A stretch of 64,000 nt of DNA from Thiolapillus brandeum (lineage in GTDB: Bacteria > Pseudomonadota > Gammaproteobacteria > Chromatiales > Chromatiaceae): positions 2,170,001-2,234,000 of the forward strand of contig NZ_AP012273.1 of the NCBI RefSeq assembly GCF_000828615.1, given 5' to 3'. A program made the translations under genes and the position numbers. The notes below the pieces were generated by a model, which was not told where the DNA came from, made no database searches, and saw nothing but the letters and a program-made list of their open reading frames with translations. Below, piece after piece: positions 1-64,000 of the stretch; position 1 is the stretch's first letter, and the number at the start of each line of letters is the position of its first letter.

Positions 1-59
1 CCGGTAAACAGGTAGCGTCCAAAGCTGTTGCCGATATCGCGATACGCCAGGCTAATCAT
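1..59 (-). CDS. ABC transporter permease, N-terminal start only (partial)
   Basis: Only about 19 codons are inside the window, running off its left edge. The peptide begins MISLAYRDIGNSFGRYLF, which resembles the amphipathic N-terminus of MacB/FtsX-type ABC permeases (inference from a short stretch). The ATG at 57-59 overlaps the last codons of the upstream HlyD-type adaptor by 8 bases. This implies translational coupling and supports an adaptor-permease export system. The ATPase gene is presumably further left. Confidence 0.55.
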   Translation of the reverse strand, partial: MISLAYRDIGNSFGRYLFT

Positions 60-1218
60 CAGCAGTCTCTTTGACGCGATCCCCTTCCTTCAATGGCTTT
101 TGCGGATAGATGGCCACGTTTTCCCCTTTCTCCAGGCCACCGGTTATTTGCGTCTTTCCATCCAGGGTATGGATGCCAGTTTCCAGGGGAAGAAAAACCA
201 CCCTTCCCTTGCGTACCACCCATGCCCCGGGCTGGCCTTGCTGATACGCGATGGCCGCGCTGGGCAGCCAATCCGCCTGTGGGACCGGCGCCAGGTGAAT
301 CGTCACATTGGCGAGCATGCCAATGGACAGGCCCTTGGGTATCTGGTCGAAACCCACATCCACCCAACGTTCTTCAGTCAGGCTGTCAGCGATAAGTTCC
401 ACACGTTTTACGCTGCCGGCCCGTGTCTCTTGCGGATGGCTGCGCAACTGTATGTCCGCGCTCTGCCCTACGGTTATCCGGCCTGTTTTGGCCTGATCGA
501 TCCGCGTACGGATCCACAAGGAAGCGGGATCTATCATGCGCAGTACGGGAGTGCCGGCAACGATGACTGAGCCAGGTTCCACTTCACGGGCCGTCACCAT
601 GCCGTCCTGCGGGCTGATGAGTTTCATATCAGCAAGCTGCGCCTGCAATGCCTTGTACTCCTCTGATGCACGTTCGAGATCATGCTTGACACCTGCAAGA
701 TTGGCCTGCATTTCACGTAGCTTGTCAGCAGCAGCCCTTGCCTCGCTTTCCCGGCTTTCCGCCAATTCCTGGCTGACCTGTCTTTTCTCTACCAGCTTGC
801 GATAACGGATCGCTTCCTTTTGTGCCTGTTGGTAATGTTCCCTCGCGTCATCAACGGCCGCTTCAGCCGCTTCGACCAAATGCTCAACCTTGTCGGCATT
901 CAGTGCCGCCGCCTTCAACCGCTCCGGCAGATCGACTGGATCCATCTCACCCAGCAACTGCCCTTTTTGCACATGGTCACCATGGTCAACAAGCAACTTC
1001 AGCAATCTGCCGGAACGCGTGGGGCCGATACGGTAACTACGTAAGGCCTCAACCGTCCCGACACCAAAAATGGCCGGATGCAAATCACCCTGTTGCAGTT
1101 TTACGATCTTGACAGGTATGGGGGCCAGGGGACCTTTCAGAAGAATCAGTGCAACGACGCTGGCAACCAGAAAAACAGCAAAAGCGGTGTAGACTAAATG
1201 TCGATTGGGGCGTTTCAT
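52..1218 (-). CDS. HlyD/RND-type periplasmic adaptor (membrane fusion) protein
   Basis: Membrane-fusion subunit of a tripartite efflux pump or ABC exporter, anchored in the inner membrane and reaching into the periplasm. The protein has 388 residues from the ATG at 1218. An upstream TTG at 1245 would add nine residues and is less likely. It has one N-terminal transmembrane segment (about residues 8-28), a split biotinyl/lipoyl-like domain (GRLLKLLVDHGDHVQKGQLLGEMD and later ISPQDGMVTAREVEPGSVIVAG, both parts of the family pattern), a long alpha-hairpin coiled coil between them (about 105-205), and a C-terminal beta-barrel. It is coupled to the partial ABC permease at 1-59, so it probably serves a DevBCA/MacAB-like exporter. 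The substrate is unknown. Confidence 0.85.
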   Translation of the reverse strand: MKRPNRHLVYTAFAVFLVASVVALILLKGPLAPIPVKIVKLQQGDLHPAIFGVGTVEALRSYRIGPTRSGRLLKLLVDHGDHVQKGQLLGEMDPVDLPERLKAAALNADKVEHLVEAAEAAVDDAREHYQQAQKEAIRYRKLVEKRQVSQELAESRESEARAAADKLREMQANLAGVKHDLERASEEYKALQAQLADMKLISPQDGMVTAREVEPGSVIVAGTPVLRMIDPASLWIRTRIDQAKTGRITVGQSADIQLRSHPQETRAGSVKRVELIADSLTEERWVDVGFDQIPKGLSIGMLANVTIHLAPVPQADWLPSAAIAYQQGQPGAWVVRKGRVVFLPLETGIHTLDGKTQITGGLEKGENVAIYPQKPLKEGDRVKETADD

Positions 1219-1454
1219 AACAATCTCTGGTAATTTGCCTGGCAATGCCGTCAGAAATCAATATACACTGGTTTTTTCATAAGCAAGCCTTGAGAAAGCA
1301 GGGATTCCTGCAGCAGGCTGGCAACCAGGTCAGGTAAGATTGAGATGCGACAGTCCCTCATGATCCCTACACTATATGCGCTTATAATGATATAGCAAAT
1401 GGGCGCAGCGTATCCAATCCAATGATATTTTGAGAAATCTCATTACACAAAGAC

Positions 1455-1892
1455 ATGGCTTATTTTTCCGGCAATCTCCCCCTGCGTAATTCACTCAAGC
1501 AAACCATTCACGTGTTCTGGCGATTGTTGCCACTACTTACCGGGGTTCTGCTCCTGGCAGCCATGGTAGCTCAACTGATTCCCCAACTGATGAAAATGGG
1601 TTTTTTTGGACACGGAGCCTGGAGTGATGCCCTGGCCGCCTCCGGCATCGCAAGCATCGCTACAGGGCAACCTGTGGTCAGCTACATACTCGCCGGTGAA
1701 TTGCAGAAGGCTGGCGTAGAGTTATTGGCGGTAACCGCTTTTATCACAGCCTGGATTACTGTGGGTGTGGTGTCTCTGCCGGTCGAAGCACAAATGCTGG
1801 GATTGCGTTTTGCCCTGTGGCGCAACCTCGTGGCTTTCGTGTTCTCCCTGCTCATCGCCTGGCTCACCGTGGCATTGTTGCATGCCTTCTAA
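1455..1892 (+). CDS. permease, N-terminal half-type (DUF318/YraQ-like)
   Basis: A 145-residue membrane protein with about four hydrophobic segments. Its pattern (SGIASIATGQPVVSYILAGE followed by a hydrophobic ITAWITVGVV stretch) resembles COG0701/DUF318 permeases, in which two related halves form the transporter. It overlaps the next gene by 11 bases and was probably translated together with it to give a two-subunit permease. The substrate is not evident. The ribosome-binding site is weak. A frameshifted single gene is unlikely, because the second ORF has its own ATG and a plausible start. Confidence 0.6.
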   Translation: MAYFSGNLPLRNSLKQTIHVFWRLLPLLTGVLLLAAMVAQLIPQLMKMGFFGHGAWSDALAASGIASIATGQPVVSYILAGELQKAGVELLAVTAFITAWITVGVVSLPVEAQMLGLRFALWRNLVAFVFSLLIAWLTVALLHAF

Positions 1893-2424
1893 GAAGCCAC
1901 AGTCCGGCAAGCTTTCCGGAAGCTGGCTGTTTCTGCTGGGCGTAGCATTGCTCTATCTGTTCCTGCTGCCTGTTCAGGAGGAATTCATACACAGCAGTTT
2001 TAGCCGCTTCCTGCATATGGGAAAAGAACTTCTCCCCGTACTGGGCCTGGTATTTTTCTTTCTATGGCTGTTCAATCTGATGGGCAGTCTTCAGGGCAAG
2101 GCTGCACAGCTTACCGGCAATAACAGTGGTGCCAAAGGCTGGCTACTGGCCATGGCCATGGGCGTGCTTTCCCATGGCCCCATCTATCCATGGTACCCCC
2201 TGCTGCATGAACTGCAAAAAAAGGGTACCCGACCAGCCCTCCTGGCGACATTTCTGTACGCACGTTCCATCAAACTCCCATGGCTACCCGTGATGGCTCA
2301 CTATTTCGGACTGAGCTACATGTTGACGCTTACTCTCCTTATTCTGCTGTTCTCACCGCTACATGGCTGGCTGGTGGAAAACTTCTGCGAGAGTCAGGAA
2401 CAGCTGGGACCGAAGAAACAGTAA
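1882..2424 (+). CDS. permease, C-terminal half-type (DUF318/YraQ-like)
   Basis: A 180-residue inner-membrane protein starting at the ATG at 1882 inside the end of the previous gene. Hydrophobic segments lie near residues 12-30, 48-68, 85-100 and 150-170. A conserved-looking SHGPIYPWYPLLHELQKKG stretch is followed by LLATFLYARSIKLPWLP, the kind of re-entrant motif seen in DUF318 permeases. It pairs with the 145-residue gene upstream. A roughly 290-base AT-rich gap follows before the next gene. Confidence 0.6.
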   Translation: MPSKKPQSGKLSGSWLFLLGVALLYLFLLPVQEEFIHSSFSRFLHMGKELLPVLGLVFFFLWLFNLMGSLQGKAAQLTGNNSGAKGWLLAMAMGVLSHGPIYPWYPLLHELQKKGTRPALLATFLYARSIKLPWLPVMAHYFGLSYMLTLTLLILLFSPLHGWLVENFCESQEQLGPKKQ

Positions 2425-2716
2425 GCAGCCTCACTGGTCTGACCGGCCAGGGCCTTGAACCAGACAGGTTCTCACTGAACCCGGATTTCCGTTTCAGGCA
2501 ATTCAGCTATTTTTCCATACGCTCGCCAACATTCATATCACCATATATTTGTATTTGCATATATTTGATTATTATTATATTGTATCTCTATGGATTGGCT
2601 GACTGCGGGATCTTTCCGGGACTAAAGCACCAGATAAATTACCCTCTATTAGGTCAGGAGGCATTACCAGCCTCCGATGGATAGCCTCTCTACACGGGTA
2701 GTCATAGGAGATAAAG
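2425..2716. other. AT-rich intergenic region upstream of uspA-like gene
   Basis: This 292-base gap has a conspicuous AT-rich tract around 2535-2590 and no convincing gene. It probably holds the promoter for the universal stress protein operon. The only clear site is the Shine-Dalgarno sequence ATAGGAG at 2704-2710, just before the ATG at 2717. Confidence 0.5.
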
Positions 2717-3202
2717 ATGAAAAAAGTACTGGTTCCCATGGACCTCTCCCCGGTTTCAGAGGAGGCGTTGCGCTACGCTGTGGATTGCGCTTGTGCCAAT
2801 ACCAGACAACTTATTCTTGTACACGTCGTGGACTATCTCGATATTGGCAGTCTTGGGTTGGTCGGTCTGGCCGACCGTGAACAGGAACTGCGTGAGGAGA
2901 TGGTAAAGGAAGCACAACAGGGCCTGGAGAAACTGGCACGCAAATATGCTCGCGAAGGACTGATATTCAAGACACGGATTGTATTCGACCGTCCCTGGCG
3001 AGGCATCATCAATGTTGCTATCGAGGAAGCAGTTGATGCCATTGTCATGGGTTCCCATGGACGCGGCAAGGTAGCCGAATCCCTGCTCGGCAGCGTGGCT
3101 GGCAGGGTAGTCCATGAAGCACCGGTACCTGTCACCATCATCCGCCCCAAAAAGATGCGTGAGCGCTTGATCAACCACTGGCGTCACAGGGGAAGAGAAT
3201 AG
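2717..3202 (+). CDS. universal stress protein, UspA family
   Basis: A 161-residue single-domain USP. It starts with the typical MKKVLVPMDLSPVSEEALRYA strand-helix. Near residues 113-127 it carries the nucleotide-binding motif G-x2-G-x9-G-S (GSHG then nine residues then GS), so it is likely an ATP-binding USP. Cytoplasmic, with a role in stress or energy signalling (family knowledge). Its TAG stop overlaps the GTG start of the TauE/SafE gene by one base, so the two are co-translated. The C-terminus has a short basic extension (RPKKMRERLINHWRHRGRE). Confidence 0.9.
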   Translation: MKKVLVPMDLSPVSEEALRYAVDCACANTRQLILVHVVDYLDIGSLGLVGLADREQELREEMVKEAQQGLEKLARKYAREGLIFKTRIVFDRPWRGIINVAIEEAVDAIVMGSHGRGKVAESLLGSVAGRVVHEAPVPVTIIRPKKMRERLINHWRHRGRE

Positions 3203-3969
3203 TGGCACCCGATATTTGGACCTACCTCCTGGCGGGAGGACTGATCTTTGTCATATCCACATTGTTCTCCATGCTGGGACTGGGTGGAGGTATGCTCTAT
3301 GTACCCGTTTTCAAATGGCTTGGCTTTCCCCTGAAAACCATAGCGATTCCTCTTGGCCTGCTATTGAACGGCATAACCACCCTATCCGCTTTTCTGCGGT
3401 ATGCAAGGGAGGGCCTGGTGGATTACCGTGGTGGCCTCCCCGCTGCCATTGCCGGCTTGATACTGGCGCCCATAGGCGCCCATATGGTTGATTACGTTTC
3501 ACAACAGCAACTGATCATTTTGTTTGCGATCATGGTAAGCATCGCCGGTGTTCGGACATTGATCAAATCCAGGCAGGGAGAACCGACTCAGAAAGCGAGT
3601 AAAAACCGCCGCATGATTGTCGGTGGAATCGTTGGTGGAGGCGCGGGTTTCATCGCAGGGCTGCTGGGCATCGGCGGTGGCTTCATCGTTGCACCCATGC
3701 TGATGGAACTAGGCTACCCCACCAAGAATGCCGCTGCGACCACTGCTTTTATCGTCACTTTTTCATCTTTTTCCGGTTTTCTCGGTCATGTCGCCGAGGG
3801 ACGCATCAATTTATGGCTTGCGGCAATTGCCCTGATTGCGGTCATTGCCGGTTCACAGCTGGGCGCATGGTTCATGGCAAAAAAGGCACAGCCCAACTGG
3901 GTGAAAAACTTCTATGGCATCTTATTGATCGCTGTCGCAATCAAGCTGATTTTTGACATTTTCGGATAG
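3202..3969 (+). CDS. TauE/SafE (TSUP) family anion exporter
   Basis: A 255-residue polytopic membrane protein of the sulfite-exporter TauE/SafE family. Two homologous halves are visible, each with a glycine-rich motif (SMLGLGGGMLYVP near residue 23 and GLLGIGGGFIVAP near 154). These are the signature of the family, which exports sulfite, sulfoacetate and related anions. It starts at a GTG overlapping the uspA stop. Rhodanese genes downstream suggest a sulfur-compound substrate, but this is inference. Confidence 0.9.
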   Translation: MAPDIWTYLLAGGLIFVISTLFSMLGLGGGMLYVPVFKWLGFPLKTIAIPLGLLLNGITTLSAFLRYAREGLVDYRGGLPAAIAGLILAPIGAHMVDYVSQQQLIILFAIMVSIAGVRTLIKSRQGEPTQKASKNRRMIVGGIVGGGAGFIAGLLGIGGGFIVAPMLMELGYPTKNAAATTAFIVTFSSFSGFLGHVAEGRINLWLAAIALIAVIAGSQLGAWFMAKKAQPNWVKNFYGILLIAVAIKLIFDIFG

Positions 3970-4018
3970 ACAAATCCGGACTCAATGCTTTTCCATGTTT
4001 ACGATACCCGGAGGCAAC

Positions 4019-4468
4019 ATGAAACCACTCTTGTTCATCTTACTGTTAATAGGATTCAGCACTGGCATACAGGCAAGCGATGAAGTGCTGGAAAACTATA
4101 TTTCCAGTTTCGACTATGCTTCCAGAAAAGACATGAAAATGGACAGCAAAGGGTTGATTGCCCTGCTCAAGGAAGGGAAAGCTCAAGTGATCGATATACG
4201 TTTTCCCGAAGAAAGGACTGCATGGCGGGTGGAGCCATCCCTAAGTATTCCATTGAACGAATTGCCCAAGCGACTGGATGAAATTGACAAAAGCAAAATT
4301 GTTGTTACTGCCTGTCCGCACAAGGACCGTGCGGCAATCGCCATGGTTTATCTGCGATCCAGGGGAATCCAGGCCAAATATCTCACCGATGGGCTCATCG
4401 GCCTGGCTGAAAATCTCCGTGGTGACAATGCCAAAAGTTTTTCAGACGCTGTTATCAGGGCAAAATAG
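4019..4468 (+). CDS. exported single-domain rhodanese-like protein (paralogue 1)
   Basis: A 149-residue protein with a signal peptide (MKPLLFILLLIGFSTGIQA) and one rhodanese domain, so probably periplasmic. The start is the ATG at 4019, preceded by GGAGG. The active-site loop is CPHKDR with Cys99, fitting the C-x4-R pattern of sulfurtransferases. Flanking residues (VIDIRFPEERTAWR, IPLNELPKRLDEIDK, YLTDGLIGLAENLRGD as separate blocks) recur in the rhodaneses at 5617 and 6672, so the three are paralogues. It follows the TauE/SafE gene and precedes a CDF exporter. Confidence 0.85.
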   Translation: MKPLLFILLLIGFSTGIQASDEVLENYISSFDYASRKDMKMDSKGLIALLKEGKAQVIDIRFPEERTAWRVEPSLSIPLNELPKRLDEIDKSKIVVTACPHKDRAAIAMVYLRSRGIQAKYLTDGLIGLAENLRGDNAKSFSDAVIRAK

Positions 4469-4502
4469 TTTTGTCCCTCTGCTTCTGAAATGAGACACAG
4501 TC

Positions 4503-5402
4503 ATGACTGAACATGCCCATACCCATGCCGTGCCGGAGAGTGGTAAGCGCCTGGCCATTGTCATCCTGCTGAACTTCACCATTACCGCCGCTGAAATCAT
4601 CGGAGGACTGATATCCGGGAGTTTGTCACTGCTTTCTGACGCCCTGCATAATTTCAGTGACGGCATTGCGGTAATCATCGCCTGGATTGCAATCCGTCTG
4701 AGCCTGCGTCCGCGCTCTGAAAAACATACTTTCGGCCTGAAACGGGCACAGGTACTGGCTGCGGTCATCAATGCCGGCGCCCTGATTGCCATCAGTATCT
4801 ACCTGTTTGTTGAGGCATGGCAGCGTTTTATCGAACCCCAGGCGATTGGCGGTGTGGTAATGACGGCTGTCGCCACCATTGGTCTGGTGGCAAATGTCAT
4901 CGGAACCTGGCTGCTGCATCGCGGTTCCAAGCAGAACATGAACCTCAAAGCAGCCTATCTGCACCTGTTTTCAGATGCGATATCCAGCATCGGGGTCATT
5001 CTTGGTGGCCTGGCCATCACCTTCTGGAATGTTTACTGGATCGACCCGGTATTGACCGTACTGATCGGCCTCTATGTGCTCAAGGAAAGCCTGATGATCG
5101 TATGGCGCTCACTGCACATGTTTATGCTTGCGGCACCGGACAGTCTATCCCTGAGTGAAGTGCGGGAGGCCGTTTTAGGCGTTACTGGCGTTGAAAGTAT
5201 TCATCATATTCATCTGTGGGAAGTGGCAGAAAACGATATCCACTTCGAAGCACACATCGAGGTGCCCGATCAGCCTTTGCATGACGCGGAAAGTATCCGG
5301 CACGCCATAGAGAAAACCCTGCACGACCGGTTTGAAATCACCCATGTCACTTTGCAGGTGGAACCGGTAGGTGGTGAGTGCAGTACCGCTGCCCTGCCCT
5401 GA
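4503..5402 (+). CDS. cation diffusion facilitator (CDF) metal exporter
   Basis: A 299-residue inner-membrane exporter for divalent metals (Zn, Co, Cd or Fe class), of ordinary length for the CzcD/ZitB family. It has a histidine-containing N-terminus (HAHTHAV), six hydrophobic segments, metal-site motifs on TM2 (SLLSDALHNFSDG) and TM5 (HLFSDAISSIGV), and a cytoplasmic C-terminal domain with HHIHLWEV. It lies in the same orientation as the rhodanese genes around it. Metal specificity cannot be decided from the sequence. Confidence 0.92.
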   Translation: MTEHAHTHAVPESGKRLAIVILLNFTITAAEIIGGLISGSLSLLSDALHNFSDGIAVIIAWIAIRLSLRPRSEKHTFGLKRAQVLAAVINAGALIAISIYLFVEAWQRFIEPQAIGGVVMTAVATIGLVANVIGTWLLHRGSKQNMNLKAAYLHLFSDAISSIGVILGGLAITFWNVYWIDPVLTVLIGLYVLKESLMIVWRSLHMFMLAAPDSLSLSEVREAVLGVTGVESIHHIHLWEVAENDIHFEAHIEVPDQPLHDAESIRHAIEKTLHDRFEITHVTLQVEPVGGECSTAALP

Positions 5403-5404
5403 AT

Positions 5405-5620
5405 ATGAATCATACTGATCCCAAAACCTGCATACCGAACCCCTTTCTCACTGATACCCGCGGCAAAGCCCTGAAACTGGCGGTGTGGCTGGTCCGCCAC
5501 AGTATCTATGAACTCCACTTCAGACCGGTCAACGCAGCTGGCGATGATCAGCACATACCTCCCGACCTGTTTCGTGCCGCCGGCACAAAGGTCATCAGCC
5601 CCCAGGAGAAACAACCATGA
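5405..5620 (+). CDS. small conserved-looking protein of unknown function
   Basis: A 71-residue ORF starting at the ATG at 5405, two bases after the CDF stop. It ends in an ATGA overlap with the next rhodanese gene, which supports real translation. The product (MNHTDPKTCIPNPFLTDTRG...) has one Cys near the N-terminus and no transmembrane segment or recognisable domain. Its tight position between the CDF and rhodanese genes suggests a role tied to them. I do not recognise the family. Confidence 0.55.
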   Translation: MNHTDPKTCIPNPFLTDTRGKALKLAVWLVRHSIYELHFRPVNAAGDDQHIPPDLFRAAGTKVISPQEKQP

Positions 5621-6006
5621 CCCCCATCGACTTTGATCAATATCTGCTTACTTTCGACTACGACGAGCGCGTGGCAATGAAAATACAGCTTCCCGAAATG
5701 CTCAAACTGTACCGGGAAAACAAGGCCCAGGTCATCGATATCCGTTTCAACGAAGAATATGCTGCCTGGCAGGTGGGCATCGGGCAGCACATTCCCCTCA
5801 ATGAATTGCCGGGGCGCCTGGACGAACTGGACAAGGACAAGACCATCGTCACCATGTGTCCCCATTACGACCGGGCCGAAATCGCACGCCTTTATCTCAC
5901 CATGAAAGGCTACCATTCACGCTATCTCACCGATGGCATGCTGGGTATTGCCAATCACCTGCGCGGGGACGTTGCCCGCGACTACATGGAACTGCTGGAA
6001 GAATAG
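5617..6006 (+). CDS. single-domain rhodanese-like protein (paralogue 2), cytoplasmic
   Basis: A 129-residue rhodanese-domain protein without a signal peptide. The active-site loop is CPHYDR with Cys81. It shares the LTFDYDERVAMK, VIDIRFNEEYAAWQ and YLTDGMLGIANHLRGD blocks with the exported paralogue at 4019, so one likely arose by duplication. The Shine-Dalgarno AGGAG lies just upstream and the start overlaps the preceding small gene. Probable role: persulfide carrier or sulfurtransferase (family knowledge). The acceptor is unknown. Confidence 0.85.
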   Translation: MTPIDFDQYLLTFDYDERVAMKIQLPEMLKLYRENKAQVIDIRFNEEYAAWQVGIGQHIPLNELPGRLDELDKDKTIVTMCPHYDRAEIARLYLTMKGYHSRYLTDGMLGIANHLRGDVARDYMELLEE

Positions 6007-6041
6007 ATTCCGGCAGCACACACTTCATTGAGGAAAACAGC

Positions 6042-6656
6042 ATGGTGATCAATAAATATATCCATCATCCAAGCCTGACCTATGCGCCATTACTGCTGCC
6101 TCTGATCCTCGTCCCCCTGTTGGGCGAATGGGCCTGGAAAACCTACCACCCCGTGTTCTTTTCCCGGAACAAGGAGCTTTTCCTGGTGGCAGATATCATC
6201 TACATCGTCATTGTCAGACTGGCATTGCTCGATGCCATGCTGTTCCTGTTCAGCCGCTCTGTCCATGCGCTGCATATCACCCTGATTCGTATCGTCGCCC
6301 TATACCTTGAAATTACCGTGGTCACCATTCTCTATTTTGCCCTTATGTTCTATATCTTTGACGTATTCCATTTGTTCCAGTACAACGCCAGCATTGGCCC
6401 GGAACAGCTCGCCAACATCAAGGACCATGACTTCCTTGCGGCCTTCTATATTTCCACGGTTTCTTTTACCACCCTTGGCCTGGGCGACTGGGTTCCCCAA
6501 AGCCTGAATGCCATGATGGCCATTTCCACCGAGGTTATTCTGGGCGTGGTTCAGGCGGGGGTATTCATGGCCATTATGATTTATGCTCACCAAAACAAGG
6601 AGATACTCGGACCTGGTGCGCCAACACGTTTGCAGGGCAGCACCAGCACCGATTAA
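6042..6656 (+). CDS. ion channel-like membrane protein (Ion_trans_2 type)
   Basis: A 204-residue membrane protein from the ATG at 6042, preceded by GAGGAAAA. There are about five hydrophobic stretches (13-29, 46-70, 80-108, 130-142, 156-182). A pore-loop motif, FTTLGLGDWVP, at residues 142-152 corresponds to the K+ channel filter region (T-x-G-Y/F-G-D) but has Leu in place of the aromatic. The arrangement fits a small potassium channel-like protein; selectivity is uncertain. It sits between two rhodanese paralogues in the same direction. Confidence 0.75.
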   Translation: MVINKYIHHPSLTYAPLLLPLILVPLLGEWAWKTYHPVFFSRNKELFLVADIIYIVIVRLALLDAMLFLFSRSVHALHITLIRIVALYLEITVVTILYFALMFYIFDVFHLFQYNASIGPEQLANIKDHDFLAAFYISTVSFTTLGLGDWVPQSLNAMMAISTEVILGVVQAGVFMAIMIYAHQNKEILGPGAPTRLQGSTSTD

Positions 6657-6671
6657 TCTTGGAGAAAAAAC

Positions 6672-7046
6672 ATGAACAACTTAAGCGACGACTTTTCCAG
6701 AACCATCATTCCCCGGGAAATGCCCAATGCCCGTATTTCCGCCGATGATTTCATCACAGCCTACAACGCCGGGAAAGCAGAACTGCTGGACATTCGCATC
6801 GCCATGGAAACGTCTGTTTGGCAACTCAATTTTGGCTTAAAAATACCTGCCAACGAATTGCCCGAAAATCTGGACCAGTTGCCAAAAGACAAACTGATCG
6901 TAGTTGCCTGCCCCATGACAGACCGCTCCAACATGGCGCGTACTTACCTGCTCAGCAAGGGTTTCAACGTAAAATACCTGCAAGGAGGTCTGCTTGGACT
7001 CATGGATCGTCTAAAAGGCGGCAGAGCAAAAGACATTGAAATCTAA
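6672..7046 (+). CDS. single-domain rhodanese-like protein (paralogue 3)
   Basis: A 124-residue cytoplasmic rhodanese-domain protein with active-site loop CPMTDR (Cys80) and a strong GGAG ribosome-binding site. It shares with the genes at 4019 and 5617 the IPxNELPxxLD block and the YLQGGLLGL(M/A) C-terminal block. It is more diverged (IAMETSVWQLN in place of FxEExxAW). The pentahaem cytochrome c gene follows directly, so the product may supply or accept sulfane sulfur in the same process (inference). Confidence 0.85.
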   Translation: MNNLSDDFSRTIIPREMPNARISADDFITAYNAGKAELLDIRIAMETSVWQLNFGLKIPANELPENLDQLPKDKLIVVACPMTDRSNMARTYLLSKGFNVKYLQGGLLGLMDRLKGGRAKDIEI

Positions 7047-7098
7047 TTCCATCAACTCTGCCCGTGGGAGGCAGCTCTTATTGAGGCTGAAAGTGAGT

Positions 7099-8415
7099 AT
7101 GAACAGACTATCATTGATCATCTTGGCAGCAAGCTTCTTCAGCAGCACCTTGTTTGCTGCACCGAACCCCCTTAAAGATCCCAAATACTGTGGTGCCTGC
7201 CACCAGCGAATATATAAGGAATGGGCTTCATCCCGCATGGCGGCAACCGTCAACAACCCTAGGGTTTACCAGTTTTATACCGGCACCAATCCAGAAGGGA
7301 AAAAAGATGGCCTCGGGTTTCAGCCATTCACCCATGGAGAGAAAGGAGATTGTGCCGATTGCCACCTTCCGGAATTGGTGCTCGATGAAAGCAAAAAAGG
7401 GCGGGAGGTCGATCTTGGAATCGCACTGCGCAACCAACTCGATTTTGGCGTCTCATGTAATTTTTGCCATTCCCTGTCTGAGATACATATCAACAAGGAT
7501 ATAAATGGACGCTATAAAACACGTATCGTCGATACCGTAAAACGTGATCCAACAGGCGCCAAACACGGTCCTTACACAGATGCCAAGTCCCCTGCCCACC
7601 CGGCCACAAAAGACGACAAAATCCGTTCTTCAGAACTGTGCGGTGTGTGTCATCTGAATCAGGAGAAGTTTCTTTCCATCTCCACCTATGTCGATTGGAA
7701 AAAAGCTTACACTGAAGGTAAAACCGACAAAACCTGCCAGGAGTGCCACATGCCCTCAATTGAGAAGGCAGTACTGTTGGCGGATACTGCAACAGACCGT
7801 CCAAAACGTACTGGTACACGTTCCCATACCTTTGTGGGTTCTCATGACCCTGGTATGTTGCGCAAAGCCCTCTCCTTGAAAGTCGATGCCATCAGTAACA
7901 ACGGGGTACTGGAGGTAAACACCATTGTGGAAAATATTGGCGCAGGCCACAAAGTCCCCGGTTCCGGCCCCATCCGCAATGTTATCCTGAAAATTGACGT
8001 TACCGACGCCAACGGTGCACCCCTTAAATATATTGGAAGCAAGGATGGTCTGCTTGGCCCTTTGGCTGGCTTTGCTGACCCTAAAACCAAGCGGACTGAC
8101 TCCAACGACTGGGCCGGCATGCCGGGAAAAATGTACGCCAAAGCCTATGCATCCAAGCCTGTTCCATCCATGGGGAACAAGCCGATGATTGGCGTAGGTG
8201 GTTTTGCAGCGGACAAGGTGCTGTTCGATACAGCCCTGAAACCCTTCGAACCCGATCATGCCAAATTCAAGTTCAAACTTCCCATGACTGGTAGCAAAGG
8301 CATTCAAATCAAAGCCCGTCTGGTTTATCGGGATGCTTTCAAGCCCCTGGCCGACAGCAAACACTGGAAACTGGGACAACGGGATATGGTAAGCATAACC
8401 AAAGTCCTTCCCTAA
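7099..8415 (+). CDS. periplasmic pentahaem cytochrome c
   Basis: A 438-residue exported protein. The signal peptide is MNRLSLIILAASFFSSTLFA, cleaved before APNPL. Five CXXCH haem-binding motifs are visible: CGACH (31-35), CADCH (85-89), CNFCH (120-124), CGVCH (181-185) and CQECH (213-217). The C-terminal 200 residues have no haem and look beta-rich. The N-terminal layout resembles cytochrome c554/NrfA-like multihaem proteins. The start at ATG 7099 is chosen because the upstream in-frame ATG at 7036 would bury the signal peptide. Likely an electron carrier or a redox enzyme on sulfur or nitrogen compounds. The substrate is unknown. Confidence 0.85.
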   Translation: MNRLSLIILAASFFSSTLFAAPNPLKDPKYCGACHQRIYKEWASSRMAATVNNPRVYQFYTGTNPEGKKDGLGFQPFTHGEKGDCADCHLPELVLDESKKGREVDLGIALRNQLDFGVSCNFCHSLSEIHINKDINGRYKTRIVDTVKRDPTGAKHGPYTDAKSPAHPATKDDKIRSSELCGVCHLNQEKFLSISTYVDWKKAYTEGKTDKTCQECHMPSIEKAVLLADTATDRPKRTGTRSHTFVGSHDPGMLRKALSLKVDAISNNGVLEVNTIVENIGAGHKVPGSGPIRNVILKIDVTDANGAPLKYIGSKDGLLGPLAGFADPKTKRTDSNDWAGMPGKMYAKAYASKPVPSMGNKPMIGVGGFAADKVLFDTALKPFEPDHAKFKFKLPMTGSKGIQIKARLVYRDAFKPLADSKHWKLGQRDMVSITKVLP

Positions 8416-8978
8416 ATTCACCATGACATCCACGACGAAATACTATCGGCTCTTACCTATATTGTTGCTGACGATTCCCTGCCTGCCATCCCCTGCCTTG
8501 GCTTTTGATCTAGCTATTCAACAAGTGGCAAAAAATGCCTACGCATTGATTGGTTCCACTGGCGGAAGAACTTATGAAAACTTTGGGCTGAACGCCAACC
8601 TTGGCTTCATCATCACATCTGAAGGGGTTGTGCTCATAGACAGCGGCAGTGGCAGCCCCGCAGCCCACCTGGTTGAAAAAACGGTCAGAAAGATTACCGA
8701 CAAGCCCATACGCTGGGTGATCAATACCGGCAGCCAGGATCACCGCTGGCTCGGCAATAGCTATTTTTCAAGCCAGGGCGCTCAAATTATTGCCTTGGCG
8801 CGTACTGTAAAAACGCAACAAGCACATGCAACGGAAGAAACCAGCTACCTTGCGGATAGACTCAAAGATCATTTTGGCGATACCCAGCCATTGACAGCCC
8901 CAAACCCTGTTCCTGATGACCAGGGCACGCTGGTTTTAGGTAACCGTCCATTCCAGACCGCTATTGCGCCAACCTGGA

Positions 8979-9302
8979 TTATCTGAGTCGCTTTTTCTTC
9001 TTGCCGGTCGGCGGCTGTTGCGGCTCAGCGGTGCCGGCATCCTTCACCGGCGCCAGCAGGTGAGGCGGGATATTCCATCGCTGGCCGTTGTCAGTGACCA
9101 CGGTGACGGTCTTGCGGTTGTATTTGACCAGAGTCCCCATCAGGCGACCGCCGCCGTGCTCGAAGCTGACCCGCTGGCCGATGTTGAAGGCCATCATCTC
9201 GATGTGGGCCTGCATCGATTCGAGCATCTTCAGGCGCGCCACCACGCGCTGGTTGAGCTCCAGCAGCTCCTCGAAGCTCAGGCCGTCGATATCAATGGAC
9301 AT
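8979..9302 (-). CDS. small accessory ORF of the IS66 element
   Basis: A 107-residue ORF starting at ATG 9302, overlapping the tnpC stop and ending 40 bases inside the element's left end. The N-terminus is an acidic helix (MSIDIDGLSFEELLELNQRV) and the middle is a small beta domain (GQRVSFEHGGGRLMGTLVKY) that looks like a KOW/SH3-like fold (inference). The tail is rich in Lys and Arg (GKKKKRLR). Similar fourth ORFs occur in some IS66 members. The function is unknown. Confidence 0.7.
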   Translation of the reverse strand: MSIDIDGLSFEELLELNQRVVARLKMLESMQAHIEMMAFNIGQRVSFEHGGGRLMGTLVKYNRKTVTVVTDNGQRWNIPPHLLAPVKDAGTAEPQQPPTGKKKKRLR

Positions 9303-10848
9303 GTTCAAGATCCGAGCGCAGGGGGTTGGCGGCGAAGTGTTCCTTCCAGCAACGCGGCGTCAGTTCCTCGACATCGCGGGCCGGATGCAGAGCTACCCGC
9401 TGCAGCACATCGACCAGATAGGTATAAGGATCCACGTTGTGCAGCCGGCAAGTGGTGAGCAGGCTCTGGATGATGCCCACGTGCTTCGCCCCCACCTCGC
9501 TCCAGCAGAACAGCCAGTTCTTGCGTCCCATGGGGATCACCCGCAGGGCCCGCTCCAGGTGGTTGGTGTCGATGGGCACCTCCGGGTCACCGAGATAGAT
9601 CTTCAGCTGTTCCCGGTGGTTGTCGGCGTACACCAGAGCCTTGGCCAGGGGATCGGTGTTGACCAGGTCCATGCGCTGGCGCTGCTGGTGGCACCAGGCG
9701 AAGAAGGCCTCGAAGATCGGCAGGGCATGGCGGCTGCGGTAGTCCAGTTTCTTCTGGCCTTCGAGTCCTTTTTCCCGGATCTGTTGCTCCACCCGGTAAA
9801 GACCGCCGATCAGGGTCAGGGCCTCCTGGGCGAGTGGATCGCTCTTTTGCGCCCGCTCGAAGTAGCGCCGGGTATGCGCCCAGCATTGAGCCTGGGTGAT
9901 CTGTGGCTTGTTCTTTGCATAGCGGTCATAGGCGGCATAGCCGTCGCTGAGCAGCACGCCGGCGAAGCTCTTGAGCTGTTGTTCGATGTGCGCGCTGCCG
10001 CGACTGCTCGACCAGGTGAAGCAGAGCTCGTCGTCCTCGCCATAGATCGGCCAGTACCAGGTCGATTGCATCTGGCCTTTCTTCTTGCGCCCCGCTTTTA
10101 TTGGTGTTTCGTCCATGGCCAGCACCCGGCTTTGCAGGATGTGCCGCCATTGGGCATCGACGATAGGTTCCAGCAGTTCGATGCTGCGCTGCACATAGTT
10201 CGTCAGGGTGGACCGGCTCAGGGTGATCCCGGCATCCTTGAGGCGCTGGTGCTGGCGATACAACGGCAGGTGATAACAGAACTTGTCCACCAGGATGCCG
10301 GCCAGCAGGCTGACGTCCGCCAGGCTGCCCTCGAACACCGCCGAGGGGGCCGGGACTTCCATCAGGTGGCGGCCGGGCTTGTGCCGCAGCACCGGGCGGC
10401 GGTACTCCAGCACCACGTAGCTGCCGGGACGCTGGGCCAGACGGCGGCTGATCTTGGTGTCGATGACCTCGTACTGATCGGCCTCCGGGCCATTGAGTTG
10501 CGGCGCAGAGAGCTCGATGACTTCAATGGGTACGTCCGGGCCGAAGCGCAGGCCGCTGTCGGTGACATCGTCTGCGTTCCGCTGCTTACGCTTGCGACGG
10601 CGATAGGTGATCTCTTCAGTGGGTTCCGGCTCGGTGGGAGCTGGGGTATCACCCAGCAGGGCGCCCAGGTCGAGCTGGTCCGGGTTGTCGATAATGCGCT
10701 TCTCGGACTTGCGCCCAAAGAGTTGTCTTTTGAACCAGTCGAGTTGCTGTTGGAGGGAAGCGACTTCAGCTTGAAGGGCGCGGATCACAGCAGCAGGATC
10801 GGCTTCGGTGGAAGTGGTGTTTTTTGCTGTGCAATCCGTTACTTGCAT
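9292..10848 (-). CDS. tnpC: IS66-family transposase TnpC (DDE)
   Basis: A 518-residue transposase starting at ATG 10848. It has a leucine-zipper-like N-terminus (IRALQAEVASLQQQLDWFKRQ with LFGRKSEK), a zinc-finger/HTH region, and catalytic-core stretches LAMDETPIKAG, LLSDGYAAYDRYA and NHLERALRVIPMGRKNWLF, followed by the usual IS66 C-terminal tail. Its stop overlaps the ATG of the accessory ORF at 9302. Confidence 0.93.
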   Translation of the reverse strand: MQVTDCTAKNTTSTEADPAAVIRALQAEVASLQQQLDWFKRQLFGRKSEKRIIDNPDQLDLGALLGDTPAPTEPEPTEEITYRRRKRKQRNADDVTDSGLRFGPDVPIEVIELSAPQLNGPEADQYEVIDTKISRRLAQRPGSYVVLEYRRPVLRHKPGRHLMEVPAPSAVFEGSLADVSLLAGILVDKFCYHLPLYRQHQRLKDAGITLSRSTLTNYVQRSIELLEPIVDAQWRHILQSRVLAMDETPIKAGRKKKGQMQSTWYWPIYGEDDELCFTWSSSRGSAHIEQQLKSFAGVLLSDGYAAYDRYAKNKPQITQAQCWAHTRRYFERAQKSDPLAQEALTLIGGLYRVEQQIREKGLEGQKKLDYRSRHALPIFEAFFAWCHQQRQRMDLVNTDPLAKALVYADNHREQLKIYLGDPEVPIDTNHLERALRVIPMGRKNWLFCWSEVGAKHVGIIQSLLTTCRLHNVDPYTYLVDVLQRVALHPARDVEELTPRCWKEHFAANPLRSDLEHVH

Positions 10849-10862
10849 GACGCATATTATAC

Positions 10863-11222
10863 CTAGACACGCCCTTTTCGGCCACATCGATAACGCTTGA
10901 AGCGGCGCACGGACCGCAGATCGATACCCTCGATAATCAGCTTCAGATCCGTCCAGCTCAGCGCCTGTTTGTCGCCACCCTGGGCATTGAAGTGGAAGCG
11001 CCCTTGCTCCAGGCGCTTGCTCCACAGGCAGTAACCGCCCTGTTCGAAGTAGAGCACCTTCAGCTGGGTGCGCTTGCGGTTGATAAAGACAAACAGCGGG
11101 CCACTGGTCGGATCCTCGGCCAGCTTCTGCCGTACCAGGGCCGAGAGCCCATCGAAGGACTTGCGCATGTCCGTCGGTGGTGCATACAGCCACAGCCGGA
11201 CACCGGACTCGGGCAACAGCAT
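10863..11222 (-). CDS. tnpB: IS66-family TnpB (IS66 Orf2-like)
   Basis: A 119-residue IS66 Orf2 family protein. It shows the hallmark WLYAPPTDMRKSFDGLSALV segment and FVFINRKRTQLKVLYFE. The ATG at 11222 is used; an upstream in-frame start at 11282 would overlap tnpA. It is required for transposition in the family, but its exact biochemical role is unsettled. Confidence 0.9.
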   Translation of the reverse strand: MLLPESGVRLWLYAPPTDMRKSFDGLSALVRQKLAEDPTSGPLFVFINRKRTQLKVLYFEQGGYCLWSKRLEQGRFHFNAQGGDKQALSWTDLKLIIEGIDLRSVRRFKRYRCGRKGRV

Positions 11223-11224
11223 GG

Positions 11225-11524
11225 CTATCCCTGGTGCAGGCGCAGGCAGAGCCCGTTGCCGAGATCGAGTTCGATGTGCCACCCGGGCGCTGGCTCCGTC
11301 ACCGGCGGCGAGAGCTCGATCCAGTCGTCCAGTGAGACACGCCGTGTACTCGCCACCTCGTCGAGACCCGCCTTATCCCCTTCGGCCCGGAGCTTGCGCT
11401 TCCAATAGCCAAAGGTCGCCACTGCTATACCGGCTTGTTCACAGAAGGCCTTCTGGGTCAGGCCGCTGGCTGCCTGCTCCTCAATCAGACGTTGCCACTC
11501 GTTCTTGCGGCGTTGTTTGTTCAT
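11225..11524 (-). CDS. tnpA: IS66-family TnpA (helix-turn-helix accessory protein)
   Basis: A 99-residue protein with an N-terminal helix-turn-helix (WQRLIEEQAASGLTQKAFCE then GIAVATFGYWKRK) typical of IS66 OrfA, probably binding the element's ends. The Shine-Dalgarno AGGAG precedes the ATG at 11524. Two bases separate its stop from the start of tnpB. Confidence 0.88.
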   Translation of the reverse strand: MNKQRRKNEWQRLIEEQAASGLTQKAFCEQAGIAVATFGYWKRKLRAEGDKAGLDEVASTRRVSLDDWIELSPPVTEPAPGWHIELDLGNGLCLRLHQG

Positions 11525-11930
11525 GATCTGCTCCTGTTGGTAAATGCAGGGGCAGGTTATGGCGCAAGAGGCTGCTTGGGAAGAACGGTGTGGTTTGAAC
11601 GGTTACGGTTTTAGGGGGTGAAAAGATTCGACTCATGTGGCTGGGCGACGCGCATTTTCCGGGTGATGCCGTCGTCTGGCTACCTGAACAACAAATCCTG
11701 TTCAGCGGAGACCTGGTCTATGTGGATAGGATGCTGGGGATTCATTCCTGGAGCAATGTTCTCAGTTGGCAAAAGGCGTTTCATAAAATGGAAGCTTTGC
11801 ATCCAAAGGCAATCGTTCCCGGTCATGGTCAAGTCTGCTCCCTTGAGAAAGCACAAAAAGAAACCGGAGCCTATCTGGACTGGCTGGTCAAGAATGTTGG
11901 CAAGGCACTTGAAGAATGGCAGGATCTTGA

Positions 11931-13328
11931 GAGCTATAGTCAAATCTGGTGTACAGCCTGATCAGGCGACGTTCCTGCTGTCGTCGGTTTCGTTGTTCAC
12001 TTCCTCTTCCACTCCATCTCTGAATTTTACACCCTCGATGATTTTGGCCAGGTAATTGAATCCCCGGATCCTGCGCCAGCGCTTCTCGGCACTCATCCCC
12101 AGCTTGTAGAGCATCGCCAGCATGGTGTTCCGGCTCACGCAGCCTTTCGTCTGGTCCGTTCGGTGACGGATCGTGGCAAAAGTCGATTCGATCGGATTCG
12201 TCGTCCGAATATGCACCCAGTGCTCGGCCGGGAAATCGTAGAAGGCCAGCAGGGCCTCCCGGTCCTTCTCCAGGCAGGCCACCGCCTTCGGGTACTTGGC
12301 TTGGTAGGTCTTCACAAAGTGAGCGAGGGCCTTGTGGGCCGAGGCCCGGTTCTCGGCCATCCAGATCTCCTGCAACGCCTTCTTCGCCTTGGGCTGTACA
12401 CCCTTGGGAAGATAGTTCAGCACGTTCGCCGTCTTATGCACCCAGCAGCGCTGATGACGGGTCTCGGGATACACCTCATCCAGCGCTGCCCAGAAGCCCA
12501 GAGCACCATCTCCCGCGGCCAGTTTCGGCGCTTCCTCAAGACCATGCTTCTTCAGGTCCAGCAGTACCTCCCGCCAACTCTGAGTGGATTCCCGCACCCC
12601 GTCCTCAATGGCCAGAAAATGCTTTTCGCCCCGCTCATTGACCCCGATGATCACCAGGGCGCACAGCTTCTGGCGCTCGGCCCTCAGGCCGCTGTAGATG
12701 CCGTCTGCCCACCAATAAACCCAGCGATCCCGGCTCACATCCCGGCAGCACCATTCGGTATATTCCGCTTCCCAGTCCCGTTTCAGGCGGCCAATCACCG
12801 AGGCCGACAACCCTTTCGCCTCGGAACCGACCAGCACCTCCAGGGCCTCCTGCATCTGACCGGTCGAGATGCCTTTCAAATACAGCCAGGGCAGGGCTGC
12901 CTCTACCCGACGGGCCTTCCTCACGTAGGGTGGCACCAGCGACGATCTAAATACCACCGCCTCCTCACCGCGGCTGCGAACCTTCGGCACCTTGACCGAC
13001 ACCGGACCCACGCCGGTCAGGATCTCCCGCTCCGGCAGGTAGCCATTGCGAACCACCGTTCGCCGGCCCTGTTCGTCCACTTCCCCCGTGTAGCGGGCCA
13101 GCAAATCGGCCAGTTCTGCCTCGATCGCCTGCTGAATCAGTCGCTTGGCGCCGTTGTGTAACAGCTCGGTCAACGGATCCTCAATCTCCTCTGGCGACGA
13201 CAAGGCAACTACGTTATCTTTGCTCATGGTGGCGTACTCCTCTGCTGTTCATCAGTTCCGAAAAACCGATTTCAGCAAGGTACGCCGCCTTTTTCAATTA
13301 CTCCGTACACCAGTTTCGAGCATAGCTC
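11931..13328 (-). mobile_element. IS256-family insertion sequence, complete (1398 bp)
   Basis: The terminal inverted repeats begin GAGCTAT and continue to CTGGTGTAC (20 of 24 bases match between 11931-11954 and the complement of 13305-13328). An exact 9-bp target duplication, GGATCTTGA, lies at 11922-11930 and 13329-13337, consistent with the 8-9 bp made by the family. It holds one intact transposase gene. It is inserted in the 3' part of the metallo-beta-lactamase gene, 316 bases beyond the second copy of the IS66 target duplication. Confidence 0.95.
11962..13227 (-). CDS. IS256-family (mutator-type) transposase
   Basis: A 421-residue DDE transposase of the IS256/Mutator group. The N-terminal helix-turn-helix region is followed by the conserved core: WADGIYSGLRAE, KLAAGDGALGFWAALDEVYP, and RHQRCWVHKTANVLNYLPK with the C-x2-H signature. 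The Shine-Dalgarno GAGGAG lies upstream of ATG 13227. The frame is intact. Confidence 0.95.
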   Translation of the reverse strand: MSKDNVVALSSPEEIEDPLTELLHNGAKRLIQQAIEAELADLLARYTGEVDEQGRRTVVRNGYLPEREILTGVGPVSVKVPKVRSRGEEAVVFRSSLVPPYVRKARRVEAALPWLYLKGISTGQMQEALEVLVGSEAKGLSASVIGRLKRDWEAEYTEWCCRDVSRDRWVYWWADGIYSGLRAERQKLCALVIIGVNERGEKHFLAIEDGVRESTQSWREVLLDLKKHGLEEAPKLAAGDGALGFWAALDEVYPETRHQRCWVHKTANVLNYLPKGVQPKAKKALQEIWMAENRASAHKALAHFVKTYQAKYPKAVACLEKDREALLAFYDFPAEHWVHIRTTNPIESTFATIRHRTDQTKGCVSRNTMLAMLYKLGMSAEKRWRRIRGFNYLAKIIEGVKFRDGVEEEVNNETDDSRNVA

Positions 13329-13455
13329 GGATCTTGAAGAAACTGTATCCTCACTGAAAAATACCCAGCAATTTCGTCACCTGAGGCATTTTGACAGTTG
13401 GCATCCCACCAATATCAATCGCACATATCTAGAGATAGAACAACTGCCGCATTAG

Positions 13456-13652
13456 GGAAGCTATGATCAATTCGTGGACTTGCCGCTAGCACCCAGAATG
13501 CCCATATTCTACGTTGCCAATCTTCGCAATAGCTACAAGGTGAATCGCTCTTTCGCGAGAGAATGTGCCCTGGGGTATTACGTGCAATCTGCACCTTGAA
13601 TATGGACATTCTGATTCACTATCTACTTTATCCAGACTGGATCAGAGGTTCC
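13456..13652. repeat. family A inverted-repeat element, copy A1 (MITE-like)
   Basis: A 197-base element with ends GGAAGCTATGATCAATTC and the complement of GACTGGATCAGAGGTTCC (14 of 18 match). The interior matches the copies at 23880 and 44980, for example the segment around TTGCCAATCTTCGCAATAGC and the GTATTACGTGCAAT block. It begins right after the TAG stop of the broken metallo-beta-lactamase gene. It has no coding capacity, so it is a probable non-autonomous transposable element. Confidence 0.8.
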
Positions 13653-13664
13653 TTTACTTGCCTA

Positions 13665-14495
13665 TCAAAAACTGGCGGTTACCGATAAGGTAGGGCCATT
13701 GAACTGATAGTCGGCACTTCCCTGCCAATCGCCTTTCTTGTCGATGTTCAAATCAATCTCAAAATAACGGTATCCAGCACTGATACCCACATGCTTGGAA
13801 AACTGATACTGAAGCATTACCCCTGCATTCCACAAAGAACCGTCATAATCACCAATATCGGCACTAAACCAGTCTACCTGCCCCGTAATCAGCCATTTTG
13901 GAGAAAAGGCATAAGAACCATAGGCGCCAACATTAGGTAGCGTTGCCCATGCATCCGCACTGCGTTTGACTTTTGGTAACGGAACACCCTCAACCGTGGC
14001 GGCCCCGCTGAGCGAGGAATACAGATTCATGGCGTGTAGGCCAACACCTGCGCCAAACTCCTTGTTGTCCCCTCGAATAAAGTTATAACCGTAAAAAAGG
14101 CGATAAATATCCAAACCATAGTCTGCTTTGACTTTGGCGCCTACTCCGTATTCAACACCATCCCATTCTATGGTCTTATTCACAGTGGCTTTGCTGGTAG
14201 AATCAATGCCGATATAGTTGAAATTCAATTTTGATCGTTCGCCAAGTCGCCACTGTAAAAAAATGCTGGGGGCAATACTGGAATCCGTACCAAATACTTT
14301 ATCGAAATCAATATCGGTACCCTTTTCATCATTTTGGCCATTGGCGGCCAAAGCGACGTTTTCAGAAGGCCAAAACCCTGACAATCCGACAACAAAGCGA
14401 TCACTCAAAAACGGATGAATGCCCTTGTATTCACCGGCAACCGCAGAGGTCGCCACGGCGAACAAAAAGGTCGCCAACAATATTTTCTTTAGCAT
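13665..14495 (-). CDS. outer-membrane beta-barrel protein, unknown role
   Basis: A 276-residue exported protein with a clear signal peptide (MLKKILLATFLFAVATSAVA). Many alternating hydrophobic strands and a terminal Phe (GPTLSVTASF) indicate insertion in the outer membrane. The spacing of strands suggests about 8-12. It has no recognised ligand motif. It belongs to a run of minus-strand genes for exported proteins reaching back to the alkylsulfatase at 19053. A role as sensor, porin or adhesin cannot be told apart from the sequence. Confidence 0.7.
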   Translation of the reverse strand: MLKKILLATFLFAVATSAVAGEYKGIHPFLSDRFVVGLSGFWPSENVALAANGQNDEKGTDIDFDKVFGTDSSIAPSIFLQWRLGERSKLNFNYIGIDSTSKATVNKTIEWDGVEYGVGAKVKADYGLDIYRLFYGYNFIRGDNKEFGAGVGLHAMNLYSSLSGAATVEGVPLPKVKRSADAWATLPNVGAYGSYAFSPKWLITGQVDWFSADIGDYDGSLWNAGVMLQYQFSKHVGISAGYRYFEIDLNIDKKGDWQGSADYQFNGPTLSVTASF

Positions 14496-14611
14496 AGCCT
14501 TTCCTCAACAAACACAAACCATACTTGGAAAAGCATGATTTGTATGTGTATGAATGTATATGTTCAATTATACCAGACATGTATTCATGGGATTCCTGTT
14601 ATCGAACCCCA
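14496..14611. promoter_or_regulatory. likely promoter region of the beta-barrel gene
   Basis: A 116-base gap between two minus-strand genes, rich in A and T. It holds alternating TGTATGTGTATGAATGTATATG around 14540-14563, cut here by no clear -35/-10 pair. It may contain the promoter of the gene at 14495. The assignment is tentative. Confidence 0.3.
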
Positions 14612-15418
14612 TTATTTTGGGAATAGTAACGTCAGGACCAATCGTGCTCCCCAACCTTCAGGACCGTTATCGGTACTTTCTGCCCAGTAACGAACACCTC
14701 CACCATAACTGAGCATTTGCCCGCCGGCCTTGGTTACTTTAGTGACCAGTAGATTGATGGGCACCGCCGCCTGATCGGATTCCCAATCGTAAGTGGCTTC
14801 GGTGTTGGCAATAAAGGATACCGCGCCAGGTGTCGTGTAGTTGATGAAAGGCTGTAAAAATGTGGTACTCACATCCGCGCGCTTACTGTCTCCACCAACA
14901 GACCAGATGTGATTGGCCAGCATTCCGTAGGTCCAGGGACCCTGCTGCTTCAGGGCTACCGCAGTTGGACCCAAGCCCCATTTATCGGCAGTCAGCAAGT
15001 CATCTGACCCAGTGGGCAGCAGCAATACCGGCCCTGCGCCCCATATCCAGCCATTATCAGTTGGCTCCTTGGGAGAGAAGAAAAAGCTTTGCACCACATC
15101 ACCGATACCGCTCTGGCTGCCCACACCTGTAAAAATATCTTTTTGGGAAACCACCGGCAGTATAGTACGGGAAATCAGATTCCAGTCTTCACTGATGGAA
15201 ACAGGAATGACGGGCTGGATATTGGTCAGCCAGCGCTCGCCATCATCATCCGGGCCCATATTCTGGTCATAGTTCACCTGAACAGGAACGCTGATGAGCG
15301 CGGCGATGGGATTGGCCAATTGCTTGGCCAGATCCTCTGCGCTCTGTGCAGCAGCATCCATCTGTACACCAACAAACAGGGACATGCCCAACAGACAATG
15401 TCCAATTTGATATTTCAT
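14612..15418 (-). CDS. exported transporter-like beta-barrel protein (MetA-pathway/porin-like)
   Basis: A 268-residue protein from ATG 15418, preceded by GGAGAG. The signal peptide ends around AAAQS. Mature-region features are NPIAALISVPVQVNYDQN, the repeated GPVLLLPTGS-like strand, TYGMLANHIWSV and the C-terminal LVLTLLFPK. These resemble the outer-membrane 'transporter' family often annotated near aromatic or sulfonate degradation genes (moderate confidence). The predicted location is the outer membrane. It may deliver a substrate to the periplasmic alkylsulfatase nearby (inference). Confidence 0.65.
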   Translation of the reverse strand: MKYQIGHCLLGMSLFVGVQMDAAAQSAEDLAKQLANPIAALISVPVQVNYDQNMGPDDDGERWLTNIQPVIPVSISEDWNLISRTILPVVSQKDIFTGVGSQSGIGDVVQSFFFSPKEPTDNGWIWGAGPVLLLPTGSDDLLTADKWGLGPTAVALKQQGPWTYGMLANHIWSVGGDSKRADVSTTFLQPFINYTTPGAVSFIANTEATYDWESDQAAVPINLLVTKVTKAGGQMLSYGGGVRYWAESTDNGPEGWGARLVLTLLFPK

Positions 15419-15481
15419 CAATACATCTCTCCAATAATTTACAGGATACTTTACAGGGGATCTCGAACAATGCTTACTGCG

Positions 15482-15550
15482 TCACTCTGGCGCATGCCAG
15501 AGTCCAGAAATTTCGGCAGCTTATGGATTCCGGCATGTGCCGGAATGACT
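15482..15550. repeat. REP/BIME-like pair of inverted hairpins
   Basis: Two hairpins, ACTCTGGC-gcat-GCCAGAGT (15485-15504) and ATTCCGGCA-tg-TGCCGGAAT (15528-15547), lie head-to-head. Each is flanked by GTCA/TCCA or TGGA/TGAC, so the two units are diverged inverted copies of each other. This is the layout of a REP-type extragenic palindrome pair. It sits in the 235-base gap between two minus-strand genes. Confidence 0.75.
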
Positions 15551-15653
15551 GTTTGGCATTCTTCTGCTCAGTTGCTCTCTGAATGGAGAACCACTGTAAC
15601 TGTTGCTCCAACCCACTCTCATGCTGAAGCAACGATCCCTATGATCCCTGTAA

Positions 15654-16166
15654 TCAGGGCGCTTCAACAATCACATAGGTAACATCATTACCAGAGTACC
15701 GGGGCTCATACCAGGTGCTGCCACACTGGCGGTAGGACACGTTATTGGTCACCACAGTGGTGCAATTCGGTGGCAGTGAATAAACGATGGAGCCAATGAC
15801 CGCCGAGGTCACAGCCGCCGTGGCACCTATCGCCACCCCTGTTGCAACGGGGTGATAACCACCATAGCAACAGCCATGATGATGATCCACATCGACATCA
15901 ACATCGATATCGCGGTCAATATTGACATTGTGATTGCGGTTGACGTTGGTATTGCGATTGATGTTTTTATTTTTGTTTCGATTGATATTTTTTGATTTGT
16001 TACGATTAGCTGCCTTATGTTGACCGCCACCACGATTCACGCTGGTACGTGCCTTGCCACCACCTCTATTTCCCTTCCTGGCATCCGCTTGCTGAGGAAT
16101 AAATGAGAGCATAACAGTGACCGCGACAGTCACGGAAAACAGTTTTAAAGGTTTGTTCATGTTCAT
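15654..16166 (-). CDS. exported Asn/Arg-repeat protein (DUF6515-like)
   Basis: A roughly 170-residue secreted protein. The signal peptide (MNMNKPLKLFSVTVAVTVMLSFIPQQADA) is followed by a low-complexity basic tract of R-N-K-x-x-N units (about residues 30-85) and a D-V-D-V-D/HHHGCCYGGYHP switch. A glycine/alanine-rich hydrophobic helix (GVAIGATAAVTSAVIG) and a C-terminal module with VSYRQCGSTWYEPRY and VTYVIVEAP follow. The C-terminal module resembles DUF6515-type domains. The start is uncertain (16172, 16166 or 16160). It lies about 20 bases after the DUF2092 gene and is probably in one operon with it. Confidence 0.65.
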   Translation of the reverse strand: MNMNKPLKLFSVTVAVTVMLSFIPQQADARKGNRGGGKARTSVNRGGGQHKAANRNKSKNINRNKNKNINRNTNVNRNHNVNIDRDIDVDVDVDHHHGCCYGGYHPVATGVAIGATAAVTSAVIGSIVYSLPPNCTTVVTNNVSYRQCGSTWYEPRYSGNDVTYVIVEAP

Positions 16167-16185
16167 AGTCATTTCCCTGGCCCCC

Positions 16186-16962
16186 TCACTTTTCCGCGTT
16201 AACTCTAGCAAAATTGATCTTGCTGTCAGTTTTCTTTGGCACGAAGGTATAGTTCACACCTTCAAGCAACGGCGCCGTATCCCATTGCATGACCGCCACG
16301 AACTGCGGCTGCGTTGCTTCTTCTTTGGAGGTAACGACCAGTTTCAAAGGCAGCGGCATATCACCACGCTGGATGCAGATCTGCCAGTCAATGTCTTTCT
16401 GGCGAAAGGCAAACTGATTGCAGCTTATCCCATTGACCTTGTCCACGCCTACAATGATGGCCTCATCCACAGCCGCCATATCGGCTTCCGAGGAACCCCA
16501 GTAAAACAAATCAGCCAAAGGCATGTCCACATCAAACTCGCTTTTTGCCTTTTCGACGACTTCCCCGATGGTTCCCGGTGCATCGAAAGAGGCATAGAAA
16601 CCCAGTTCAGGGGTATACAAGGTAAAGGTCTTGCCATCGAAATAAAATTCACGCTCACTGTACATAGTGGATGTTCTGGCTTTGAGCTTGGATGGCGGGT
16701 TGGCCACCACTTCCACGGACTTACTCAATTGTACCTTGTGATCATTCGCCAACACTTCATCGACAGACACCGATGCTTGAACACTAAATCTGTCCAGGGA
16801 GCGCAGATAAGCTGACATTTTTTCCACTGCGGTAGTGGCAATCACCTTATCGGATGGTTCTGCATTCGAACTTTTGGGTTGCGCAGTCTGGGCGGCCACC
16901 ATGCCTGTCCCGATTAAAAATACAACAGACAATGTGCTGCTTATAACGGTCTTCAATTCCAT
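16186..16962 (-). CDS. exported DUF2092 domain protein
   Basis: A 258-residue protein with a signal peptide (cleavage near VAAQT). The body is typical of DUF2092: MSAYLRSLDRFSVQASVSVDE near the N-terminus, FYFDGKTFTLYTPELGFYASF, DLFYWG, and CNQFAFRQKDIDWQICIQRG. The fold resembles LolA/LolB-type lipoprotein carriers, so binding of a hydrophobic ligand in the periplasm is plausible. It lies between the alkylsulfatase gene (with a hairpin between them) and the DUF6515-like gene. Confidence 0.8.
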   Translation of the reverse strand: MELKTVISSTLSVVFLIGTGMVAAQTAQPKSSNAEPSDKVIATTAVEKMSAYLRSLDRFSVQASVSVDEVLANDHKVQLSKSVEVVANPPSKLKARTSTMYSEREFYFDGKTFTLYTPELGFYASFDAPGTIGEVVEKAKSEFDVDMPLADLFYWGSSEADMAAVDEAIIVGVDKVNGISCNQFAFRQKDIDWQICIQRGDMPLPLKLVVTSKEEATQPQFVAVMQWDTAPLLEGVNYTFVPKKTDSKINFARVNAEK

Positions 16963-16993
16963 ATTTATTGCCTTTACCGAGTTAATAGAGTAA

Positions 16994-17029
16994 GAACAAC
17001 GGCTCCCAGTATTTCAGGAGCCGTTGTTC
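16994..17029 (-). terminator. strong hairpin after the alkylsulfatase gene
   Basis: A perfect 13-bp stem (GAACAACGGCTCC with GGAGCCGTTGTTC) and a 10-base loop lie between the alkylsulfatase stop (17053) and the DUF2092 start (16962). There is only a short T-rich tail, so it could be a terminator, a processing site or an mRNA stabiliser. Confidence 0.65.
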
Positions 17030-17052
17030 ATTTTCCCATGCTGCGCTGCCAG

Positions 17053-19053
17053 CTATGGCGTGACAATATTGAACCAGAACTCAAAGTCATCCAGCATGCC
17101 TTTCAGTTCATTAAACTTGCCCTTGGTACCGGTAACCTTGATGGCGCCATTTTTCAGGGCATCTTCCACCTTGGTCTTGCCCAGCATGATTTCATTGAGC
17201 GTCACGCGCGTAGTGGTAATGGTGGTATCGGCATCATCCTCGTTACCACGACGATTGTTCAAGGTACTGTTTTCCAGGAAAACCGTATACAGCTCATCCA
17301 CATCCGTGAAGTTGAAATTGATTTTCAGCTTTTTCCCGGCCGCTTTCTTGGGATTCAGGCGTACCGCCATGAAGTCGAGCATCATCTCAATCGGCATATT
17401 CTGAACCACATCGGGGCTGGCGGTGTTGGGAGTCGCGGCAGGCTTCACACCTTCACGCAGCTCTCTGGCTCCCGACAGATAGAAATTGCGCCATGGTCCG
17501 GATTCTGCAACATAACCCAATTGCTCAAGGGCATCGGCCAGCAGGTCTTTGGCTTCCTGGTTATTGGGATCCGCAAACACCACATGATCCAGAGCTTCGG
17601 CCACCCAGCGGTACTCGCCCCTGGCATAGTCTTTTTTCGCCATCTCGATCACATGTTTTGCACCCCCCATGTATTCCACGTATTTTTTTGAACCTGCTTC
17701 AGGCGGCAGGGGATGCAAGTGGGAAGGATTGCCATCGAAATAACCCAGGTAGAAGTTATACACGGCGCGTGCATTGTGGCTGATACTGCCGTAATAGCCG
17801 TGACTGGCCCAGTTCTGCTCCAGGGACTTGGGCAGCCTGACCATGTCTCCCACTTCGTTGATGGTGTAGCCGTGATTGGCCAGACGCAATACCTGGTCAT
17901 GCAGATACTTGTAGGTATCACGCGTCTTCGCCAGATGTTTCTTGATCCGGTCATTACCCCAGGTGGGCCAATGATGGGGACCATAGAGAACTTGCGCCTC
18001 ATCCCCCCATTTTACAATGGAATCATCCACGTGCTTTGCCCATGCCTTGGAATCACGCACCTTGGCGCCACGCAGTGAATACAGGTTGTGCATGGTGTGG
18101 GAAACATTTTCTGCCGCACATAGCGCCTTGTATTCCTTGATATAGAAATGCATCTCCGATGGCGCTTCGGTATTTGGCGTAAGCTGGAACTCGAAATGCA
18201 GTCCGTCAATAACATGATCTTCCCATGCCTTGCTGATGATATCGGTAGGAACAATCAGAGTGACATTGCCAGCGGAAGTAGTAGAGCCAAGCCCAGCACC
18301 GACATTGCCTATTTCACTTTGCGGCAGGACATTACCGTACATATAGGATGCGCGTCGGCTCATGGCATTCCCGGCCATTACATTTTCTGCAATGGCGTTT
18401 TCCACAAAGCCTTCCGGCGCGAAGATCTTGACCTTGCCACTCTTCACGTCTGCTTCATCCACGACCCCACGCACACCACCAAAATGGTCCACATGGGAAT
18501 GGGTATAGATCACCGCCTTCACAGGCTTTTTGGGCCGATGTTTGTAATAGAGCTCCAGTGCCGCCTTGGCCGTTTCTGCGGACACCAGGGGATCCATGAC
18601 GATGACGCCCGACTTGCCTTCAATAAAGGTAATATTGGACAAATCATAGTTACGAACCTGGTAAGTATGTTCGTCCACCTTGAACAGCCCGGTCAGGTTG
18701 GTCAGGAGCATCTGCCGCCACAAACTGGGGTTGACGGTTGCAGGGGCTTTTTTCTTCAGATCCTGCAAGAAAGCGAATTTCTTGGTACTCCAGACAACCT
18801 TGCCGCTGGCGTCCTTGATTTCCAGATCACCGGTTTCGATAAACCCTTTCTGCGCATCCTTGAAATCCTGTGTATCACTGAAGGGAAGTGCCTTGAGTAA
18901 ATCCTCATTGACTTTAATGGTGGTTGCCGTGGCATCCTTTTCGCTACCCAATGGAGCAACGCCCGTACTATTTCCTCCTCCGGACGCAAGGGCGGCACTA
19001 GCAAAAAGCGCAGAGGCCAGGACAATGATGCCCGCTGATAATTTTTGTTTCAT
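17053..19053 (-). CDS. periplasmic alkylsulfatase, SdsA1/BDS1-type metallo-beta-lactamase family
   Basis: A 666-residue exported enzyme that hydrolyses primary alkyl sulfates to alcohol and sulfate using two zinc ions (family knowledge). The signal peptide is followed by the MBL domain. HSHVDH at residues 185-190 supplies zinc ligands, ENVMAGNAMSRRASYMYG is the family's substrate-side motif, and GPHHWPTWG lies later. A dimerisation domain and a C-terminal SCP2-like lipid-binding domain (about the last 120 residues) complete the fold. AGGAG precedes ATG 19053. Hairpins flank the gene on both sides, so it may be transcribed alone. Confidence 0.93.
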   Translation of the reverse strand: MKQKLSAGIIVLASALFASAALASGGGNSTGVAPLGSEKDATATTIKVNEDLLKALPFSDTQDFKDAQKGFIETGDLEIKDASGKVVWSTKKFAFLQDLKKKAPATVNPSLWRQMLLTNLTGLFKVDEHTYQVRNYDLSNITFIEGKSGVIVMDPLVSAETAKAALELYYKHRPKKPVKAVIYTHSHVDHFGGVRGVVDEADVKSGKVKIFAPEGFVENAIAENVMAGNAMSRRASYMYGNVLPQSEIGNVGAGLGSTTSAGNVTLIVPTDIISKAWEDHVIDGLHFEFQLTPNTEAPSEMHFYIKEYKALCAAENVSHTMHNLYSLRGAKVRDSKAWAKHVDDSIVKWGDEAQVLYGPHHWPTWGNDRIKKHLAKTRDTYKYLHDQVLRLANHGYTINEVGDMVRLPKSLEQNWASHGYYGSISHNARAVYNFYLGYFDGNPSHLHPLPPEAGSKKYVEYMGGAKHVIEMAKKDYARGEYRWVAEALDHVVFADPNNQEAKDLLADALEQLGYVAESGPWRNFYLSGARELREGVKPAATPNTASPDVVQNMPIEMMLDFMAVRLNPKKAAGKKLKINFNFTDVDELYTVFLENSTLNNRRGNEDDADTTITTTRVTLNEIMLGKTKVEDALKNGAIKVTGTKGKFNELKGMLDDFEFWFNIVTP

Positions 19054-19093
19054 TTCAACTCCTAAACTGTGTTGCACGGTGGGGTTCCACTCA

Positions 19094-19120
19094 GAGCCTG
19101 TTTTATTTCAATACAGGCTC
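19094..19120 (-). terminator. terminator-like hairpin after the small exported protein gene
   Basis: An 8-bp stem, GAGCCTGT with ACAGGCTC, and an 11-base loop lie between the stop at 19178 and the alkylsulfatase start at 19053. It has no long T-run, so function is moderately likely only. Confidence 0.5.
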
Positions 19121-19177
19121 CGGAATAGTGTTTCCGCGGTTTCCCTATTATTGAACCTTGATAGATATGAATATTTC

Positions 19178-19528
19178 TTATTTGATCATGGTCTTTGCAG
19201 CATCTTTAGCCATTGCAGCCCCCTGGTCGACAGCTTTGTCGGTAACCGAATCAGTTACTGCCCCCGTTACGGCACTGGTTGCTGCACCAGCCATATCGCC
19301 GGAAACCGCATCACTCGCCGCATCTTTCACTGAAGGTGTGCTACTTCCTTTGAGTTGCTCCTTGGCCATCTCTGCACCGGTATCCACAGCAGCATCTACT
19401 GCCTGCTCTTTGATTGCATCGGTTGCTGCACCCGATGCCATATCACCTATGCCGCCGGCAACAGCCAAACTTCCATTGGTGGCCAACAAAAAAACACCTG
19501 CAATAAGTGTTTGTCTTTTAGAATTCAT
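19178..19528 (-). CDS. small exported Ala/Asp-rich repetitive protein
   Basis: A 116-residue protein with a signal peptide (MNSKRQTLIAGVFLLATNGSLAVA). The mature part is built from short helical repeats rich in Ala, Asp, Val and Gly (such as ATDAIKEQAVDAAVDTGAEM and ATSAVTGAVTDSVTDKAVDQ), giving an amphipathic helical protein. The start is taken at 19528; an ATG at 19543 is also possible. There is no known domain. It might be a periplasmic helical or amyloid-like structural protein (speculative). Confidence 0.6.
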   Translation of the reverse strand: MNSKRQTLIAGVFLLATNGSLAVAGGIGDMASGAATDAIKEQAVDAAVDTGAEMAKEQLKGSSTPSVKDAASDAVSGDMAGAATSAVTGAVTDSVTDKAVDQGAAMAKDAAKTMIK

Positions 19529-19633
19529 CCTTTCTTTCTCCATATTGTTCAGGAATCAGCTGACAAAACCTTCATCCTGATTTTTTATACAACTGATTTT
19601 TGGAATATGATCACACGGGATCCGACAATATCA

Positions 19634-19834
19634 TTAGTATATGGGATCTAACACAACCGCAAAGAGCATGTAAATATCTCTTTTCCGCGACAAAATCAAA
19701 GCGCCGTTAGCATTTAAGACATAAGCCTCGGCATCATCAACCCCCATATTTTCAAAGGTTTCCAGGGCCTCCCAATCGGTAGCTCCTGTTCCCTTGAAGA
19801 GCATAGCCAAAGCGCCCCATACATACCAATGCAT
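19634..19834 (-). CDS. hypothetical small protein, doubtful
   Basis: A 66-residue ORF (MHWYVWGALAMLFKGTGATDW...) in the gap before the divergent LysR gene. The amino-acid composition is protein-like, but there is no clear Shine-Dalgarno sequence or partner, and no family is recognised. It may be a remnant of a longer gene. Confidence 0.3.
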   Translation of the reverse strand: MHWYVWGALAMLFKGTGATDWEALETFENMGVDDAEAYVLNANGALILSRKRDIYMLFAVVLDPIY

Positions 19835-19866
19835 TATAGAGGCGAATTTGATACAATATTTGCATC

Positions 19867-20811
19867 ATGCTGAACCTCAAGCGAATTAAGCACGCTCTGG
19901 CGTTATCCAAGCACGGGAATTTTCATCTGGCGGCTCAGGCAGTCAATCTCTCTCAACCCGCATTCTCCCGCAGTATTGCGGCACTGGAGAAAGACTTGGG
20001 AGTTCAACTCTTCAACAGGAGTTCCGGCAAGGTCACACCCACAGCATTGGGAGAAATTTTCCTGGATCACGCACGAACCATTGAAGAAAATGCCAGAGAA
20101 CTGAAGCGAGCGATAGCACTTACCCAAGGCCTGGAAACGGGGACGCTATCCATCGCTGTGGGAACCTATGCGGCGGAAATATCCGTCAATCGAGCCATTG
20201 CCAGACTGGTTGAAAAACACAAGCAGATACGCTGCAGCATGCAGCAGGAAAGCTGGCCTGTGGTCACCCAACTGGTATCCTCTCGTGCCGTGGATATCGG
20301 GGTTGCAGAAATCAGCATGATACCCGGGAACTCCCCGCTGGCAATCGAACCCCTGGGACAGCATGAAGTGTTTTTTTGTTGCCGCCGCGACCATCCCTTA
20401 CACAATCTGGATCAGATAGCCCGCTCAGATCTGGAGCCTTACCCAATTGCTTCGGTTCGTTTGCCGGCCAGGGTTGCCGATATTTTTCCTGCCAACTGCA
20501 CAATTGACCCGGACAGCGGCTGCCTGACCCCCCCTATTGAGGTGGATAACATCAACGCCGCTCTTACTATCACATTGAACAGCAATGCCATCAGTGCCGC
20601 CACCCTTACCCAAATCGCACCTTACCTGGAAAATGGCACCATTAGCATCTTGGACTATAGACCGGCAGGATTTTCTCTCAATTATGGCTTCTTCTATTTG
20701 TCTGACCGTTTACCATCACCCGCCACACTGGCTTTCATGAGTCTTGTCAGAGAAGAGGAAAAATTCGCCAGGCATCGCAATCGCCAACTCTATAAAAAAT
20801 ATGGCTCCTGA
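19867..20811 (+). CDS. LysR-family transcriptional regulator
   Basis: A 314-residue LysR-type regulator. The N-terminal winged helix-turn-helix covers residues about 3-62 (HGNFHLAAQAVNLSQPAFSR then SIAALEKDLGVQLFNR). A long linker helix and a periplasmic-binding-protein-like effector domain follow. It is transcribed away from the minus-strand exported-protein genes and convergently with the SBF transporter. Its targets are unknown, but the alkylsulfatase cluster and the SBF gene are candidates. The ligand cannot be read from the sequence. Confidence 0.92.
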   Translation: MLNLKRIKHALALSKHGNFHLAAQAVNLSQPAFSRSIAALEKDLGVQLFNRSSGKVTPTALGEIFLDHARTIEENARELKRAIALTQGLETGTLSIAVGTYAAEISVNRAIARLVEKHKQIRCSMQQESWPVVTQLVSSRAVDIGVAEISMIPGNSPLAIEPLGQHEVFFCCRRDHPLHNLDQIARSDLEPYPIASVRLPARVADIFPANCTIDPDSGCLTPPIEVDNINAALTITLNSNAISAATLTQIAPYLENGTISILDYRPAGFSLNYGFFYLSDRLPSPATLAFMSLVREEEKFARHRNRQLYKKYGS

Positions 20812-20930
20812 TCCCGTGCCACAGAACGGGCGTATGCCAATCACTCAAGCAGCAGCAAACAACCGCCGTAGCGCCGCCGGTTTATTGACTTTGCACACCA
20901 CCACTTCCACTGGTATTCAAGAAGTGGACG

Positions 20931-20949
20931 AAGTAGATAGTGAATCAGA
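20931..20949. repeat. remnant of a family A element
   Basis: Nineteen bases, AAGTAGATAGTGAATCAGA, match exactly, in inverted orientation, to the 3' part of copy A1 (13610-13628). They cover the last codon and stop of the SBF transporter gene (stop at 20945-20947), so an old insertion may have trimmed its C-terminus. Confidence 0.55.
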
Positions 20950-21805
20950 TATTTCCTGAAGACCATTTCATGGTGAGTCTCTCCTTGAATATCAGTGCCA
21001 TGATCAACGGAAATTGAACAACAACGAAAAGAGCCGCAAATACTACAAACTCCGGCCGTCCCAGTGATGTTATCGCAACAACAGCTGCAACACCCGCATT
21101 GCGTACAGCAAATTCAATGGCAAACACACTTCGATCCTCCCTGGCTTGTCGAAGTACATAAGCGGTTAACCACCCGGCCGTCAGCGCATACAGGGTAAAT
21201 ACCAAGGACACCAGTACCAAATCCCTCAACAGGACGACAGCATTTCTCCACTGCATATAAAAAATCAGCCCTAATAGCATGACCACCAATACCAACCCCA
21301 CAATCCTCATGAGTTGCCCATGCTGGCTGATTTGTTCAGGAAAGGATTTTTTGGTCAGCATACCGATTCCGATGGGCAACAGTAACAACAGAAACAGCCG
21401 GTATATCAGCCCCACTACTGGCACATCGGTTTCCTGCACAGAGAACACTATCGGAAAAACTACCACCAAGACCAGCGGCAGTGCCAAAAAACCAATGATG
21501 CTGGATATCGATGTCAGCATGACGGACAAAGCCACATTCAGTCGTCCAAAATGGCAGTAAAAACTGGATAGCGCGCCACCAGGACAGGCTGATATGAGCA
21601 GCAACCCGGCGGCAATATCCAACGGTGGATTCAAGAGATATATAATGGCCACCGCACCGGCAGGCAACATCAGTATCTGCATCAAAGTACCGCCCAAAAG
21701 TGCACCCGGGAAACGCAAAACAGCATGGAACTGCATTACCTGCAAGCCAGTTCCTACGATAAGCATCAACAGAAAAACAATAACGGGTATGAGTGCTTCA
21801 ACCAT
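20945..21805 (-). CDS. SBF-type sodium-coupled symporter (bile acid:Na+ symporter family)
   Basis: A 286-residue polytopic inner-membrane protein with about nine hydrophobic helices. Family-type features are the ISACPGGALSSFYCHFGR crossover motif near residue 72 (the family has a conserved CPGG) and the second crossover EFAVRNAGVAAVVA near 229. In bacteria such proteins import organic anions such as bile acids, pantoate or small acids with sodium; the substrate is unknown here. Its 3' end lies in a fragment of repeat family A. One base separates it from the upstream ORF. Confidence 0.85.
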   Translation of the reverse strand: MVEALIPVIVFLLMLIVGTGLQVMQFHAVLRFPGALLGGTLMQILMLPAGAVAIIYLLNPPLDIAAGLLLISACPGGALSSFYCHFGRLNVALSVMLTSISSIIGFLALPLVLVVVFPIVFSVQETDVPVVGLIYRLFLLLLLPIGIGMLTKKSFPEQISQHGQLMRIVGLVLVVMLLGLIFYMQWRNAVVLLRDLVLVSLVFTLYALTAGWLTAYVLRQAREDRSVFAIEFAVRNAGVAAVVAITSLGRPEFVVFAALFVVVQFPLIMALIFKERLTMKWSSGNI

Positions 21806-21806
21806 C

Positions 21807-22340
21807 CTACATAGAGCCTGCTCGTTTATCCTTCTTCAGCGTATTCGGGATGTATGGCGCATGCCTGCTTCCGTAACCAGCATCACTTACCTTGCTACCG
21901 ACCGGCACCATCCAGAATACAGGAAATGAGATCAACCACTTCTTACTCTGCTTCATCCGTACCCGGCTTTCAACAGGAACACGGTAGGGTGCTCGAACCA
22001 TGCCCGGCTTCTCCACAAGCATATCGACGGCTACTGTAAATCGGCAAATGACAATACTATCTGGATTGATTCCGGAAAGTTTCTGTGAAATGCGGGTAGT
22101 GCAGAGTACCAGTATTTCCATATCAGTCTTATACTCTTCTGGATAGCCAAATGCTGGAGCCGTTAGACGCAGCATACTACTGGCAGGCGATACGCGGGCG
22201 GCACGAATCCCCTCCCCTACAATGGCTGATTGGATATTTTGCAATATATCGTGGAAACAGTCAGGAATTTTTGAGATCCCCATGCGGCACTCTGAAGCCG
22301 CAGAGTAGTCGGCACCCAAAAGACTGATCGGTAACACCAT
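21807..22340 (-). CDS. hypothetical protein upstream of SBF transporter
   Basis: A 177-residue ORF whose stop lies one base before the SBF start, suggesting an operon. The sequence has a weakly hydrophobic start (MVLPISLLGADYSAASEC), three Cys in the middle, and a basic C-terminal region (VRMKQSKKWLISFPVFW). No family is recognised and the start is uncertain. It might be a periplasmic protein with a truncated signal peptide. Confidence 0.45.
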   Translation of the reverse strand: MVLPISLLGADYSAASECRMGISKIPDCFHDILQNIQSAIVGEGIRAARVSPASSMLRLTAPAFGYPEEYKTDMEILVLCTTRISQKLSGINPDSIVICRFTVAVDMLVEKPGMVRAPYRVPVESRVRMKQSKKWLISFPVFWMVPVGSKVSDAGYGSRHAPYIPNTLKKDKRAGSM

Positions 22341-22399
22341 CCAATGTAGTTTCTTCTCTATTTCTCTCTCTAACCGGACCTCTTAAGTCTGCTACAAGG

Positions 22400-22552
22400 C
22401 TGTTGAAAAATACCATTTTTCGGCGGCTTGATTGCCGCACAAGGATGTGCGGCCATTTTCAATGGCCATCAGTCGTTGAAAATGGAGGAAAGACAAAATC
22501 GCATTTTTGTCTTTCCGAGTTGAAAAAGCCCAAGGAAGGGCTCTATCAACAG
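22400..22552. repeat. family B folded repeat, copy B1
   Basis: A 153-base element with ends CTGTTGA and TCAACAG. The inside holds three consecutive perfect stems: GCCGCACA/TGTGCGGC (22434-22453), CCATTTTCAA/TTGAAAATGG (22453-22485) and GGAAAGACAAA/TTTGTCTTTCC (22487-22516), then AGCCC/GGGCT. Highly similar copies lie at 25184 and 27777. Confidence 0.85.
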
Positions 22553-22611
22553 TTGCTACTAGATAGGCCGGTCATTGTATTGGGCATAGGATCACTTTGG
22601 GGAACAACAAA

Positions 22612-22646
22612 CGTATATATTGCATGTTCCGTATATATGGTATAAT
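22612..22646 (+). promoter_or_regulatory. putative acr3 promoter with direct repeats
   Basis: A consensus -10 box TATAAT (22641-22646) and a -35-like TTGCAT (22620-22625) have a short 15-base spacer. Two copies of CGTATATAT (22612-22620 and 22630-22638) overlap them. Such repeats in a promoter suggest a repressor operator, perhaps for a metalloregulator, but no arsR gene is adjacent. Confidence 0.45.
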
Positions 22647-22796
22647 GAATCAAGCACAAGCACCTCTGTCGTCATTGCCAAACACGACCCTGGTGCATCT
22701 GTTCCAAAAGAAGCCCCGGGATACCGGAAGAGCCGGATCATTCATCCAATCCGTCGTTCCACATATACGGGGGGCATCTGAAAAGGTAATCAAACA

Positions 22797-23870
22797 ATGT
22801 CTGCTCAATGCGAAATAGCTGCCAAACAAGCCTCTTCAGCCCGTATGGGGTTTTTTGAACGCTACCTGACACTCTGGGTTTTTCTTTGCATTCTGGTCGG
22901 CATATCCCTTGGACATGGGTTCCCGACTCTGTTTCAGACACTTGGCCACCTGGAAATCTCCCAGATAAACATTCCCGTAGCCATACTCATCTGGCTGATG
23001 ATCATTCCCATGTTGATCAAGGTTGACTTCCATGCATTGCACCATGTCAAGGAGCACTGGCGCAGGATGGGCGTGACGCTTTTCATCAATTGGGCGGTAA
23101 AGCCTTTTTCCATGGCGCTACTCGCCTGGCTGTTTATAAGAGTGCTGTTTGCCCCTCTACTGCCCACAGATCAAATCGACAGCTATATCGCCGGACTCAT
23201 CCTTCTTGCGGCGGCCCCCTGCACCGCCATGGTATTCGTATGGAGCAATCTTTCCGGTGGCGAGCCTCATTTCACGCTTTCCCAGGTGGCATTGAACGAC
23301 ACCATCATGATTTTTGCATTTGCGCCCATCGTCGGGTTTTTACTGGGACTGTCTTCCATAACCATTCCATGGGACACCCTGATTCTGTCGGTAGTGCTTT
23401 ACATCCTGGTGCCGGTGGTTATAGCCCAGGTCTGGCGCTCCCATCTACTGAAAAAAGGCGGCGAACCGGTCCTGGTTCGTACCCTCGACCGGCTGGGTAG
23501 CGTCTCGCTTTCCGCACTGCTGGCTACCCTCGTCCTGCTTTTTGGTTTCCAGGGAAAGCAAATCCTGTCCCAACCGCTGGTTATTGCCCTGCTTGCTGTT
23601 CCCATCCTCATACAGGTTTACTTCAACTCGGGTCTGGCCTACCTCCTCAACCGGAAGCTCGGTGTGGCCCACTGTGTGGCCGGGCCTTCTGCCTTGATCG
23701 GCGCGAGCAACTTCTTCGAACTGGCGGTAGCAACTGCCATCTCCCTGTTTGGTTTCGAATCCGGCGCAGCACTGGCCACCGTGGTGGGCGTTCTGATCGA
23801 AGTACCGGTCATGCTGTCAGTAGTCAGGATCGTGAACAAGAGCAAACACTGGTATGAGTCAGCCAGATAA
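22797..23870 (+). CDS. ACR3-family arsenite efflux permease
   Basis: A 357-residue membrane protein with ten hydrophobic helices. ACR3 motifs are visible: SLGHGFPT, LIWLMIIPMLIKVDF, and AAAPCTAMVFVWSNL with the conserved Cys of the arsenite pathway, plus GASNFFELAVATAISLFG. It exports As(III) from the cytoplasm by the proton gradient (family knowledge). No arsR or arsC is adjacent. Family A copy A2 begins nine bases after its stop. Confidence 0.93.
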   Translation: MSAQCEIAAKQASSARMGFFERYLTLWVFLCILVGISLGHGFPTLFQTLGHLEISQINIPVAILIWLMIIPMLIKVDFHALHHVKEHWRRMGVTLFINWAVKPFSMALLAWLFIRVLFAPLLPTDQIDSYIAGLILLAAAPCTAMVFVWSNLSGGEPHFTLSQVALNDTIMIFAFAPIVGFLLGLSSITIPWDTLILSVVLYILVPVVIAQVWRSHLLKKGGEPVLVRTLDRLGSVSLSALLATLVLLFGFQGKQILSQPLVIALLAVPILIQVYFNSGLAYLLNRKLGVAHCVAGPSALIGASNFFELAVATAISLFGFESGAALATVVGVLIEVPVMLSVVRIVNKSKHWYESAR

Positions 23871-23879
23871 CCCATCAAA

Positions 23880-24039
23880 GGAACCTCTGAATAATTCATG
23901 GCACGACGTCTTACGGCGCCAAATCGCCCATTTCTTCGTTGCAAATCTTCGAAATAGCTGGCTATTCCGTGCGATTCGCGCCTCGAACTGGACGATTTTT
24001 CACCGCAATCCGCTCGCGCCAGAATCAATCAGAGCTTCC
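23880..24039. repeat. family A inverted-repeat element, copy A2 (shorter)
   Basis: A 160-base element with ends GGAACCTCTGAATAATTC and the complement of GAATCAATCAGAGCTTCC (15 of 18 match). The interior CGTTGCAAATCTTCGAAATA segment matches A1 and A3. It lies between acr3 and the next gene. The ribosome-binding site AAAGGAG of the next gene is just outside its right end. Confidence 0.8.
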
Positions 24040-24055
24040 TAAAGGAGTACTTTTG

Positions 24056-24499
24056 ATGAAAAACAGCCCATCATTTCACCAGCGTCTGGATGGCAGTTTT
24101 ACCGGGCTGCTGCGTTGGTCGCAGCTGGATGCACTCTGGAAAACCATTCTGGAACAAAACCAGCCCTGGTATTTCTATCAGGTGGGTGCATCTCTTCCCG
24201 ATACTCCCCTTCAAGGGAAGGAGCTGGCTTCCATGCTGGAAGAACTGGACTCTCTGCTCCACAAGGAGCATGACTACGATTACTGCGGTATTGTTTACGC
24301 CGACGATCTCCAGACTCCCTCCCTGGTCAAGGTATACGATCCCAACAACCTGGGATCCTCCTGTGGATGCACTGGCAACAGGATCCCCCCACGCTGGATA
24401 ATCAGCCAGACGCCACCCGAGGTTGTTGAAGATGATGCACCTGTACCCAACAACCGGAAACGATGGTGGAAGCAATTGTTCCACAGGGAGCAGCCATGA
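24056..24499 (+). CDS. small cytoplasmic protein of unknown function, coupled to Crp/Fnr gene
   Basis: A 147-residue soluble protein with a strong Shine-Dalgarno AAAGGAG before ATG 24056. It has an N-terminal helical part (FHQRLDGSFTGLLRWSQLDALWKTI), then an acidic region and a Cys-containing stretch CGIVYADD...SSCGCTGN (four Cys in all) that might bind metal, and a basic C-terminus. Its stop overlaps the Crp/Fnr start as ATGA, so they are co-translated. It might modulate or be regulated by that factor (inference). The family is not recognised. Confidence 0.65.
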   Translation: MKNSPSFHQRLDGSFTGLLRWSQLDALWKTILEQNQPWYFYQVGASLPDTPLQGKELASMLEELDSLLHKEHDYDYCGIVYADDLQTPSLVKVYDPNNLGSSCGCTGNRIPPRWIISQTPPEVVEDDAPVPNNRKRWWKQLFHREQP

Positions 24500-25116
24500 C
24501 AGATATAGACCCCGGCATCACCCTGCCGGACTATTTTCCCGAGGTGCTCACTCAGCGAAGCAAATACATTTCCCTGGAGAAAGGAGAACGTCTGTTCCTG
24601 ACCGGTGACAAGGTAATGGGCATCTACTATGTCATTGAAGGCGAACTGAAAGCCCTCCGCAGCATGATGGAGGGAACAGAAGTGGTCATGATGAGATCCG
24701 AGGCCGGCAACTATTTTGGTGAATCCGCTCTCGCCATAGATACGTATGTTTGCGATGCTCTTTGTACCAAAAGCGCCCGAGTCATGTTCCTGCCCAGGGA
24801 AGCCTTGACTGAAGCCATGAAAGACCTGAGCTTTGTTACGGGATTCACGCTATCCCTGGCAAAGAATGTCCGACGCCAGTGCAGCCGTTATGAACGCCTG
24901 CGGCTGAAAAAGTCGAAAGACCGCCTGTTGCATTTCCTCACCTGCGAATCTGATGACAATGGCGAGATAAACTGGCACTCATCATTGATTGAGTTTGCCG
25001 CAGAACTGGCCATCGAGCCGGAAACTCTCTATCGCATTCTGGCTGAACTGGAGCGTGAAGGCTCGATCGAACGGAACAAACGCCAGATAAAGCTGCTGAA
25101 GGCAGCATCTCATTGA
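24496..25116 (+). CDS. Crp/Fnr-family transcriptional regulator
   Basis: A 206-residue regulator. The cyclic-nucleotide-binding-type beta-barrel covers about residues 12-115 (ISLEKGERLFLTGDKVMGIY, then EAGNYFGESALA). The C-terminal winged helix (FAAELAIEPETLYRILAELER) is a CRP-type HTH. It lacks an N-terminal Fe-S cysteine cluster of FNR type, so it may sense cAMP-like ligands, haem or redox. The ATG at 24496 is used because it overlaps the preceding stop. Confidence 0.9.
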   Translation: MTDIDPGITLPDYFPEVLTQRSKYISLEKGERLFLTGDKVMGIYYVIEGELKALRSMMEGTEVVMMRSEAGNYFGESALAIDTYVCDALCTKSARVMFLPREALTEAMKDLSFVTGFTLSLAKNVRRQCSRYERLRLKKSKDRLLHFLTCESDDNGEINWHSSLIEFAAELAIEPETLYRILAELEREGSIERNKRQIKLLKAASH

Positions 25117-25518
25117 ATATCCTATTGATTTTCCATTCATCCTCCTGGAAAACATCCACTTCATTCTCTCGGCCCATGACAGGCTACTGAAAAACACCAT
25201 TTTTCGGCAGCCTGATGGCCGCAGAAAGGGGTTCGGCCATTGAAAATGGAGGAAAGGAAAATCTGCATTGCGGTCTTTCCGGGTTGAAAAAACCATGGAA
25301 AAAAGACTTTTTCTACATCCTGACAAATAAACGCAATCCTAATTGCGATCATATTTTTTTTCCAGCAACTCAGTAGCATGAGCATTTCACGTCAGGGGGC
25401 TTTGGAAATCAACGACATTCTGGTTGTTCCACCTGGAACAGCTGGTCGCGTGTGTGAATAAAACCATGTCTAAGCAAACGTGATTTTATCTCTAGAATAC
25501 CAAAGAGGAGTAGAAAGT
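25117..25518. other. intergenic region with repeat B2 and the porin promoter
   Basis: This 402-base gap contains family B copy B2 (25184-25317). The remaining bases (25318-25518) probably carry the porin promoter. The Shine-Dalgarno GAGGAG (25505-25510) lies before ATG 25519. No gene is seen. Confidence 0.6.
25184..25317. repeat. family B folded repeat, copy B2 (most diverged)
   Basis: A 134-base element with ends CTACTGAAAAA and the complement of TTTTTCTACA. It shares with B1 and B3 the CACCATTTTTCGGC start, CCATTGAAAATGGAGGAAAG middle and a CTTTCCGGGTTGAAAA end. It has lost about 20 bases in the middle stems but still forms hairpins (GGAAAG/CTTTCC). Confidence 0.8.
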
Positions 25519-26691
25519 ATGAAATTCAAGAAAAGCATTATCGCAGCTGCGGTAGGAGCCGTCATAAGCCTGCCAGCCATGGCCGATGACTCTGAAACGC
25601 TCCAGCAGATGCGCGCGCAACTCGCCGCCATGCAGAAAAAGATCGACGAGCTGGAAAAGAAACAGGAGCAGACCGCAAAAATCCAGAACGAACAAAGCAA
25701 GAAATCGTCCGATTGGTCAGTGAATTCCAAAGCCATTCAGCTTTATGGTCAGGCTCGCGTGAGTGTCGATAATCATTCCGGCGACTGGAAACCCGGCAAA
25801 GACGGCACATCGATTGTCAGCAACGCCTCTCGTATTGGCGTAAAAGGCGCCCTGCCCAGCGGTTTGGGAGATACCAATATCATTTATCAGGCGGAACTGC
25901 GCTATGAGACTACGGACTCCGCCAATGGTACCGCGGGTAAAGATGTGGAATTCCGGGAAGGCTATGGTGGTCTGGCAAGCAAAACCTGGGGTAAAGCCCG
26001 TCTTGGTCGACTGAGTACAGGGTATAAAACCACATTGACAAAGATCGATCCCTGGAACGACAACGCACCACAATCCCGGTCCGGCGGCAGACAGGGTACT
26101 TCAGAACTGCATTCCAGCTACTTCAACAACGCAGCAGAGTATGTAACCCCGGGCTTCAACGGCTTTAGCGGCAATGCCTGGTATGCCAGTGAATTCGATG
26201 GCAGCAGCAAGCCCTTGCATAACACGGGCACACTGAAAAACTATCTGGGTGGTTCCGCTGGTGGATTCGGCCTCAAGTTCAAGAGCAAATCATTCTTCGC
26301 CGGTGCCGATTACATCAACATCGATGCCGACGAAATCACCAAAGCAGGGCTGGAGAACGGCGATGGCTGGCAAATAGGCGCACGCTACAAAATGGGAGCA
26401 TTCTCTGTAGCAGGACTCTACGAAGATGTCGAGGACTTGGGGTTGGGTAACAACTTCTATCTGAACGGTATTTTCAAGATGGGCGACGCCCGGTTTATCG
26501 CCGCCTATGGCCAGAACCGCGATGCGACAGTCTATAAGAATGATGATTACAACAACTGGTCCATTGGTGTTAAGTATGCCCTGAACAAGAAATCCGAACT
26601 ATTTGCTGCATACAATAGCCGTATGAATGACACCCGGGATACCGAGGAAAATACCTTTACAGTGGGTATGAATGCGAAATTTGGTTACTGA
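25519..26691 (+). CDS. Gram-negative porin (general porin family)
   Basis: A 390-residue outer-membrane porin. The signal peptide (MKFKKSIIAAAVGAVISLPAMA) is followed by a coiled-coil segment (LQQMRAQLAAMQKKIDELEKK, part of about residues 27-55) and a 16-strand-type barrel with aromatic girdles, ending in VGMNAKFGY with a C-terminal aromatic. The coiled coil before the barrel suggests a trimer or peptidoglycan-facing extension. A strong terminator follows. Ordinary substrate diffusion is likely, and specificity is unknown. Confidence 0.9.
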   Translation: MKFKKSIIAAAVGAVISLPAMADDSETLQQMRAQLAAMQKKIDELEKKQEQTAKIQNEQSKKSSDWSVNSKAIQLYGQARVSVDNHSGDWKPGKDGTSIVSNASRIGVKGALPSGLGDTNIIYQAELRYETTDSANGTAGKDVEFREGYGGLASKTWGKARLGRLSTGYKTTLTKIDPWNDNAPQSRSGGRQGTSELHSSYFNNAAEYVTPGFNGFSGNAWYASEFDGSSKPLHNTGTLKNYLGGSAGGFGLKFKSKSFFAGADYINIDADEITKAGLENGDGWQIGARYKMGAFSVAGLYEDVEDLGLGNNFYLNGIFKMGDARFIAAYGQNRDATVYKNDDYNNWSIGVKYALNKKSELFAAYNSRMNDTRDTEENTFTVGMNAKFGY

Positions 26692-26716
26692 CACCCCTCG
26701 CTTGTAAGCGACTTTG

Positions 26717-26750
26717 ACGGTACTCTCTTTCGGGAGTACCGTATTTTTTT
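26717..26750 (+). terminator. Rho-independent terminator after the porin gene
   Basis: A stem ACGGTACTC/GAGTACCGT with an 8-base loop is followed by ATTTTTTT, 26 bases after the porin stop. This is a clean intrinsic terminator. Confidence 0.93.
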
Positions 26751-26785
26751 GGCCCTGGCTCTCCATTCTTCAAAGGTCTTCAACT

Positions 26786-27703
26786 ATGAATAGATATCTT
26801 GCCATCTTTATGTTTTTTATTGGATTTTCTGTTTCATCCGCACAAGCGGCACCGGAATTCATGGTGGACAGTGATTGGCTCTCGGAACACAAGGAAGACA
26901 AAAACCTGGTTATTCTGGAAGTACGCTACTACCCCCACCGCTATTTCACCGTGGGGCATATTCCCGGCGCCATACAGGTACAACGTTTCAAGGATCTTGG
27001 AGACAACCACTCCAACCCTTTGATGCGCTTTCCTTCGCGTGACGCATTTGAAAACACCCTGAGAAGCTGGGGCATCAACAATGACTCTACTCTGGTGCTC
27101 TATGACGATTCAAATACGGCACTGGTATCACGGCTCTATTATCTTCTGGAGCTGTATGGGTTCAATATGAAGCATGTAAAAATACTCAGTGGTGGAACCA
27201 CCGACTGGAGTGCCTTTGAAGAAATGACCAAGGAGCCATCCCCAGTACCCAGGCAGGGCACCGTTACGCTGAAAGCGGCTCATCCCCTGCTTTCCGTGGA
27301 ATGGACGGATGTCTACGACGATGTTGTCTCACGCCGCGATCCCAATATCGTATTGCTGGATGCCCGTCCACATGACATGTACACCGGCAAGGTGATCAAG
27401 CATTCCATCATGGGGGGACACATCCCCGGCGCCATCAACGTCGTCAGCCTGGATGGTACCAGTGCGCAGAAATGGCGTAGTGATAGTGAACTGGCCGAAC
27501 TATACAAGGCAGTACCCAGGGGAAAAACCGTGTATGTCTATTGTCACGATGGCTTTCGCATGAGCCTGGCCTATATGCAGTTGAAACATCTGGGTTACAA
27601 GGATGTACGCCTGTACAACGGTGGCTGGTCCCATTGGGGCAATCGATTGAGCCTTCCAACTGTCGATGGTGAGCAACCCTATGGCGGGGATTTCGAATTG
27701 TAA
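26786..27703 (+). CDS. exported two-domain sulfurtransferase (thiosulfate/3-mercaptopyruvate type)
   Basis: A 305-residue periplasmic rhodanese with a signal peptide (MNRYLAIFMFFIGFSVSSAQA) and two rhodanese domains. The N-terminal domain lacks the catalytic Cys (LYDDSN at 105-110) and the C-terminal domain has Cys253 in YCHDGFRMS, the usual arrangement. It transfers sulfane sulfur from thiosulfate to a thiol acceptor or cyanide (family knowledge). It lies after the porin terminator and before family B copy B3, so it is a single-gene unit. Confidence 0.9.
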   Translation: MNRYLAIFMFFIGFSVSSAQAAPEFMVDSDWLSEHKEDKNLVILEVRYYPHRYFTVGHIPGAIQVQRFKDLGDNHSNPLMRFPSRDAFENTLRSWGINNDSTLVLYDDSNTALVSRLYYLLELYGFNMKHVKILSGGTTDWSAFEEMTKEPSPVPRQGTVTLKAAHPLLSVEWTDVYDDVVSRRDPNIVLLDARPHDMYTGKVIKHSIMGGHIPGAINVVSLDGTSAQKWRSDSELAELYKAVPRGKTVYVYCHDGFRMSLAYMQLKHLGYKDVRLYNGGWSHWGNRLSLPTVDGEQPYGGDFEL

Positions 27704-27776
27704 AACCATCGTTATTGACCCGGCGACCAAACAGGGCGGCTGAGGACGATATATTTGGTTGTCGGTTTAACAGCAA

Positions 27777-27926
27777 CTGTTGAAAAACACCATTTTTCGG
27801 CGGCCTGATTGCCGCACAAGGATGTGCGGCCATTTTCAATGGCCATCAGTCATTGAAAATGGAGGAAAGACAAAATCGTGTTTGTCTTTCCGAGTTGAAA
27901 AAGCCCATGGAAGGGCTTTTTCAACA
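27777..27926. repeat. family B folded repeat, copy B3
   Basis: A 150-base element with ends CTGTTGAAAAA and the complement of TTTTTCAACA, nearly identical to B1 at 22400. It includes the GCCGCACA/TGTGCGGC, CCATTTTCAA/TTGAAAATGG and GGAAAGACAAA/TTTGTCTTTCC stems. It lies between the sulfurtransferase gene and the convergent batD gene. Confidence 0.85.
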
Positions 27927-27984
27927 TCCTTGTTAATCTTGACCCAAACAGAGTGTTGAACGACACCACTATTGGTTTCCCCGT

Positions 27985-29484
27985 TCACTGCTCTCTTTGC
28001 CCTTCACTTCCTACCGGCTGACTGACATCAGTATTGATCGCCATCAGCCGCAACAACGGCTGACGCCAGTAGCAGATTCCTGTCAGTTGCCGACGTACCC
28101 AGGGAAAATCCATATCCTGCTTCCCGTACCGCTGTCCCTGTAACAGCCATAAGGCTTTCTCCAGCTGAGTAAACCCTGGAAAGTGGGCCCCCCAGTATTG
28201 TTGCCATTCTCTCAAAGTGAGGTTGACGGGCCATGATTCTGCCTTCGCTATCTCCACGAGTCCGGCCTGCAGCATTTCCGTATTTCGTGCCTGTTGAAAC
28301 CGGCGCAATGCCTTGTGATAGTGGGAAAACACCCACCATTTTCGTGTTGCCCATTGGAAGCCAACCTTCAGTAACAGCATCATCAGAACCCACAAGCCCC
28401 CGATCAGCGCATATTTGATCCAGGCATCGATGACCCAAATCGAACCAACAACCTGTTCCCGGGTATCTATCCTGCCCGTGGAAGGATCGAAATATTGCAA
28501 GCGCACCCTTGGCAGGGACAGCAACCCAATGGCGTTGGGGACAAATGGCAAACGGTATGCACTGTCTGACAGCTTCCCGGGTTCAAGATAGCGGATGCTC
28601 GCATTACTGCGAAACTGCCGCAGTATGCCCACGGTTCCACGTCCTGGCGCAGTAGCATTCCTGATTTTCAGAATCATGGAATAAGTCTCGCCTTTCATCA
28701 ATAAACCCCGGTTTGGAAGCACTACATCCAGGGACTGTTTTCCCACTGGCATGGTCGGCGGGACAAAAGATGGCAGCGCCCTGACCTGTAGTAACAACCG
28801 GGGCGGATAGAACCTGTGCGTGATCACCCCGTCTTTCCTGATCTGTACCGGCGGCAGTTGTACCGATATCCGCCCATGAGTCAAAGGAGTCAGTAACCAG
28901 CCGGTCTCGTAGATGATCCGGGATGGGTCATGATTCCCGTTCACGGATTGTTCTGGAGCCAGCACTTCGGCCTTGATGGTCTCCTGCGAGGGGTTTTCCA
29001 CTTCGATTCCGGCATAGGCATCGTCTGTTTCGATGGACATGAGTACCTTCAAGGGCTGATTGACCCAGACGGAGGTACTGGGCAATTTGCTGCTCACCCG
29101 TATCAGGGAATGGGTGTCGGGATTCCGGGCTGGCTGGATAGTCACTGTTACAGGCCTGCTCCTGTGGTCGAGAAACTCCAGAGCTGGGATCACCAATGCC
29201 CCCGATCGGCGGGGATAGAGCCGGATACGCCAGTACTGGCCCCCGGCGCGGCTCTCCTCCATGACCTCTGAAGGTGTTTCAACCACAAAGTCACTGTCCA
29301 AGGCAGACAGATCAATGACTTCCAGGCTGGGTTGTTCCCGGTTTGTTCGCAGGGTCAGGCGCAATGGCTGGCCATATTCGACCGTCCTCTGCTTCACTTC
29401 CAGATCAAACAACGAACCGGCCGTTCCCAGGGCGGGCCACAGGACGCTCAGCAACAGGACAATGTGCAGTCCAGGGGTCACCAT
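27985..29484 (-). CDS. batD: BatD-like protein (oxygen tolerance family)
   Basis: A 499-residue membrane-anchored protein. The signal peptide is followed by large beta-sandwich domains (LEVKQRTVEYGQPLRLTLRT). A transmembrane segment lies near 355-375 (IDAWIKYALIGGLWVLMMLL, part), with a cytoplasmic C-terminal helical domain. It is the last gene of the MoxR/Bat operon and overlaps the previous stop. BatD proteins are thought to act with BatA/BatB in envelope stress tolerance. The mechanism is not established. Confidence 0.85.
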   Translation of the reverse strand: MVTPGLHIVLLLSVLWPALGTAGSLFDLEVKQRTVEYGQPLRLTLRTNREQPSLEVIDLSALDSDFVVETPSEVMEESRAGGQYWRIRLYPRRSGALVIPALEFLDHRSRPVTVTIQPARNPDTHSLIRVSSKLPSTSVWVNQPLKVLMSIETDDAYAGIEVENPSQETIKAEVLAPEQSVNGNHDPSRIIYETGWLLTPLTHGRISVQLPPVQIRKDGVITHRFYPPRLLLQVRALPSFVPPTMPVGKQSLDVVLPNRGLLMKGETYSMILKIRNATAPGRGTVGILRQFRSNASIRYLEPGKLSDSAYRLPFVPNAIGLLSLPRVRLQYFDPSTGRIDTREQVVGSIWVIDAWIKYALIGGLWVLMMLLLKVGFQWATRKWWVFSHYHKALRRFQQARNTEMLQAGLVEIAKAESWPVNLTLREWQQYWGAHFPGFTQLEKALWLLQGQRYGKQDMDFPWVRRQLTGICYWRQPLLRLMAINTDVSQPVGSEGQREQ

Positions 29485-31331
29485 GGAAGTACTCCCGGCA
29501 GCTCATGGGGAACATCCACCGGGGCAGCATAGCCTTCCTCCTGCTCGAAAAGGTGCTGCCAGAACCGGCTTTCATCCACCTCCAGGGCTTCGGCATCCAG
29601 GGCGATGGATTCTTCCGTGGTAGGCGCATACACCCACGAGCTGTCCTTGAAATCACTGGCCAGGGAAATCACTGGCTGGGCATAGAGAATACTGTTGTTC
29701 AGCAGATCCTCTTCGGCAGAAGGCATGGGCAACGGCGCCCTTGCCCTGGAGGCCAAGGGTTTTTCCGGCGTTTCATCGATCCCCAGCCGGCCACTGGTTA
29801 TCCTTATTCCCTGCGCCATTCTCACCCTGCGCGGCCCCCGTCCCTGACGCCCCCCAAGGCGGTCTTCTGATTCGGCCTGTTGGCGTTGCCGGTTCCGGGC
29901 GAGGCGCAGATTCGTTTGCGCCCCGGCACTGGAGGGATCATAAAGCAGCGCTTCCTGGTAAGTGGCCACAGCAGCTTCATAGTTTTCCAGCCGATAGTGG
30001 GTATTGGCCAGGTTGAACACGGCGTTCGCACGCTCCTGATCCGTGTCCGCATCCAGCACAGCCTGGGTGAACAGGGCTACGGCATCCCGGTATTTGCCCA
30101 GTTGATAGGCGCTACTGGCCTCACCCATGCGCCCGGCATAGCCAGGCACCCGGGCATAAGCCTGACGCGCTTCCTGGTAGGATTGCCGCAGATAAGCCGC
30201 ATAAGCCACCCGCTGCCAGGCATCACCATCAGCCAGGGCAGGCCGGGGAATACTGCTCCCGAGTATGCCGAGCAACAGCAGGCCGGGCGCCAGTTGCCGA
30301 AGAGCCGTACCTCCCGGAAGAGCTGCCCGTGACAGAAACATCAACACCAGCGCCGGCAACAAAAACCAGGAGTAGAGTTCCCGCCATTCAATCAGATCAC
30401 TCCCTTCACCCTGCCTGACAGCTACTGTCAATTGTTCGAGTATCTCCTGGTAGAGTACCCGCCATGCCCCGTCACCATCCACTATCCTGGCATAGGCACC
30501 ACCGCTCTCGTGGGCCAGCGTCTGCAGGCGCTGTTCATGCAGAATGGCAATCACGGGTTCACCGTCACGGGTCAGCCAACTACCATCAGGGGCCTGCAAT
30601 GCACCACCTCCGGGCGTACCAACCCCCAGCACGTGAATCCTTGTTCCTCCCGCGGCCAGTTGTCGAGCCGCTGCACGCAGCCGACTACTGGCAGCCTCGT
30701 CATCACCCGGCAGACCGCCATCAGTCACCACCAGCAACGCCCTGGGTAGCTTTCTATCAGTAAACTGCTGCACCGCAAAAACCAGGCCCTCCTGGAGCGC
30801 CGATCCTTCACTCGGCAACAATCCATGGCGCAACAGTCCCAGGTCATGCTGCAACAGGTTCCTGTCGGCTGTCGGGGGCGTCAACAGATGTGGCCGGGCC
30901 GAATACACCACCAGTCCGATCCTCAGTCCATCCATCCGGTTCAGCATTGACTCCAAAACCTGTCGCGCAAACTCCATACGGCTGGGCGCCACATCTCTGG
31001 CGGTCATGGAGCGGGACAGATCGAATACCAGCATGAGTTCTCCGTGAGAACGGCCAGTATCAGCATGATCCTGCTCCGCCAGGCGCGGCCCGGACAGGGC
31101 CAGGGCGAACAGCAACCAGGCCAGGGCAGCCAGCACATGCCGCCACAAACTGCCCGTCTTCACCCCGGGCGGGGACCAGGCCTGGGCCCAGGGCAGAAGC
31201 TCCGGTTCCGCGCAAGGACTGCGTCGCCTTTTCCGCACCCCCCAATGCAACAGCCAGTACACCCAGGGCGTCAGTGCCAGCCACCACCACAGCGGGGCGC
31301 GCCATTCCAGGGATCCGGGCAATTCCATCAT
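29478..31331 (-). CDS. BatB/BatC-like fusion: von Willebrand A domain plus TPRs
   Basis: A 617-residue membrane protein. TM segments lie near residues 12-30 and 60-82, followed by a VWA domain with a full MIDAS (DLSRSM at about 105; DxSxS) and another TM near 320. A periplasmic TPR region (AVALFTQAVLDADTDQERANAV then FNLANTHYRLENYEAAVATY) follows. The fusion joins BatB-like and BatC-like roles. The ATGA overlap with the BatA-like gene implies co-translation. Predicted: metal-dependent protein-protein interaction in the envelope. Confidence 0.88.
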   Translation of the reverse strand: MMELPGSLEWRAPLWWWLALTPWVYWLLHWGVRKRRRSPCAEPELLPWAQAWSPPGVKTGSLWRHVLAALAWLLFALALSGPRLAEQDHADTGRSHGELMLVFDLSRSMTARDVAPSRMEFARQVLESMLNRMDGLRIGLVVYSARPHLLTPPTADRNLLQHDLGLLRHGLLPSEGSALQEGLVFAVQQFTDRKLPRALLVVTDGGLPGDDEAASSRLRAAARQLAAGGTRIHVLGVGTPGGGALQAPDGSWLTRDGEPVIAILHEQRLQTLAHESGGAYARIVDGDGAWRVLYQEILEQLTVAVRQGEGSDLIEWRELYSWFLLPALVLMFLSRAALPGGTALRQLAPGLLLLGILGSSIPRPALADGDAWQRVAYAAYLRQSYQEARQAYARVPGYAGRMGEASSAYQLGKYRDAVALFTQAVLDADTDQERANAVFNLANTHYRLENYEAAVATYQEALLYDPSSAGAQTNLRLARNRQRQQAESEDRLGGRQGRGPRRVRMAQGIRITSGRLGIDETPEKPLASRARAPLPMPSAEEDLLNNSILYAQPVISLASDFKDSSWVYAPTTEESIALDAEALEVDESRFWQHLFEQEEGYAAPVDVPHELPGVLPW

Positions 31332-32383
31332 TGCAATTGCCTCCGGTCATGCCACAGTTGCATCCCGATGAGCCATGCAAGACCCGGAAACAAAAACCAG
31401 GCATACAGGGGAACCAACAGGTACCGGGGCGCCGTTGCCACGGGCAGACGTTGGCTATCCCGAATGGCCTCCACCGCCGCCTGCAGGCCCCGGGCATTAT
31501 CGGCCCAGTAGAAACGCCCTCCTCCTTTTTCGGCAATACTCCTGAGCAAGGTGAAACTTGCAGGTTCATAGGTCAGCCTTCGGGAATCTTCCTCCCCGGC
31601 TTCCGCACTGGCGGCACCAATCCCGATGGTGTTCAGCCGGTAGCCCTGCTTGTTCAAATAGGCCGCCACGGCCCGCGGATCGATATCCCGGGAACTGCGA
31701 TTGACATCTGAAACCAGCACCAGGGTAGGTTTGCGGCCAGTCATGCCAGGCTGCTGCAATTGCTTCAGGGTATAGATCAGCGCCTGGCCCAGGTCTGAGC
31801 GGTTTCCCGTAAGCACCGCCGGTTGCAGACGGTGGATTCTGGACTGCAACAATGCGTAGTCTGCTGTCAGGGGAACCAGGGTGTAGGGGTGCTGCGAAAA
31901 TACGATCAGGCCAATACGGTTTCCCTGCAGTTGGTCGATAAAATGCACCAATACACTCTTAAGAACCGTCATGCGCTCGGTGCGCTTTCCCGCCACCAGA
32001 TAATCGCGCAGTACCATGCTGATGGAGGTATCCACGATAAACAGTGTATCGCCATACTCTGGCGGTGCGGGCAGTTGCCTGCCCAATCGGTACGGATGAG
32101 CCAGGGCAAGATGCATCAACAGCAGAAAAACCGCATAGCCGAACCAGTGCTGCCACAGGTTTTGCGAAGATCTCCGGGACTTTTTCCGCTCCAGTTGCCT
32201 GAGGATGTCCATTTGCGGATGCCTGCAGGCCCTGGCTGGAAACAGGGGCGGCAACCTCAGCTCCTTCAGACAACGGCAACGCAACAGCACTGCCACGGCC
32301 AGCAGGGACAGGGGTAATGCCCACAGCCAGCCAGGATGCAGGAAATGCACCGCAGGAAGCCCGTCGGGAGCCAGTACGCCCAT
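31328..32383 (-). CDS. batA: BatA-like von Willebrand A-domain membrane protein
   Basis: A 351-residue protein starting at ATG 32383 (longer in-frame starts ignored). Two N-terminal TM segments and a VWA domain with MIDAS residues (VDTSISM) are visible, with a C-terminal TM near residue 325. It is situated between DUF4381 and the VWA-TPR gene, as in canonical Bat operons. Confidence 0.88.
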   Translation of the reverse strand: MGVLAPDGLPAVHFLHPGWLWALPLSLLAVAVLLRCRCLKELRLPPLFPARACRHPQMDILRQLERKKSRRSSQNLWQHWFGYAVFLLLMHLALAHPYRLGRQLPAPPEYGDTLFIVDTSISMVLRDYLVAGKRTERMTVLKSVLVHFIDQLQGNRIGLIVFSQHPYTLVPLTADYALLQSRIHRLQPAVLTGNRSDLGQALIYTLKQLQQPGMTGRKPTLVLVSDVNRSSRDIDPRAVAAYLNKQGYRLNTIGIGAASAEAGEEDSRRLTYEPASFTLLRSIAEKGGGRFYWADNARGLQAAVEAIRDSQRLPVATAPRYLLVPLYAWFLFPGLAWLIGMQLWHDRRQLQ

Positions 32384-32790
32384 CAATACCGCTCCATTGC
32401 TTTCAACCACTCCATGGCCTGAGCGACCAGATGCTGCACTTCTTCCAGGGCCGGGGGATCCGGAGAAAAACACCCCTCCAACAACTGCTCCCTGAACCGC
32501 TGCCAGTCATCCTGATGCTGTGGGTGGCTGGCGACAAAAACCTGCAACGGTTGGGTTATACGCCTGATGTCGCAGCAGGCATCACGGGGTTGCAGGCGGC
32601 CTTTTGCGATGTTTTCAGCAAGCTTTTTCAGGGCATAAGTCCCTCCCCTGACACGGCGTCGATACCCGCCCAATGCCAGGACAGCCAACACCAGCAATGT
32701 TGCCAGCAGCAAGCCGATCAACATGCCTCCCTCATCAACCGGTGGTGCTGACGGGGGGATGATATCGATCCACGCGCCTTTATCCGGCAT
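32383..32790 (-). CDS. DUF4381 domain membrane protein
   Basis: A 135-residue protein with one TM segment (GGMLIGLLLATLLVLAVLAL near residues 21-40) and a cytoplasmic helical domain typical of DUF4381, which is nearly always found in MoxR/Bat operons. It overlaps both neighbours (DUF58 upstream, BatA downstream). Its role is unknown but linked to the operon. Confidence 0.85.
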   Translation of the reverse strand: MPDKGAWIDIIPPSAPPVDEGGMLIGLLLATLLVLAVLALGGYRRRVRGGTYALKKLAENIAKGRLQPRDACCDIRRITQPLQVFVASHPQHQDDWQRFREQLLEGCFSPDPPALEEVQHLVAQAMEWLKAMERY

Positions 32791-33784
32791 CGTTCACCGA
32801 ACGCAGGACATCCAGGCTGTCTTCCACACTGTCCGTGGTGGTGCAGACCTGCAGGGGAATACCGCAACCGGTCAGACAGTCCGTCAGTGCCGCCTGTCTG
32901 GCGGAAAACAAATCCGCATAATCCTGGCGCATTGCCTGGTCTCGGGCAGGCAAACGAATGGGGACAGTTGCTGACGGATCGTCGAACAGTAAATCACCTC
33001 CATGAGGAAGTCGTTGTTCCACGGGATCCAGAACCTGGATGGCCCGGATACTGTGGCGCTGGACCAGTTGTTGCAACAGAGGGGCCGCAGAATGGGGATC
33101 CAGATCCCTGAAATCGCTGATCATAAGCAGAAAACAGCCATGGGGAAGCCGTTGAATCAGCAACTGCAGGGCTTCCTCCAGAGAAATCCGGATGGCATCG
33201 AGGGCCAGGGGTTCACAAGGGCTGTTCAGGCCTTCCAGCAAATGTTCCAGTGCCACCTCTCCCACACCGGGATCAAACCAGCGGTGGCTCTGCTCCAGTA
33301 TCATTCCTCCCAGGGGCAACGCCTGCTGCCGGGCCTGCCAGGCATGGCAACTGGCAATACCAGCTGCCAGAGTGGCCTTCAACTGGCGCCGGGTACCGAA
33401 ACGCATGCTGGCGCGACGGTCGGCAAGGAGAAAGACCCGGGGTCGACGTTCTTCCTGGAGGACGCGGGTGTACATTTCCCCGGTGCGCGCATACAAACGC
33501 CAGTTCAGCAACCGGAGTTCATCCCCGGGCTGGTAGGTGCGATTCTCCTCGAACTCCATTCCCTGGCCGCGAAACACTGAGGGAGCATCACCAACCCGGG
33601 GACAGGATGCCAGCCGTTGAAAATCAATAAGGGACCAGGGCAGGGCCTCGGCATGGTCTCTCAACTCCTGCATTCGGGCTTCATTCATCAGGGGTGCGTG
33701 GACAATCCCGGCATGCCTTCCCCGCAGGGAGGGAAACCACCGGGGCAGCTTCCGCAGCAATCTTTCAGGGGACCGGAATGGCAT
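32780..33784 (-). CDS. DUF58 (VWA-like) protein
   Basis: A 334-residue cytoplasmic protein with the DUF58 core: FRGQGMEFEENRTYQPGDELRLLNWR and a VFLLADRRASM segment in place of a MIDAS strand. It overlaps the MoxR ATPase gene, its usual partner. In the family it is thought to act with MoxR in maturation or assembly of protein complexes. Confidence 0.9.
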   Translation of the reverse strand: MPFRSPERLLRKLPRWFPSLRGRHAGIVHAPLMNEARMQELRDHAEALPWSLIDFQRLASCPRVGDAPSVFRGQGMEFEENRTYQPGDELRLLNWRLYARTGEMYTRVLQEERRPRVFLLADRRASMRFGTRRQLKATLAAGIASCHAWQARQQALPLGGMILEQSHRWFDPGVGEVALEHLLEGLNSPCEPLALDAIRISLEEALQLLIQRLPHGCFLLMISDFRDLDPHSAAPLLQQLVQRHSIRAIQVLDPVEQRLPHGGDLLFDDPSATVPIRLPARDQAMRQDYADLFSARQAALTDCLTGCGIPLQVCTTTDSVEDSLDVLRSVNDAG

Positions 33785-34727
33785 CCAGAATACCCCGAAT
33801 CAGGTCGTTACTGGTGAGTTGCCTTGCCCGGGCCGCATAACTGGGCACCATGCGGTGTCGCAGCACATCCCCGGCCACTTCCTGCACATCATCAGGGATG
33901 ACATACTCCCGCCCCTGCAGATAGGCGTGCGCACAGGCCGCACGCACCATGGCGAGGGTTGCCCGGGGGGAAGCGCCAAAGTGGATCATGCCCTTCCACT
34001 CCGGCAGGCATTTTTCCGGATACCGGGTCGCATTGACGATACTTACGACATAGCGCTGCAGGATTTCTTCCACGTGAATCTCCGCCACTTCCCGGCGGGC
34101 CTGCAATACCGTGGCCGGACTGAGACGGCTGTCCAGCTCAACCCTGTCCTCACCAAAATGCATTGCCCGATCCCGCTGCAGGATCTGCAGCTCTTCTTCT
34201 TCATCCGGGTAATCGATGACCACATGCAGCAGGAATCGATCCAGTTGCGCCTCCGGCAGGGGGTAGGTACCCGACTGTTCCAGGGGATTCTGGGTGGCCA
34301 GGACGATAAACAGATCCGGCAGAGCATGGGACTGACCACTGATGGTCACCTGGTGTTCTTCCATGGCCTCCAGGAGTGCCGCCTGCACCTTGGGTGGCGC
34401 ACGGTTGATCTCATCGGCAAGAATGATTTCATGGAACAACGGACCTTTGGCGAAGCGGAAATCACCGGTCTTGGGATTGAAAATCTCGCTGCCGGTAATA
34501 TCCGCCGGCATCAGATCCGGGGTGAACTGGATGCGCTGGAACTGCGCATGCACACCACTGGACAACGCCTTCACCGCCGTGGTCTTGGCCAGGCCGGGAG
34601 CACTTTCCAACAGCACATGCCCACCCGTGAGCAACGCAATCATAAGGCGGTCGATGAGGGTTTGCTGACCCACTATAACCTGCTCCAGGTGCTGTCGCAG
34701 GGAAAGAAATTCCGGTTGGGATTGCAT
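33765..34727 (-). CDS. MoxR-family AAA+ ATPase
   Basis: A 320-residue AAA+ ATPase with Walker A APGLAKTTAVKAL (the GLAKT variant usual for MoxR) near residues 41-53, Walker B region HEIILADEINRAPPKVQAAL, sensor 1 FIVLATQNPLEQSGTYPLPEAQ (part), and sensor 2 region. It heads the operon of MoxR, DUF58, DUF4381, BatA, BatB/C and BatD. Chaperone-like function (family knowledge). Confidence 0.93.
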   Translation of the reverse strand: MQSQPEFLSLRQHLEQVIVGQQTLIDRLMIALLTGGHVLLESAPGLAKTTAVKALSSGVHAQFQRIQFTPDLMPADITGSEIFNPKTGDFRFAKGPLFHEIILADEINRAPPKVQAALLEAMEEHQVTISGQSHALPDLFIVLATQNPLEQSGTYPLPEAQLDRFLLHVVIDYPDEEEELQILQRDRAMHFGEDRVELDSRLSPATVLQARREVAEIHVEEILQRYVVSIVNATRYPEKCLPEWKGMIHFGASPRATLAMVRAACAHAYLQGREYVIPDDVQEVAGDVLRHRMVPSYAARARQLTSNDLIRGILDAIPVP

Positions 34728-34917
34728 ACTTTTCAGGTTCGATTCCGGGGTGTAAGCCTGTAAGTGTATAGTTCTCGGCGGAAAACTTCTTTCTCAATCC
34801 GTAACCGCATCCACCGGTCATGGACAAACGCGGTTTTTTCACGAGGACACACAGCCTCACCTCCTGAGCCACTGCCAGTGATAAAGTAGGCATCAGATGA
34901 CCCAAAGGAGCGGCAAT
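34728..34917. promoter_or_regulatory. divergent promoter region between moxR and the FSL-repeat gene
   Basis: A 190-base region separating two divergent genes. It must carry promoters both for the Bat operon (leftward) and for the gene at 34918. No clear consensus boxes or operators were identified beyond the AAAGGAG ribosome-binding site at 34904-34910. Confidence 0.4.
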
Positions 34918-36516
34918 ATGCATAAACACACCGGCAGTGGCCCCACCGACAGCCACTGGAAACATACCCCCGTGACCTCCGAACCATCCGCCCCGGAAGC
35001 ACTGGACATCCAGCTTCTGCTTCGTGATCCGGAGCTGATCGCGGAAATCACCGCCTATCCCGAAGGCCGGGTTCGGGATGACTTCATCCTTACTGCCCTG
35101 CGCATCGGCATCATGGCCCTGCGCCAGGCGGAGGGGCAAATCGATTCCCAGGCCGTGCGCCACGAGGGGGAACGTCTGATCAAGGACATGGAGAGCCATC
35201 TCAACGCACACCGTCAACAGGTCACAGAACAGATCGCCACCAGTCTCAAGGACTATTTCGACCCCAATGACGGACGTTTTCCCGAACGCCTGGAACGCCT
35301 GCTGCGCAAGGATGGCGAACTGGAGCAGGTACTGCGCAGCCAGGTGGGTGATCAAAATTCCGTACTGGCGAAAACCCTGGGGGAATACCTGGGGGAAACC
35401 AGTCCTCTGGCACGCATGCTCGGCAATGATGCCCCGGACAGTTTTCTCCGGGGCATGACCCGAACCCTGGAAAAAGCGCTCAACGATGATCGGGAGCGCA
35501 TTCTCAGGGAATTTTCCCTGAATGAAAGCAACAGCGCCCTCAACCGACTGGTTCGGGAGCTGAAAGAGAACCATGGCAAGCTCACGGGCAATCTCCAGGA
35601 CAGCATCAAGGAGGTCGTCAGCGAATTCTCCCTGGACAACGAGAACTCGGCCCTGAGCCGTCTGGTCAATCGTGTGGAGAATGCCCAGAAAAGAATCTCC
35701 GCCGAATTCTCACTGGATACCGGCGATTCAGCACTGGCGCGCATGCAGAAGGAGCTTCTGGAGGTACTGGAGCAACACCGCAAGGATGCCACAGCCTTTC
35801 AGCAGGAGGTGCGCAGCGCCCTGGCGGAAATGAGCGCCCGCAAGGAGGAAGCCGCACGCAGCACCACCCACGGCAACATCTTCGAAGAGGAAATGTACCG
35901 GGTACTGCGCGATATGAGCCATAAGGCTGGCGATCTGGCCAGCGCCACGGGCAATACTACCGGGCAGATCCGTAACTGCAAGGTGGGTGACGTGGTCGTG
36001 GAATTGGGACCGGAACATGTGGCAGCGGGCAGCCGCATCGTCATCGAAGCCAAGGATTCAGGGGGCTACGACCTGGCCAGGGCCCGCGAGGAAATCGAAC
36101 TCGCGCGCAAGAACCGCCTTGCGGAGATCGGCATCTTTGTGTTCTCCCGACGCACCGCGCCGGAGGGCCTGGAAACCCTGTCCCGCTATGGCAACGACAT
36201 CTTCACCCTGTGGGATCTGGACGATGCTTCCACCGACTTGTTCCTGCAGGCATCGGTATCCGTGGCCCGCGCCCTTTGTTCCCGCAGCCGTGCGGAAAGG
36301 GCCGATCAGCGGGTGGACTTCGAGCAGATGGACCGCTCCATCCGTGACATCGAAAAACAGGTCAAGGGCCTGGCGGAGATCACGCGTCTGGGCGAGACCA
36401 TCAGGAACAACAGCGGCAAAATACTGGATCGGGCCCGTATCATCAGCAACAACCTGATGGCTCAGGTGGAAGTGCTGGACAGAGCCGTGGATGACCTGAA
36501 AAATTCCGGCGAGTAA
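34918..36516 (+). CDS. unrecognised coiled-coil protein with FSL repeats and a probable PD-(D/E)XK nuclease-like fold
   Basis: A 532-residue cytoplasmic protein. The AAAGGAG ribosome-binding site supports ATG 34918 over 34897. Residues 55-190 are helical. Three repeats, EFSLNESNSALNRL (198), EFSLDNENSALSRL (236) and EFSLDTGDSALARM (263), are joined by coiled coil, with degenerate relatives near 140-180. Residues 318-430 resemble a PD-(D/E)XK fold: FEEE helix (322-325), GDVVVELG (Asp358), IVIEAKD (Glu377, Lys379) and a following IGIFVF strand. The C-terminus (460-530) is helical. Catalysis is inferred, not shown. It is convergent with the AddA-like gene and divergent from moxR. The function is unknown. 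Confidence 0.75.
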   Translation: MHKHTGSGPTDSHWKHTPVTSEPSAPEALDIQLLLRDPELIAEITAYPEGRVRDDFILTALRIGIMALRQAEGQIDSQAVRHEGERLIKDMESHLNAHRQQVTEQIATSLKDYFDPNDGRFPERLERLLRKDGELEQVLRSQVGDQNSVLAKTLGEYLGETSPLARMLGNDAPDSFLRGMTRTLEKALNDDRERILREFSLNESNSALNRLVRELKENHGKLTGNLQDSIKEVVSEFSLDNENSALSRLVNRVENAQKRISAEFSLDTGDSALARMQKELLEVLEQHRKDATAFQQEVRSALAEMSARKEEAARSTTHGNIFEEEMYRVLRDMSHKAGDLASATGNTTGQIRNCKVGDVVVELGPEHVAAGSRIVIEAKDSGGYDLARAREEIELARKNRLAEIGIFVFSRRTAPEGLETLSRYGNDIFTLWDLDDASTDLFLQASVSVARALCSRSRAERADQRVDFEQMDRSIRDIEKQVKGLAEITRLGETIRNNSGKILDRARIISNNLMAQVEVLDRAVDDLKNSGE

Positions 36517-36540
36517 AAGCAGACCGGTGTTTTGTTCCCG

Positions 36541-39500
36541 TTACTCGTCACCGGGCATCCATTCCCGCCAGCCATCCAGCATGGGATAGTAGAGCGCCAG
36601 ACGCAGGGGACGCCCGTCCATGAGCCGGAAAGCCCTGGCATAGGCTTCCAGTTGCGCGCAGTAGCGTTCCTGTTCCCGGTCCAGAAAGGCTTCCACATCC
36701 GTGCCTTCATGGTGGCCCGTCTTGTAATCGATGATCCAGCGCAAGCCGTCAGTATCCACAAAGGTCCGATCCACGATCATGTGACGGGGCCGACCCTCCA
36801 GCATCGCTGTCAGGGGATACTCGCAGGCGGCTTCCTGATGACCGGCATCCAGAATCCAGCGCCCCCGTTCACTGGCGAGGGTGTTCTCCACCGCCTGGCG
36901 TACCCGGGCAAGACCCTGGTCCAGGGCCGTTTCAGCAATGCCTTCGCGCCGCAGCAGCATGATCGCCGCCGCTTCCAGAGGGGCAAAATCCTCTACCAGT
37001 GATTCCGCCTGGGCAATGTGTTGCAACAACCGATGCGCGACAATACCCACCACCCGCGCCAGATCACCGGCCCAATCAAATTCCACGCCTTCCCCCAGAG
37101 CCTGAACTTCCGGTACCGGTATCCCCGGCACGGATTCGGGCAATGGCGGCAGCTGCCACTCCGCCCTGATTCGACGCAGGCGCGGACGCTGATCGGGAAT
37201 ACTTTCAACGGAAGGCGGCACTTCCTCCGGCCTCTGCAGGGCCTCCCAGTGCTGTCCCAGGGAGGGCCAAAGGCTGGCCAGCAGACTGCCGGAATCCGGG
37301 CGGATGTTTCCCCTGGCATCGAACCGGGCATGCCCCAGGAGATGCAGTTTGTTCTTGGCCCGGGTAGCCGCCACGTACAAAAGTCGGCCATCCTCATAGG
37401 CACCCTTGCATTTCTCCAGCTGACGGATATATTGTGAAACCAGCGAGTCCTGATGGGCTGCCGCCGATTTCATCGGACCCAGTATCAGCTGTGCGCCGCC
37501 CTCATCGTCCACGGTTTCCAGCCAGTACAGGAGGCGGCTGTCATCCCGGCGGGGAATGCGCCCCAGCCCCGGAAGTATGACCGTATCGAACTCCAGCCCC
37601 TTGGCCTTGTGCATGGTCATGATCCGAACCCGGGATTCCGTACTACTGTCCGGTCGGGCATAGAGCCGGGACAGGGCGTCCTGCAGGTCTTCGCGGGTCA
37701 GCAAACCCGCCGCTTCCTGAGACCGCAACAGCTCGAAAAACATCCGGGCATCTTCCAAAGCTGCGGTATGGCCGACCGTTACCGGCCCCCCAAGGGCCAG
37801 CCACAATCCCTGGAGGATATCCGCCAGAGGCTTGCTTCCCAGGTCCCCAAGGGCATCCCCGACCAGGGGACGCAGCCCTGCCAGGCGTTGGCGGCCCTCC
37901 CCGGACATGCGGTGGGAACATGCTTCATCCGCCAGCAACTCCGGTACGGCACGGCGCTCCCCGGCGGCCAGACTATGCAGATCTTCCAGAGTCAGGCCAC
38001 ACAGGGGGCTACGCAGCAGGGCCAGCCAGCTGATGCGATCCGCGGGATACAACAGGGCCAGGCTCAAGGCCATGAGATCCTGCACCACCGGCCGCGTCGC
38101 CAGGCTCTCCATGTCCACCGCCTGAAAAGCAATGCCTGCCTGATTCAAGGCATCAGTGATCGCGGCTCCATGGGAGCGATTGCGCACCAGTATGGCGATG
38201 TCCCCCTGGCTGTCGTCAAAGAGGCGCTGCTGCACGATATCCAGCACCTGCTGCGCTTCCGCCAGGTCGTCCCTCTGCCCCTGGGGATGAATCTCTACTG
38301 CGGGTAACCGGGCCGGTTCCTTGAATGCCCGGGAAGGCACATAGCTGACGGCGCCCGTGAAGGCATCGTCCCGGGAGGGCAGCACCTGAGGAAAGTGTTC
38401 GTTCACCCAGTCCACGATGCCCTGAGAAGAGCGAAAGTTCACCTCCAGATTCAGGGGTTCCAAAGGCAGCCCCCCCATTCCCTGTTCCCAGGCCTGCAGA
38501 AACAGGCCTACCTCGGCTTCGCGGAAACGGTAGATGGATTGCATGGGATCACCCACCAGGAACAGACTGCGCCCGTCTCCCGGCTGCCAGCCCGCGGTCA
38601 GATCCAGGAACAGCTCATACTGGTTGCGGGAGGTATCCTGAAACTCATCCACCAGCAGGTGATGAATACGGTAATCCAGTTTCAGGGCCAGATCCGTAGG
38701 ACCATTTTCATCACTCAGGGCGGCCCTGGCGCGCAACATGATCTCGGCAAAATCCACCTGGCCGTGGGCGGCAAAAACCAGTTGCAGATGCGCCGCCGAC
38801 TGGCGCAAAACCTGCAACAGAGCATCCAGAACCTGCCATTCATATTCCTCATAGGCCGGCAGCGGCAACACCCGAATGGACGCCAGGGTGCGTAGCAGCT
38901 CATCCTCGTCCCTCAAGGCTTCCAGCAGATCCTGCATGGCCGCCTTCTCCTCACATCCTGCGGGAAACCCCTGGTTCCTGTTGACCGATTTGCGCCACTC
39001 CTCCTTCCTGGTGAGCAACAGTTCCACAACTCCCTGCCACTGCGGCAGCGCATCACCATCCGTGGCAGGAAGGTCGGTCAGATACCGGCAGTCGGCCAGA
39101 ACCGAATCATCAGCACTGTTTTCCGCGGCAAATCGCAACAGGGGCAGCAGCTCCCGGGCCCAGGGCGCCAATGCTTGATGCGCCAGGGACAATCCCTTTT
39201 CCACCGCCAGCCTCAGGGCATGCTCCAATGCCTGACGTTCTTCGCCTGCGCGCAGATGATGCAACCATTGGTCGCGCCGGGCCAGCATCTCCGCCAGCAA
39301 CTGCTTCAGGCGTTCGGTGTCATTGTCCCGGTGCGTCAGGAGCAGGGCCAGGGCATCACCCAGCCCCCCCGGAGCTTCCAGTTCCTGGATTACCGACCGG
39401 GCGGCCTCATCGTACAAAGCGCCCGCGTTCTCGGCCACGGCCATGCCACCGCCCAGTCCTGAGAGCAGGGGCGCCTGTCCCGCCAGGTACTGGCAGAAGG

Positions 39501-39864
39501 AATCGATGGTACGCACTCGCAGGCGCCCGGGTTGGGCCAGAAGCTGCCAGCCCTTTTCCCGGTCCCGGGCCAGGGCCGCCAGAGCCAGTTCACGGGTCTC
39601 CCGCTCATAAGAATCGTCGGGAAGATCATCGGAAGCGGCCATGCGCAGGGCGCCGATGATGCGATCGCGCATTTCCGCCGCCGCCTTGCGCGTGAAGGTG
39701 ATGGCTACGATCTCTTCCGGATGTTCGACACCGGCCAGCAGCACCAGGAAACGCTGGGTCAGCAACCCGGTCTTACCCGAGCCCGCCGGGGCCTGGACGA
39801 TGAAGGAGCGCTCCGGGTCCAGAGCAGCGCGGCGTACTTTCTGATCGATGGGCTGTGCAGTCAT
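36541..39864 (-). CDS. AddA-like UvrD-family helicase-nuclease
   Basis: A 1107-residue superfamily 1A helicase joined to a C-terminal nuclease. Walker A APAGSGKT is at residues 25-32, followed by ITFTRKAAAEMRDRI (motif Ia region), Walker B HHLLVDEFQDTS (motif II), and MTMHKAKGLEFDTVILPG (motif V-type). The C-terminal nuclease motif IIDYKTG with an upstream acidic residue is seen near the end. ATG 39864 overlaps the stop of the AddB-like gene, so the subunits are co-translated. It acts in double-strand break processing for recombination (family knowledge). Confidence 0.9.
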   Translation of the reverse strand: MTAQPIDQKVRRAALDPERSFIVQAPAGSGKTGLLTQRFLVLLAGVEHPEEIVAITFTRKAAAEMRDRIIGALRMAASDDLPDDSYERETRELALAALARDREKGWQLLAQPGRLRVRTIDSFCQYLAGQAPLLSGLGGGMAVAENAGALYDEAARSVIQELEAPGGLGDALALLLTHRDNDTERLKQLLAEMLARRDQWLHHLRAGEERQALEHALRLAVEKGLSLAHQALAPWARELLPLLRFAAENSADDSVLADCRYLTDLPATDGDALPQWQGVVELLLTRKEEWRKSVNRNQGFPAGCEEKAAMQDLLEALRDEDELLRTLASIRVLPLPAYEEYEWQVLDALLQVLRQSAAHLQLVFAAHGQVDFAEIMLRARAALSDENGPTDLALKLDYRIHHLLVDEFQDTSRNQYELFLDLTAGWQPGDGRSLFLVGDPMQSIYRFREAEVGLFLQAWEQGMGGLPLEPLNLEVNFRSSQGIVDWVNEHFPQVLPSRDDAFTGAVSYVPSRAFKEPARLPAVEIHPQGQRDDLAEAQQVLDIVQQRLFDDSQGDIAILVRNRSHGAAITDALNQAGIAFQAVDMESLATRPVVQDLMALSLALLYPADRISWLALLRSPLCGLTLEDLHSLAAGERRAVPELLADEACSHRMSGEGRQRLAGLRPLVGDALGDLGSKPLADILQGLWLALGGPVTVGHTAALEDARMFFELLRSQEAAGLLTREDLQDALSRLYARPDSSTESRVRIMTMHKAKGLEFDTVILPGLGRIPRRDDSRLLYWLETVDDEGGAQLILGPMKSAAAHQDSLVSQYIRQLEKCKGAYEDGRLLYVAATRAKNKLHLLGHARFDARGNIRPDSGSLLASLWPSLGQHWEALQRPEEVPPSVESIPDQRPRLRRIRAEWQLPPLPESVPGIPVPEVQALGEGVEFDWAGDLARVVGIVAHRLLQHIAQAESLVEDFAPLEAAAIMLLRREGIAETALDQGLARVRQAVENTLASERGRWILDAGHQEAACEYPLTAMLEGRPRHMIVDRTFVDTDGLRWIIDYKTGHHEGTDVEAFLDREQERYCAQLEAYARAFRLMDGRPLRLALYYPMLDGWREWMPGDE

Positions 39865-42587
39865 TCCGGTATGTCTTCCTGTTCCTGGCTGTGCAAGCGG
39901 CACAAGGCCATGAGCTCGCAATAGGACTGCTCACAGGTAGCGGAGCCGTCCCGGGGCGCTACATCTGCCCTGCCCTCACTGAATTCCGCCGCCAGTCCGT
40001 CGACGGTCTCCCGCCACTGGTGCAACACCTGCGGCCATTCTTCGCTGGCCTGCCGGACAGCGGAAGATCCGCGTCGGGGAGGCAGGCCAGGCAGCAGGGC
40101 GTCTGTCGCCACCACACCGGAGAAGCCCAGGGTATCCGGCCGCAGGCGGGCAAAGACCACTGCGGCCACCCGGTCGGTATCCAGAACCGTGCTGTAGAGG
40201 GGCAGCTGGGGATCGTCAGGCCGCTCACCAAACCAGTCGGAAGGGGTGACCCGGCCTGTTTTGTAGTCCATGAGCACCAGGCGGCCATCCTCCAACTCGT
40301 CGATGCGATCCACGAACAGGCGGTAGTCGATGTGCCGGATACGGCCTTCGAAGCGTTCTTCCCTGGCCAGCACGCGAAAACCGGCTCTGGCCTTTTCCTC
40401 TTCCATCCAGCGCGTCAGTAGCTCCTGCAGGCGCCGGGCTTCGATATCCCTGCCCCGCGCCCCGAGCAACCCCGGCTGGTGGCCCTCGAAAACGCCCAGG
40501 GCAGCGGATACCGATACCCGGATGCGCTGCTGCAGTGCCGCCGCATCCAGATTCAAAAGATGGTGTTGATCACCGGTCTGCTCCCAGAAGATATCCAGAG
40601 CCTGATGCAACAGGCTGCCCCGTTGGGCAGCATCCAGCCCGGCATGCACACCAGGATAGGAGCGCGCTCCAAGGCGATGTTCGGCAAAGGCCCGAAAAGG
40701 GCATTGGGACTGGTGGCGAAACAGGGATGCCCCCCCCTGAACCCGGTCTGCCACCGGCAGACCCTGGTCACGGGTTTCCTCCATGACCGGCCGGGACAGC
40801 ATCTGTGTTTCCCATTGAGTCAACGGCTCCAGGCCCAGGGTTTCCACCGCCACCCGGGCGCAGTGATCGAGAAGGGGCGAGGGCTGGAGTTCCTCGGCGC
40901 CATCCATGAGCGCATGACTGAACAGCACCTCCCCGGCAGCCCCCTGCAATCCATCCAGCATCTCCCGGGCCAGCTGAAGTTCCCTGTTGGCATCCGCCCC
41001 TGGCATGTGCAGCGCCTGTTGCAGGGACAGGGGGATGAAGGGGTCAGGATCCGGGGCGGATGGCCAAGCCGTCTCGTGCATGCCCATGACCCACAGTTTG
41101 TCGAAGGCCAGCTCCGTGACTTCAAAAAGCCCGAGAACCTGCAGGGGAGCCGACGGATACCTGGGCTGGAAGACAGTATCCCGGGCCATGCGCCTCAGTT
41201 CATCCAGTGCATCCCCAATGGACAGTTCCTGTGCAACCCGATCCAGGGAACGAAAGGAACTCAGAACTCGCTTCCAGCGCTCCACCACCTGGTATTCCAC
41301 GGAATCCAGGGAGATGCCCGCCATCCAGCCTGCCGCCTCCAGCCAGGTGGAAAAGATCTCCACCCAGGCCGATGGCTTGCGTGGGCCAGAGCCATTCTCC
41401 TTGCGCAGTTCCGCCAGTTCCGCCAGGGCTTTTCCCAGGGCCTCGCAATACCAGGGCCGGGGTTCACCGGTGTCGCCATGGCACATACGGGCCTGGTACA
41501 GCAGTGATCCGAGACCAAACCGGTCCCGCCCTGTATCGCGCAAGCGGTACACCAGCCAGCCCCGGGAGACGGTTTCATCCCGGCCTCCGGCCACGTAGGG
41601 TGAGCGCATCAGAGTCTCCACTTGCTCCAGGGACAGCGTTCCACGCATCAGGGACAACAGACCCATGGCGGCAGTCACGGGCGCATATTCCGCCAATGGC
41701 CGTCCCAGAGAAATGTTCCAGGCACTGTGAGACGGGCGGCATCCCGGCAATAGAGCTTTCGGCTCCAGGGCTTTGTTCATGCAATGAACGACCTCCTGGT
41801 AGCGATTCTGCAAATCCGGAATCACGATCCCCAGGGACAACTCCGGTTGATCCAGCAACAGCCCCCGCGCCCAGGCAGCTGCCATCTCCAGTTCCTGCCG
41901 GGGATCCGCCAGCTGGCACAGACGGGCTTGTCCCTGCCTTCCCTTGAGGCGCACCCGACGGGCATCGACGCCAAGCGCCTTCAGAACTTCCAGCAAATGT
42001 CCCTGGGCTGGAGTGAGCACAGAGAATCCCAGCAACAGGATTTCCCCGGGCAGCCGGATGTCGGCATCCGCCAAGTATTCTGCCAGCACCCCGGGCATTT
42101 CCGCTTCGGTGATACCCGCTCCTGCCCGGCATTCCCGGACAAAGCCACGGGCCAGTTTCTGAAAGGCTGCGGAATCCGCGCTCTGGCCAAAGTCTTCCTG
42201 ATCGGGATCCAGGCACCAGTCATGCAGCAGACGCCAGCTCTTTTGCAACTGGCGGATCAGGGCGTTGTGGCTCAGCAAGCCAGCCTGGGGATCCCTGTCC
42301 AGTACCTGTTTCCAGAGCCAGCGGGCCTGGGCATCGTCCAGCACCTGGGGCAGCTCACCGGGGCTGGCCAATACAGTCTCCTCCCAGCACTGCTGCAACC
42401 ATGACTGCCAGGGCAGCACCGACGGTGTCGCCCAGGCGGCTGCACCTTCCGCCATCTTGCTGTTTTCATATTCGGCCAGCAGGGAACGGGACAAGCGGGC
42501 ATTCCCCGTGAGCACCAGAGCACCCCGGGCCATATGATCCATGAGTTCCCTTCTTTCCATGACAGGATCTGCCTGGACAGCATTCAT
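39861..42587 (-). CDS. AddB-like PD-(D/E)XK nuclease subunit (DNA repair)
   Basis: A roughly 908-residue protein. The N-terminal part is an inactive helicase-like domain (VLTGNARLSRSLLAEYENS). The C-terminal nuclease motif is VLMDYKTGR. Four cysteines, one in QCPFRAF and three in TCEQSYCELMALC, bracket it in the pattern of the AddB iron-sulfur staple. It pairs with the helicase gene at 36541 by an ATGA overlap. The start is uncertain: 42587 (ATG) is used, with 42626 or a GTG at 42638 as alternatives. It is related to the 'probable DNA repair protein' family found beside such helicases. Confidence 0.85.
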   Translation of the reverse strand: MNAVQADPVMERRELMDHMARGALVLTGNARLSRSLLAEYENSKMAEGAAAWATPSVLPWQSWLQQCWEETVLASPGELPQVLDDAQARWLWKQVLDRDPQAGLLSHNALIRQLQKSWRLLHDWCLDPDQEDFGQSADSAAFQKLARGFVRECRAGAGITEAEMPGVLAEYLADADIRLPGEILLLGFSVLTPAQGHLLEVLKALGVDARRVRLKGRQGQARLCQLADPRQELEMAAAWARGLLLDQPELSLGIVIPDLQNRYQEVVHCMNKALEPKALLPGCRPSHSAWNISLGRPLAEYAPVTAAMGLLSLMRGTLSLEQVETLMRSPYVAGGRDETVSRGWLVYRLRDTGRDRFGLGSLLYQARMCHGDTGEPRPWYCEALGKALAELAELRKENGSGPRKPSAWVEIFSTWLEAAGWMAGISLDSVEYQVVERWKRVLSSFRSLDRVAQELSIGDALDELRRMARDTVFQPRYPSAPLQVLGLFEVTELAFDKLWVMGMHETAWPSAPDPDPFIPLSLQQALHMPGADANRELQLAREMLDGLQGAAGEVLFSHALMDGAEELQPSPLLDHCARVAVETLGLEPLTQWETQMLSRPVMEETRDQGLPVADRVQGGASLFRHQSQCPFRAFAEHRLGARSYPGVHAGLDAAQRGSLLHQALDIFWEQTGDQHHLLNLDAAALQQRIRVSVSAALGVFEGHQPGLLGARGRDIEARRLQELLTRWMEEEKARAGFRVLAREERFEGRIRHIDYRLFVDRIDELEDGRLVLMDYKTGRVTPSDWFGERPDDPQLPLYSTVLDTDRVAAVVFARLRPDTLGFSGVVATDALLPGLPPRRGSSAVRQASEEWPQVLHQWRETVDGLAAEFSEGRADVAPRDGSATCEQSYCELMALCRLHSQEQEDIPE

Positions 42588-42659
42588 TGCGGTTCCATCA
42601 ACGGTTTCGAGTGTTTGACATGGCATCCATTCTGCCACAGCAATCCGCCTGCCACGAGT

Positions 42660-44207
42660 TCAACGAAGGCCCAGGTCTGACAGAATGCCATCCCAGTCCC
42701 AGGACAACCCGGTATCCACCACCAGGGCATATTCCTGTTCCCCGGGGGATAGCTCCACATACCCTGCCAACTGATGTTCCAGAACCGCCAGATCCGCATC
42801 CGAGACATCGTTCTTTCTCCTGGCAACCCGCTCACGCAACTCCTCGGGCGAGGCCCGTAGAATCACCGGGGAAAACCGCAGCCTCCGATCCCGGGCCAAA
42901 GCCCTGAAAGGCGTACGCTGATGTTCCTGGAGGAAAGCCGCATCCACCACCACGTTGAACCCCGCATCCAGAACCGCCGCCGCGAGATCCAGGAGCTTCT
43001 CATAGACCTTCTCACTGGCCCCGGGAGTATAAATGCCGGACAGGGGCGCAGCCCGGGTGGGTGTCTGAGCTTCCAGATCGAAGAGGCGTTTGCGCTCCAC
43101 ATCCGAACGGATGCGGATGAAACCGGCTTTTTCCACAAGACCAGCGCTGAAGGTGGATTTTCCGGAGCCGGACAAGCCATGTGTGATCACCAACTGCGGA
43201 AGGACAGACCGGCTGAAGTCCAGGGCCAGCGCCAGATAGCGGCTGAACTCCTGATCAGCAGCGTCCTTCTCTTCCCCGGCCTGCAATTGAGAACAGCGGA
43301 TAGCGGCGATCTTGGCCCGCACCATGGCCCGGTACACCAGGTAAAAAGGCAACAGGCGTAATCCCTGGTAGTCCCCCGTATACTCCAGGTAGTGATTGAG
43401 GAAACGCCAGGCCAATGGCGCTTCCCCACGGGCACATAGATCCATAACCAGAAAAGCCGTTTCCGACAGCGTGTCTATCCAGCGCAGATCCGGGTTGAAC
43501 TCGATGGCATCGAAAATCAGCGGCTTGTCATCCACCCAGGCCATGTTGCCCAGATGCAGATCTCCATGGCATTCCCGTATCCACCCTTGCTCTCTGCGCA
43601 ACTCCATGAAACTGGAATGGTTTTTACAGGCTTGCTCATTCCATGCCTGAAGCTGCCGAAAAGCACTGGGCAGAGTGTCACCCCGCAAGCGGGCAATATG
43701 GGAAAAATTGTCCCGGGCTGGCCCGCACACCTGTGCCGCAGTACCGCGAGTACGGGAAACCTCCGCCCGGGACCGGTGAAACTCCGCCAACAGACTGGCA
43801 ACGGCATCTATCTGTACCGCGCTCAATTCCCCCCGGCTGGCCAGCACATCCAGTTGCTGGCGGGTATCGAAGCGTTTCATTTTCACGGCATACTCCACCA
43901 CCCTGCCGGAACCTTGCAGCTGCCACTCTGTCTTTGTCCGGGTTATCGGCACTACCTCGAGATAGTATTCCGGGGCCAGGCGCAGGTTGAGGCGCAGTTC
44001 TTCTTCACAACAGCGGTGCCGGTTTTCCAGGGTTGAAAAATCCAGAAATCCCAGATCCACGGGTTTCTTGATTTTGTAGGCAAAGTCTCCGGCGAGAATC
44101 ACCCAGGATATGTGGGTTTCCACCAATAGCCGTTCAGACGGCTTGCCATCCAGGGAGGAGGACTCCATCAAGGATGAAATCATGGAAGTTTGTTCGGCAC
44201 TGGGCAT
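42660..44207 (-). CDS. two-domain protein: APH-like phosphotransferase plus P-loop kinase
   Basis: A 515-residue fusion from ATG 44207, which has CGGAG just upstream. The N-terminal part (about 1-320) is an aminoglycoside phosphotransferase-like domain with catalytic loop ECHGDLHLGNM and IFDAIEFNPDLRWIDTLSE. The C-terminal part is a P-loop kinase with GLSGSGKST and a zeta-toxin/gluconate kinase-like layout. Such fusions are common in proteobacteria and their substrate is not known. The gene is divergent from mobA. Confidence 0.85.
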   Translation of the reverse strand: MPSAEQTSMISSLMESSSLDGKPSERLLVETHISWVILAGDFAYKIKKPVDLGFLDFSTLENRHRCCEEELRLNLRLAPEYYLEVVPITRTKTEWQLQGSGRVVEYAVKMKRFDTRQQLDVLASRGELSAVQIDAVASLLAEFHRSRAEVSRTRGTAAQVCGPARDNFSHIARLRGDTLPSAFRQLQAWNEQACKNHSSFMELRREQGWIRECHGDLHLGNMAWVDDKPLIFDAIEFNPDLRWIDTLSETAFLVMDLCARGEAPLAWRFLNHYLEYTGDYQGLRLLPFYLVYRAMVRAKIAAIRCSQLQAGEEKDAADQEFSRYLALALDFSRSVLPQLVITHGLSGSGKSTFSAGLVEKAGFIRIRSDVERKRLFDLEAQTPTRAAPLSGIYTPGASEKVYEKLLDLAAAVLDAGFNVVVDAAFLQEHQRTPFRALARDRRLRFSPVILRASPEELRERVARRKNDVSDADLAVLEHQLAGYVELSPGEQEYALVVDTGLSWDWDGILSDLGLR

Positions 44208-44288
44208 GGCACTCCGGATCAAAAAGGCATCCACCGGCATAAAGGCAGGATACAATGATAACAAGTCCAACCACCCTGTGGCCGAAGC

Positions 44289-44891
44289 ATGATCAACAAA
44301 CAGGATATCACTGCCATGATACTCGCAGGAGGCCGGGGAACCCGCATGGGTGGCAGGGACAAGGGACTGGTGCCCCTGGGGAATCGGCCCATGATTGCAC
44401 ATGTACTTCAGGCAATACGGCCCCAGGTGGGAAATCTCATTATCAATGCCAACCGCAACCTGTCCCGGTATGCGGATTTCGGTTTCCCGGTCATCAGCGA
44501 TGAACTGGAAGGCTTCCAGGGCCCCCTTGCCGGAATACTGGCTGGCCTGCAATCCGTACCAACTCCCTGGATGCTGTGCATACCCTGCGACGTGCCCGGC
44601 ATTCCCCATGACCTGGTGGCACGTCTCATCCTGGCTCAGGAAGAGCAGCAGGCCGATATGGCCGTGGTTCACGATGGCGACAGACTGCAGCCGGCTTTCG
44701 CCCTGATACCCACCACCCTGACCCGGGATCTGGAAACCTGTTTGAACCGGGGGGAACGCCAACTGCGTCAATGGTGCATGAGCCATCACCCGGCTTTGGC
44801 CGACTATTCCGATGCCCCTCAGCATTTCATCAACATCAATGATCACAAGGAACTGGAGCATATCCAGGCATCCGCGCCCGACCCCCTCTGA
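44289..44891 (+). CDS. mobA: molybdenum cofactor guanylyltransferase MobA
   Basis: A 200-residue nucleotidyltransferase that attaches GMP to molybdopterin to form the bis-MGD cofactor (family knowledge). The nucleotide-binding signature LAGGRGTRMGGRDKGLVPL is at residues 13-31. Conserved VISDELEGFQGPLAGILAGL and PCDVPGIPHDL are present, and the length is usual. It implies bis-MGD enzymes elsewhere in the genome. Confidence 0.94.
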   Translation: MINKQDITAMILAGGRGTRMGGRDKGLVPLGNRPMIAHVLQAIRPQVGNLIINANRNLSRYADFGFPVISDELEGFQGPLAGILAGLQSVPTPWMLCIPCDVPGIPHDLVARLILAQEEQQADMAVVHDGDRLQPAFALIPTTLTRDLETCLNRGERQLRQWCMSHHPALADYSDAPQHFININDHKELEHIQASAPDPL

Positions 44892-45223
44892 GTTGCTGCC
44901 AACCAGTCATCCTGAAGGTTATTCCGCACAGTTACTCATGCTAGTATGAGTACACAGGATTACTTCCAGGGTTGGTAAAGGAATCTCTGATCAAGTCGTG
45001 AACTCGCAGCTGGCGCCCGGAATGGCCAGCTTCTGCTTTGCAAATCATGGAAATGGCCGGCTACAAGGGAAATCGCCCTTGCACAAGAGAAGGTGCTTTG
45101 GAGTATTACGTGCAATTGGCGCCTTGAATCCGGCCATTCTGATTTACTATCTGCTGCGTCCAGACTTGACCGGAGGTTCCCAAACATACACAAACCGGCT
45201 TTCTTACAGGCATTACTCATCCA
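44892..45223. other. intergenic region with repeat A3 and the sigma-factor promoter
   Basis: This 332-base gap is mostly family A copy A3 (44980-45180). The bases 45181-45223 lead to the GTG start of the ECF sigma factor. No gene is seen. Confidence 0.6.
44980..45180. repeat. family A inverted-repeat element, copy A3 (longest)
   Basis: A 201-base element with ends GGAATCTCTGATCAAGTC and the complement of GACTTGACCGGAGGTTCC (15 of 18 match). The interior has the family GTATTACGTGCAATT and CATTCTGATTTACTATCTG blocks shared with A1. It lies between mobA and the sigma factor gene. Confidence 0.85.
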
Positions 45224-45766
45224 GTGAATACTGAATCACAAAAAGATTTACCGCCCAGGGTATACAACGACCTCAAGCGCCTGGCCCGCATCCACCGTTC
45301 CCGCCTTTGGGAAAAGGGACGCATGGGAACCCGCAGTATTGTCCATGAAGCCTACCTGAAAGTGATTGAACACAGCCGTTCTCCCATAACCGATGACCAT
45401 CAGTTCCTTCTCGTGGCGTCCCGGGCAATGCGCAGTATCCTGGTGGACAATGCCAGGCACTGGCGGGCACAGAAGCGGGGAGGCGAACAACAGGACATCC
45501 CTCTGGAAAAGGTTCAACTGGCATCCGCCCAACGGGGCGATGAGCTGATTGAGCTGGATAATGCGTTAATTGAGTTAAGCAAGGAACAACCTCGCTTGGT
45601 GGATGTGGTGGTGTGCCGTTTTTTCGGCGGACTGAACATCGAGGAGACCGCCCAATCGCTGAATATTTCCCCAGCGACGGTCAAGCGTGACTGGGTGATG
45701 GCAAAAGCCCTGCTATACCAACGCCTGTTCAGCGATACAGATCATGAAAACGGATCCACAAGTTGA
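45224..45766 (+). CDS. ECF-type sigma factor (TIGR02999-like subgroup)
   Basis: A 180-residue sigma factor with sigma-2 region (GTRSIVHEAYLKVIEHSR then HQFLLVASRAMRSILVDNARHWRA) and sigma-4 HTH (FFGGLNIEETAQSLNISPATVKRDWVMAKA, in pieces). The start is GTG 45224, as there is no nearby ATG. The next gene, a membrane Ser/Thr kinase, overlaps its end. This subgroup is typically linked to Ser/Thr kinases rather than to a classical anti-sigma factor, so the kinase may control it by phosphorylation. Confidence 0.88.
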   Translation: MNTESQKDLPPRVYNDLKRLARIHRSRLWEKGRMGTRSIVHEAYLKVIEHSRSPITDDHQFLLVASRAMRSILVDNARHWRAQKRGGEQQDIPLEKVQLASAQRGDELIELDNALIELSKEQPRLVDVVVCRFFGGLNIEETAQSLNISPATVKRDWVMAKALLYQRLFSDTDHENGSTS

Positions 45767-48464
45767 GCTCGACCTGTTTTTCGAACTGCTGGAACTTTCT
45801 GAACCAGCGCGGCTTTCCCGTCTCCGGGAAATCAGCCGGGAAAATCCCGAACTGTACCAACAGCTGAACAGGCTACTCGAGAATGAACGTCAATCCACCG
45901 CCTGGTTTTCAGGACTGTCTTCCAGCATTATGCACAACCAGCTCAATGAGCTGGAGGACTACTGGCTACGCGGCAGACGCCTGGGCAGCTATCGTATCGA
46001 TCACCTGATTGCCCAGGGGGGCATGGGCAGCGTTTTTCTCGCCAAACGCGACGATGGCCAGTTTGAACGTACCGTGGTGATCAAGATCATTCCGGTAGGA
46101 TTTGATGATGAGTCCGTGCGTCGGCGCTTTGCCAACGAAACCAGCCTCCTGGCCCAGCTTCAACATCCCAACATCGCACAGCTCTTCGATGCCGGAGAAA
46201 CAGACGATGACCGTGCCTATTTCGTCATGGAATACGTACAGGGTATGGTTATCAACCGGTATTGCAACGAAAATGCTCTGAAACTGGACGAACGTTTGCA
46301 GCTCTTCCTCCAGTTGCTGCATGCCCTGCAATATGCCCACAGGCATCTGGTCATTCACAGTGACATCAAACCTTCCAATGTGATGGTGGACAAGGAAGGA
46401 AGAGTAAAGCTGCTGGACTTCGGCATTGCCGTCTCCACCCTGGCTGGCACTGGTACATTGCCCGCCCGCGGGTTCTCGCCGGTCTATGTCGCTCCGGAAC
46501 AAAAAAGCAGCGCCCCTCTGACCACTGCCGTGGATATTCATCAGGCCGGGCAGCTCCTGTTCGAACTGCTTACCGGTGTACCCGTCTCTGAATCAGGCAT
46601 CGATTTGGGGGCTGTCCCCCTTAAGCCACTGACCACCTGGGCTGACACACAGCCTGACACACTGGCTGCCCAGGCCCAACACTGTTCCACCACTGCCAGG
46701 AAGCTTGTTCAGCAGTTCTCAGGTGACCTGGATGCCATCGTTGGCAAAGCTCTGGCCCCCGCACCGGAAGCACGCTATGACACCATGGATGCCTTTCGCC
46801 AGGACATCATTGCCCGCTGGCGCAACCAACCGGTATCGGCAAGGCCCCTGACCCTGGCTTACCGGGGTGTCAAATATCTACGCAGAAACCGCATATGGGT
46901 GGCTGCGGTAGCTCTTGTGCTGATGGTCTCCATGCTCTTCGGGGCATTCATGACCTGGCAGGTTCATCAGACAGAAAAAGAACGCAACAAGGCCTTGGAA
47001 GTCACGGATTTACTTATCGATGCCTTCCAGGTGGCCAATCCCGGAGAAACCCCGGGGCGGGAAGTGACCGCCAGGGAAATTCTCGACAGCGGCCTGGCCC
47101 GGGTTCGTCAAAGCCTGTCACACCAACCGGATCTTCAGGCAACATTGCTGACGGTGATCGGGCGCACCTATCAGAATCTTGGCCGCTATCCGGAAGCAGG
47201 CGAAGTATTCCAGGAAGCTTTGGCCACACGAAAAACAATGGGCGCCAACTCATCGGCAGACATAGCGGAATTGATGGTATTCATTGCAGAAAACAAGCGC
47301 CTGCTGGGGGATCTGACGGAAGCGCAGAACCTCCTCGACCAGGCTTTGGCCATCAACAAGGATAAAGCTTTTCGCGCGGATATCATGGGAAAACTGGGGC
47401 GTATTGCCGGTTTGCAGGGGGACTTTTCCAGGGCCCGTTCCATCCTTGAACAAACACTTGCCCTACAGGAAGAACTCCATGGCAGAAACCATCTCCATTA
47501 TGCCCAGGCGCTCAACGACCTGGCATCCATCGACTTCTCTGAAGGGAAATACGGCCAGGCGGAAAAGCACCTGCGGCAAGCCCTGGCCATTCGCGACAAA
47601 CTCCTGGAGACGGCTCCCCAATCCCTTTATTCACCGGAATACGCCACCAACGTCAACAACCTCGGCCTGGCGCTTTACCGGCAGGGAAAAGCCACCGACG
47701 CAGAACAGCTGTTCCGCCGCGCCATCCGCCTCAGAGAACATATCTATTTGCACCCTCATCTGGAGCAGGCCCAATCCATGACCAACCTCGGACTGCTACT
47801 GGACTCCCGGGGGAAAACTGCAGAAGCCCTGCCCTATATCCAGAAAGCCCTCGACATACGCCTGCAAGTCCTTGGTGAGCGTCATATGCGCATCGCCGAA
47901 GCCAGGAACAATCTGGGCATGCTGCTCATGTCAGAACAACAATTCGATGCGGCCAGGGAAACATTCGAAGCGGCATTCAAGACCGCCGTGGAAATCAATG
48001 GCATCAACCATTTTTCCACAGCCACCATTCTCAACAACCTGGCCCAGGCGGAACTCGAAACCGGGCGTTACCGGGCTGCCAGGACCTACTACACCCAGGC
48101 TCTGGAAATACGCCGCCAACGGCTTCCGGCAGGGCATCTGTATCTATCCTACAGCCTGGTAGGCCTGGCCAGAACCCTGACTGTACTGGGCAAGCTCGAG
48201 CAAGCGGAATCACTTGCCCGGGAGGGGTTGGAGATACGCCGGAAAAAACTGCCGAAAAACCATTGGCTGGTTGGAGAAGCCCATTTTGCCCTGGGGGAAG
48301 TTCTGCTCCGGAAGCAGCAGCATGATGCGGCACTGACACATGCTCAAACTGCCCTGAAGATTCTACGGGCATCCAAAGGCAACACCCACTATCTTACCCA
48401 ACGGGCTGCTGACCTGGTTTCCAACATCCAGCGCCTTGAACAAAGCCATTCCATGCCCCCCTGA
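45744..48464 (+). CDS. transmembrane Ser/Thr protein kinase with TPR sensor region
   Basis: A 906-residue PknB-type kinase. The kinase domain covers residues about 83-355: glycine loop AQGGMGSV (90-97), Lys114, catalytic loop HSDIKPSN with Asp207 (Ser in place of Arg of HRD), DFG (225-227) and APE (250-252). One TM segment lies at about 384-406. The C-terminal 480 residues are tetratricopeptide repeats (for example YPEAGEVFQEAL, YGQAEKHLRQAL) likely outside the cytoplasm. It is coupled to the upstream sigma factor by a 23-base overlap. The lack of HRD Arg suggests phosphorylation-independent activation. Confidence 0.9.
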   Translation: MKTDPQVELDLFFELLELSEPARLSRLREISRENPELYQQLNRLLENERQSTAWFSGLSSSIMHNQLNELEDYWLRGRRLGSYRIDHLIAQGGMGSVFLAKRDDGQFERTVVIKIIPVGFDDESVRRRFANETSLLAQLQHPNIAQLFDAGETDDDRAYFVMEYVQGMVINRYCNENALKLDERLQLFLQLLHALQYAHRHLVIHSDIKPSNVMVDKEGRVKLLDFGIAVSTLAGTGTLPARGFSPVYVAPEQKSSAPLTTAVDIHQAGQLLFELLTGVPVSESGIDLGAVPLKPLTTWADTQPDTLAAQAQHCSTTARKLVQQFSGDLDAIVGKALAPAPEARYDTMDAFRQDIIARWRNQPVSARPLTLAYRGVKYLRRNRIWVAAVALVLMVSMLFGAFMTWQVHQTEKERNKALEVTDLLIDAFQVANPGETPGREVTAREILDSGLARVRQSLSHQPDLQATLLTVIGRTYQNLGRYPEAGEVFQEALATRKTMGANSSADIAELMVFIAENKRLLGDLTEAQNLLDQALAINKDKAFRADIMGKLGRIAGLQGDFSRARSILEQTLALQEELHGRNHLHYAQALNDLASIDFSEGKYGQAEKHLRQALAIRDKLLETAPQSLYSPEYATNVNNLGLALYRQGKATDAEQLFRRAIRLREHIYLHPHLEQAQSMTNLGLLLDSRGKTAEALPYIQKALDIRLQVLGERHMRIAEARNNLGMLLMSEQQFDAARETFEAAFKTAVEINGINHFSTATILNNLAQAELETGRYRAARTYYTQALEIRRQRLPAGHLYLSYSLVGLARTLTVLGKLEQAESLAREGLEIRRKKLPKNHWLVGEAHFALGEVLLRKQQHDAALTHAQTALKILRASKGNTHYLTQRAADLVSNIQRLEQSHSMPP

Positions 48465-48465
48465 T

Positions 48466-48490
48466 GGCTCATTTTCCCGGCTTGTGAGCC
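48466..48490 (+). terminator. weak hairpin after the kinase gene
   Basis: A 6-bp stem GGCTCA/TGAGCC with a 13-base loop lies just after the kinase stop and lacks a T-run. It is only a possible terminator. Confidence 0.35.
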
Positions 48491-48548
48491 AATTTCCCGT
48501 TGTTTTGCGTTTACATAAGCGGATCAACAGCAAACGCGGGAGCAACCA

Positions 48549-50768
48549 ATGAAACACAAAAGACTGATATTGACCATTTGGAGCGCCATGGCCGCCATGG
48601 GATTGAGCAGCATGGGGTCAGTGAGCGCCAATGTGGGGACAGAACAGTGGCGGGTTCTGGAAAACAGTGGCGTCAATGGAGGCAACGACCAGCAGGATTA
48701 TGGATATGACGTGGCTTTCGACAGCCAGGGCAATCTGATCAGCGTCGGTTTGATGGACAGCCCCCAAACCGGGACGACCACCAACGACAACGCCTATATC
48801 GTCAAGTACGACAGCACCGGCACCAAACTCTGGGAGCATCAGTACGACGACGGCAATGTACAAGGCACCAATTGCAATACACAGAAGTGTGATTCCAGTG
48901 ATGCCCTGTATGATGTAGTGGTGGATGCCGCAGACAATATCCTGGTGGGAGGAAAATGGTCTGGCAACTACCCTACAGACCTTTACCACCAGGCTCACTG
49001 GGTACGCAGCATCAGCGCCGACGGAAACACCACCAACTGGGAACATGTCTGGCACCAGGGGGCCTGGAATGCCTGCTACGACCTGGCACAAAGTGATGCG
49101 GGAGACACCTATACCGCCGGAACCTCATTTGTTGGCTGGGGATCAAACCGGGGCGACTGGGTAATGTTTCACTATGATTCAGACGGGGTACCCGATAGCA
49201 ACTATCCTTACTTCCACAATGTATCACCCTACGAGTGGTTACCCGATCGCGCCTATGGCACGGCGGTCGATAGTGATGGCTATCACTACGCGGTAGGCAT
49301 GATCGGCATCTCCGGCACCAGCGGCGGCTCAAGCAACAACTTCAACTGGCATGTGCGCAAGATCGACCCGGCAGACGGCACTCTGATCTGGTCGGACACC
49401 CTGGACGGAAACAGTCTTTATGATGTTGCCCGAAAGATCATCGTGGACGGAAACAATGACGTCTATGTGGCCGGGTACCTGAACATGGGCACGGACAATA
49501 CCGCCGACCATGCCGATTATGATTGGGTAGTCGTCAAATATGCCGGCGCGGGTGATGGTGCAAATGGCGCAGTCAAACTCTGGACCCATACGTTCACGGG
49601 ACCCACAGGGAAAAATGCTTCGGCGCAAAATCTGGCCTGGGACAGCGCCACCGACACCATTATCGTCGTGGGTCCGGTCATAAACGAAACCACGGATCTC
49701 AACGAAATACGCCTGGAACGGCTGGATCCCGCCACGGGAAATATCATCAGAGAACAAACCATTTCATCAGCCAATGATGTCATCCCTGTGGGCATTGCCA
49801 TCCAGGGAGACAAGCTGGCCCTTGCCGGCTATCAACAAAATGGTTCGGATTGGGATGTCATGACCGTTATGCTCAACGCCATTCGCGCGGGTCTGAGTTT
49901 CGATCCGGCTACCGGCCTGAGCACCACGGAAGCGGGTGGCACGGCTACGGTGGATATCAAACTGGCCAGTGCCCCGACCCAGGAAGTGACCGTTTCCCTG
50001 ACATCTTCGAATACCGCGGAAGGCACCATCTCTCCCGCCAGCCTGACCTTTACCCCGGCAAATTGGGATACTGCCCAGACAGTGACCATTACCGGCGTGG
50101 AGGACAGCGTGGATGACGGCGACCAGGACTTCAATATCCAGTTCAGCGTCACCAGCAGCGATCTTCTGTACGATGGCCTGGCGGTTGCAGACCTGACGGT
50201 TACCAACCGGGACAATGATCCCATCTTCGCCGATGTACCCATTGGCTATTGGGCCTATGACTGGATCCAGAGCCTGGTGGACAGCGGGATCACCAGCGGT
50301 TGTGGTACGGACACCTACTGCCCATCCAGTGATGTATCCCGGGCGCAGATGGCGGTGTTCCTGGAGCGTGGCATCCACGGTAGCGACTATGCGCCCCCTG
50401 CGGCCACGGGTACTGTCTTTGACGATGTTCCCGCCGACTACTGGGCGGCCAGCTGGATCGAAAGCCTGAATACGGATGGCATCACCGGGGGTTGCGGCGG
50501 CGGCAATTACTGCCCGGACAGCCAGGTGGACCGGGCCCAGATGGCCGTATTCCTGCTGCGCTCGGAGCATGGATCCGACTACACGCCGCCGGCGGCCACC
50601 GGCACCATGTTCGACGACATCCCCGCGGACTACTGGGCGGCATCCTGGATCGAGCAACTGGCCACCGAAGGCATTACCAGTGGTTGTGATGCCAACAACT
50701 ACTGCCCGGACGACCCCGTTCAACGGGATTCCATGGCCGTGTTCCTGACACGCACCTTCAACCTCTGA
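48549..50768 (+). CDS. large exported protein with propeller-like repeats, Calx-beta-like domain and three SLH domains
   Basis: A 739-residue secreted protein. The signal peptide (1-28) is followed by a beta-propeller-like region of repeating units (YGYDVAFDSQGNLISVG, ALYDVVVDAADNILVGG, and similar) to about residue 440. A Calx-beta/sandwich domain (about 445-553) follows. Three SLH repeats (about 555-739) come next, each with GITSGCGTDTYCPSS-type and RAQMAVFL motifs. They carry a Cys pair (SGCGxxxYCP). SLH domains bind cell-wall polymers in Gram-positives; here they may anchor to peptidoglycan or the outer envelope. It is probably an output of the adjacent sigma factor/kinase (inference). 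Confidence 0.85.
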   Translation: MKHKRLILTIWSAMAAMGLSSMGSVSANVGTEQWRVLENSGVNGGNDQQDYGYDVAFDSQGNLISVGLMDSPQTGTTTNDNAYIVKYDSTGTKLWEHQYDDGNVQGTNCNTQKCDSSDALYDVVVDAADNILVGGKWSGNYPTDLYHQAHWVRSISADGNTTNWEHVWHQGAWNACYDLAQSDAGDTYTAGTSFVGWGSNRGDWVMFHYDSDGVPDSNYPYFHNVSPYEWLPDRAYGTAVDSDGYHYAVGMIGISGTSGGSSNNFNWHVRKIDPADGTLIWSDTLDGNSLYDVARKIIVDGNNDVYVAGYLNMGTDNTADHADYDWVVVKYAGAGDGANGAVKLWTHTFTGPTGKNASAQNLAWDSATDTIIVVGPVINETTDLNEIRLERLDPATGNIIREQTISSANDVIPVGIAIQGDKLALAGYQQNGSDWDVMTVMLNAIRAGLSFDPATGLSTTEAGGTATVDIKLASAPTQEVTVSLTSSNTAEGTISPASLTFTPANWDTAQTVTITGVEDSVDDGDQDFNIQFSVTSSDLLYDGLAVADLTVTNRDNDPIFADVPIGYWAYDWIQSLVDSGITSGCGTDTYCPSSDVSRAQMAVFLERGIHGSDYAPPAATGTVFDDVPADYWAASWIESLNTDGITGGCGGGNYCPDSQVDRAQMAVFLLRSEHGSDYTPPAATGTMFDDIPADYWAASWIEQLATEGITSGCDANNYCPDDPVQRDSMAVFLTRTFNL

Positions 50769-50784
50769 TAACCGCAGCATCTAC

Positions 50785-50812
50785 AAGAGCCCCGCATTGG
50801 CGCGGGGCTCTT
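50785..50812. terminator. bidirectional terminator-like hairpin
   Basis: A stem AAGAGCCCCGC/GCGGGGCTCTT (11 bp, loop of six bases) lies between the convergent SLH-protein and ubiC genes. GC-rich with flanking A/T pairs, it is likely to end transcription from both sides. Confidence 0.75.
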
Positions 50813-50849
50813 GGGTACCCTGCCAGGCGGGTTTTCAAGGCGTAGGCCA

Positions 50850-51452
50850 TCACCCCTGATAACCACCTGAAGATCCGGGAGGCCGGGCCCGCTCCACCAG
50901 GGTGGGAAGAAATATCTCATTGACCAGGATGGGCTTGCCCACGTAGAGAAACAGAGTGCGGCGCCCCCAGAGCTGCTCCGGTGGTGATTGCAGATGCGCC
51001 ACCGCTGAATGAAACAAGCGGTGCTGAGGCTGAATGCGTGCAATCTGCACTTCTTTGCGGCGGGTATGCGGATTGGCGAACAATACCTTGCCCAAAGGCT
51101 TGTTGCGCAGCTGGGCAAGTTGCCTCGCCGGGCCGCGCAGACTGCTAACCGGCATCAGGGTACGGGCAAAGACCTGGGGCTGTTCATCGCACAACAGTTC
51201 CACTTCCCGCACCAGACATGCCTCGCGCAAACCCAGTTGCAGCAGGCGTGTCTCGGAATTCAAAGCCCCGGCCCACCCCTGGAACTTCAGCTGAACACGA
51301 AAGTGTCCCGGGCAGGCATTCGTGATCCGCCGGGTAAGGGAAGCGGGATCCCTGAGCCAGGCATATACATTGGCAGGCACCAGGGATGCCTGGCGGGAAT
51401 GGAGATCCACCCACAGGGGCTCATTGACGGAACGCCGTAGAATCCTGGTCAT
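50850..51452 (-). CDS. ubiC: chorismate pyruvate-lyase
   Basis: A 200-residue UbiC-like enzyme converting chorismate to 4-hydroxybenzoate, the first ubiquinone-specific step (family knowledge). Conserved parts are REVELLCDEQPQVFARTLMP, GKVLFANPHTRR, and the C-terminal LWGRRTLFLYVGKPILVNEIFLP with the terminal Glu. It is the last gene after spoT, 11 bases away, so likely in one operon. Confidence 0.88.
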   Translation of the reverse strand: MTRILRRSVNEPLWVDLHSRQASLVPANVYAWLRDPASLTRRITNACPGHFRVQLKFQGWAGALNSETRLLQLGLREACLVREVELLCDEQPQVFARTLMPVSSLRGPARQLAQLRNKPLGKVLFANPHTRRKEVQIARIQPQHRLFHSAVAHLQSPPEQLWGRRTLFLYVGKPILVNEIFLPTLVERARPPGSSGGYQG

Positions 51453-51463
51453 CAGAACAGCAG

Positions 51464-53656
51464 TCAGCTCTTGCGGCCCAGGTCGCGGCTGATACGCAAC
51501 ACCTCGGGAATGGCACGCAGTCGGCGCATGATGGCCGCCAGGTGTTTTCTGTCCGACACGGATATCAGCAAGTGCAGGCCTGATGTCTGCCCATCATGAT
51601 CTTCGGTACGGATATCATCGATGTTCGAACCCATTTCCGAGATCGCAGACGCTATGGTGGCGAGCATGCCCCGCTTGTTGTTCACATCCAGGTATAGCGC
51701 TGTATCAAATTCACCCTGTATGTCCTTTTCCCAGCGCACGTCCACCCAGTCAGCCCGGGATTTCTTTTCATCCAGCACATTCGGGCACGATTGGTGATGC
51801 ACCACCAGGCCTTTGCCGGGATTGAACACGGCAATCACCGGATCCCCGGGGATGGGATGGCAACAATTGCCGAATTTGACCACCATGCCTTCCGTACCAC
51901 GAATCGTCAGATCCGCGCCGGGCTCGCCATCCTTGTCCAGAGCATCCACCGACAATAGCGTACCCGTCACCAGCTTCACCATGCGATTGCCCAGGCCGAT
52001 ATCGATCATCAGGGCGCGCAGGCTGTTTACCTTGAGCTGTTCCAGCACTGACTGGATCTGGCTCTCCTTGATGGCCGACAGGGCAGCTCCATGTTTTTCC
52101 AGCTCCCTCTCCAGCATACGCTGTCCCAGTTGGGCAGCCTCATCAGATTCCAGCCGTTTGAGGAAGGTACGTATGCCTGCCCGGGCCTTGCCGGTGACCA
52201 CAAAATCCAGCCAGGCAGGATTGGGCCGGGCATCATCATTGGTGAGAATCTGTACCGTCTGCCCGTTACGCAAACGGGTGCGCAATGGCACCAGATGGCG
52301 ATCCACCCGCGCTGCCACGCAATGGTTGCCCACGTCCGAGTGGATGGCGTAGGCAAAATCCACTACAGAGGCTCCCTTGGGCAGCACCTTGATCTGGCCA
52401 TTGGGGGTGAAAACATAGACCTCGTCCGGGAACAGATCCACCTTGACGTGTTCGAGAAACTCCGTGGAAGTCCCCGAGCCTTTCTGCACTTCCAGCAGAT
52501 TGCGCACCCATTCGGCAGCGGCTGCCGGAGGAAACTTTTCATCCCCGGTCTTGTAGTGCCAGTGCGCAGCAATGCCTTCTTCCGCCACCTGATGCATCTC
52601 ATTGGTACGGATCTGCACCTCGATATGCTGGCCATGAGGCCCCACCAACACCGTATGCAGGGACTGGTAACCGTTGGCCTTGGGAATCGCAATATAGTCC
52701 TTGAATCGTCCCGGCACGGGTTTGTACAAACTGTGCATGGCTCCCAGCACCCGGTAACAGGTGTCCACATCCTTCACCAGGATGCGGAAGGCGAATACGT
52801 CCGCCACTTCACCCAGGGACAGATGCTTGTCGCGCATCTTGCGGTAGATGCTGCAGATATGTTTTTCCCGGCCACTGACCTCGCCTTTGAAATCCTCCTG
52901 ATCCAGGCGATCCCGCATGGCCTGCTGCACGCTGTTCACCAGTTCCCTGCGATGACCGCGAAGTTTCTGCAGGCGTTCATCGATAACCCGGTAACGCCAG
53001 GGATAATAGGCGGCCATCCCCAAGTCCTCCAGCTCCACCCGCAAGCTGTTGATACCCAGGCGCTGGGCGATGGGGGCATAGATCTCCGTGGTTTCCCGGG
53101 AAATGCGCCGCGCCTTGTCCGGGCGCATTACGCCGAGGGTGCGCATATTGTGCAGCCGGTCTGCCAACTTGATGAGAATCACCCGGATGTCCCGGGTCAT
53201 GGCCAGCATCATCTTGCGGAAGCTTTCTGCCTGAGCCTCGGCACGGCTCAGGGAGCCTATCCTGGCCAGCTTGCTGACTCCATCCACCAGCTCGGCAATT
53301 TCCTCACTGAATTCTTCAGCCAGCTGATCCTTGGCCGTGGGGGTGTCTTCGATGACATCATGAAGAATCGCCGCCATCAGGCACTGGTAGTCCATGCGCA
53401 TTTCCGCCAGGATGCGTGCCACGGCTACCGGATGGCAGATATACGGCTCTCCGGACAGGCGCTTCTGATCCTTGTGAGCCTCAGCGCCAAACAGGTAGGC
53501 ACGATAGACTTCCCGCACCTGCTCCGGTGGCAGGTAGGACTCCAGGTAGGTGCAGAGATCGCTTATGAGGTAACGGGGGCCGCCACCCCCACTGCCGCGC
53601 ACAGGCGCGATCGGTGGCCATTTGCCTTCGGGTTCGACAGGCAGTGAAGTGGCCAC
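51464..53656 (-). CDS. spoT: bifunctional (p)ppGpp synthetase/hydrolase SpoT
   Basis: A 730-residue RelA/SpoT homologue. The HD hydrolase domain is intact (HPVAVARILAEMRMDYQCLM then HDVIEDT), and the synthetase domain shows IPKANGYQSLHT (separate from GPHGQHIEVQIRT), so both activities are expected. TGS (DLFPDEVYVFTPNGQIKVLP) and a C-terminal ACT domain follow. A GTG start at 53656 is used, 12 bases after rpoZ. It is co-transcribed with rpoZ, the usual order. The usual gmk gene is not upstream of rpoZ here. Confidence 0.95.
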   Translation of the reverse strand: MATSLPVEPEGKWPPIAPVRGSGGGGPRYLISDLCTYLESYLPPEQVREVYRAYLFGAEAHKDQKRLSGEPYICHPVAVARILAEMRMDYQCLMAAILHDVIEDTPTAKDQLAEEFSEEIAELVDGVSKLARIGSLSRAEAQAESFRKMMLAMTRDIRVILIKLADRLHNMRTLGVMRPDKARRISRETTEIYAPIAQRLGINSLRVELEDLGMAAYYPWRYRVIDERLQKLRGHRRELVNSVQQAMRDRLDQEDFKGEVSGREKHICSIYRKMRDKHLSLGEVADVFAFRILVKDVDTCYRVLGAMHSLYKPVPGRFKDYIAIPKANGYQSLHTVLVGPHGQHIEVQIRTNEMHQVAEEGIAAHWHYKTGDEKFPPAAAAEWVRNLLEVQKGSGTSTEFLEHVKVDLFPDEVYVFTPNGQIKVLPKGASVVDFAYAIHSDVGNHCVAARVDRHLVPLRTRLRNGQTVQILTNDDARPNPAWLDFVVTGKARAGIRTFLKRLESDEAAQLGQRMLERELEKHGAALSAIKESQIQSVLEQLKVNSLRALMIDIGLGNRMVKLVTGTLLSVDALDKDGEPGADLTIRGTEGMVVKFGNCCHPIPGDPVIAVFNPGKGLVVHHQSCPNVLDEKKSRADWVDVRWEKDIQGEFDTALYLDVNNKRGMLATIASAISEMGSNIDDIRTEDHDGQTSGLHLLISVSDRKHLAAIMRRLRAIPEVLRISRDLGRKS

Positions 53657-53668
53657 CGGTGTACGGAC

Positions 53669-53953
53669 TTACAAGCCGCCGTCCAGCGCTGCCTGAACTT
53701 CCTGTGCCAGGGCCGCAGCCAGTTCGTCGTCAATGGATTCTTCTTGGGTTTCAACCTGATCATCAATGGTCTGGTTGGTAATCAGGCCCGCAGCAATCTC
53801 GCGCAGGGCGACCACCGTAGGCTTGTCATTGTCCCAGGGAACCAGGGGTTCAACACCATTTTCCAGTTGCCGGGCGCGCTTGGACGCCAGCAGAACCAGG
53901 TTGAAACGATTGTCCACATGATCAAGACAATCTTCTACAGTTACTCTTGCCAT
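53669..53953 (-). CDS. rpoZ: RNA polymerase omega subunit
   Basis: A 94-residue RpoZ with the conserved [20 protein letters not shown] start, RARQL and the [11 protein letters not shown] helix. It assists beta-prime folding and ppGpp binding (family knowledge). It stands first in the operon with spoT and ubiC. Confidence 0.96.
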
Positions 53954-54133
53954 TCTCGGTTTAGCTCCAGAAATACTTTGCCATATTGATATATTGTAAC
54001 GCGAAAACCCAACAACAGAAGATTTTTCGACACAGGCATGGACCTCAATTCAAATGAGCAACAGCATCCCGGTCAGAATCATCATGGGCTTTGTTATGGT
54101 GTTGATCTCTCCTTTTCGATCAAAAACGGGCTT

Positions 54134-55789
54134 TCAGCGTGGCTGCACCAGCGCAGCTCCAGATCCCCGCGGATCACTGGCCGCCTCCACCCGGTTCCTG
54201 CCACGATTCCAGTGAATCGCCTGCATATTGCCCCAAGGCCGATCCTTCTGATCCAGCTTATGGCCTTTTGCTTCCAGGGCCTTTTTCAGGTTTTCGTCGA
54301 AAGCTCCAGGCTCGACTTGTATCACATCAGGCAGATACTGGTGATGGAATCGCGGGCGACTCACCCAGGCATGAACATCCTTGCCATCCACCGCCTCCAA
54401 CAGCCCCAGAAGCACCATGGTGATGATGCGCGAGCCTCCCGGCGTGCCGAGAACAGCCACCTGATCCGGACTTTCCAGAAAAGTCGGCGACATGCTGGAG
54501 AGCATGCGTTTTCCGGGAGCAATGGCATTGGCCTCGGCACCTACCAGTCCATACACATTGGCAACCCCGGGCTTGATGGAAAAATCATCCATCTCATCAT
54601 TGAGCAACACCCCCGTGCCTTCCGCCACGAAGCCTGAACCGAAGGGATAGTTGATGCTCAGGGTCGCTGCCACCCGGTTGCCTTCCTGATCCAGAATGGA
54701 GAAATGGGTGGTGTCATGCCCTTCGGCACGCACACTGGCCAGGCTGCTGCTGGACGTTGCCTTGTTCATGTCGATGCCATTCGCCAGCTGCCGGGCATAT
54801 TCCGGCGACAACAGCCGTTTCAGGGGCATCTGCACATAGTCGGCATCTCCAAGCCAGCGGGCGCGATCCGCATAGGCCCGGCGCATGACCTCCACCAGAT
54901 AATGCACCCGGTCAGCATCGTCCAGGCCCTTCAGATCCTTCCCGGAAAGCATGTTGAGCATTTCCAGCAGCACCACGCCACCGGATGATGGCGGTGCAGC
55001 GCTGACCACGCGCCAGCCACGATAACTACCGGATACCGGCTGGCGTTCCCTGACCTCATATTGGCGTAAGTCCGCCAGGGTCCAGATGCCGCCGTGGCGC
55101 CGCACAGCCTTCACCATACGGCGGGCAATCTCTCCACCATAGAAACCATCCTTTCCATGACGCGCCAGAGCACCCAGGGTTTGCGCCAGATCCGGCTGAC
55201 GGATGATATGCCCAACAGGGGGAACCCGGTTTTTCAACAGGAACTGCCTGGCGGCTGCCGGCGATGCCTGCAGAACCCCCAGACGAAATGCTGCCATGCG
55301 CCGGTAATGTTCGTTGACCTTGAAGCCTTCTGCGGCAAGGCGAATCGCCGGTTGCAGGCTTTGCCTGAGAGGCAGACGCCCATAATGTTCCGCCAGATAG
55401 GCCAGGGCCGCCGGTTCCCCGGGAATGCCTGCCGCCAGGGGACCGTCGATGGAGGCGCCTGCTACCGGCCTGCCCTGGCTGTCCAGATACATATCCCGGT
55501 GAGCCGCCAGGGGCGCGCGCTCTCTTCCATCGATCATGACTTCATGAGCGTCGCTGGCTCGGTGCAGCAACCAGAAACCACCACCGCCCAGTCCGGAACT
55601 GTAAGGTTCCACCACGGCCAGGGCCGCGCTCACGGCCACCGCCGCGTCGAAGGCATTACCTCCCGCCTGGAGAATCTCCAGGCCGGCCCGGGTAGCCGCC
55701 GGATGGGCGGAAGCCACAGCCATGGCAGGTGGCTTGTCCCCGGCATGAGCCTGAGTCAGGAACAGGCACAACAACACCCCATAAACCAA
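54134..55789 (-). CDS. ggt: gamma-glutamyltransferase
   Basis: A 551-residue exported GGT that cleaves glutathione and other gamma-glutamyl compounds in the periplasm (family knowledge). The signal peptide (VYGVLLCLFLTQAHA) is seen only if translation starts at TTG 55789 or GTG 55777. The autoprocessing Thr is in HDTTHFSILDQEGN. NVYGLVGAEANAIAPGKRMLSSMSP and GTPGGSRI form the glycine-rich substrate pocket. The presumed ribosome-binding GGAG lies inside the ferredoxin terminator hairpin, so expression may depend on that structure. Confidence 0.85.
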   Translation of the reverse strand: MVYGVLLCLFLTQAHAGDKPPAMAVASAHPAATRAGLEILQAGGNAFDAAVAVSAALAVVEPYSSGLGGGGFWLLHRASDAHEVMIDGRERAPLAAHRDMYLDSQGRPVAGASIDGPLAAGIPGEPAALAYLAEHYGRLPLRQSLQPAIRLAAEGFKVNEHYRRMAAFRLGVLQASPAAARQFLLKNRVPPVGHIIRQPDLAQTLGALARHGKDGFYGGEIARRMVKAVRRHGGIWTLADLRQYEVRERQPVSGSYRGWRVVSAAPPSSGGVVLLEMLNMLSGKDLKGLDDADRVHYLVEVMRRAYADRARWLGDADYVQMPLKRLLSPEYARQLANGIDMNKATSSSSLASVRAEGHDTTHFSILDQEGNRVAATLSINYPFGSGFVAEGTGVLLNDEMDDFSIKPGVANVYGLVGAEANAIAPGKRMLSSMSPTFLESPDQVAVLGTPGGSRIITMVLLGLLEAVDGKDVHAWVSRPRFHHQYLPDVIQVEPGAFDENLKKALEAKGHKLDQKDRPWGNMQAIHWNRGRNRVEAASDPRGSGAALVQPR

Positions 55790-55818
55790 AAAGCTCCAGC
55801 CTCTGGCCGGAGCTTTTT
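55788..55818 (-). terminator. ferredoxin-gene terminator overlapping the ggt start
   Basis: A stem AAAAAGCTCC/GGAGCTTTTT with inner GCC/GGC pairs and a T-run lies on the minus strand, 24 bases after the ferredoxin stop. The 3' arm holds the likely Shine-Dalgarno GGAG, and the end touches the TTG start of ggt. It could act both as a terminator and as an RBS-hiding hairpin. Confidence 0.8.
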
Positions 55819-55841
55819 CAGGTTTGCTGCTGATCCGCGGG

Positions 55842-56108
<267 letters not shown>

Positions 56109-56116
56109 CTAGTTAT

Positions 56117-56602
<486 letters not shown>

Positions 56603-56615
56603 TCAGCAAAGCGAA

Positions 56616-57194
56616 TCAATTTTGCATTATATCACGACGAAACAGGCGGCAGGCGGCCTGGCCTGCTCCGGCCTCCCGGTACAGGGACCACTGCGGCGGC
56701 GTTCGCGGCCAGTCCTTGTGACTGTCCTGCTCCAGGTAGATCCAGCTGCGGGGTTTGAGCCAATGGTTTTGCTCCAACAGGTCACAGGCATTCTCCAGCC
56801 AGTCCCGGGCAAAAGGAGGATCGAGAAACACCAGGTCGAAGGAACGATCGGCATCCCTGCTCAGCAGGCGCAATGCATCACCCGCCACAACCTCGCCCCG
56901 GGGTTCCTGTTGAAGGGTTTTCAGGTTCTGTTGCAACTGGCGAACCACGACCCGCGACTGATCCACCAGACGTACAAAGTCCGCCCCCCGGGAAAGGGCT
57001 TCCAGCCCCAGGGCGCCACTGCCGGCGAACAAATCCAGACAGGCAGCGCCTTCCACCTGGCCCTGCAGCCAATTGAACAGGGTTTCACGCAAACGATCCG
57101 CAGTAGGCCGCAATCCCGGCAGGTTGGCGAAAGACAGGCGTCGGCCGCGAAATTCGCCGCCGATGATACGGATGCTGTTGCTGCGCCCGCCCAA
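56616..57194 (-). CDS. rsmD: 16S rRNA (guanine-966 N2)-methyltransferase RsmD
   Basis: A 192-residue Rossmann methyltransferase. SAM-binding LDLFAGSGALGLEALSRGA and catalytic DLVFLDPPF motifs are visible. The start is TTG 57194, directly after the stop of the M16 gene; no ATG precedes the conserved IRIIGGEFRGRRL. It methylates G966 of 16S rRNA (family knowledge). Confidence 0.93.
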   Translation of the reverse strand: MGGRSNSIRIIGGEFRGRRLSFANLPGLRPTADRLRETLFNWLQGQVEGAACLDLFAGSGALGLEALSRGADFVRLVDQSRVVVRQLQQNLKTLQQEPRGEVVAGDALRLLSRDADRSFDLVFLDPPFARDWLENACDLLEQNHWLKPRSWIYLEQDSHKDWPRTPPQWSLYREAGAGQAACRLFRRDIMQN

Positions 57195-58487
57195 CTATTT
57201 TCCGCCACCCACGGTCAACTGCTGCAAATGTTTCATGGGCATACGCCGGTGGAAACTGCGGTGAATCTGGGCGCGCGTCACCTGCTGTACCCGTGTAGGC
57301 CAGATATCCAGCCAGTCCGGAGGCAGGTCATAGAAAGCCATGGTGCTAATCTGGCTGAGAATCTTCTTGTTGCTGGACAGCTTCAGGGGGAATCCCCCGG
57401 CCAGGTGTTTCTTCGCCGCTTCCAGCTGCTTCTGTGTCGGCCCCTCATCGATGAAATCACGCAACAGGGCCGTCATCAGTTCCAGAGTTTTTCGGGCCTG
57501 GCTGTTCCTGGTCTGGGCAGTCAGCATCCAGGGACCTTTCACCCGCAGGGGTGCGAAATAGCTGGAAATGCCATAGGACAGGCCACGCTTGTTACGCACC
57601 TCTTCACCCATGATGGAGGTCAAGCCACTACCCCCGAGGATATGGTTGCCGACAATCAGGGGAAAGTAATCCGGGTCCTTGCGGCTGATGCCCAGCATAC
57701 CCAGGTAGAGGTGAGTCTGGGAAGCTGGGAAATTCCTGTGCTGGCGACCCGCTTTCCCTGGTTTGGGGTCTGCCAGAGGCGCAGCTCTTTGCCCGACCGA
57801 CAGGCCAGCCAGCACATGCGCCACCAGGGTCTCAGCCTGGGTGCGATCCACATCCCCCACCAGAGCCACTACAGCATTGGCCTGGGTGTAGTAGCGCTGA
57901 TGAAAGGCTCGCAATGCGGCCTGATCGATGCGTGCCAGAGCGGCCTCTGTTCCCAGGGGGTCATGAGCATAAGGATGATCACCATACAAAATCTGCATCA
58001 TTTCCCGGTCCGCAACCTGTTCCGCTGATTGGCTGGCCAGACGCAGATCCGCCAGGGTACGTGCTTTCACCCGCTCGATGGCGGCCGCATCCAACCCTGG
58101 CGCAGAGACCATGGCTGCCAGCATGTCCAGGGCTGGCGTCAGAATATTCTTGTCGCTGAGGCTGCGCAGGGTAATACTGGCCATATCCCGTCCCGTATGG
58201 GTGCTGATTTCTATACCCCGGGATTCCAGTTCCCGGGCCAGTTCATCGGCATTCCACTTGCCCGCACCTTCGGGCAACAGTTCATTGAGCATCCTTGCCT
58301 GCCCCGGCAGATCCCCATCCCTGGCGCTACCGGCATCAAACATCACCTGCAAATTCACCATGGGCAATTGCGGAGCATGCACATACATGACCCGGGTGCC
58401 ACCCTGAGTCTGCCAGGACTGAACCTCCAGCGCCTGGGACTGGCCCATGATCAGAACCAGCATCAACAATGACCATATGCGAATCAT
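57195..58487 (-). CDS. M16-family peptidase-like subunit lacking the zinc motif
   Basis: A 430-residue exported M16 (pitrilysin)-like protein. The usual HXXEH is replaced by ARMLNELLPEG, so it is probably catalytically inactive and forms a heterodimer with the active subunit encoded just upstream (58484-59833, overlapping by four bases). The signal peptide is MIRIWSLLMLVLIMGQSQA. This pairing is typical for bacterial M16 clusters next to rsmD. Confidence 0.88.
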   Translation of the reverse strand: MIRIWSLLMLVLIMGQSQALEVQSWQTQGGTRVMYVHAPQLPMVNLQVMFDAGSARDGDLPGQARMLNELLPEGAGKWNADELARELESRGIEISTHTGRDMASITLRSLSDKNILTPALDMLAAMVSAPGLDAAAIERVKARTLADLRLASQSAEQVADREMMQILYGDHPYAHDPLGTEAALARIDQAALRAFHQRYYTQANAVVALVGDVDRTQAETLVAHVLAGLSVGQRAAPLADPKPGKAGRQHRNFPASQTHLYLGMLGISRKDPDYFPLIVGNHILGGSGLTSIMGEEVRNKRGLSYGISSYFAPLRVKGPWMLTAQTRNSQARKTLELMTALLRDFIDEGPTQKQLEAAKKHLAGGFPLKLSSNKKILSQISTMAFYDLPPDWLDIWPTRVQQVTRAQIHRSFHRRMPMKHLQQLTVGGGK

Positions 58488-59833
58488 GACTTCTTCTCCC
58501 GTGCCACGGGCGCTGCTTCCCTGACCGGCTCCAAGCGGGCAACCGTAAGATGCTCCTCCACCAGATACTTGCGCGCCACCGCCTGCACCTGCCGGGGAGT
58601 CACCGCCCGGATATGTTTGAGCTCCTCATCCAGGCTGTGCCAGTCATAGCCGTTGGTTTCACGCATGCCCATGAGCATGGCCTGGTAGAACATGGAGTCC
58701 CGGGCAAATACCTTGGACGCCAGGGTGCGATTGATGACGCGCTGCAGCTCCTGCTTGCTCACGGGTTCCTGTTGCAGGCGCCTGATCTGGGATAGCAGGC
58801 CGGATTCCAGGTCATCCAGGTTCACGTCCCTGGCGGGTATGGCCTGGACCTCCAGCAGGCCGGACAAGCGGCTGAACGCGTCATAACTGCTGCTGGCGGA
58901 CACGGCCAGGCCTTGTTCACGCACCACAGCCGCGGACAACCGGGAGCTGTCGCCATCACCCAGTATGGAGTTGAGCACCATAAGCGCATAGGCCTCCGTC
59001 GGATCCTTGAGATCCGCCATGGCCGGCGCCTTGTAGCCCATGAGCAGGACAGGCTGTTCCGCAGGAATCTGCAGGCTCATGCGCACCGGCCCTTTCTGTT
59101 CGGGTTCCGGACGTTGCCGCCAGGGTGGATGCTGACGTGCGGGAATGGCGCCGAAGTGCTTCTTCGCCAGGGCCAGGACCTGCACCGGAGCGACATCACC
59201 CACGACCACCAGAATCGCATTGTCCGGAGAATACCAGCGCTCATACCACTGGCGCAGATCCGCCACACTCATGACTTCCAGATCATGCATCCAGCCGATT
59301 ACCGGATTGCGATAGGGCGACACCCGCCAGGCGACGGCATTGAACTGCTCCCAGAGCAGGCCATTGGGATCATCATCCGTGCGCAGGCGGCGCTCCTCAC
59401 GCACCACGGCGACCTCGCGCTGAAACTCCTTTTCATCCAGCAGCAGGTTTTGCATACGGTCGGCCTCCAGTTCCAGGGCACGCTCCAGATGCTGCCTGGA
59501 CAGGGTTTCAAAATATGCCGTGTAATCGATCCCCGTAAAGGCATTCTCGCTGCCTCCCAGAGCGGCGATGATGCGCGAGAATTCATCCGGCGCTACATGC
59601 CTGGTGCCCTTGAACATCATGTGTTCCAGAACATGAGACACGCCGGTGGTTCCCGGCTGTTCGTAGCTCGACCCCACTTTGTACCAGACCTGGCTGACCA
59701 CCACCGGGGCGCGATGATCCGGCTTGACGATGACCTTCATGCCATTGCCGAGCATGAATTCTTCAACCTTGTTCCCTGCCGCCAGGGCTGACAGACTGAA
59801 CAGGCAAAACACCAGGCTCCAGAAGCTACGCAT
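58484..59833 (-). CDS. M16-family zinc peptidase, catalytic subunit
   Basis: A 449-residue exported protease from ATG 59833. The signal peptide is MRSFWSLVFCLFSLSALAAG. The zinc motif is HVLEHMMFKGT (HXXEH), with the downstream Glu in the LELEADRMQNLLLDE region. It acts in the periplasm on peptides (family knowledge), with the inactive partner overlapping by four bases. It is divergent from ftsY. Confidence 0.9.
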   Translation of the reverse strand: MRSFWSLVFCLFSLSALAAGNKVEEFMLGNGMKVIVKPDHRAPVVVSQVWYKVGSSYEQPGTTGVSHVLEHMMFKGTRHVAPDEFSRIIAALGGSENAFTGIDYTAYFETLSRQHLERALELEADRMQNLLLDEKEFQREVAVVREERRLRTDDDPNGLLWEQFNAVAWRVSPYRNPVIGWMHDLEVMSVADLRQWYERWYSPDNAILVVVGDVAPVQVLALAKKHFGAIPARQHPPWRQRPEPEQKGPVRMSLQIPAEQPVLLMGYKAPAMADLKDPTEAYALMVLNSILGDGDSSRLSAAVVREQGLAVSASSSYDAFSRLSGLLEVQAIPARDVNLDDLESGLLSQIRRLQQEPVSKQELQRVINRTLASKVFARDSMFYQAMLMGMRETNGYDWHSLDEELKHIRAVTPRQVQAVARKYLVEEHLTVARLEPVREAAPVAREKKS

Positions 59834-59916
59834 AACGGTTCGAATCCCCAAATATGGTAAAGTACCATTCTTTCAAAACCTGTCCTTGTTGTCCAAGGAT
59901 TCAACGGGAATCAAGC

Positions 59917-60894
59917 ATGTTCGGCTTCGGCAAAAAAAACCAGTCCGCCCCCACTGAAGAACAGAAAAAGCCCGGCCTGTTCCAGCGCCTCAAATCCGGT
60001 CTGGCCCGCACCCGGGCCAACTTCACCGATGGCCTTGCCAGCCTGGTGCTGGGGCGCAGGAAGATCGACGATGAACTGCTGGAAGACCTGGAGACCCTGC
60101 TCCTCACCGCCGACGTGGGCGTGGACGCCACCCGGCGCATCATCGATGAACTCACGGAACGGGTGAAACGCAAGACTCTGGCCGATCCTGAAGCCCTGGT
60201 GGCCGCCCTCAAGGAGCTTCTGGAGGAAATCCTGGAAAAGGTGGACGCCCCGGTGCAACAACCTGCTCCCGGGCATCCCCAGGTAATCCTCATGGTGGGT
60301 ATCAACGGCGCGGGCAAGACCACGACCATCGGCAAGCTGGCAAAACAGCTCCAGGACGAAGGCCAGACCGTCATGCTGGCCGCCGGAGACACCTTCCGCG
60401 CCGCAGCCGTGGAACAACTGCAGACCTGGGGTGAGCGCAACGACATTCCGGTCATCGCACAACACAGTGGCGCAGACTCCGCATCGGTGATCTATGACGC
60501 CCTGGAAGCCGCCACGGCCCGGGGGGTGGACGTGCTCATTGCCGATACGGCGGGCCGCCTGCACACCAAGAGCAATCTCATGGAGGAACTGGCCAAAATC
60601 GCCCGGGTGATGAAAAAGATCGACCCCGACGCCCCCCACGAAGTGATGCTGGTGGTGGACGCCACCACCGGCCAGAATGCCGTCAACCAGGCCGAGCAGT
60701 TCAGCAGGGCCATCCCTCTCACCGGCATCACTCTGACCAAGCTGGACGGCACCGCCCGGGGCGGCATCATCTTCGCCATCGCCGAGAAGATGGGCATTCC
60801 CATCCGTTTCATCGGCGTGGGTGAAGGCATAGAGGATCTGCGCATCTTCGATCCCAGAGCCTTTGTCGATGCGCTCTTCGAAAGGGAAGAATAG
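59917..60894 (+). CDS. ftsY: signal recognition particle receptor FtsY
   Basis: A 325-residue SRP receptor GTPase. The acidic A domain is short. The N domain is about residues 35-115. G motifs are GINGAGKTTTIGKLA, DTAGRLHT and TKLDGTARGG. It docks SRP-ribosome complexes at the inner membrane (family knowledge). It is first of the ftsY-ftsE-ftsX operon, six bases from ftsE. Confidence 0.97.
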   Translation: MFGFGKKNQSAPTEEQKKPGLFQRLKSGLARTRANFTDGLASLVLGRRKIDDELLEDLETLLLTADVGVDATRRIIDELTERVKRKTLADPEALVAALKELLEEILEKVDAPVQQPAPGHPQVILMVGINGAGKTTTIGKLAKQLQDEGQTVMLAAGDTFRAAAVEQLQTWGERNDIPVIAQHSGADSASVIYDALEAATARGVDVLIADTAGRLHTKSNLMEELAKIARVMKKIDPDAPHEVMLVVDATTGQNAVNQAEQFSRAIPLTGITLTKLDGTARGGIIFAIAEKMGIPIRFIGVGEGIEDLRIFDPRAFVDALFEREE

Positions 60895-60900
60895 GAACCC

Positions 60901-61569
60901 ATGATCCGGTTCGACAATGTCAGCAAGACCTACCCCGGCAGCAGTGGCGGCCTGCGGGAAGTCAACCTGCATATCGAGCCCGGGGAAATGGTCTTTCTCA
61001 CCGGCCATTCCGGCGCAGGCAAGAGCACCCTGCTAAAGCTCGTGGGTCTGCTGGAACGTGCCAGCCGCGGCCAGGTCTGGGTGAACAAGCACAACCTCGG
61101 CCGCCTCAAGCCCCGGCAGATACCCTTGCTGCGCCGGGAAGTGGGCATGATCTTCCAGGATCACCGCCTGCTCACGGATCGCACGGTATTCGACAACGTC
61201 GCCCTGCCCCTGGTGGTAACCGGAGTGAAACACCAGGAGATCCGTCGCCGGGTGCAAGCCGCCCTGGACAAGGTGGGCCTGCTGAAAAAGGCCAAAGCCC
61301 TGCCCCTGACCCTGTCCGGGGGAGAACAGCAGCGGGTGGGCATTGCCCGGGCCATCGTCAGCAAGCCCCCCATCGTCCTCGCCGACGAACCCACGGGCAA
61401 CCTGGATCCGGATCTGTCCCGGGAAATCATGAATCTGTTTCACCAGTTCAACCAGGTGGGCGTGACCCTGCTCATCGCCACCCATGACCTGGGGCTCATC
61501 CAGCCCATGCAACAACGCATCCTGGTACTCGACCAGGGGCGGCTGGTAAAGGATCAGGCACAGCCATGA
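60901..61569 (+). CDS. ftsE: cell-division ATPase FtsE
   Basis: A 222-residue ABC ATPase: Walker [10 protein letters not shown], signature [14 protein letters not shown], Walker [13 protein letters not shown]. It works with FtsX to activate peptidoglycan hydrolases at the septum (family knowledge). The TGA stop overlaps the ftsX start. Confidence 0.97.
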
Positions 61570-62528
61570 GAAAGCGCAGACGCAAGGCGGCATTCAATAA
61601 ACATTTCAGCCTTTCTGCCTGGCTGGCCCGCCATGCCCAGGTGTTCCTCTCCAGCCTGGGACGCCTGGCGCGCCGTCCCCTGGGCAGCCTCATGACCCTC
61701 ACCGTATTGGGCATCGCCATCTCTCTGCCCCTGGGGCTGCACCTGTTGGTAAACAACCTGCAGCAACTCGCCGGAAACTGGGATGGCTCCGCAAGCATCT
61801 CCCTGTTTCTCGAAGATGGCATCAGTGAGGAGCAGGCCGAAGCTCTGATGGATACCCTGAAAACCCGGCCCGATATCGGCGCGGTGCAACACATCACTCC
61901 GGAACAGGCCATGGCTGAATTTCGCCAGCATTCAGGTTTCGGTGACGCCCTGGATCTGCTGGACAGCAATCCCCTGCCTCATGTGCTGCTGGTACAACCC
62001 GCCAATCCGGATCTGCATACACAACGCATCAAACCCCTGCTGGACCACTTGAAAGCCCAGCCCGGCGTGGAACTGGCCCTGGCGGATCTTCAATGGGTGG
62101 AGCGTTTCCAGGGCATCAACCGGATGCTGGAGCGGATCGCCCTGCTCCTGGCCCTGCTCCTGGCCCTGGCGGTGCTGTTGATCATTGGCAACACCATACG
62201 CCTGGAGATCCAGAGCCGCCGGGATGAAATCGAGATCGTCAAGCTGGTGGGCGGCAGCAACAGCTTCATTCGCCGTCCTTTCCTCTACGAAGGTTTCTGG
62301 TACGGACTCCTGGGAGGCCTGCTCGCCACACTTTTGATCTGGCTGGCCTCCCTGGCCCTGCGCGGACCGGCTCAACATTTGGCAGACCTCTATCACAGCA
62401 ACTTCCACCTCGGAGGTCTGGATCTGCATACCGCCGCCCTGGTGCTCGGCATGAGCGTACTTCTGGGCATCGCAGGTGCCTGGACAGCCGTCAGCCAGCA
62501 TTTACGCGATATTGAGCCAAGCGACTGA
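61566..62528 (+). CDS. ftsX: cell-division membrane protein FtsX
   Basis: A 320-residue protein with four TM segments (about 44-65, 190-215, 243-265, 285-310) and the large periplasmic loop between TM1 and TM2 that binds EnvC-type activators. It overlaps ftsE by ATGA. A 149-base gap with a CIRCE operator follows before rpoH. Confidence 0.95.
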   Translation: MRKRRRKAAFNKHFSLSAWLARHAQVFLSSLGRLARRPLGSLMTLTVLGIAISLPLGLHLLVNNLQQLAGNWDGSASISLFLEDGISEEQAEALMDTLKTRPDIGAVQHITPEQAMAEFRQHSGFGDALDLLDSNPLPHVLLVQPANPDLHTQRIKPLLDHLKAQPGVELALADLQWVERFQGINRMLERIALLLALLLALAVLLIIGNTIRLEIQSRRDEIEIVKLVGGSNSFIRRPFLYEGFWYGLLGGLLATLLIWLASLALRGPAQHLADLYHSNFHLGGLDLHTAALVLGMSVLLGIAGAWTAVSQHLRDIEPSD

Positions 62529-62574
62529 TAAAAAAGTAAAAAAATATTTTATCCACAGGGAACTTTTGGCCTGG

Positions 62575-62601
62575 TTAGCACTCTTACATGACGAGTGCTA
62601 A
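62575..62601 (+). promoter_or_regulatory. CIRCE operator (HrcA-binding site) upstream of rpoH
   Basis: An exact match to the CIRCE consensus TTAGCACTC-N9-GAGTGCTAA (arms 62575-62583 and 62593-62601) lies 77 bases before the rpoH ATG. CIRCE is bound by the repressor HrcA in many bacteria (known). Its place here implies HrcA control of rpoH transcription. No hrcA gene lies in this window. Confidence 0.93.
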
Positions 62602-62677
62602 TTTTTCTGGCGAAGATGCCGGAGCAATGCTAACCTAATTACGTGGAAACAATTCGATTGTGGGGGTAGAACAGAAA

Positions 62678-63520
62678 ATGAACAACAAACAACTCGCTAC
62701 AGCCACCATGCCTACCGGAAGCATGGAGTCTTACATCAGCGCGGCTTTTCAATTGCCCATGCTCAGCCAGAAGGAAGAGCATGATCTGGCCGTGCGCCTG
62801 CGCGACAACAATGACCTGGAAGCCGCCCGCCAGCTGGTCATGAGCCACCTGCGCTTCGTAGTGCGTATTGCCCGCCAGTATGCGGGTTATGGCCTGCCGC
62901 AACCGGATCTTATCCAGGAAGGTACTGTGGGCCTGATGAAAGCCGTACGCCGCTTCGATCCGGAGGTGGGTGTGCGCCTGGCATCCTTTGCCGTGCACTG
63001 GATCAAGGCTGAAATCCATGAATTCATCCTGCGCAACTGGCGCATCGTGAAAATCGCAACCACCAAGGCCCAGCGCAAATTGTTCTTCAACCTCCGCTCC
63101 AGCAAAAAGCGGCTGGGTTGGTTCAGCGAGCAGGAGATTCAGGACGTGGCCAGCGACCTGGGAGTGAAACCCGAGGAAGTGCGCAACATGGAAGCCCGCC
63201 TGAACAACTACGACATGGCCTTCGATGCCAGCGACAGTGATGACGAGCACGTGGCTCCGGTGAGCTACCTGCCTGACATGAGCATGGAACCTGAGAGCAT
63301 CCTCGAAGCCGAGGACACTGAAAGGGACGAGAACGAACGTCTGTATGCAGCCATGCAGGAACTGGACGAGCGCAGCCAGGACATTCTGCGGCGCCGCTGG
63401 CTGTCCGGAAAGAAGGCCACCCTGCACGAACTGGCCGATGAATACGGCGTTTCCGCCGAGCGCATCCGCCAGATCGAAAAAGCGGCCATGAACAAGCTGC
63501 AGGAAAAAATAGCCGCCTGA
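62678..63520 (+). CDS. rpoH: heat-shock sigma factor RpoH (sigma-32)
   Basis: A 280-residue sigma factor. The RpoH box QRKLFFNLR near residue 130, sigma-2 ([22 protein letters not shown] in pieces) and sigma-4 HTH ([20 protein letters not shown]) identify it. ATG 62678 with GGGGGT upstream is chosen; a GTG at 62660 is possible. It controls heat-shock genes and is itself likely controlled by the CIRCE element upstream. Confidence 0.96.
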
Positions 63521-63548
63521 TCAATCACTTTCTTGACAATCCCCCGAA

Positions 63549-63571
63549 AATGGCCTGCAATGCAGGCCATT
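63549..63571 (+). terminator. perfect palindrome between rpoH and bioD
   Basis: A stem AATGGCCTGCA/TGCAGGCCATT (11 bp with one central base) follows rpoH by 28 bases. There is no T-run directly after, so it may be a weak terminator or a protein-binding site. Confidence 0.55.
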
Positions 63572-63597
63572 CCTGTTCTGCTTTCTGGGGGTAGCAC

Positions 63598-64000
63598 ATG
63601 CGCTATTTCATCACCGGCACTGACACCGACTGCGGCAAGACCCTGGTCACCCTGGGTTTCATGCAGCTCTGCCAGGAACGGGGCCTGACCACGGCAGGCA
63701 TGAAACCCGTAGCCGCCGGCGCCTTGCGCACCCGGGAGGGTCTGCTCAATTCCGATGCCCTGGCCATCCAGGAACAATGCTGTCCTTCCCTGGACTATGC
63801 CGCGGTGAATCCCTATTGTTTCGAGCCTGGCGTCGCTCCCCACCTGGCCGCAGCCATGGCGGGCACCCGCATCGACCTGAGCGTGCTGGAAAAGCGGTAT
63901 CAGGCACTGGCTCAATCCCACCAGGCTGTGGTCGTGGAAGGCGCAGGAGGCTGGAAGGTGCCCCTGAACGAGGATCAGGACAGCGCCGACCTGTGCCGCC
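63598..64000 (+). CDS. bioD: dethiobiotin synthetase BioD (partial, runs off the window)
   Basis: The first 134 residues of BioD, which closes the ureido ring of dethiobiotin with ATP and CO2 (family knowledge). The P-loop GTDTDCGKT at residues 7-15, TAGMKPVAAG and VVVEGAGGWKVPLN are diagnostic. A GGGGGT Shine-Dalgarno precedes ATG 63598. The C-terminal end is beyond the window. Confidence 0.95.
   Translation, partial: MRYFITGTDTDCGKTLVTLGFMQLCQERGLTTAGMKPVAAGALRTREGLLNSDALAIQEQCCPSLDYAAVNPYCFEPGVAPHLAAAMAGTRIDLSVLEKRYQALAQSHQAVVVEGAGGWKVPLNEDQDSADLCR

Follow-up and report, generated by a model that had tools for sequence, protein, structure and literature searches.

A perfect CIRCE operator coincides with predicted sigma70 and sigmaE promoter elements upstream of rpoH in Thiolapillus brandeum

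A perfect CIRCE operator lies between ftsX and rpoH, the gene for the heat-shock sigma factor sigma32, and coincides with the predicted core promoter elements of rpoH. From this arrangement, it is quite probable that the HrcA operator is superimposed on the rpoH core promoter and that bound HrcA blocks RNA polymerase carrying sigma70 or sigmaE. Control of rpoH by HrcA is in itself strongly supported by the comparison of sequences: many families retain the site, the genome encodes hrcA, and the operator coincides in position with core promoter elements. Three stress circuits (RpoH, HrcA, and RpoE) probably meet at this one promoter. Computation established the operator, showed that hrcA and rpoE are both encoded, and revealed that the promoter elements are conserved and co-vary among relatives. 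Features are listed below with positions in the window, that is, the whole 64,000-nucleotide stretch analyzed.

61566..62528, forward strand: ftsX, the 5' neighbor of rpoH and a possible source of read-through (TIGR00439, 359 bits).
62559..62565, forward strand: predicted sigmaE (RpoE) -35 element GGAACTT, at a conserved offset of -16 from the CIRCE start.
62575..62601, forward strand (palindromic; read on the rpoH strand): perfect CIRCE operator, TTAGCACTC-TTACATGAC-GAGTGCTAA (that is, TTAGCACTC-N9-GAGTGCTAA), with 0 mismatches.
62575..62580, forward strand: possible sigma70 -35 element TTAGCA within the CIRCE left arm, 18 bp before the -10 element, proposed from the sequence and the variants of relatives.
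62582..62586, forward strand: predicted sigmaE -10 element TCTTA (TCnnA form), made of the last two left-arm bases and the first three spacer bases, 16 bp from the -35 element.
62596..62604, forward strand: predicted sigma70 extended -10 element TGCTAATTT, TGC-TAATTT (CIRCE right arm plus three bases), based on conservation of T at CIRCE+3 and on the promoters of CIRCE-less relatives.
62678..63520, forward strand: rpoH (sigma32), the regulated gene (TIGR02392, 397.7 bits; cut-off, 323.1).

Both ftsX and rpoH were identified by equivalog models well above cut-off. The sequence-only reading had claimed an exact CIRCE consensus between these genes, and the match at 62575-62601 bore this out. The right end of the operator is 76 bp from the rpoH ATG, and the operator sits on the predicted promoter elements. 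No other CIRCE was found in the 64-kb window at ≤3 mismatches (chance expectation from shuffles, 0.04). A search of the genome (3.15 Mb, three contigs) for further sites, as that reading had proposed, returned one more before groESL, so that at ≤3 mismatches there are two CIRCE sites in all, both perfect: one in the ftsX-rpoH gap and the other upstream of groES-groEL, 51 bp 5' of groES. A plasmid search using the rpoH region gave no match. The presence of hrcA had been named beforehand as make-or-break for the proposal, and the gene was found (TIGR00331, 339.5 bits against a cut-off of 197; PF01628 and PF03444 also above cut-off), in the order hrcA-grpE-dnaK-dnaJ (L005, G000:C1:1640000-1652000). 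The site upstream of rpoH thus combines the consensus, hrcA in the same genome, and placement at the promoter of a heat-shock gene, as expected of an HrcA/CIRCE operator. The hrcA-grpE-dnaK-dnaJ operon contains no CIRCE at ≤3 mismatches, and hrcA does not appear to be under its own control in this organism. Because the genome holds just the two CIRCE sites, the predicted HrcA regulon consists of two transcription units and no more, groESL and rpoH.

The upstream regions of rpoH were then compared among 49 genomes including the source genome, with CIRCE counted at ≤2 mismatches. It was present in 36 of them, with 22 of 29 positive inside the family and 14 of 20 positive in families elsewhere in the class; the intergenic comparison in relatives therefore agreed with conservation across many families. 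A strict pattern (exact CIRCE, narrow distance, rpoH codons) matched 27 of 369 genomes sampled evenly across the class. In public data, a scan of 84,980 species genomes gave at least 119 stretches with CIRCE at rpoH. Among the matches listed are Nitrosomonas, Comamonadaceae, Alcaligenaceae, Rhodocyclaceae, Dyella, Pseudoalteromonas, and Rheinheimera, as well as Halieaceae, Thioalkalivibrio, and one Geobacteraceae genome. The rpoH CIRCE is widespread and common in GTDB Gammaproteobacteria (Betaproteobacteria included), and it is no oddity of this species. HrcA control of the sigma factor gene, first proposed for this DNA in the form of repression, is supported by conservation, hrcA, and promoter position, but other genomes share the link. 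Two relatives that are 97-98% complete, G025 (L050) and G049 (L253), have a near-CIRCE at rpoH and no hrcA was found in them, which reflects either an assembly gap or a recent loss of hrcA; we count these two cases against the proposed reading.

The connection between CIRCE and rpoH is not new: a perfect CIRCE at -51 of rpoH, with predicted HrcA control, was described for Geobacter sulfurreducens (Rodionov et al. 2004, PMC545781, Table 8). That site resembles the present one in being a perfect CIRCE before rpoH; it differs in that a single genome was concerned and overlapping promoter elements were not analyzed there. The same article (PMC545781) also cites Permina and Gelfand 2003, who had earlier surveyed beta-, gamma-, and epsilon-proteobacteria. 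No further rpoH prediction appeared in the open articles examined that name CIRCE, HrcA, and rpoH together. What the comparison adds is how the site is constructed. The promoter signatures that coincide with the operator, including one of the sigmaE type like E. coli rpoH P3, had been missed by the sequence-only reading.

We collected 137 non-redundant rpoH-CIRCE sites (136 with full upstream flank) and used 35 groES-CIRCE sites as the control. T occupies CIRCE+3 in 131 of 137 rpoH sites versus 2 of 35 groES sites (P = 7e-27; this and the P value given below treat sites as independent, though the sequences are related), and the preceding base in the rpoH sites is usually A. Kinship among the sites probably matters little for these P values, given that the neighboring flank positions show almost no conservation. 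Read together with the next three bases, the right arm gives TGC-TAAAAT, TGC-TAATAT, or TGC-TAACAT, which is the form of an extended -10 element (TGCTAAnnT); none of the 36 genomes with an rpoH CIRCE departs from TGCTAA in the right arm. An enlarged HrcA palindrome was considered as the cause of the conserved 3' bases and rejected, since the 5' counterpart of CIRCE+3 is unconserved (A at -3 in 19 of 136) and the groES sites are without the T. This asymmetry points to a promoter and away from an extended HrcA palindrome.

Relatives with altered or missing operators show a similar arrangement. Within the same family, seven members encode hrcA and have no CIRCE at rpoH, and all seven carry an extended -10 element (TGnTAnnnT) at a similar place before rpoH, for example TTGTCA-N18-TAGACT with TGC ahead of the hexamer in G031. 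The imperfect CIRCEs of relatives have TTGGCACTC as the left arm in six genomes, which improves the -35 element; the variant reads TTGGCA in these six, and TTGTCA/TTGGCA-N17-18 occurs in the CIRCE-less relatives. The present species has TGn ahead of a TAnnnT hexamer at 62596-62604. Its hexamer is the weak TAATTT; in many relatives, TAAAAT or TAATAT stands there. A generic sigma70 scan of 62300-62800, requiring a 9-of-12 match to TTGACA/TATAAT, gave no promoter. Because there is no such match, the element in this species is predicted to work like a sigma70 extended -10 element, not to form a strong sigma70 promoter. The loci of Geobacteraceae (L125) and Zymogenaceae have no T at CIRCE+3, and L125 is also without the sigmaE -35 element; the Geobacteraceae arrangement may be independent of the gammaproteobacterial one.

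The second signature is of the sigmaE type. GGAACTT (≥6 of 7 bases) stands at offset -16 in 41 of 136 rpoH sites, and another 16 have it at -17 or -15; there is almost none at other offsets save -12, and it occurs in 0 of 35 groES sites at these positions. The spacer starts with TnA in 37 of 55 sites with GGAACTT (≥5 of 7 bases) versus 16 of 82 otherwise (Fisher P = 3.5e-8); joined to the end of the left arm, this TnA makes TCTnA, a sigmaE-type -10 element at N16. In ten sites the -35 element is shifted by 4 bp to -12, and TCnnA is shifted by 4 bp likewise (10 of 10 versus 5 of 126 elsewhere). Complete sigmaE promoters (GGAACTT with TCnnA, N15-17) were present in 63 of 136 sites, compared with 36.5 ± 3.2, and a maximum of 47, upon random re-pairing of flanks and spacers in 1000 trials. 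Among genus members with sequence there, GGAACT is kept at this position in 12 of 12. The present genome has GGAACTT-N16-TCTTA at 62559-62586, as in a P3-like promoter, and it encodes rpoE (TIGR02939, 314.7 bits; cut-off, 236). The genome-wide count of the sigmaE motif is not above the reversed control (17 in all versus 36), and for this reason the sigmaE reading is supported by conservation, not by the motif alone. The upstream region of rpoE itself has a -35 element at 6 of 7 bases only. GGAACTT-N16/17-TCnnA also occurs before dsbC (G000:C1:2122364-2122391), a tail-specific protease gene (G000:C1:2462190-2462218), and a signal peptidase I gene (G000:C1:933742-933770), which are sensible envelope-quality targets and candidate members of an RpoE regulon.

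These data bear on whether HrcA might repress rpoH through CIRCE at a sigma70-type promoter only, with the match to GGAACTT/TCnnA going unused. The extended -10 element is nearly universal (131 of 137), whereas a recognizable sigmaE -35 element is absent from about half of the rpoH-CIRCE sites, and the sigmaE motif is not over-represented genome-wide here. On the other hand, the exact offset, the co-variation of TCnnA, and the joint shift in 10 of 10 sites would be difficult to account for unless a sigmaE promoter were under selection, and this species combines a perfect GGAACTT with the weaker sigma70 hexamer. We thus regard a sigma70-only promoter as unlikely and favor the use of both promoters under HrcA. 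More of the rpoH traffic may run through the sigmaE promoter here than in relatives with TAAAAT, because TAATTT is a poor sigma70 hexamer.

Transcription from farther upstream has to be weighed as well. Several promoters serve rpoH in E. coli, transcripts could read through from ftsYEX here, and in one relative (G022) CIRCE lies 214 nt from the matched rpoH start; CIRCE could accordingly be a relic, or be bound without consequence, while the real rpoH promoters lie in or before ftsX, a case for which the sequence-only reading had allowed. This is improbable in our estimate, as the 27-bp site remains perfect in different families even though its spacer and flanks have diverged, and this perfection together with the conserved promoter bases around CIRCE speaks for selection for function. 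Read-through would also matter if the inverted repeat worked in mRNA, as a leader hairpin affecting the stability or translation of rpoH and not as a DNA operator. The 9-bp inverted repeat could fold in a transcript reading through from ftsX, since a scan of 62300-62800 found no terminator-like site between the two genes. Transcripts from either predicted promoter, however, would begin within or beyond the repeat, leaving out the left arm, and the folds of the predicted leaders did not surpass those of shuffled sequences (z = +1.0 and +0.6). No Rfam family matched in 62000-63000, and the sequence of both arms is conserved beyond mere complementarity. A role in mRNA is consequently very improbable, more so than a relic, and the reading that we retain is a DNA operator for HrcA on the core promoter.

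For this operator we infer HrcA binding, the use of both promoters and their start sites, dependence on RpoE, repression by steric block, and feedback through GroE, in the following course. At normal temperature, free GroE would keep HrcA active, and HrcA would occupy CIRCE and block polymerase. The -10 element of the sigmaE promoter (62559-62586) would lie in the left half of the operator and that of the sigma70 extended -10 promoter (62596-62604) in the right half, so HrcA on CIRCE would cover both -10 regions and exclude polymerase with either sigma factor. When heat inactivates HrcA, or unfolded protein titrates GroE, both promoters would open and rpoH transcription would rise; envelope stress would give extra sigmaE-driven rpoH transcription. 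The RpoH so made would turn on chaperone genes, and the rising GroE would restore HrcA and shut down rpoH.

Parts of this scheme are known from other systems. HrcA/CIRCE at groESL (dnaK) uses an identical operator, and the same genome has the classical groESL site. There, a -10 element (CTATTA-T) and a TTGA-type -35 element lie upstream, followed by CIRCE at about the start site, whereas at rpoH CIRCE itself supplies the predicted -10 elements and the controlled gene encodes a sigma factor instead of a chaperone. In Campylobacter, HrcA binding is enhanced by GroE and abolished by heat, and HrcA binds within the core promoter (PMC8533110); the GroE titration model comes from Bacillus (PMC8533110). 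Campylobacter jejuni HrcA is thus alike in core-promoter binding tuned by GroE and heat, but its promoters are Pgro and Phrc, HspR is a co-repressor, and rpoH is no target. In E. coli, RpoE transcribes rpoH from P3 and recognizes GGAACTT (PMC8103513), so a sigmaE-type promoter, a predicted one in the present species, stands directly before rpoH in both organisms. E. coli has no hrcA, hence no operator, and an HrcA family search of its genome, used as a control, gave no match; here, the predicted promoter overlaps CIRCE.

HrcA repression, sigma32, and sigmaE are usually presented as separate heat-shock strategies. We see about an even chance that the rpoH promoter and CIRCE form one composite element across most hrcA-bearing GTDB Gammaproteobacteria, with HrcA gating sigma70 and sigmaE together, and that the E. 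coli form is derived from an ancestral three-way switch. If so, E. coli, with sigmaE P3, no operator, and hrcA lost, would have a stripped-down heat-shock switch. Were rpoH gated by HrcA in most beta- and gammaproteobacteria that have hrcA, sigma32 synthesis would be set transcriptionally by the availability of chaperonin, a layer added to the known control of sigma32 stability and translation, and the E. coli rpoH control of textbooks would be that of a lineage with one layer lost.

Several minor features surround rpoH. A perfect palindromic GGCCTGCAATGCAGGCC-like stretch at 63550-63575 of the window, between rpoH and a bioD-like gene, is a possible rpoH terminator. About 30 bp 3' of CIRCE, at 62631-62640, there is a half-site-like AATGCTAA, and several genus members keep AATGCTAA. 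The matching region of L049 reads ATAGCACTT-N9-TAGTGCTAA, a degenerate second CIRCE, and the half-site region 3' of the rpoH CIRCE is possibly an auxiliary HrcA site. In L254 (G043), an extra CIRCE right-arm sequence (gagtgctaaaattt) 5' of rpoH directly adjoins CIRCE, like tandem overlapping operators.
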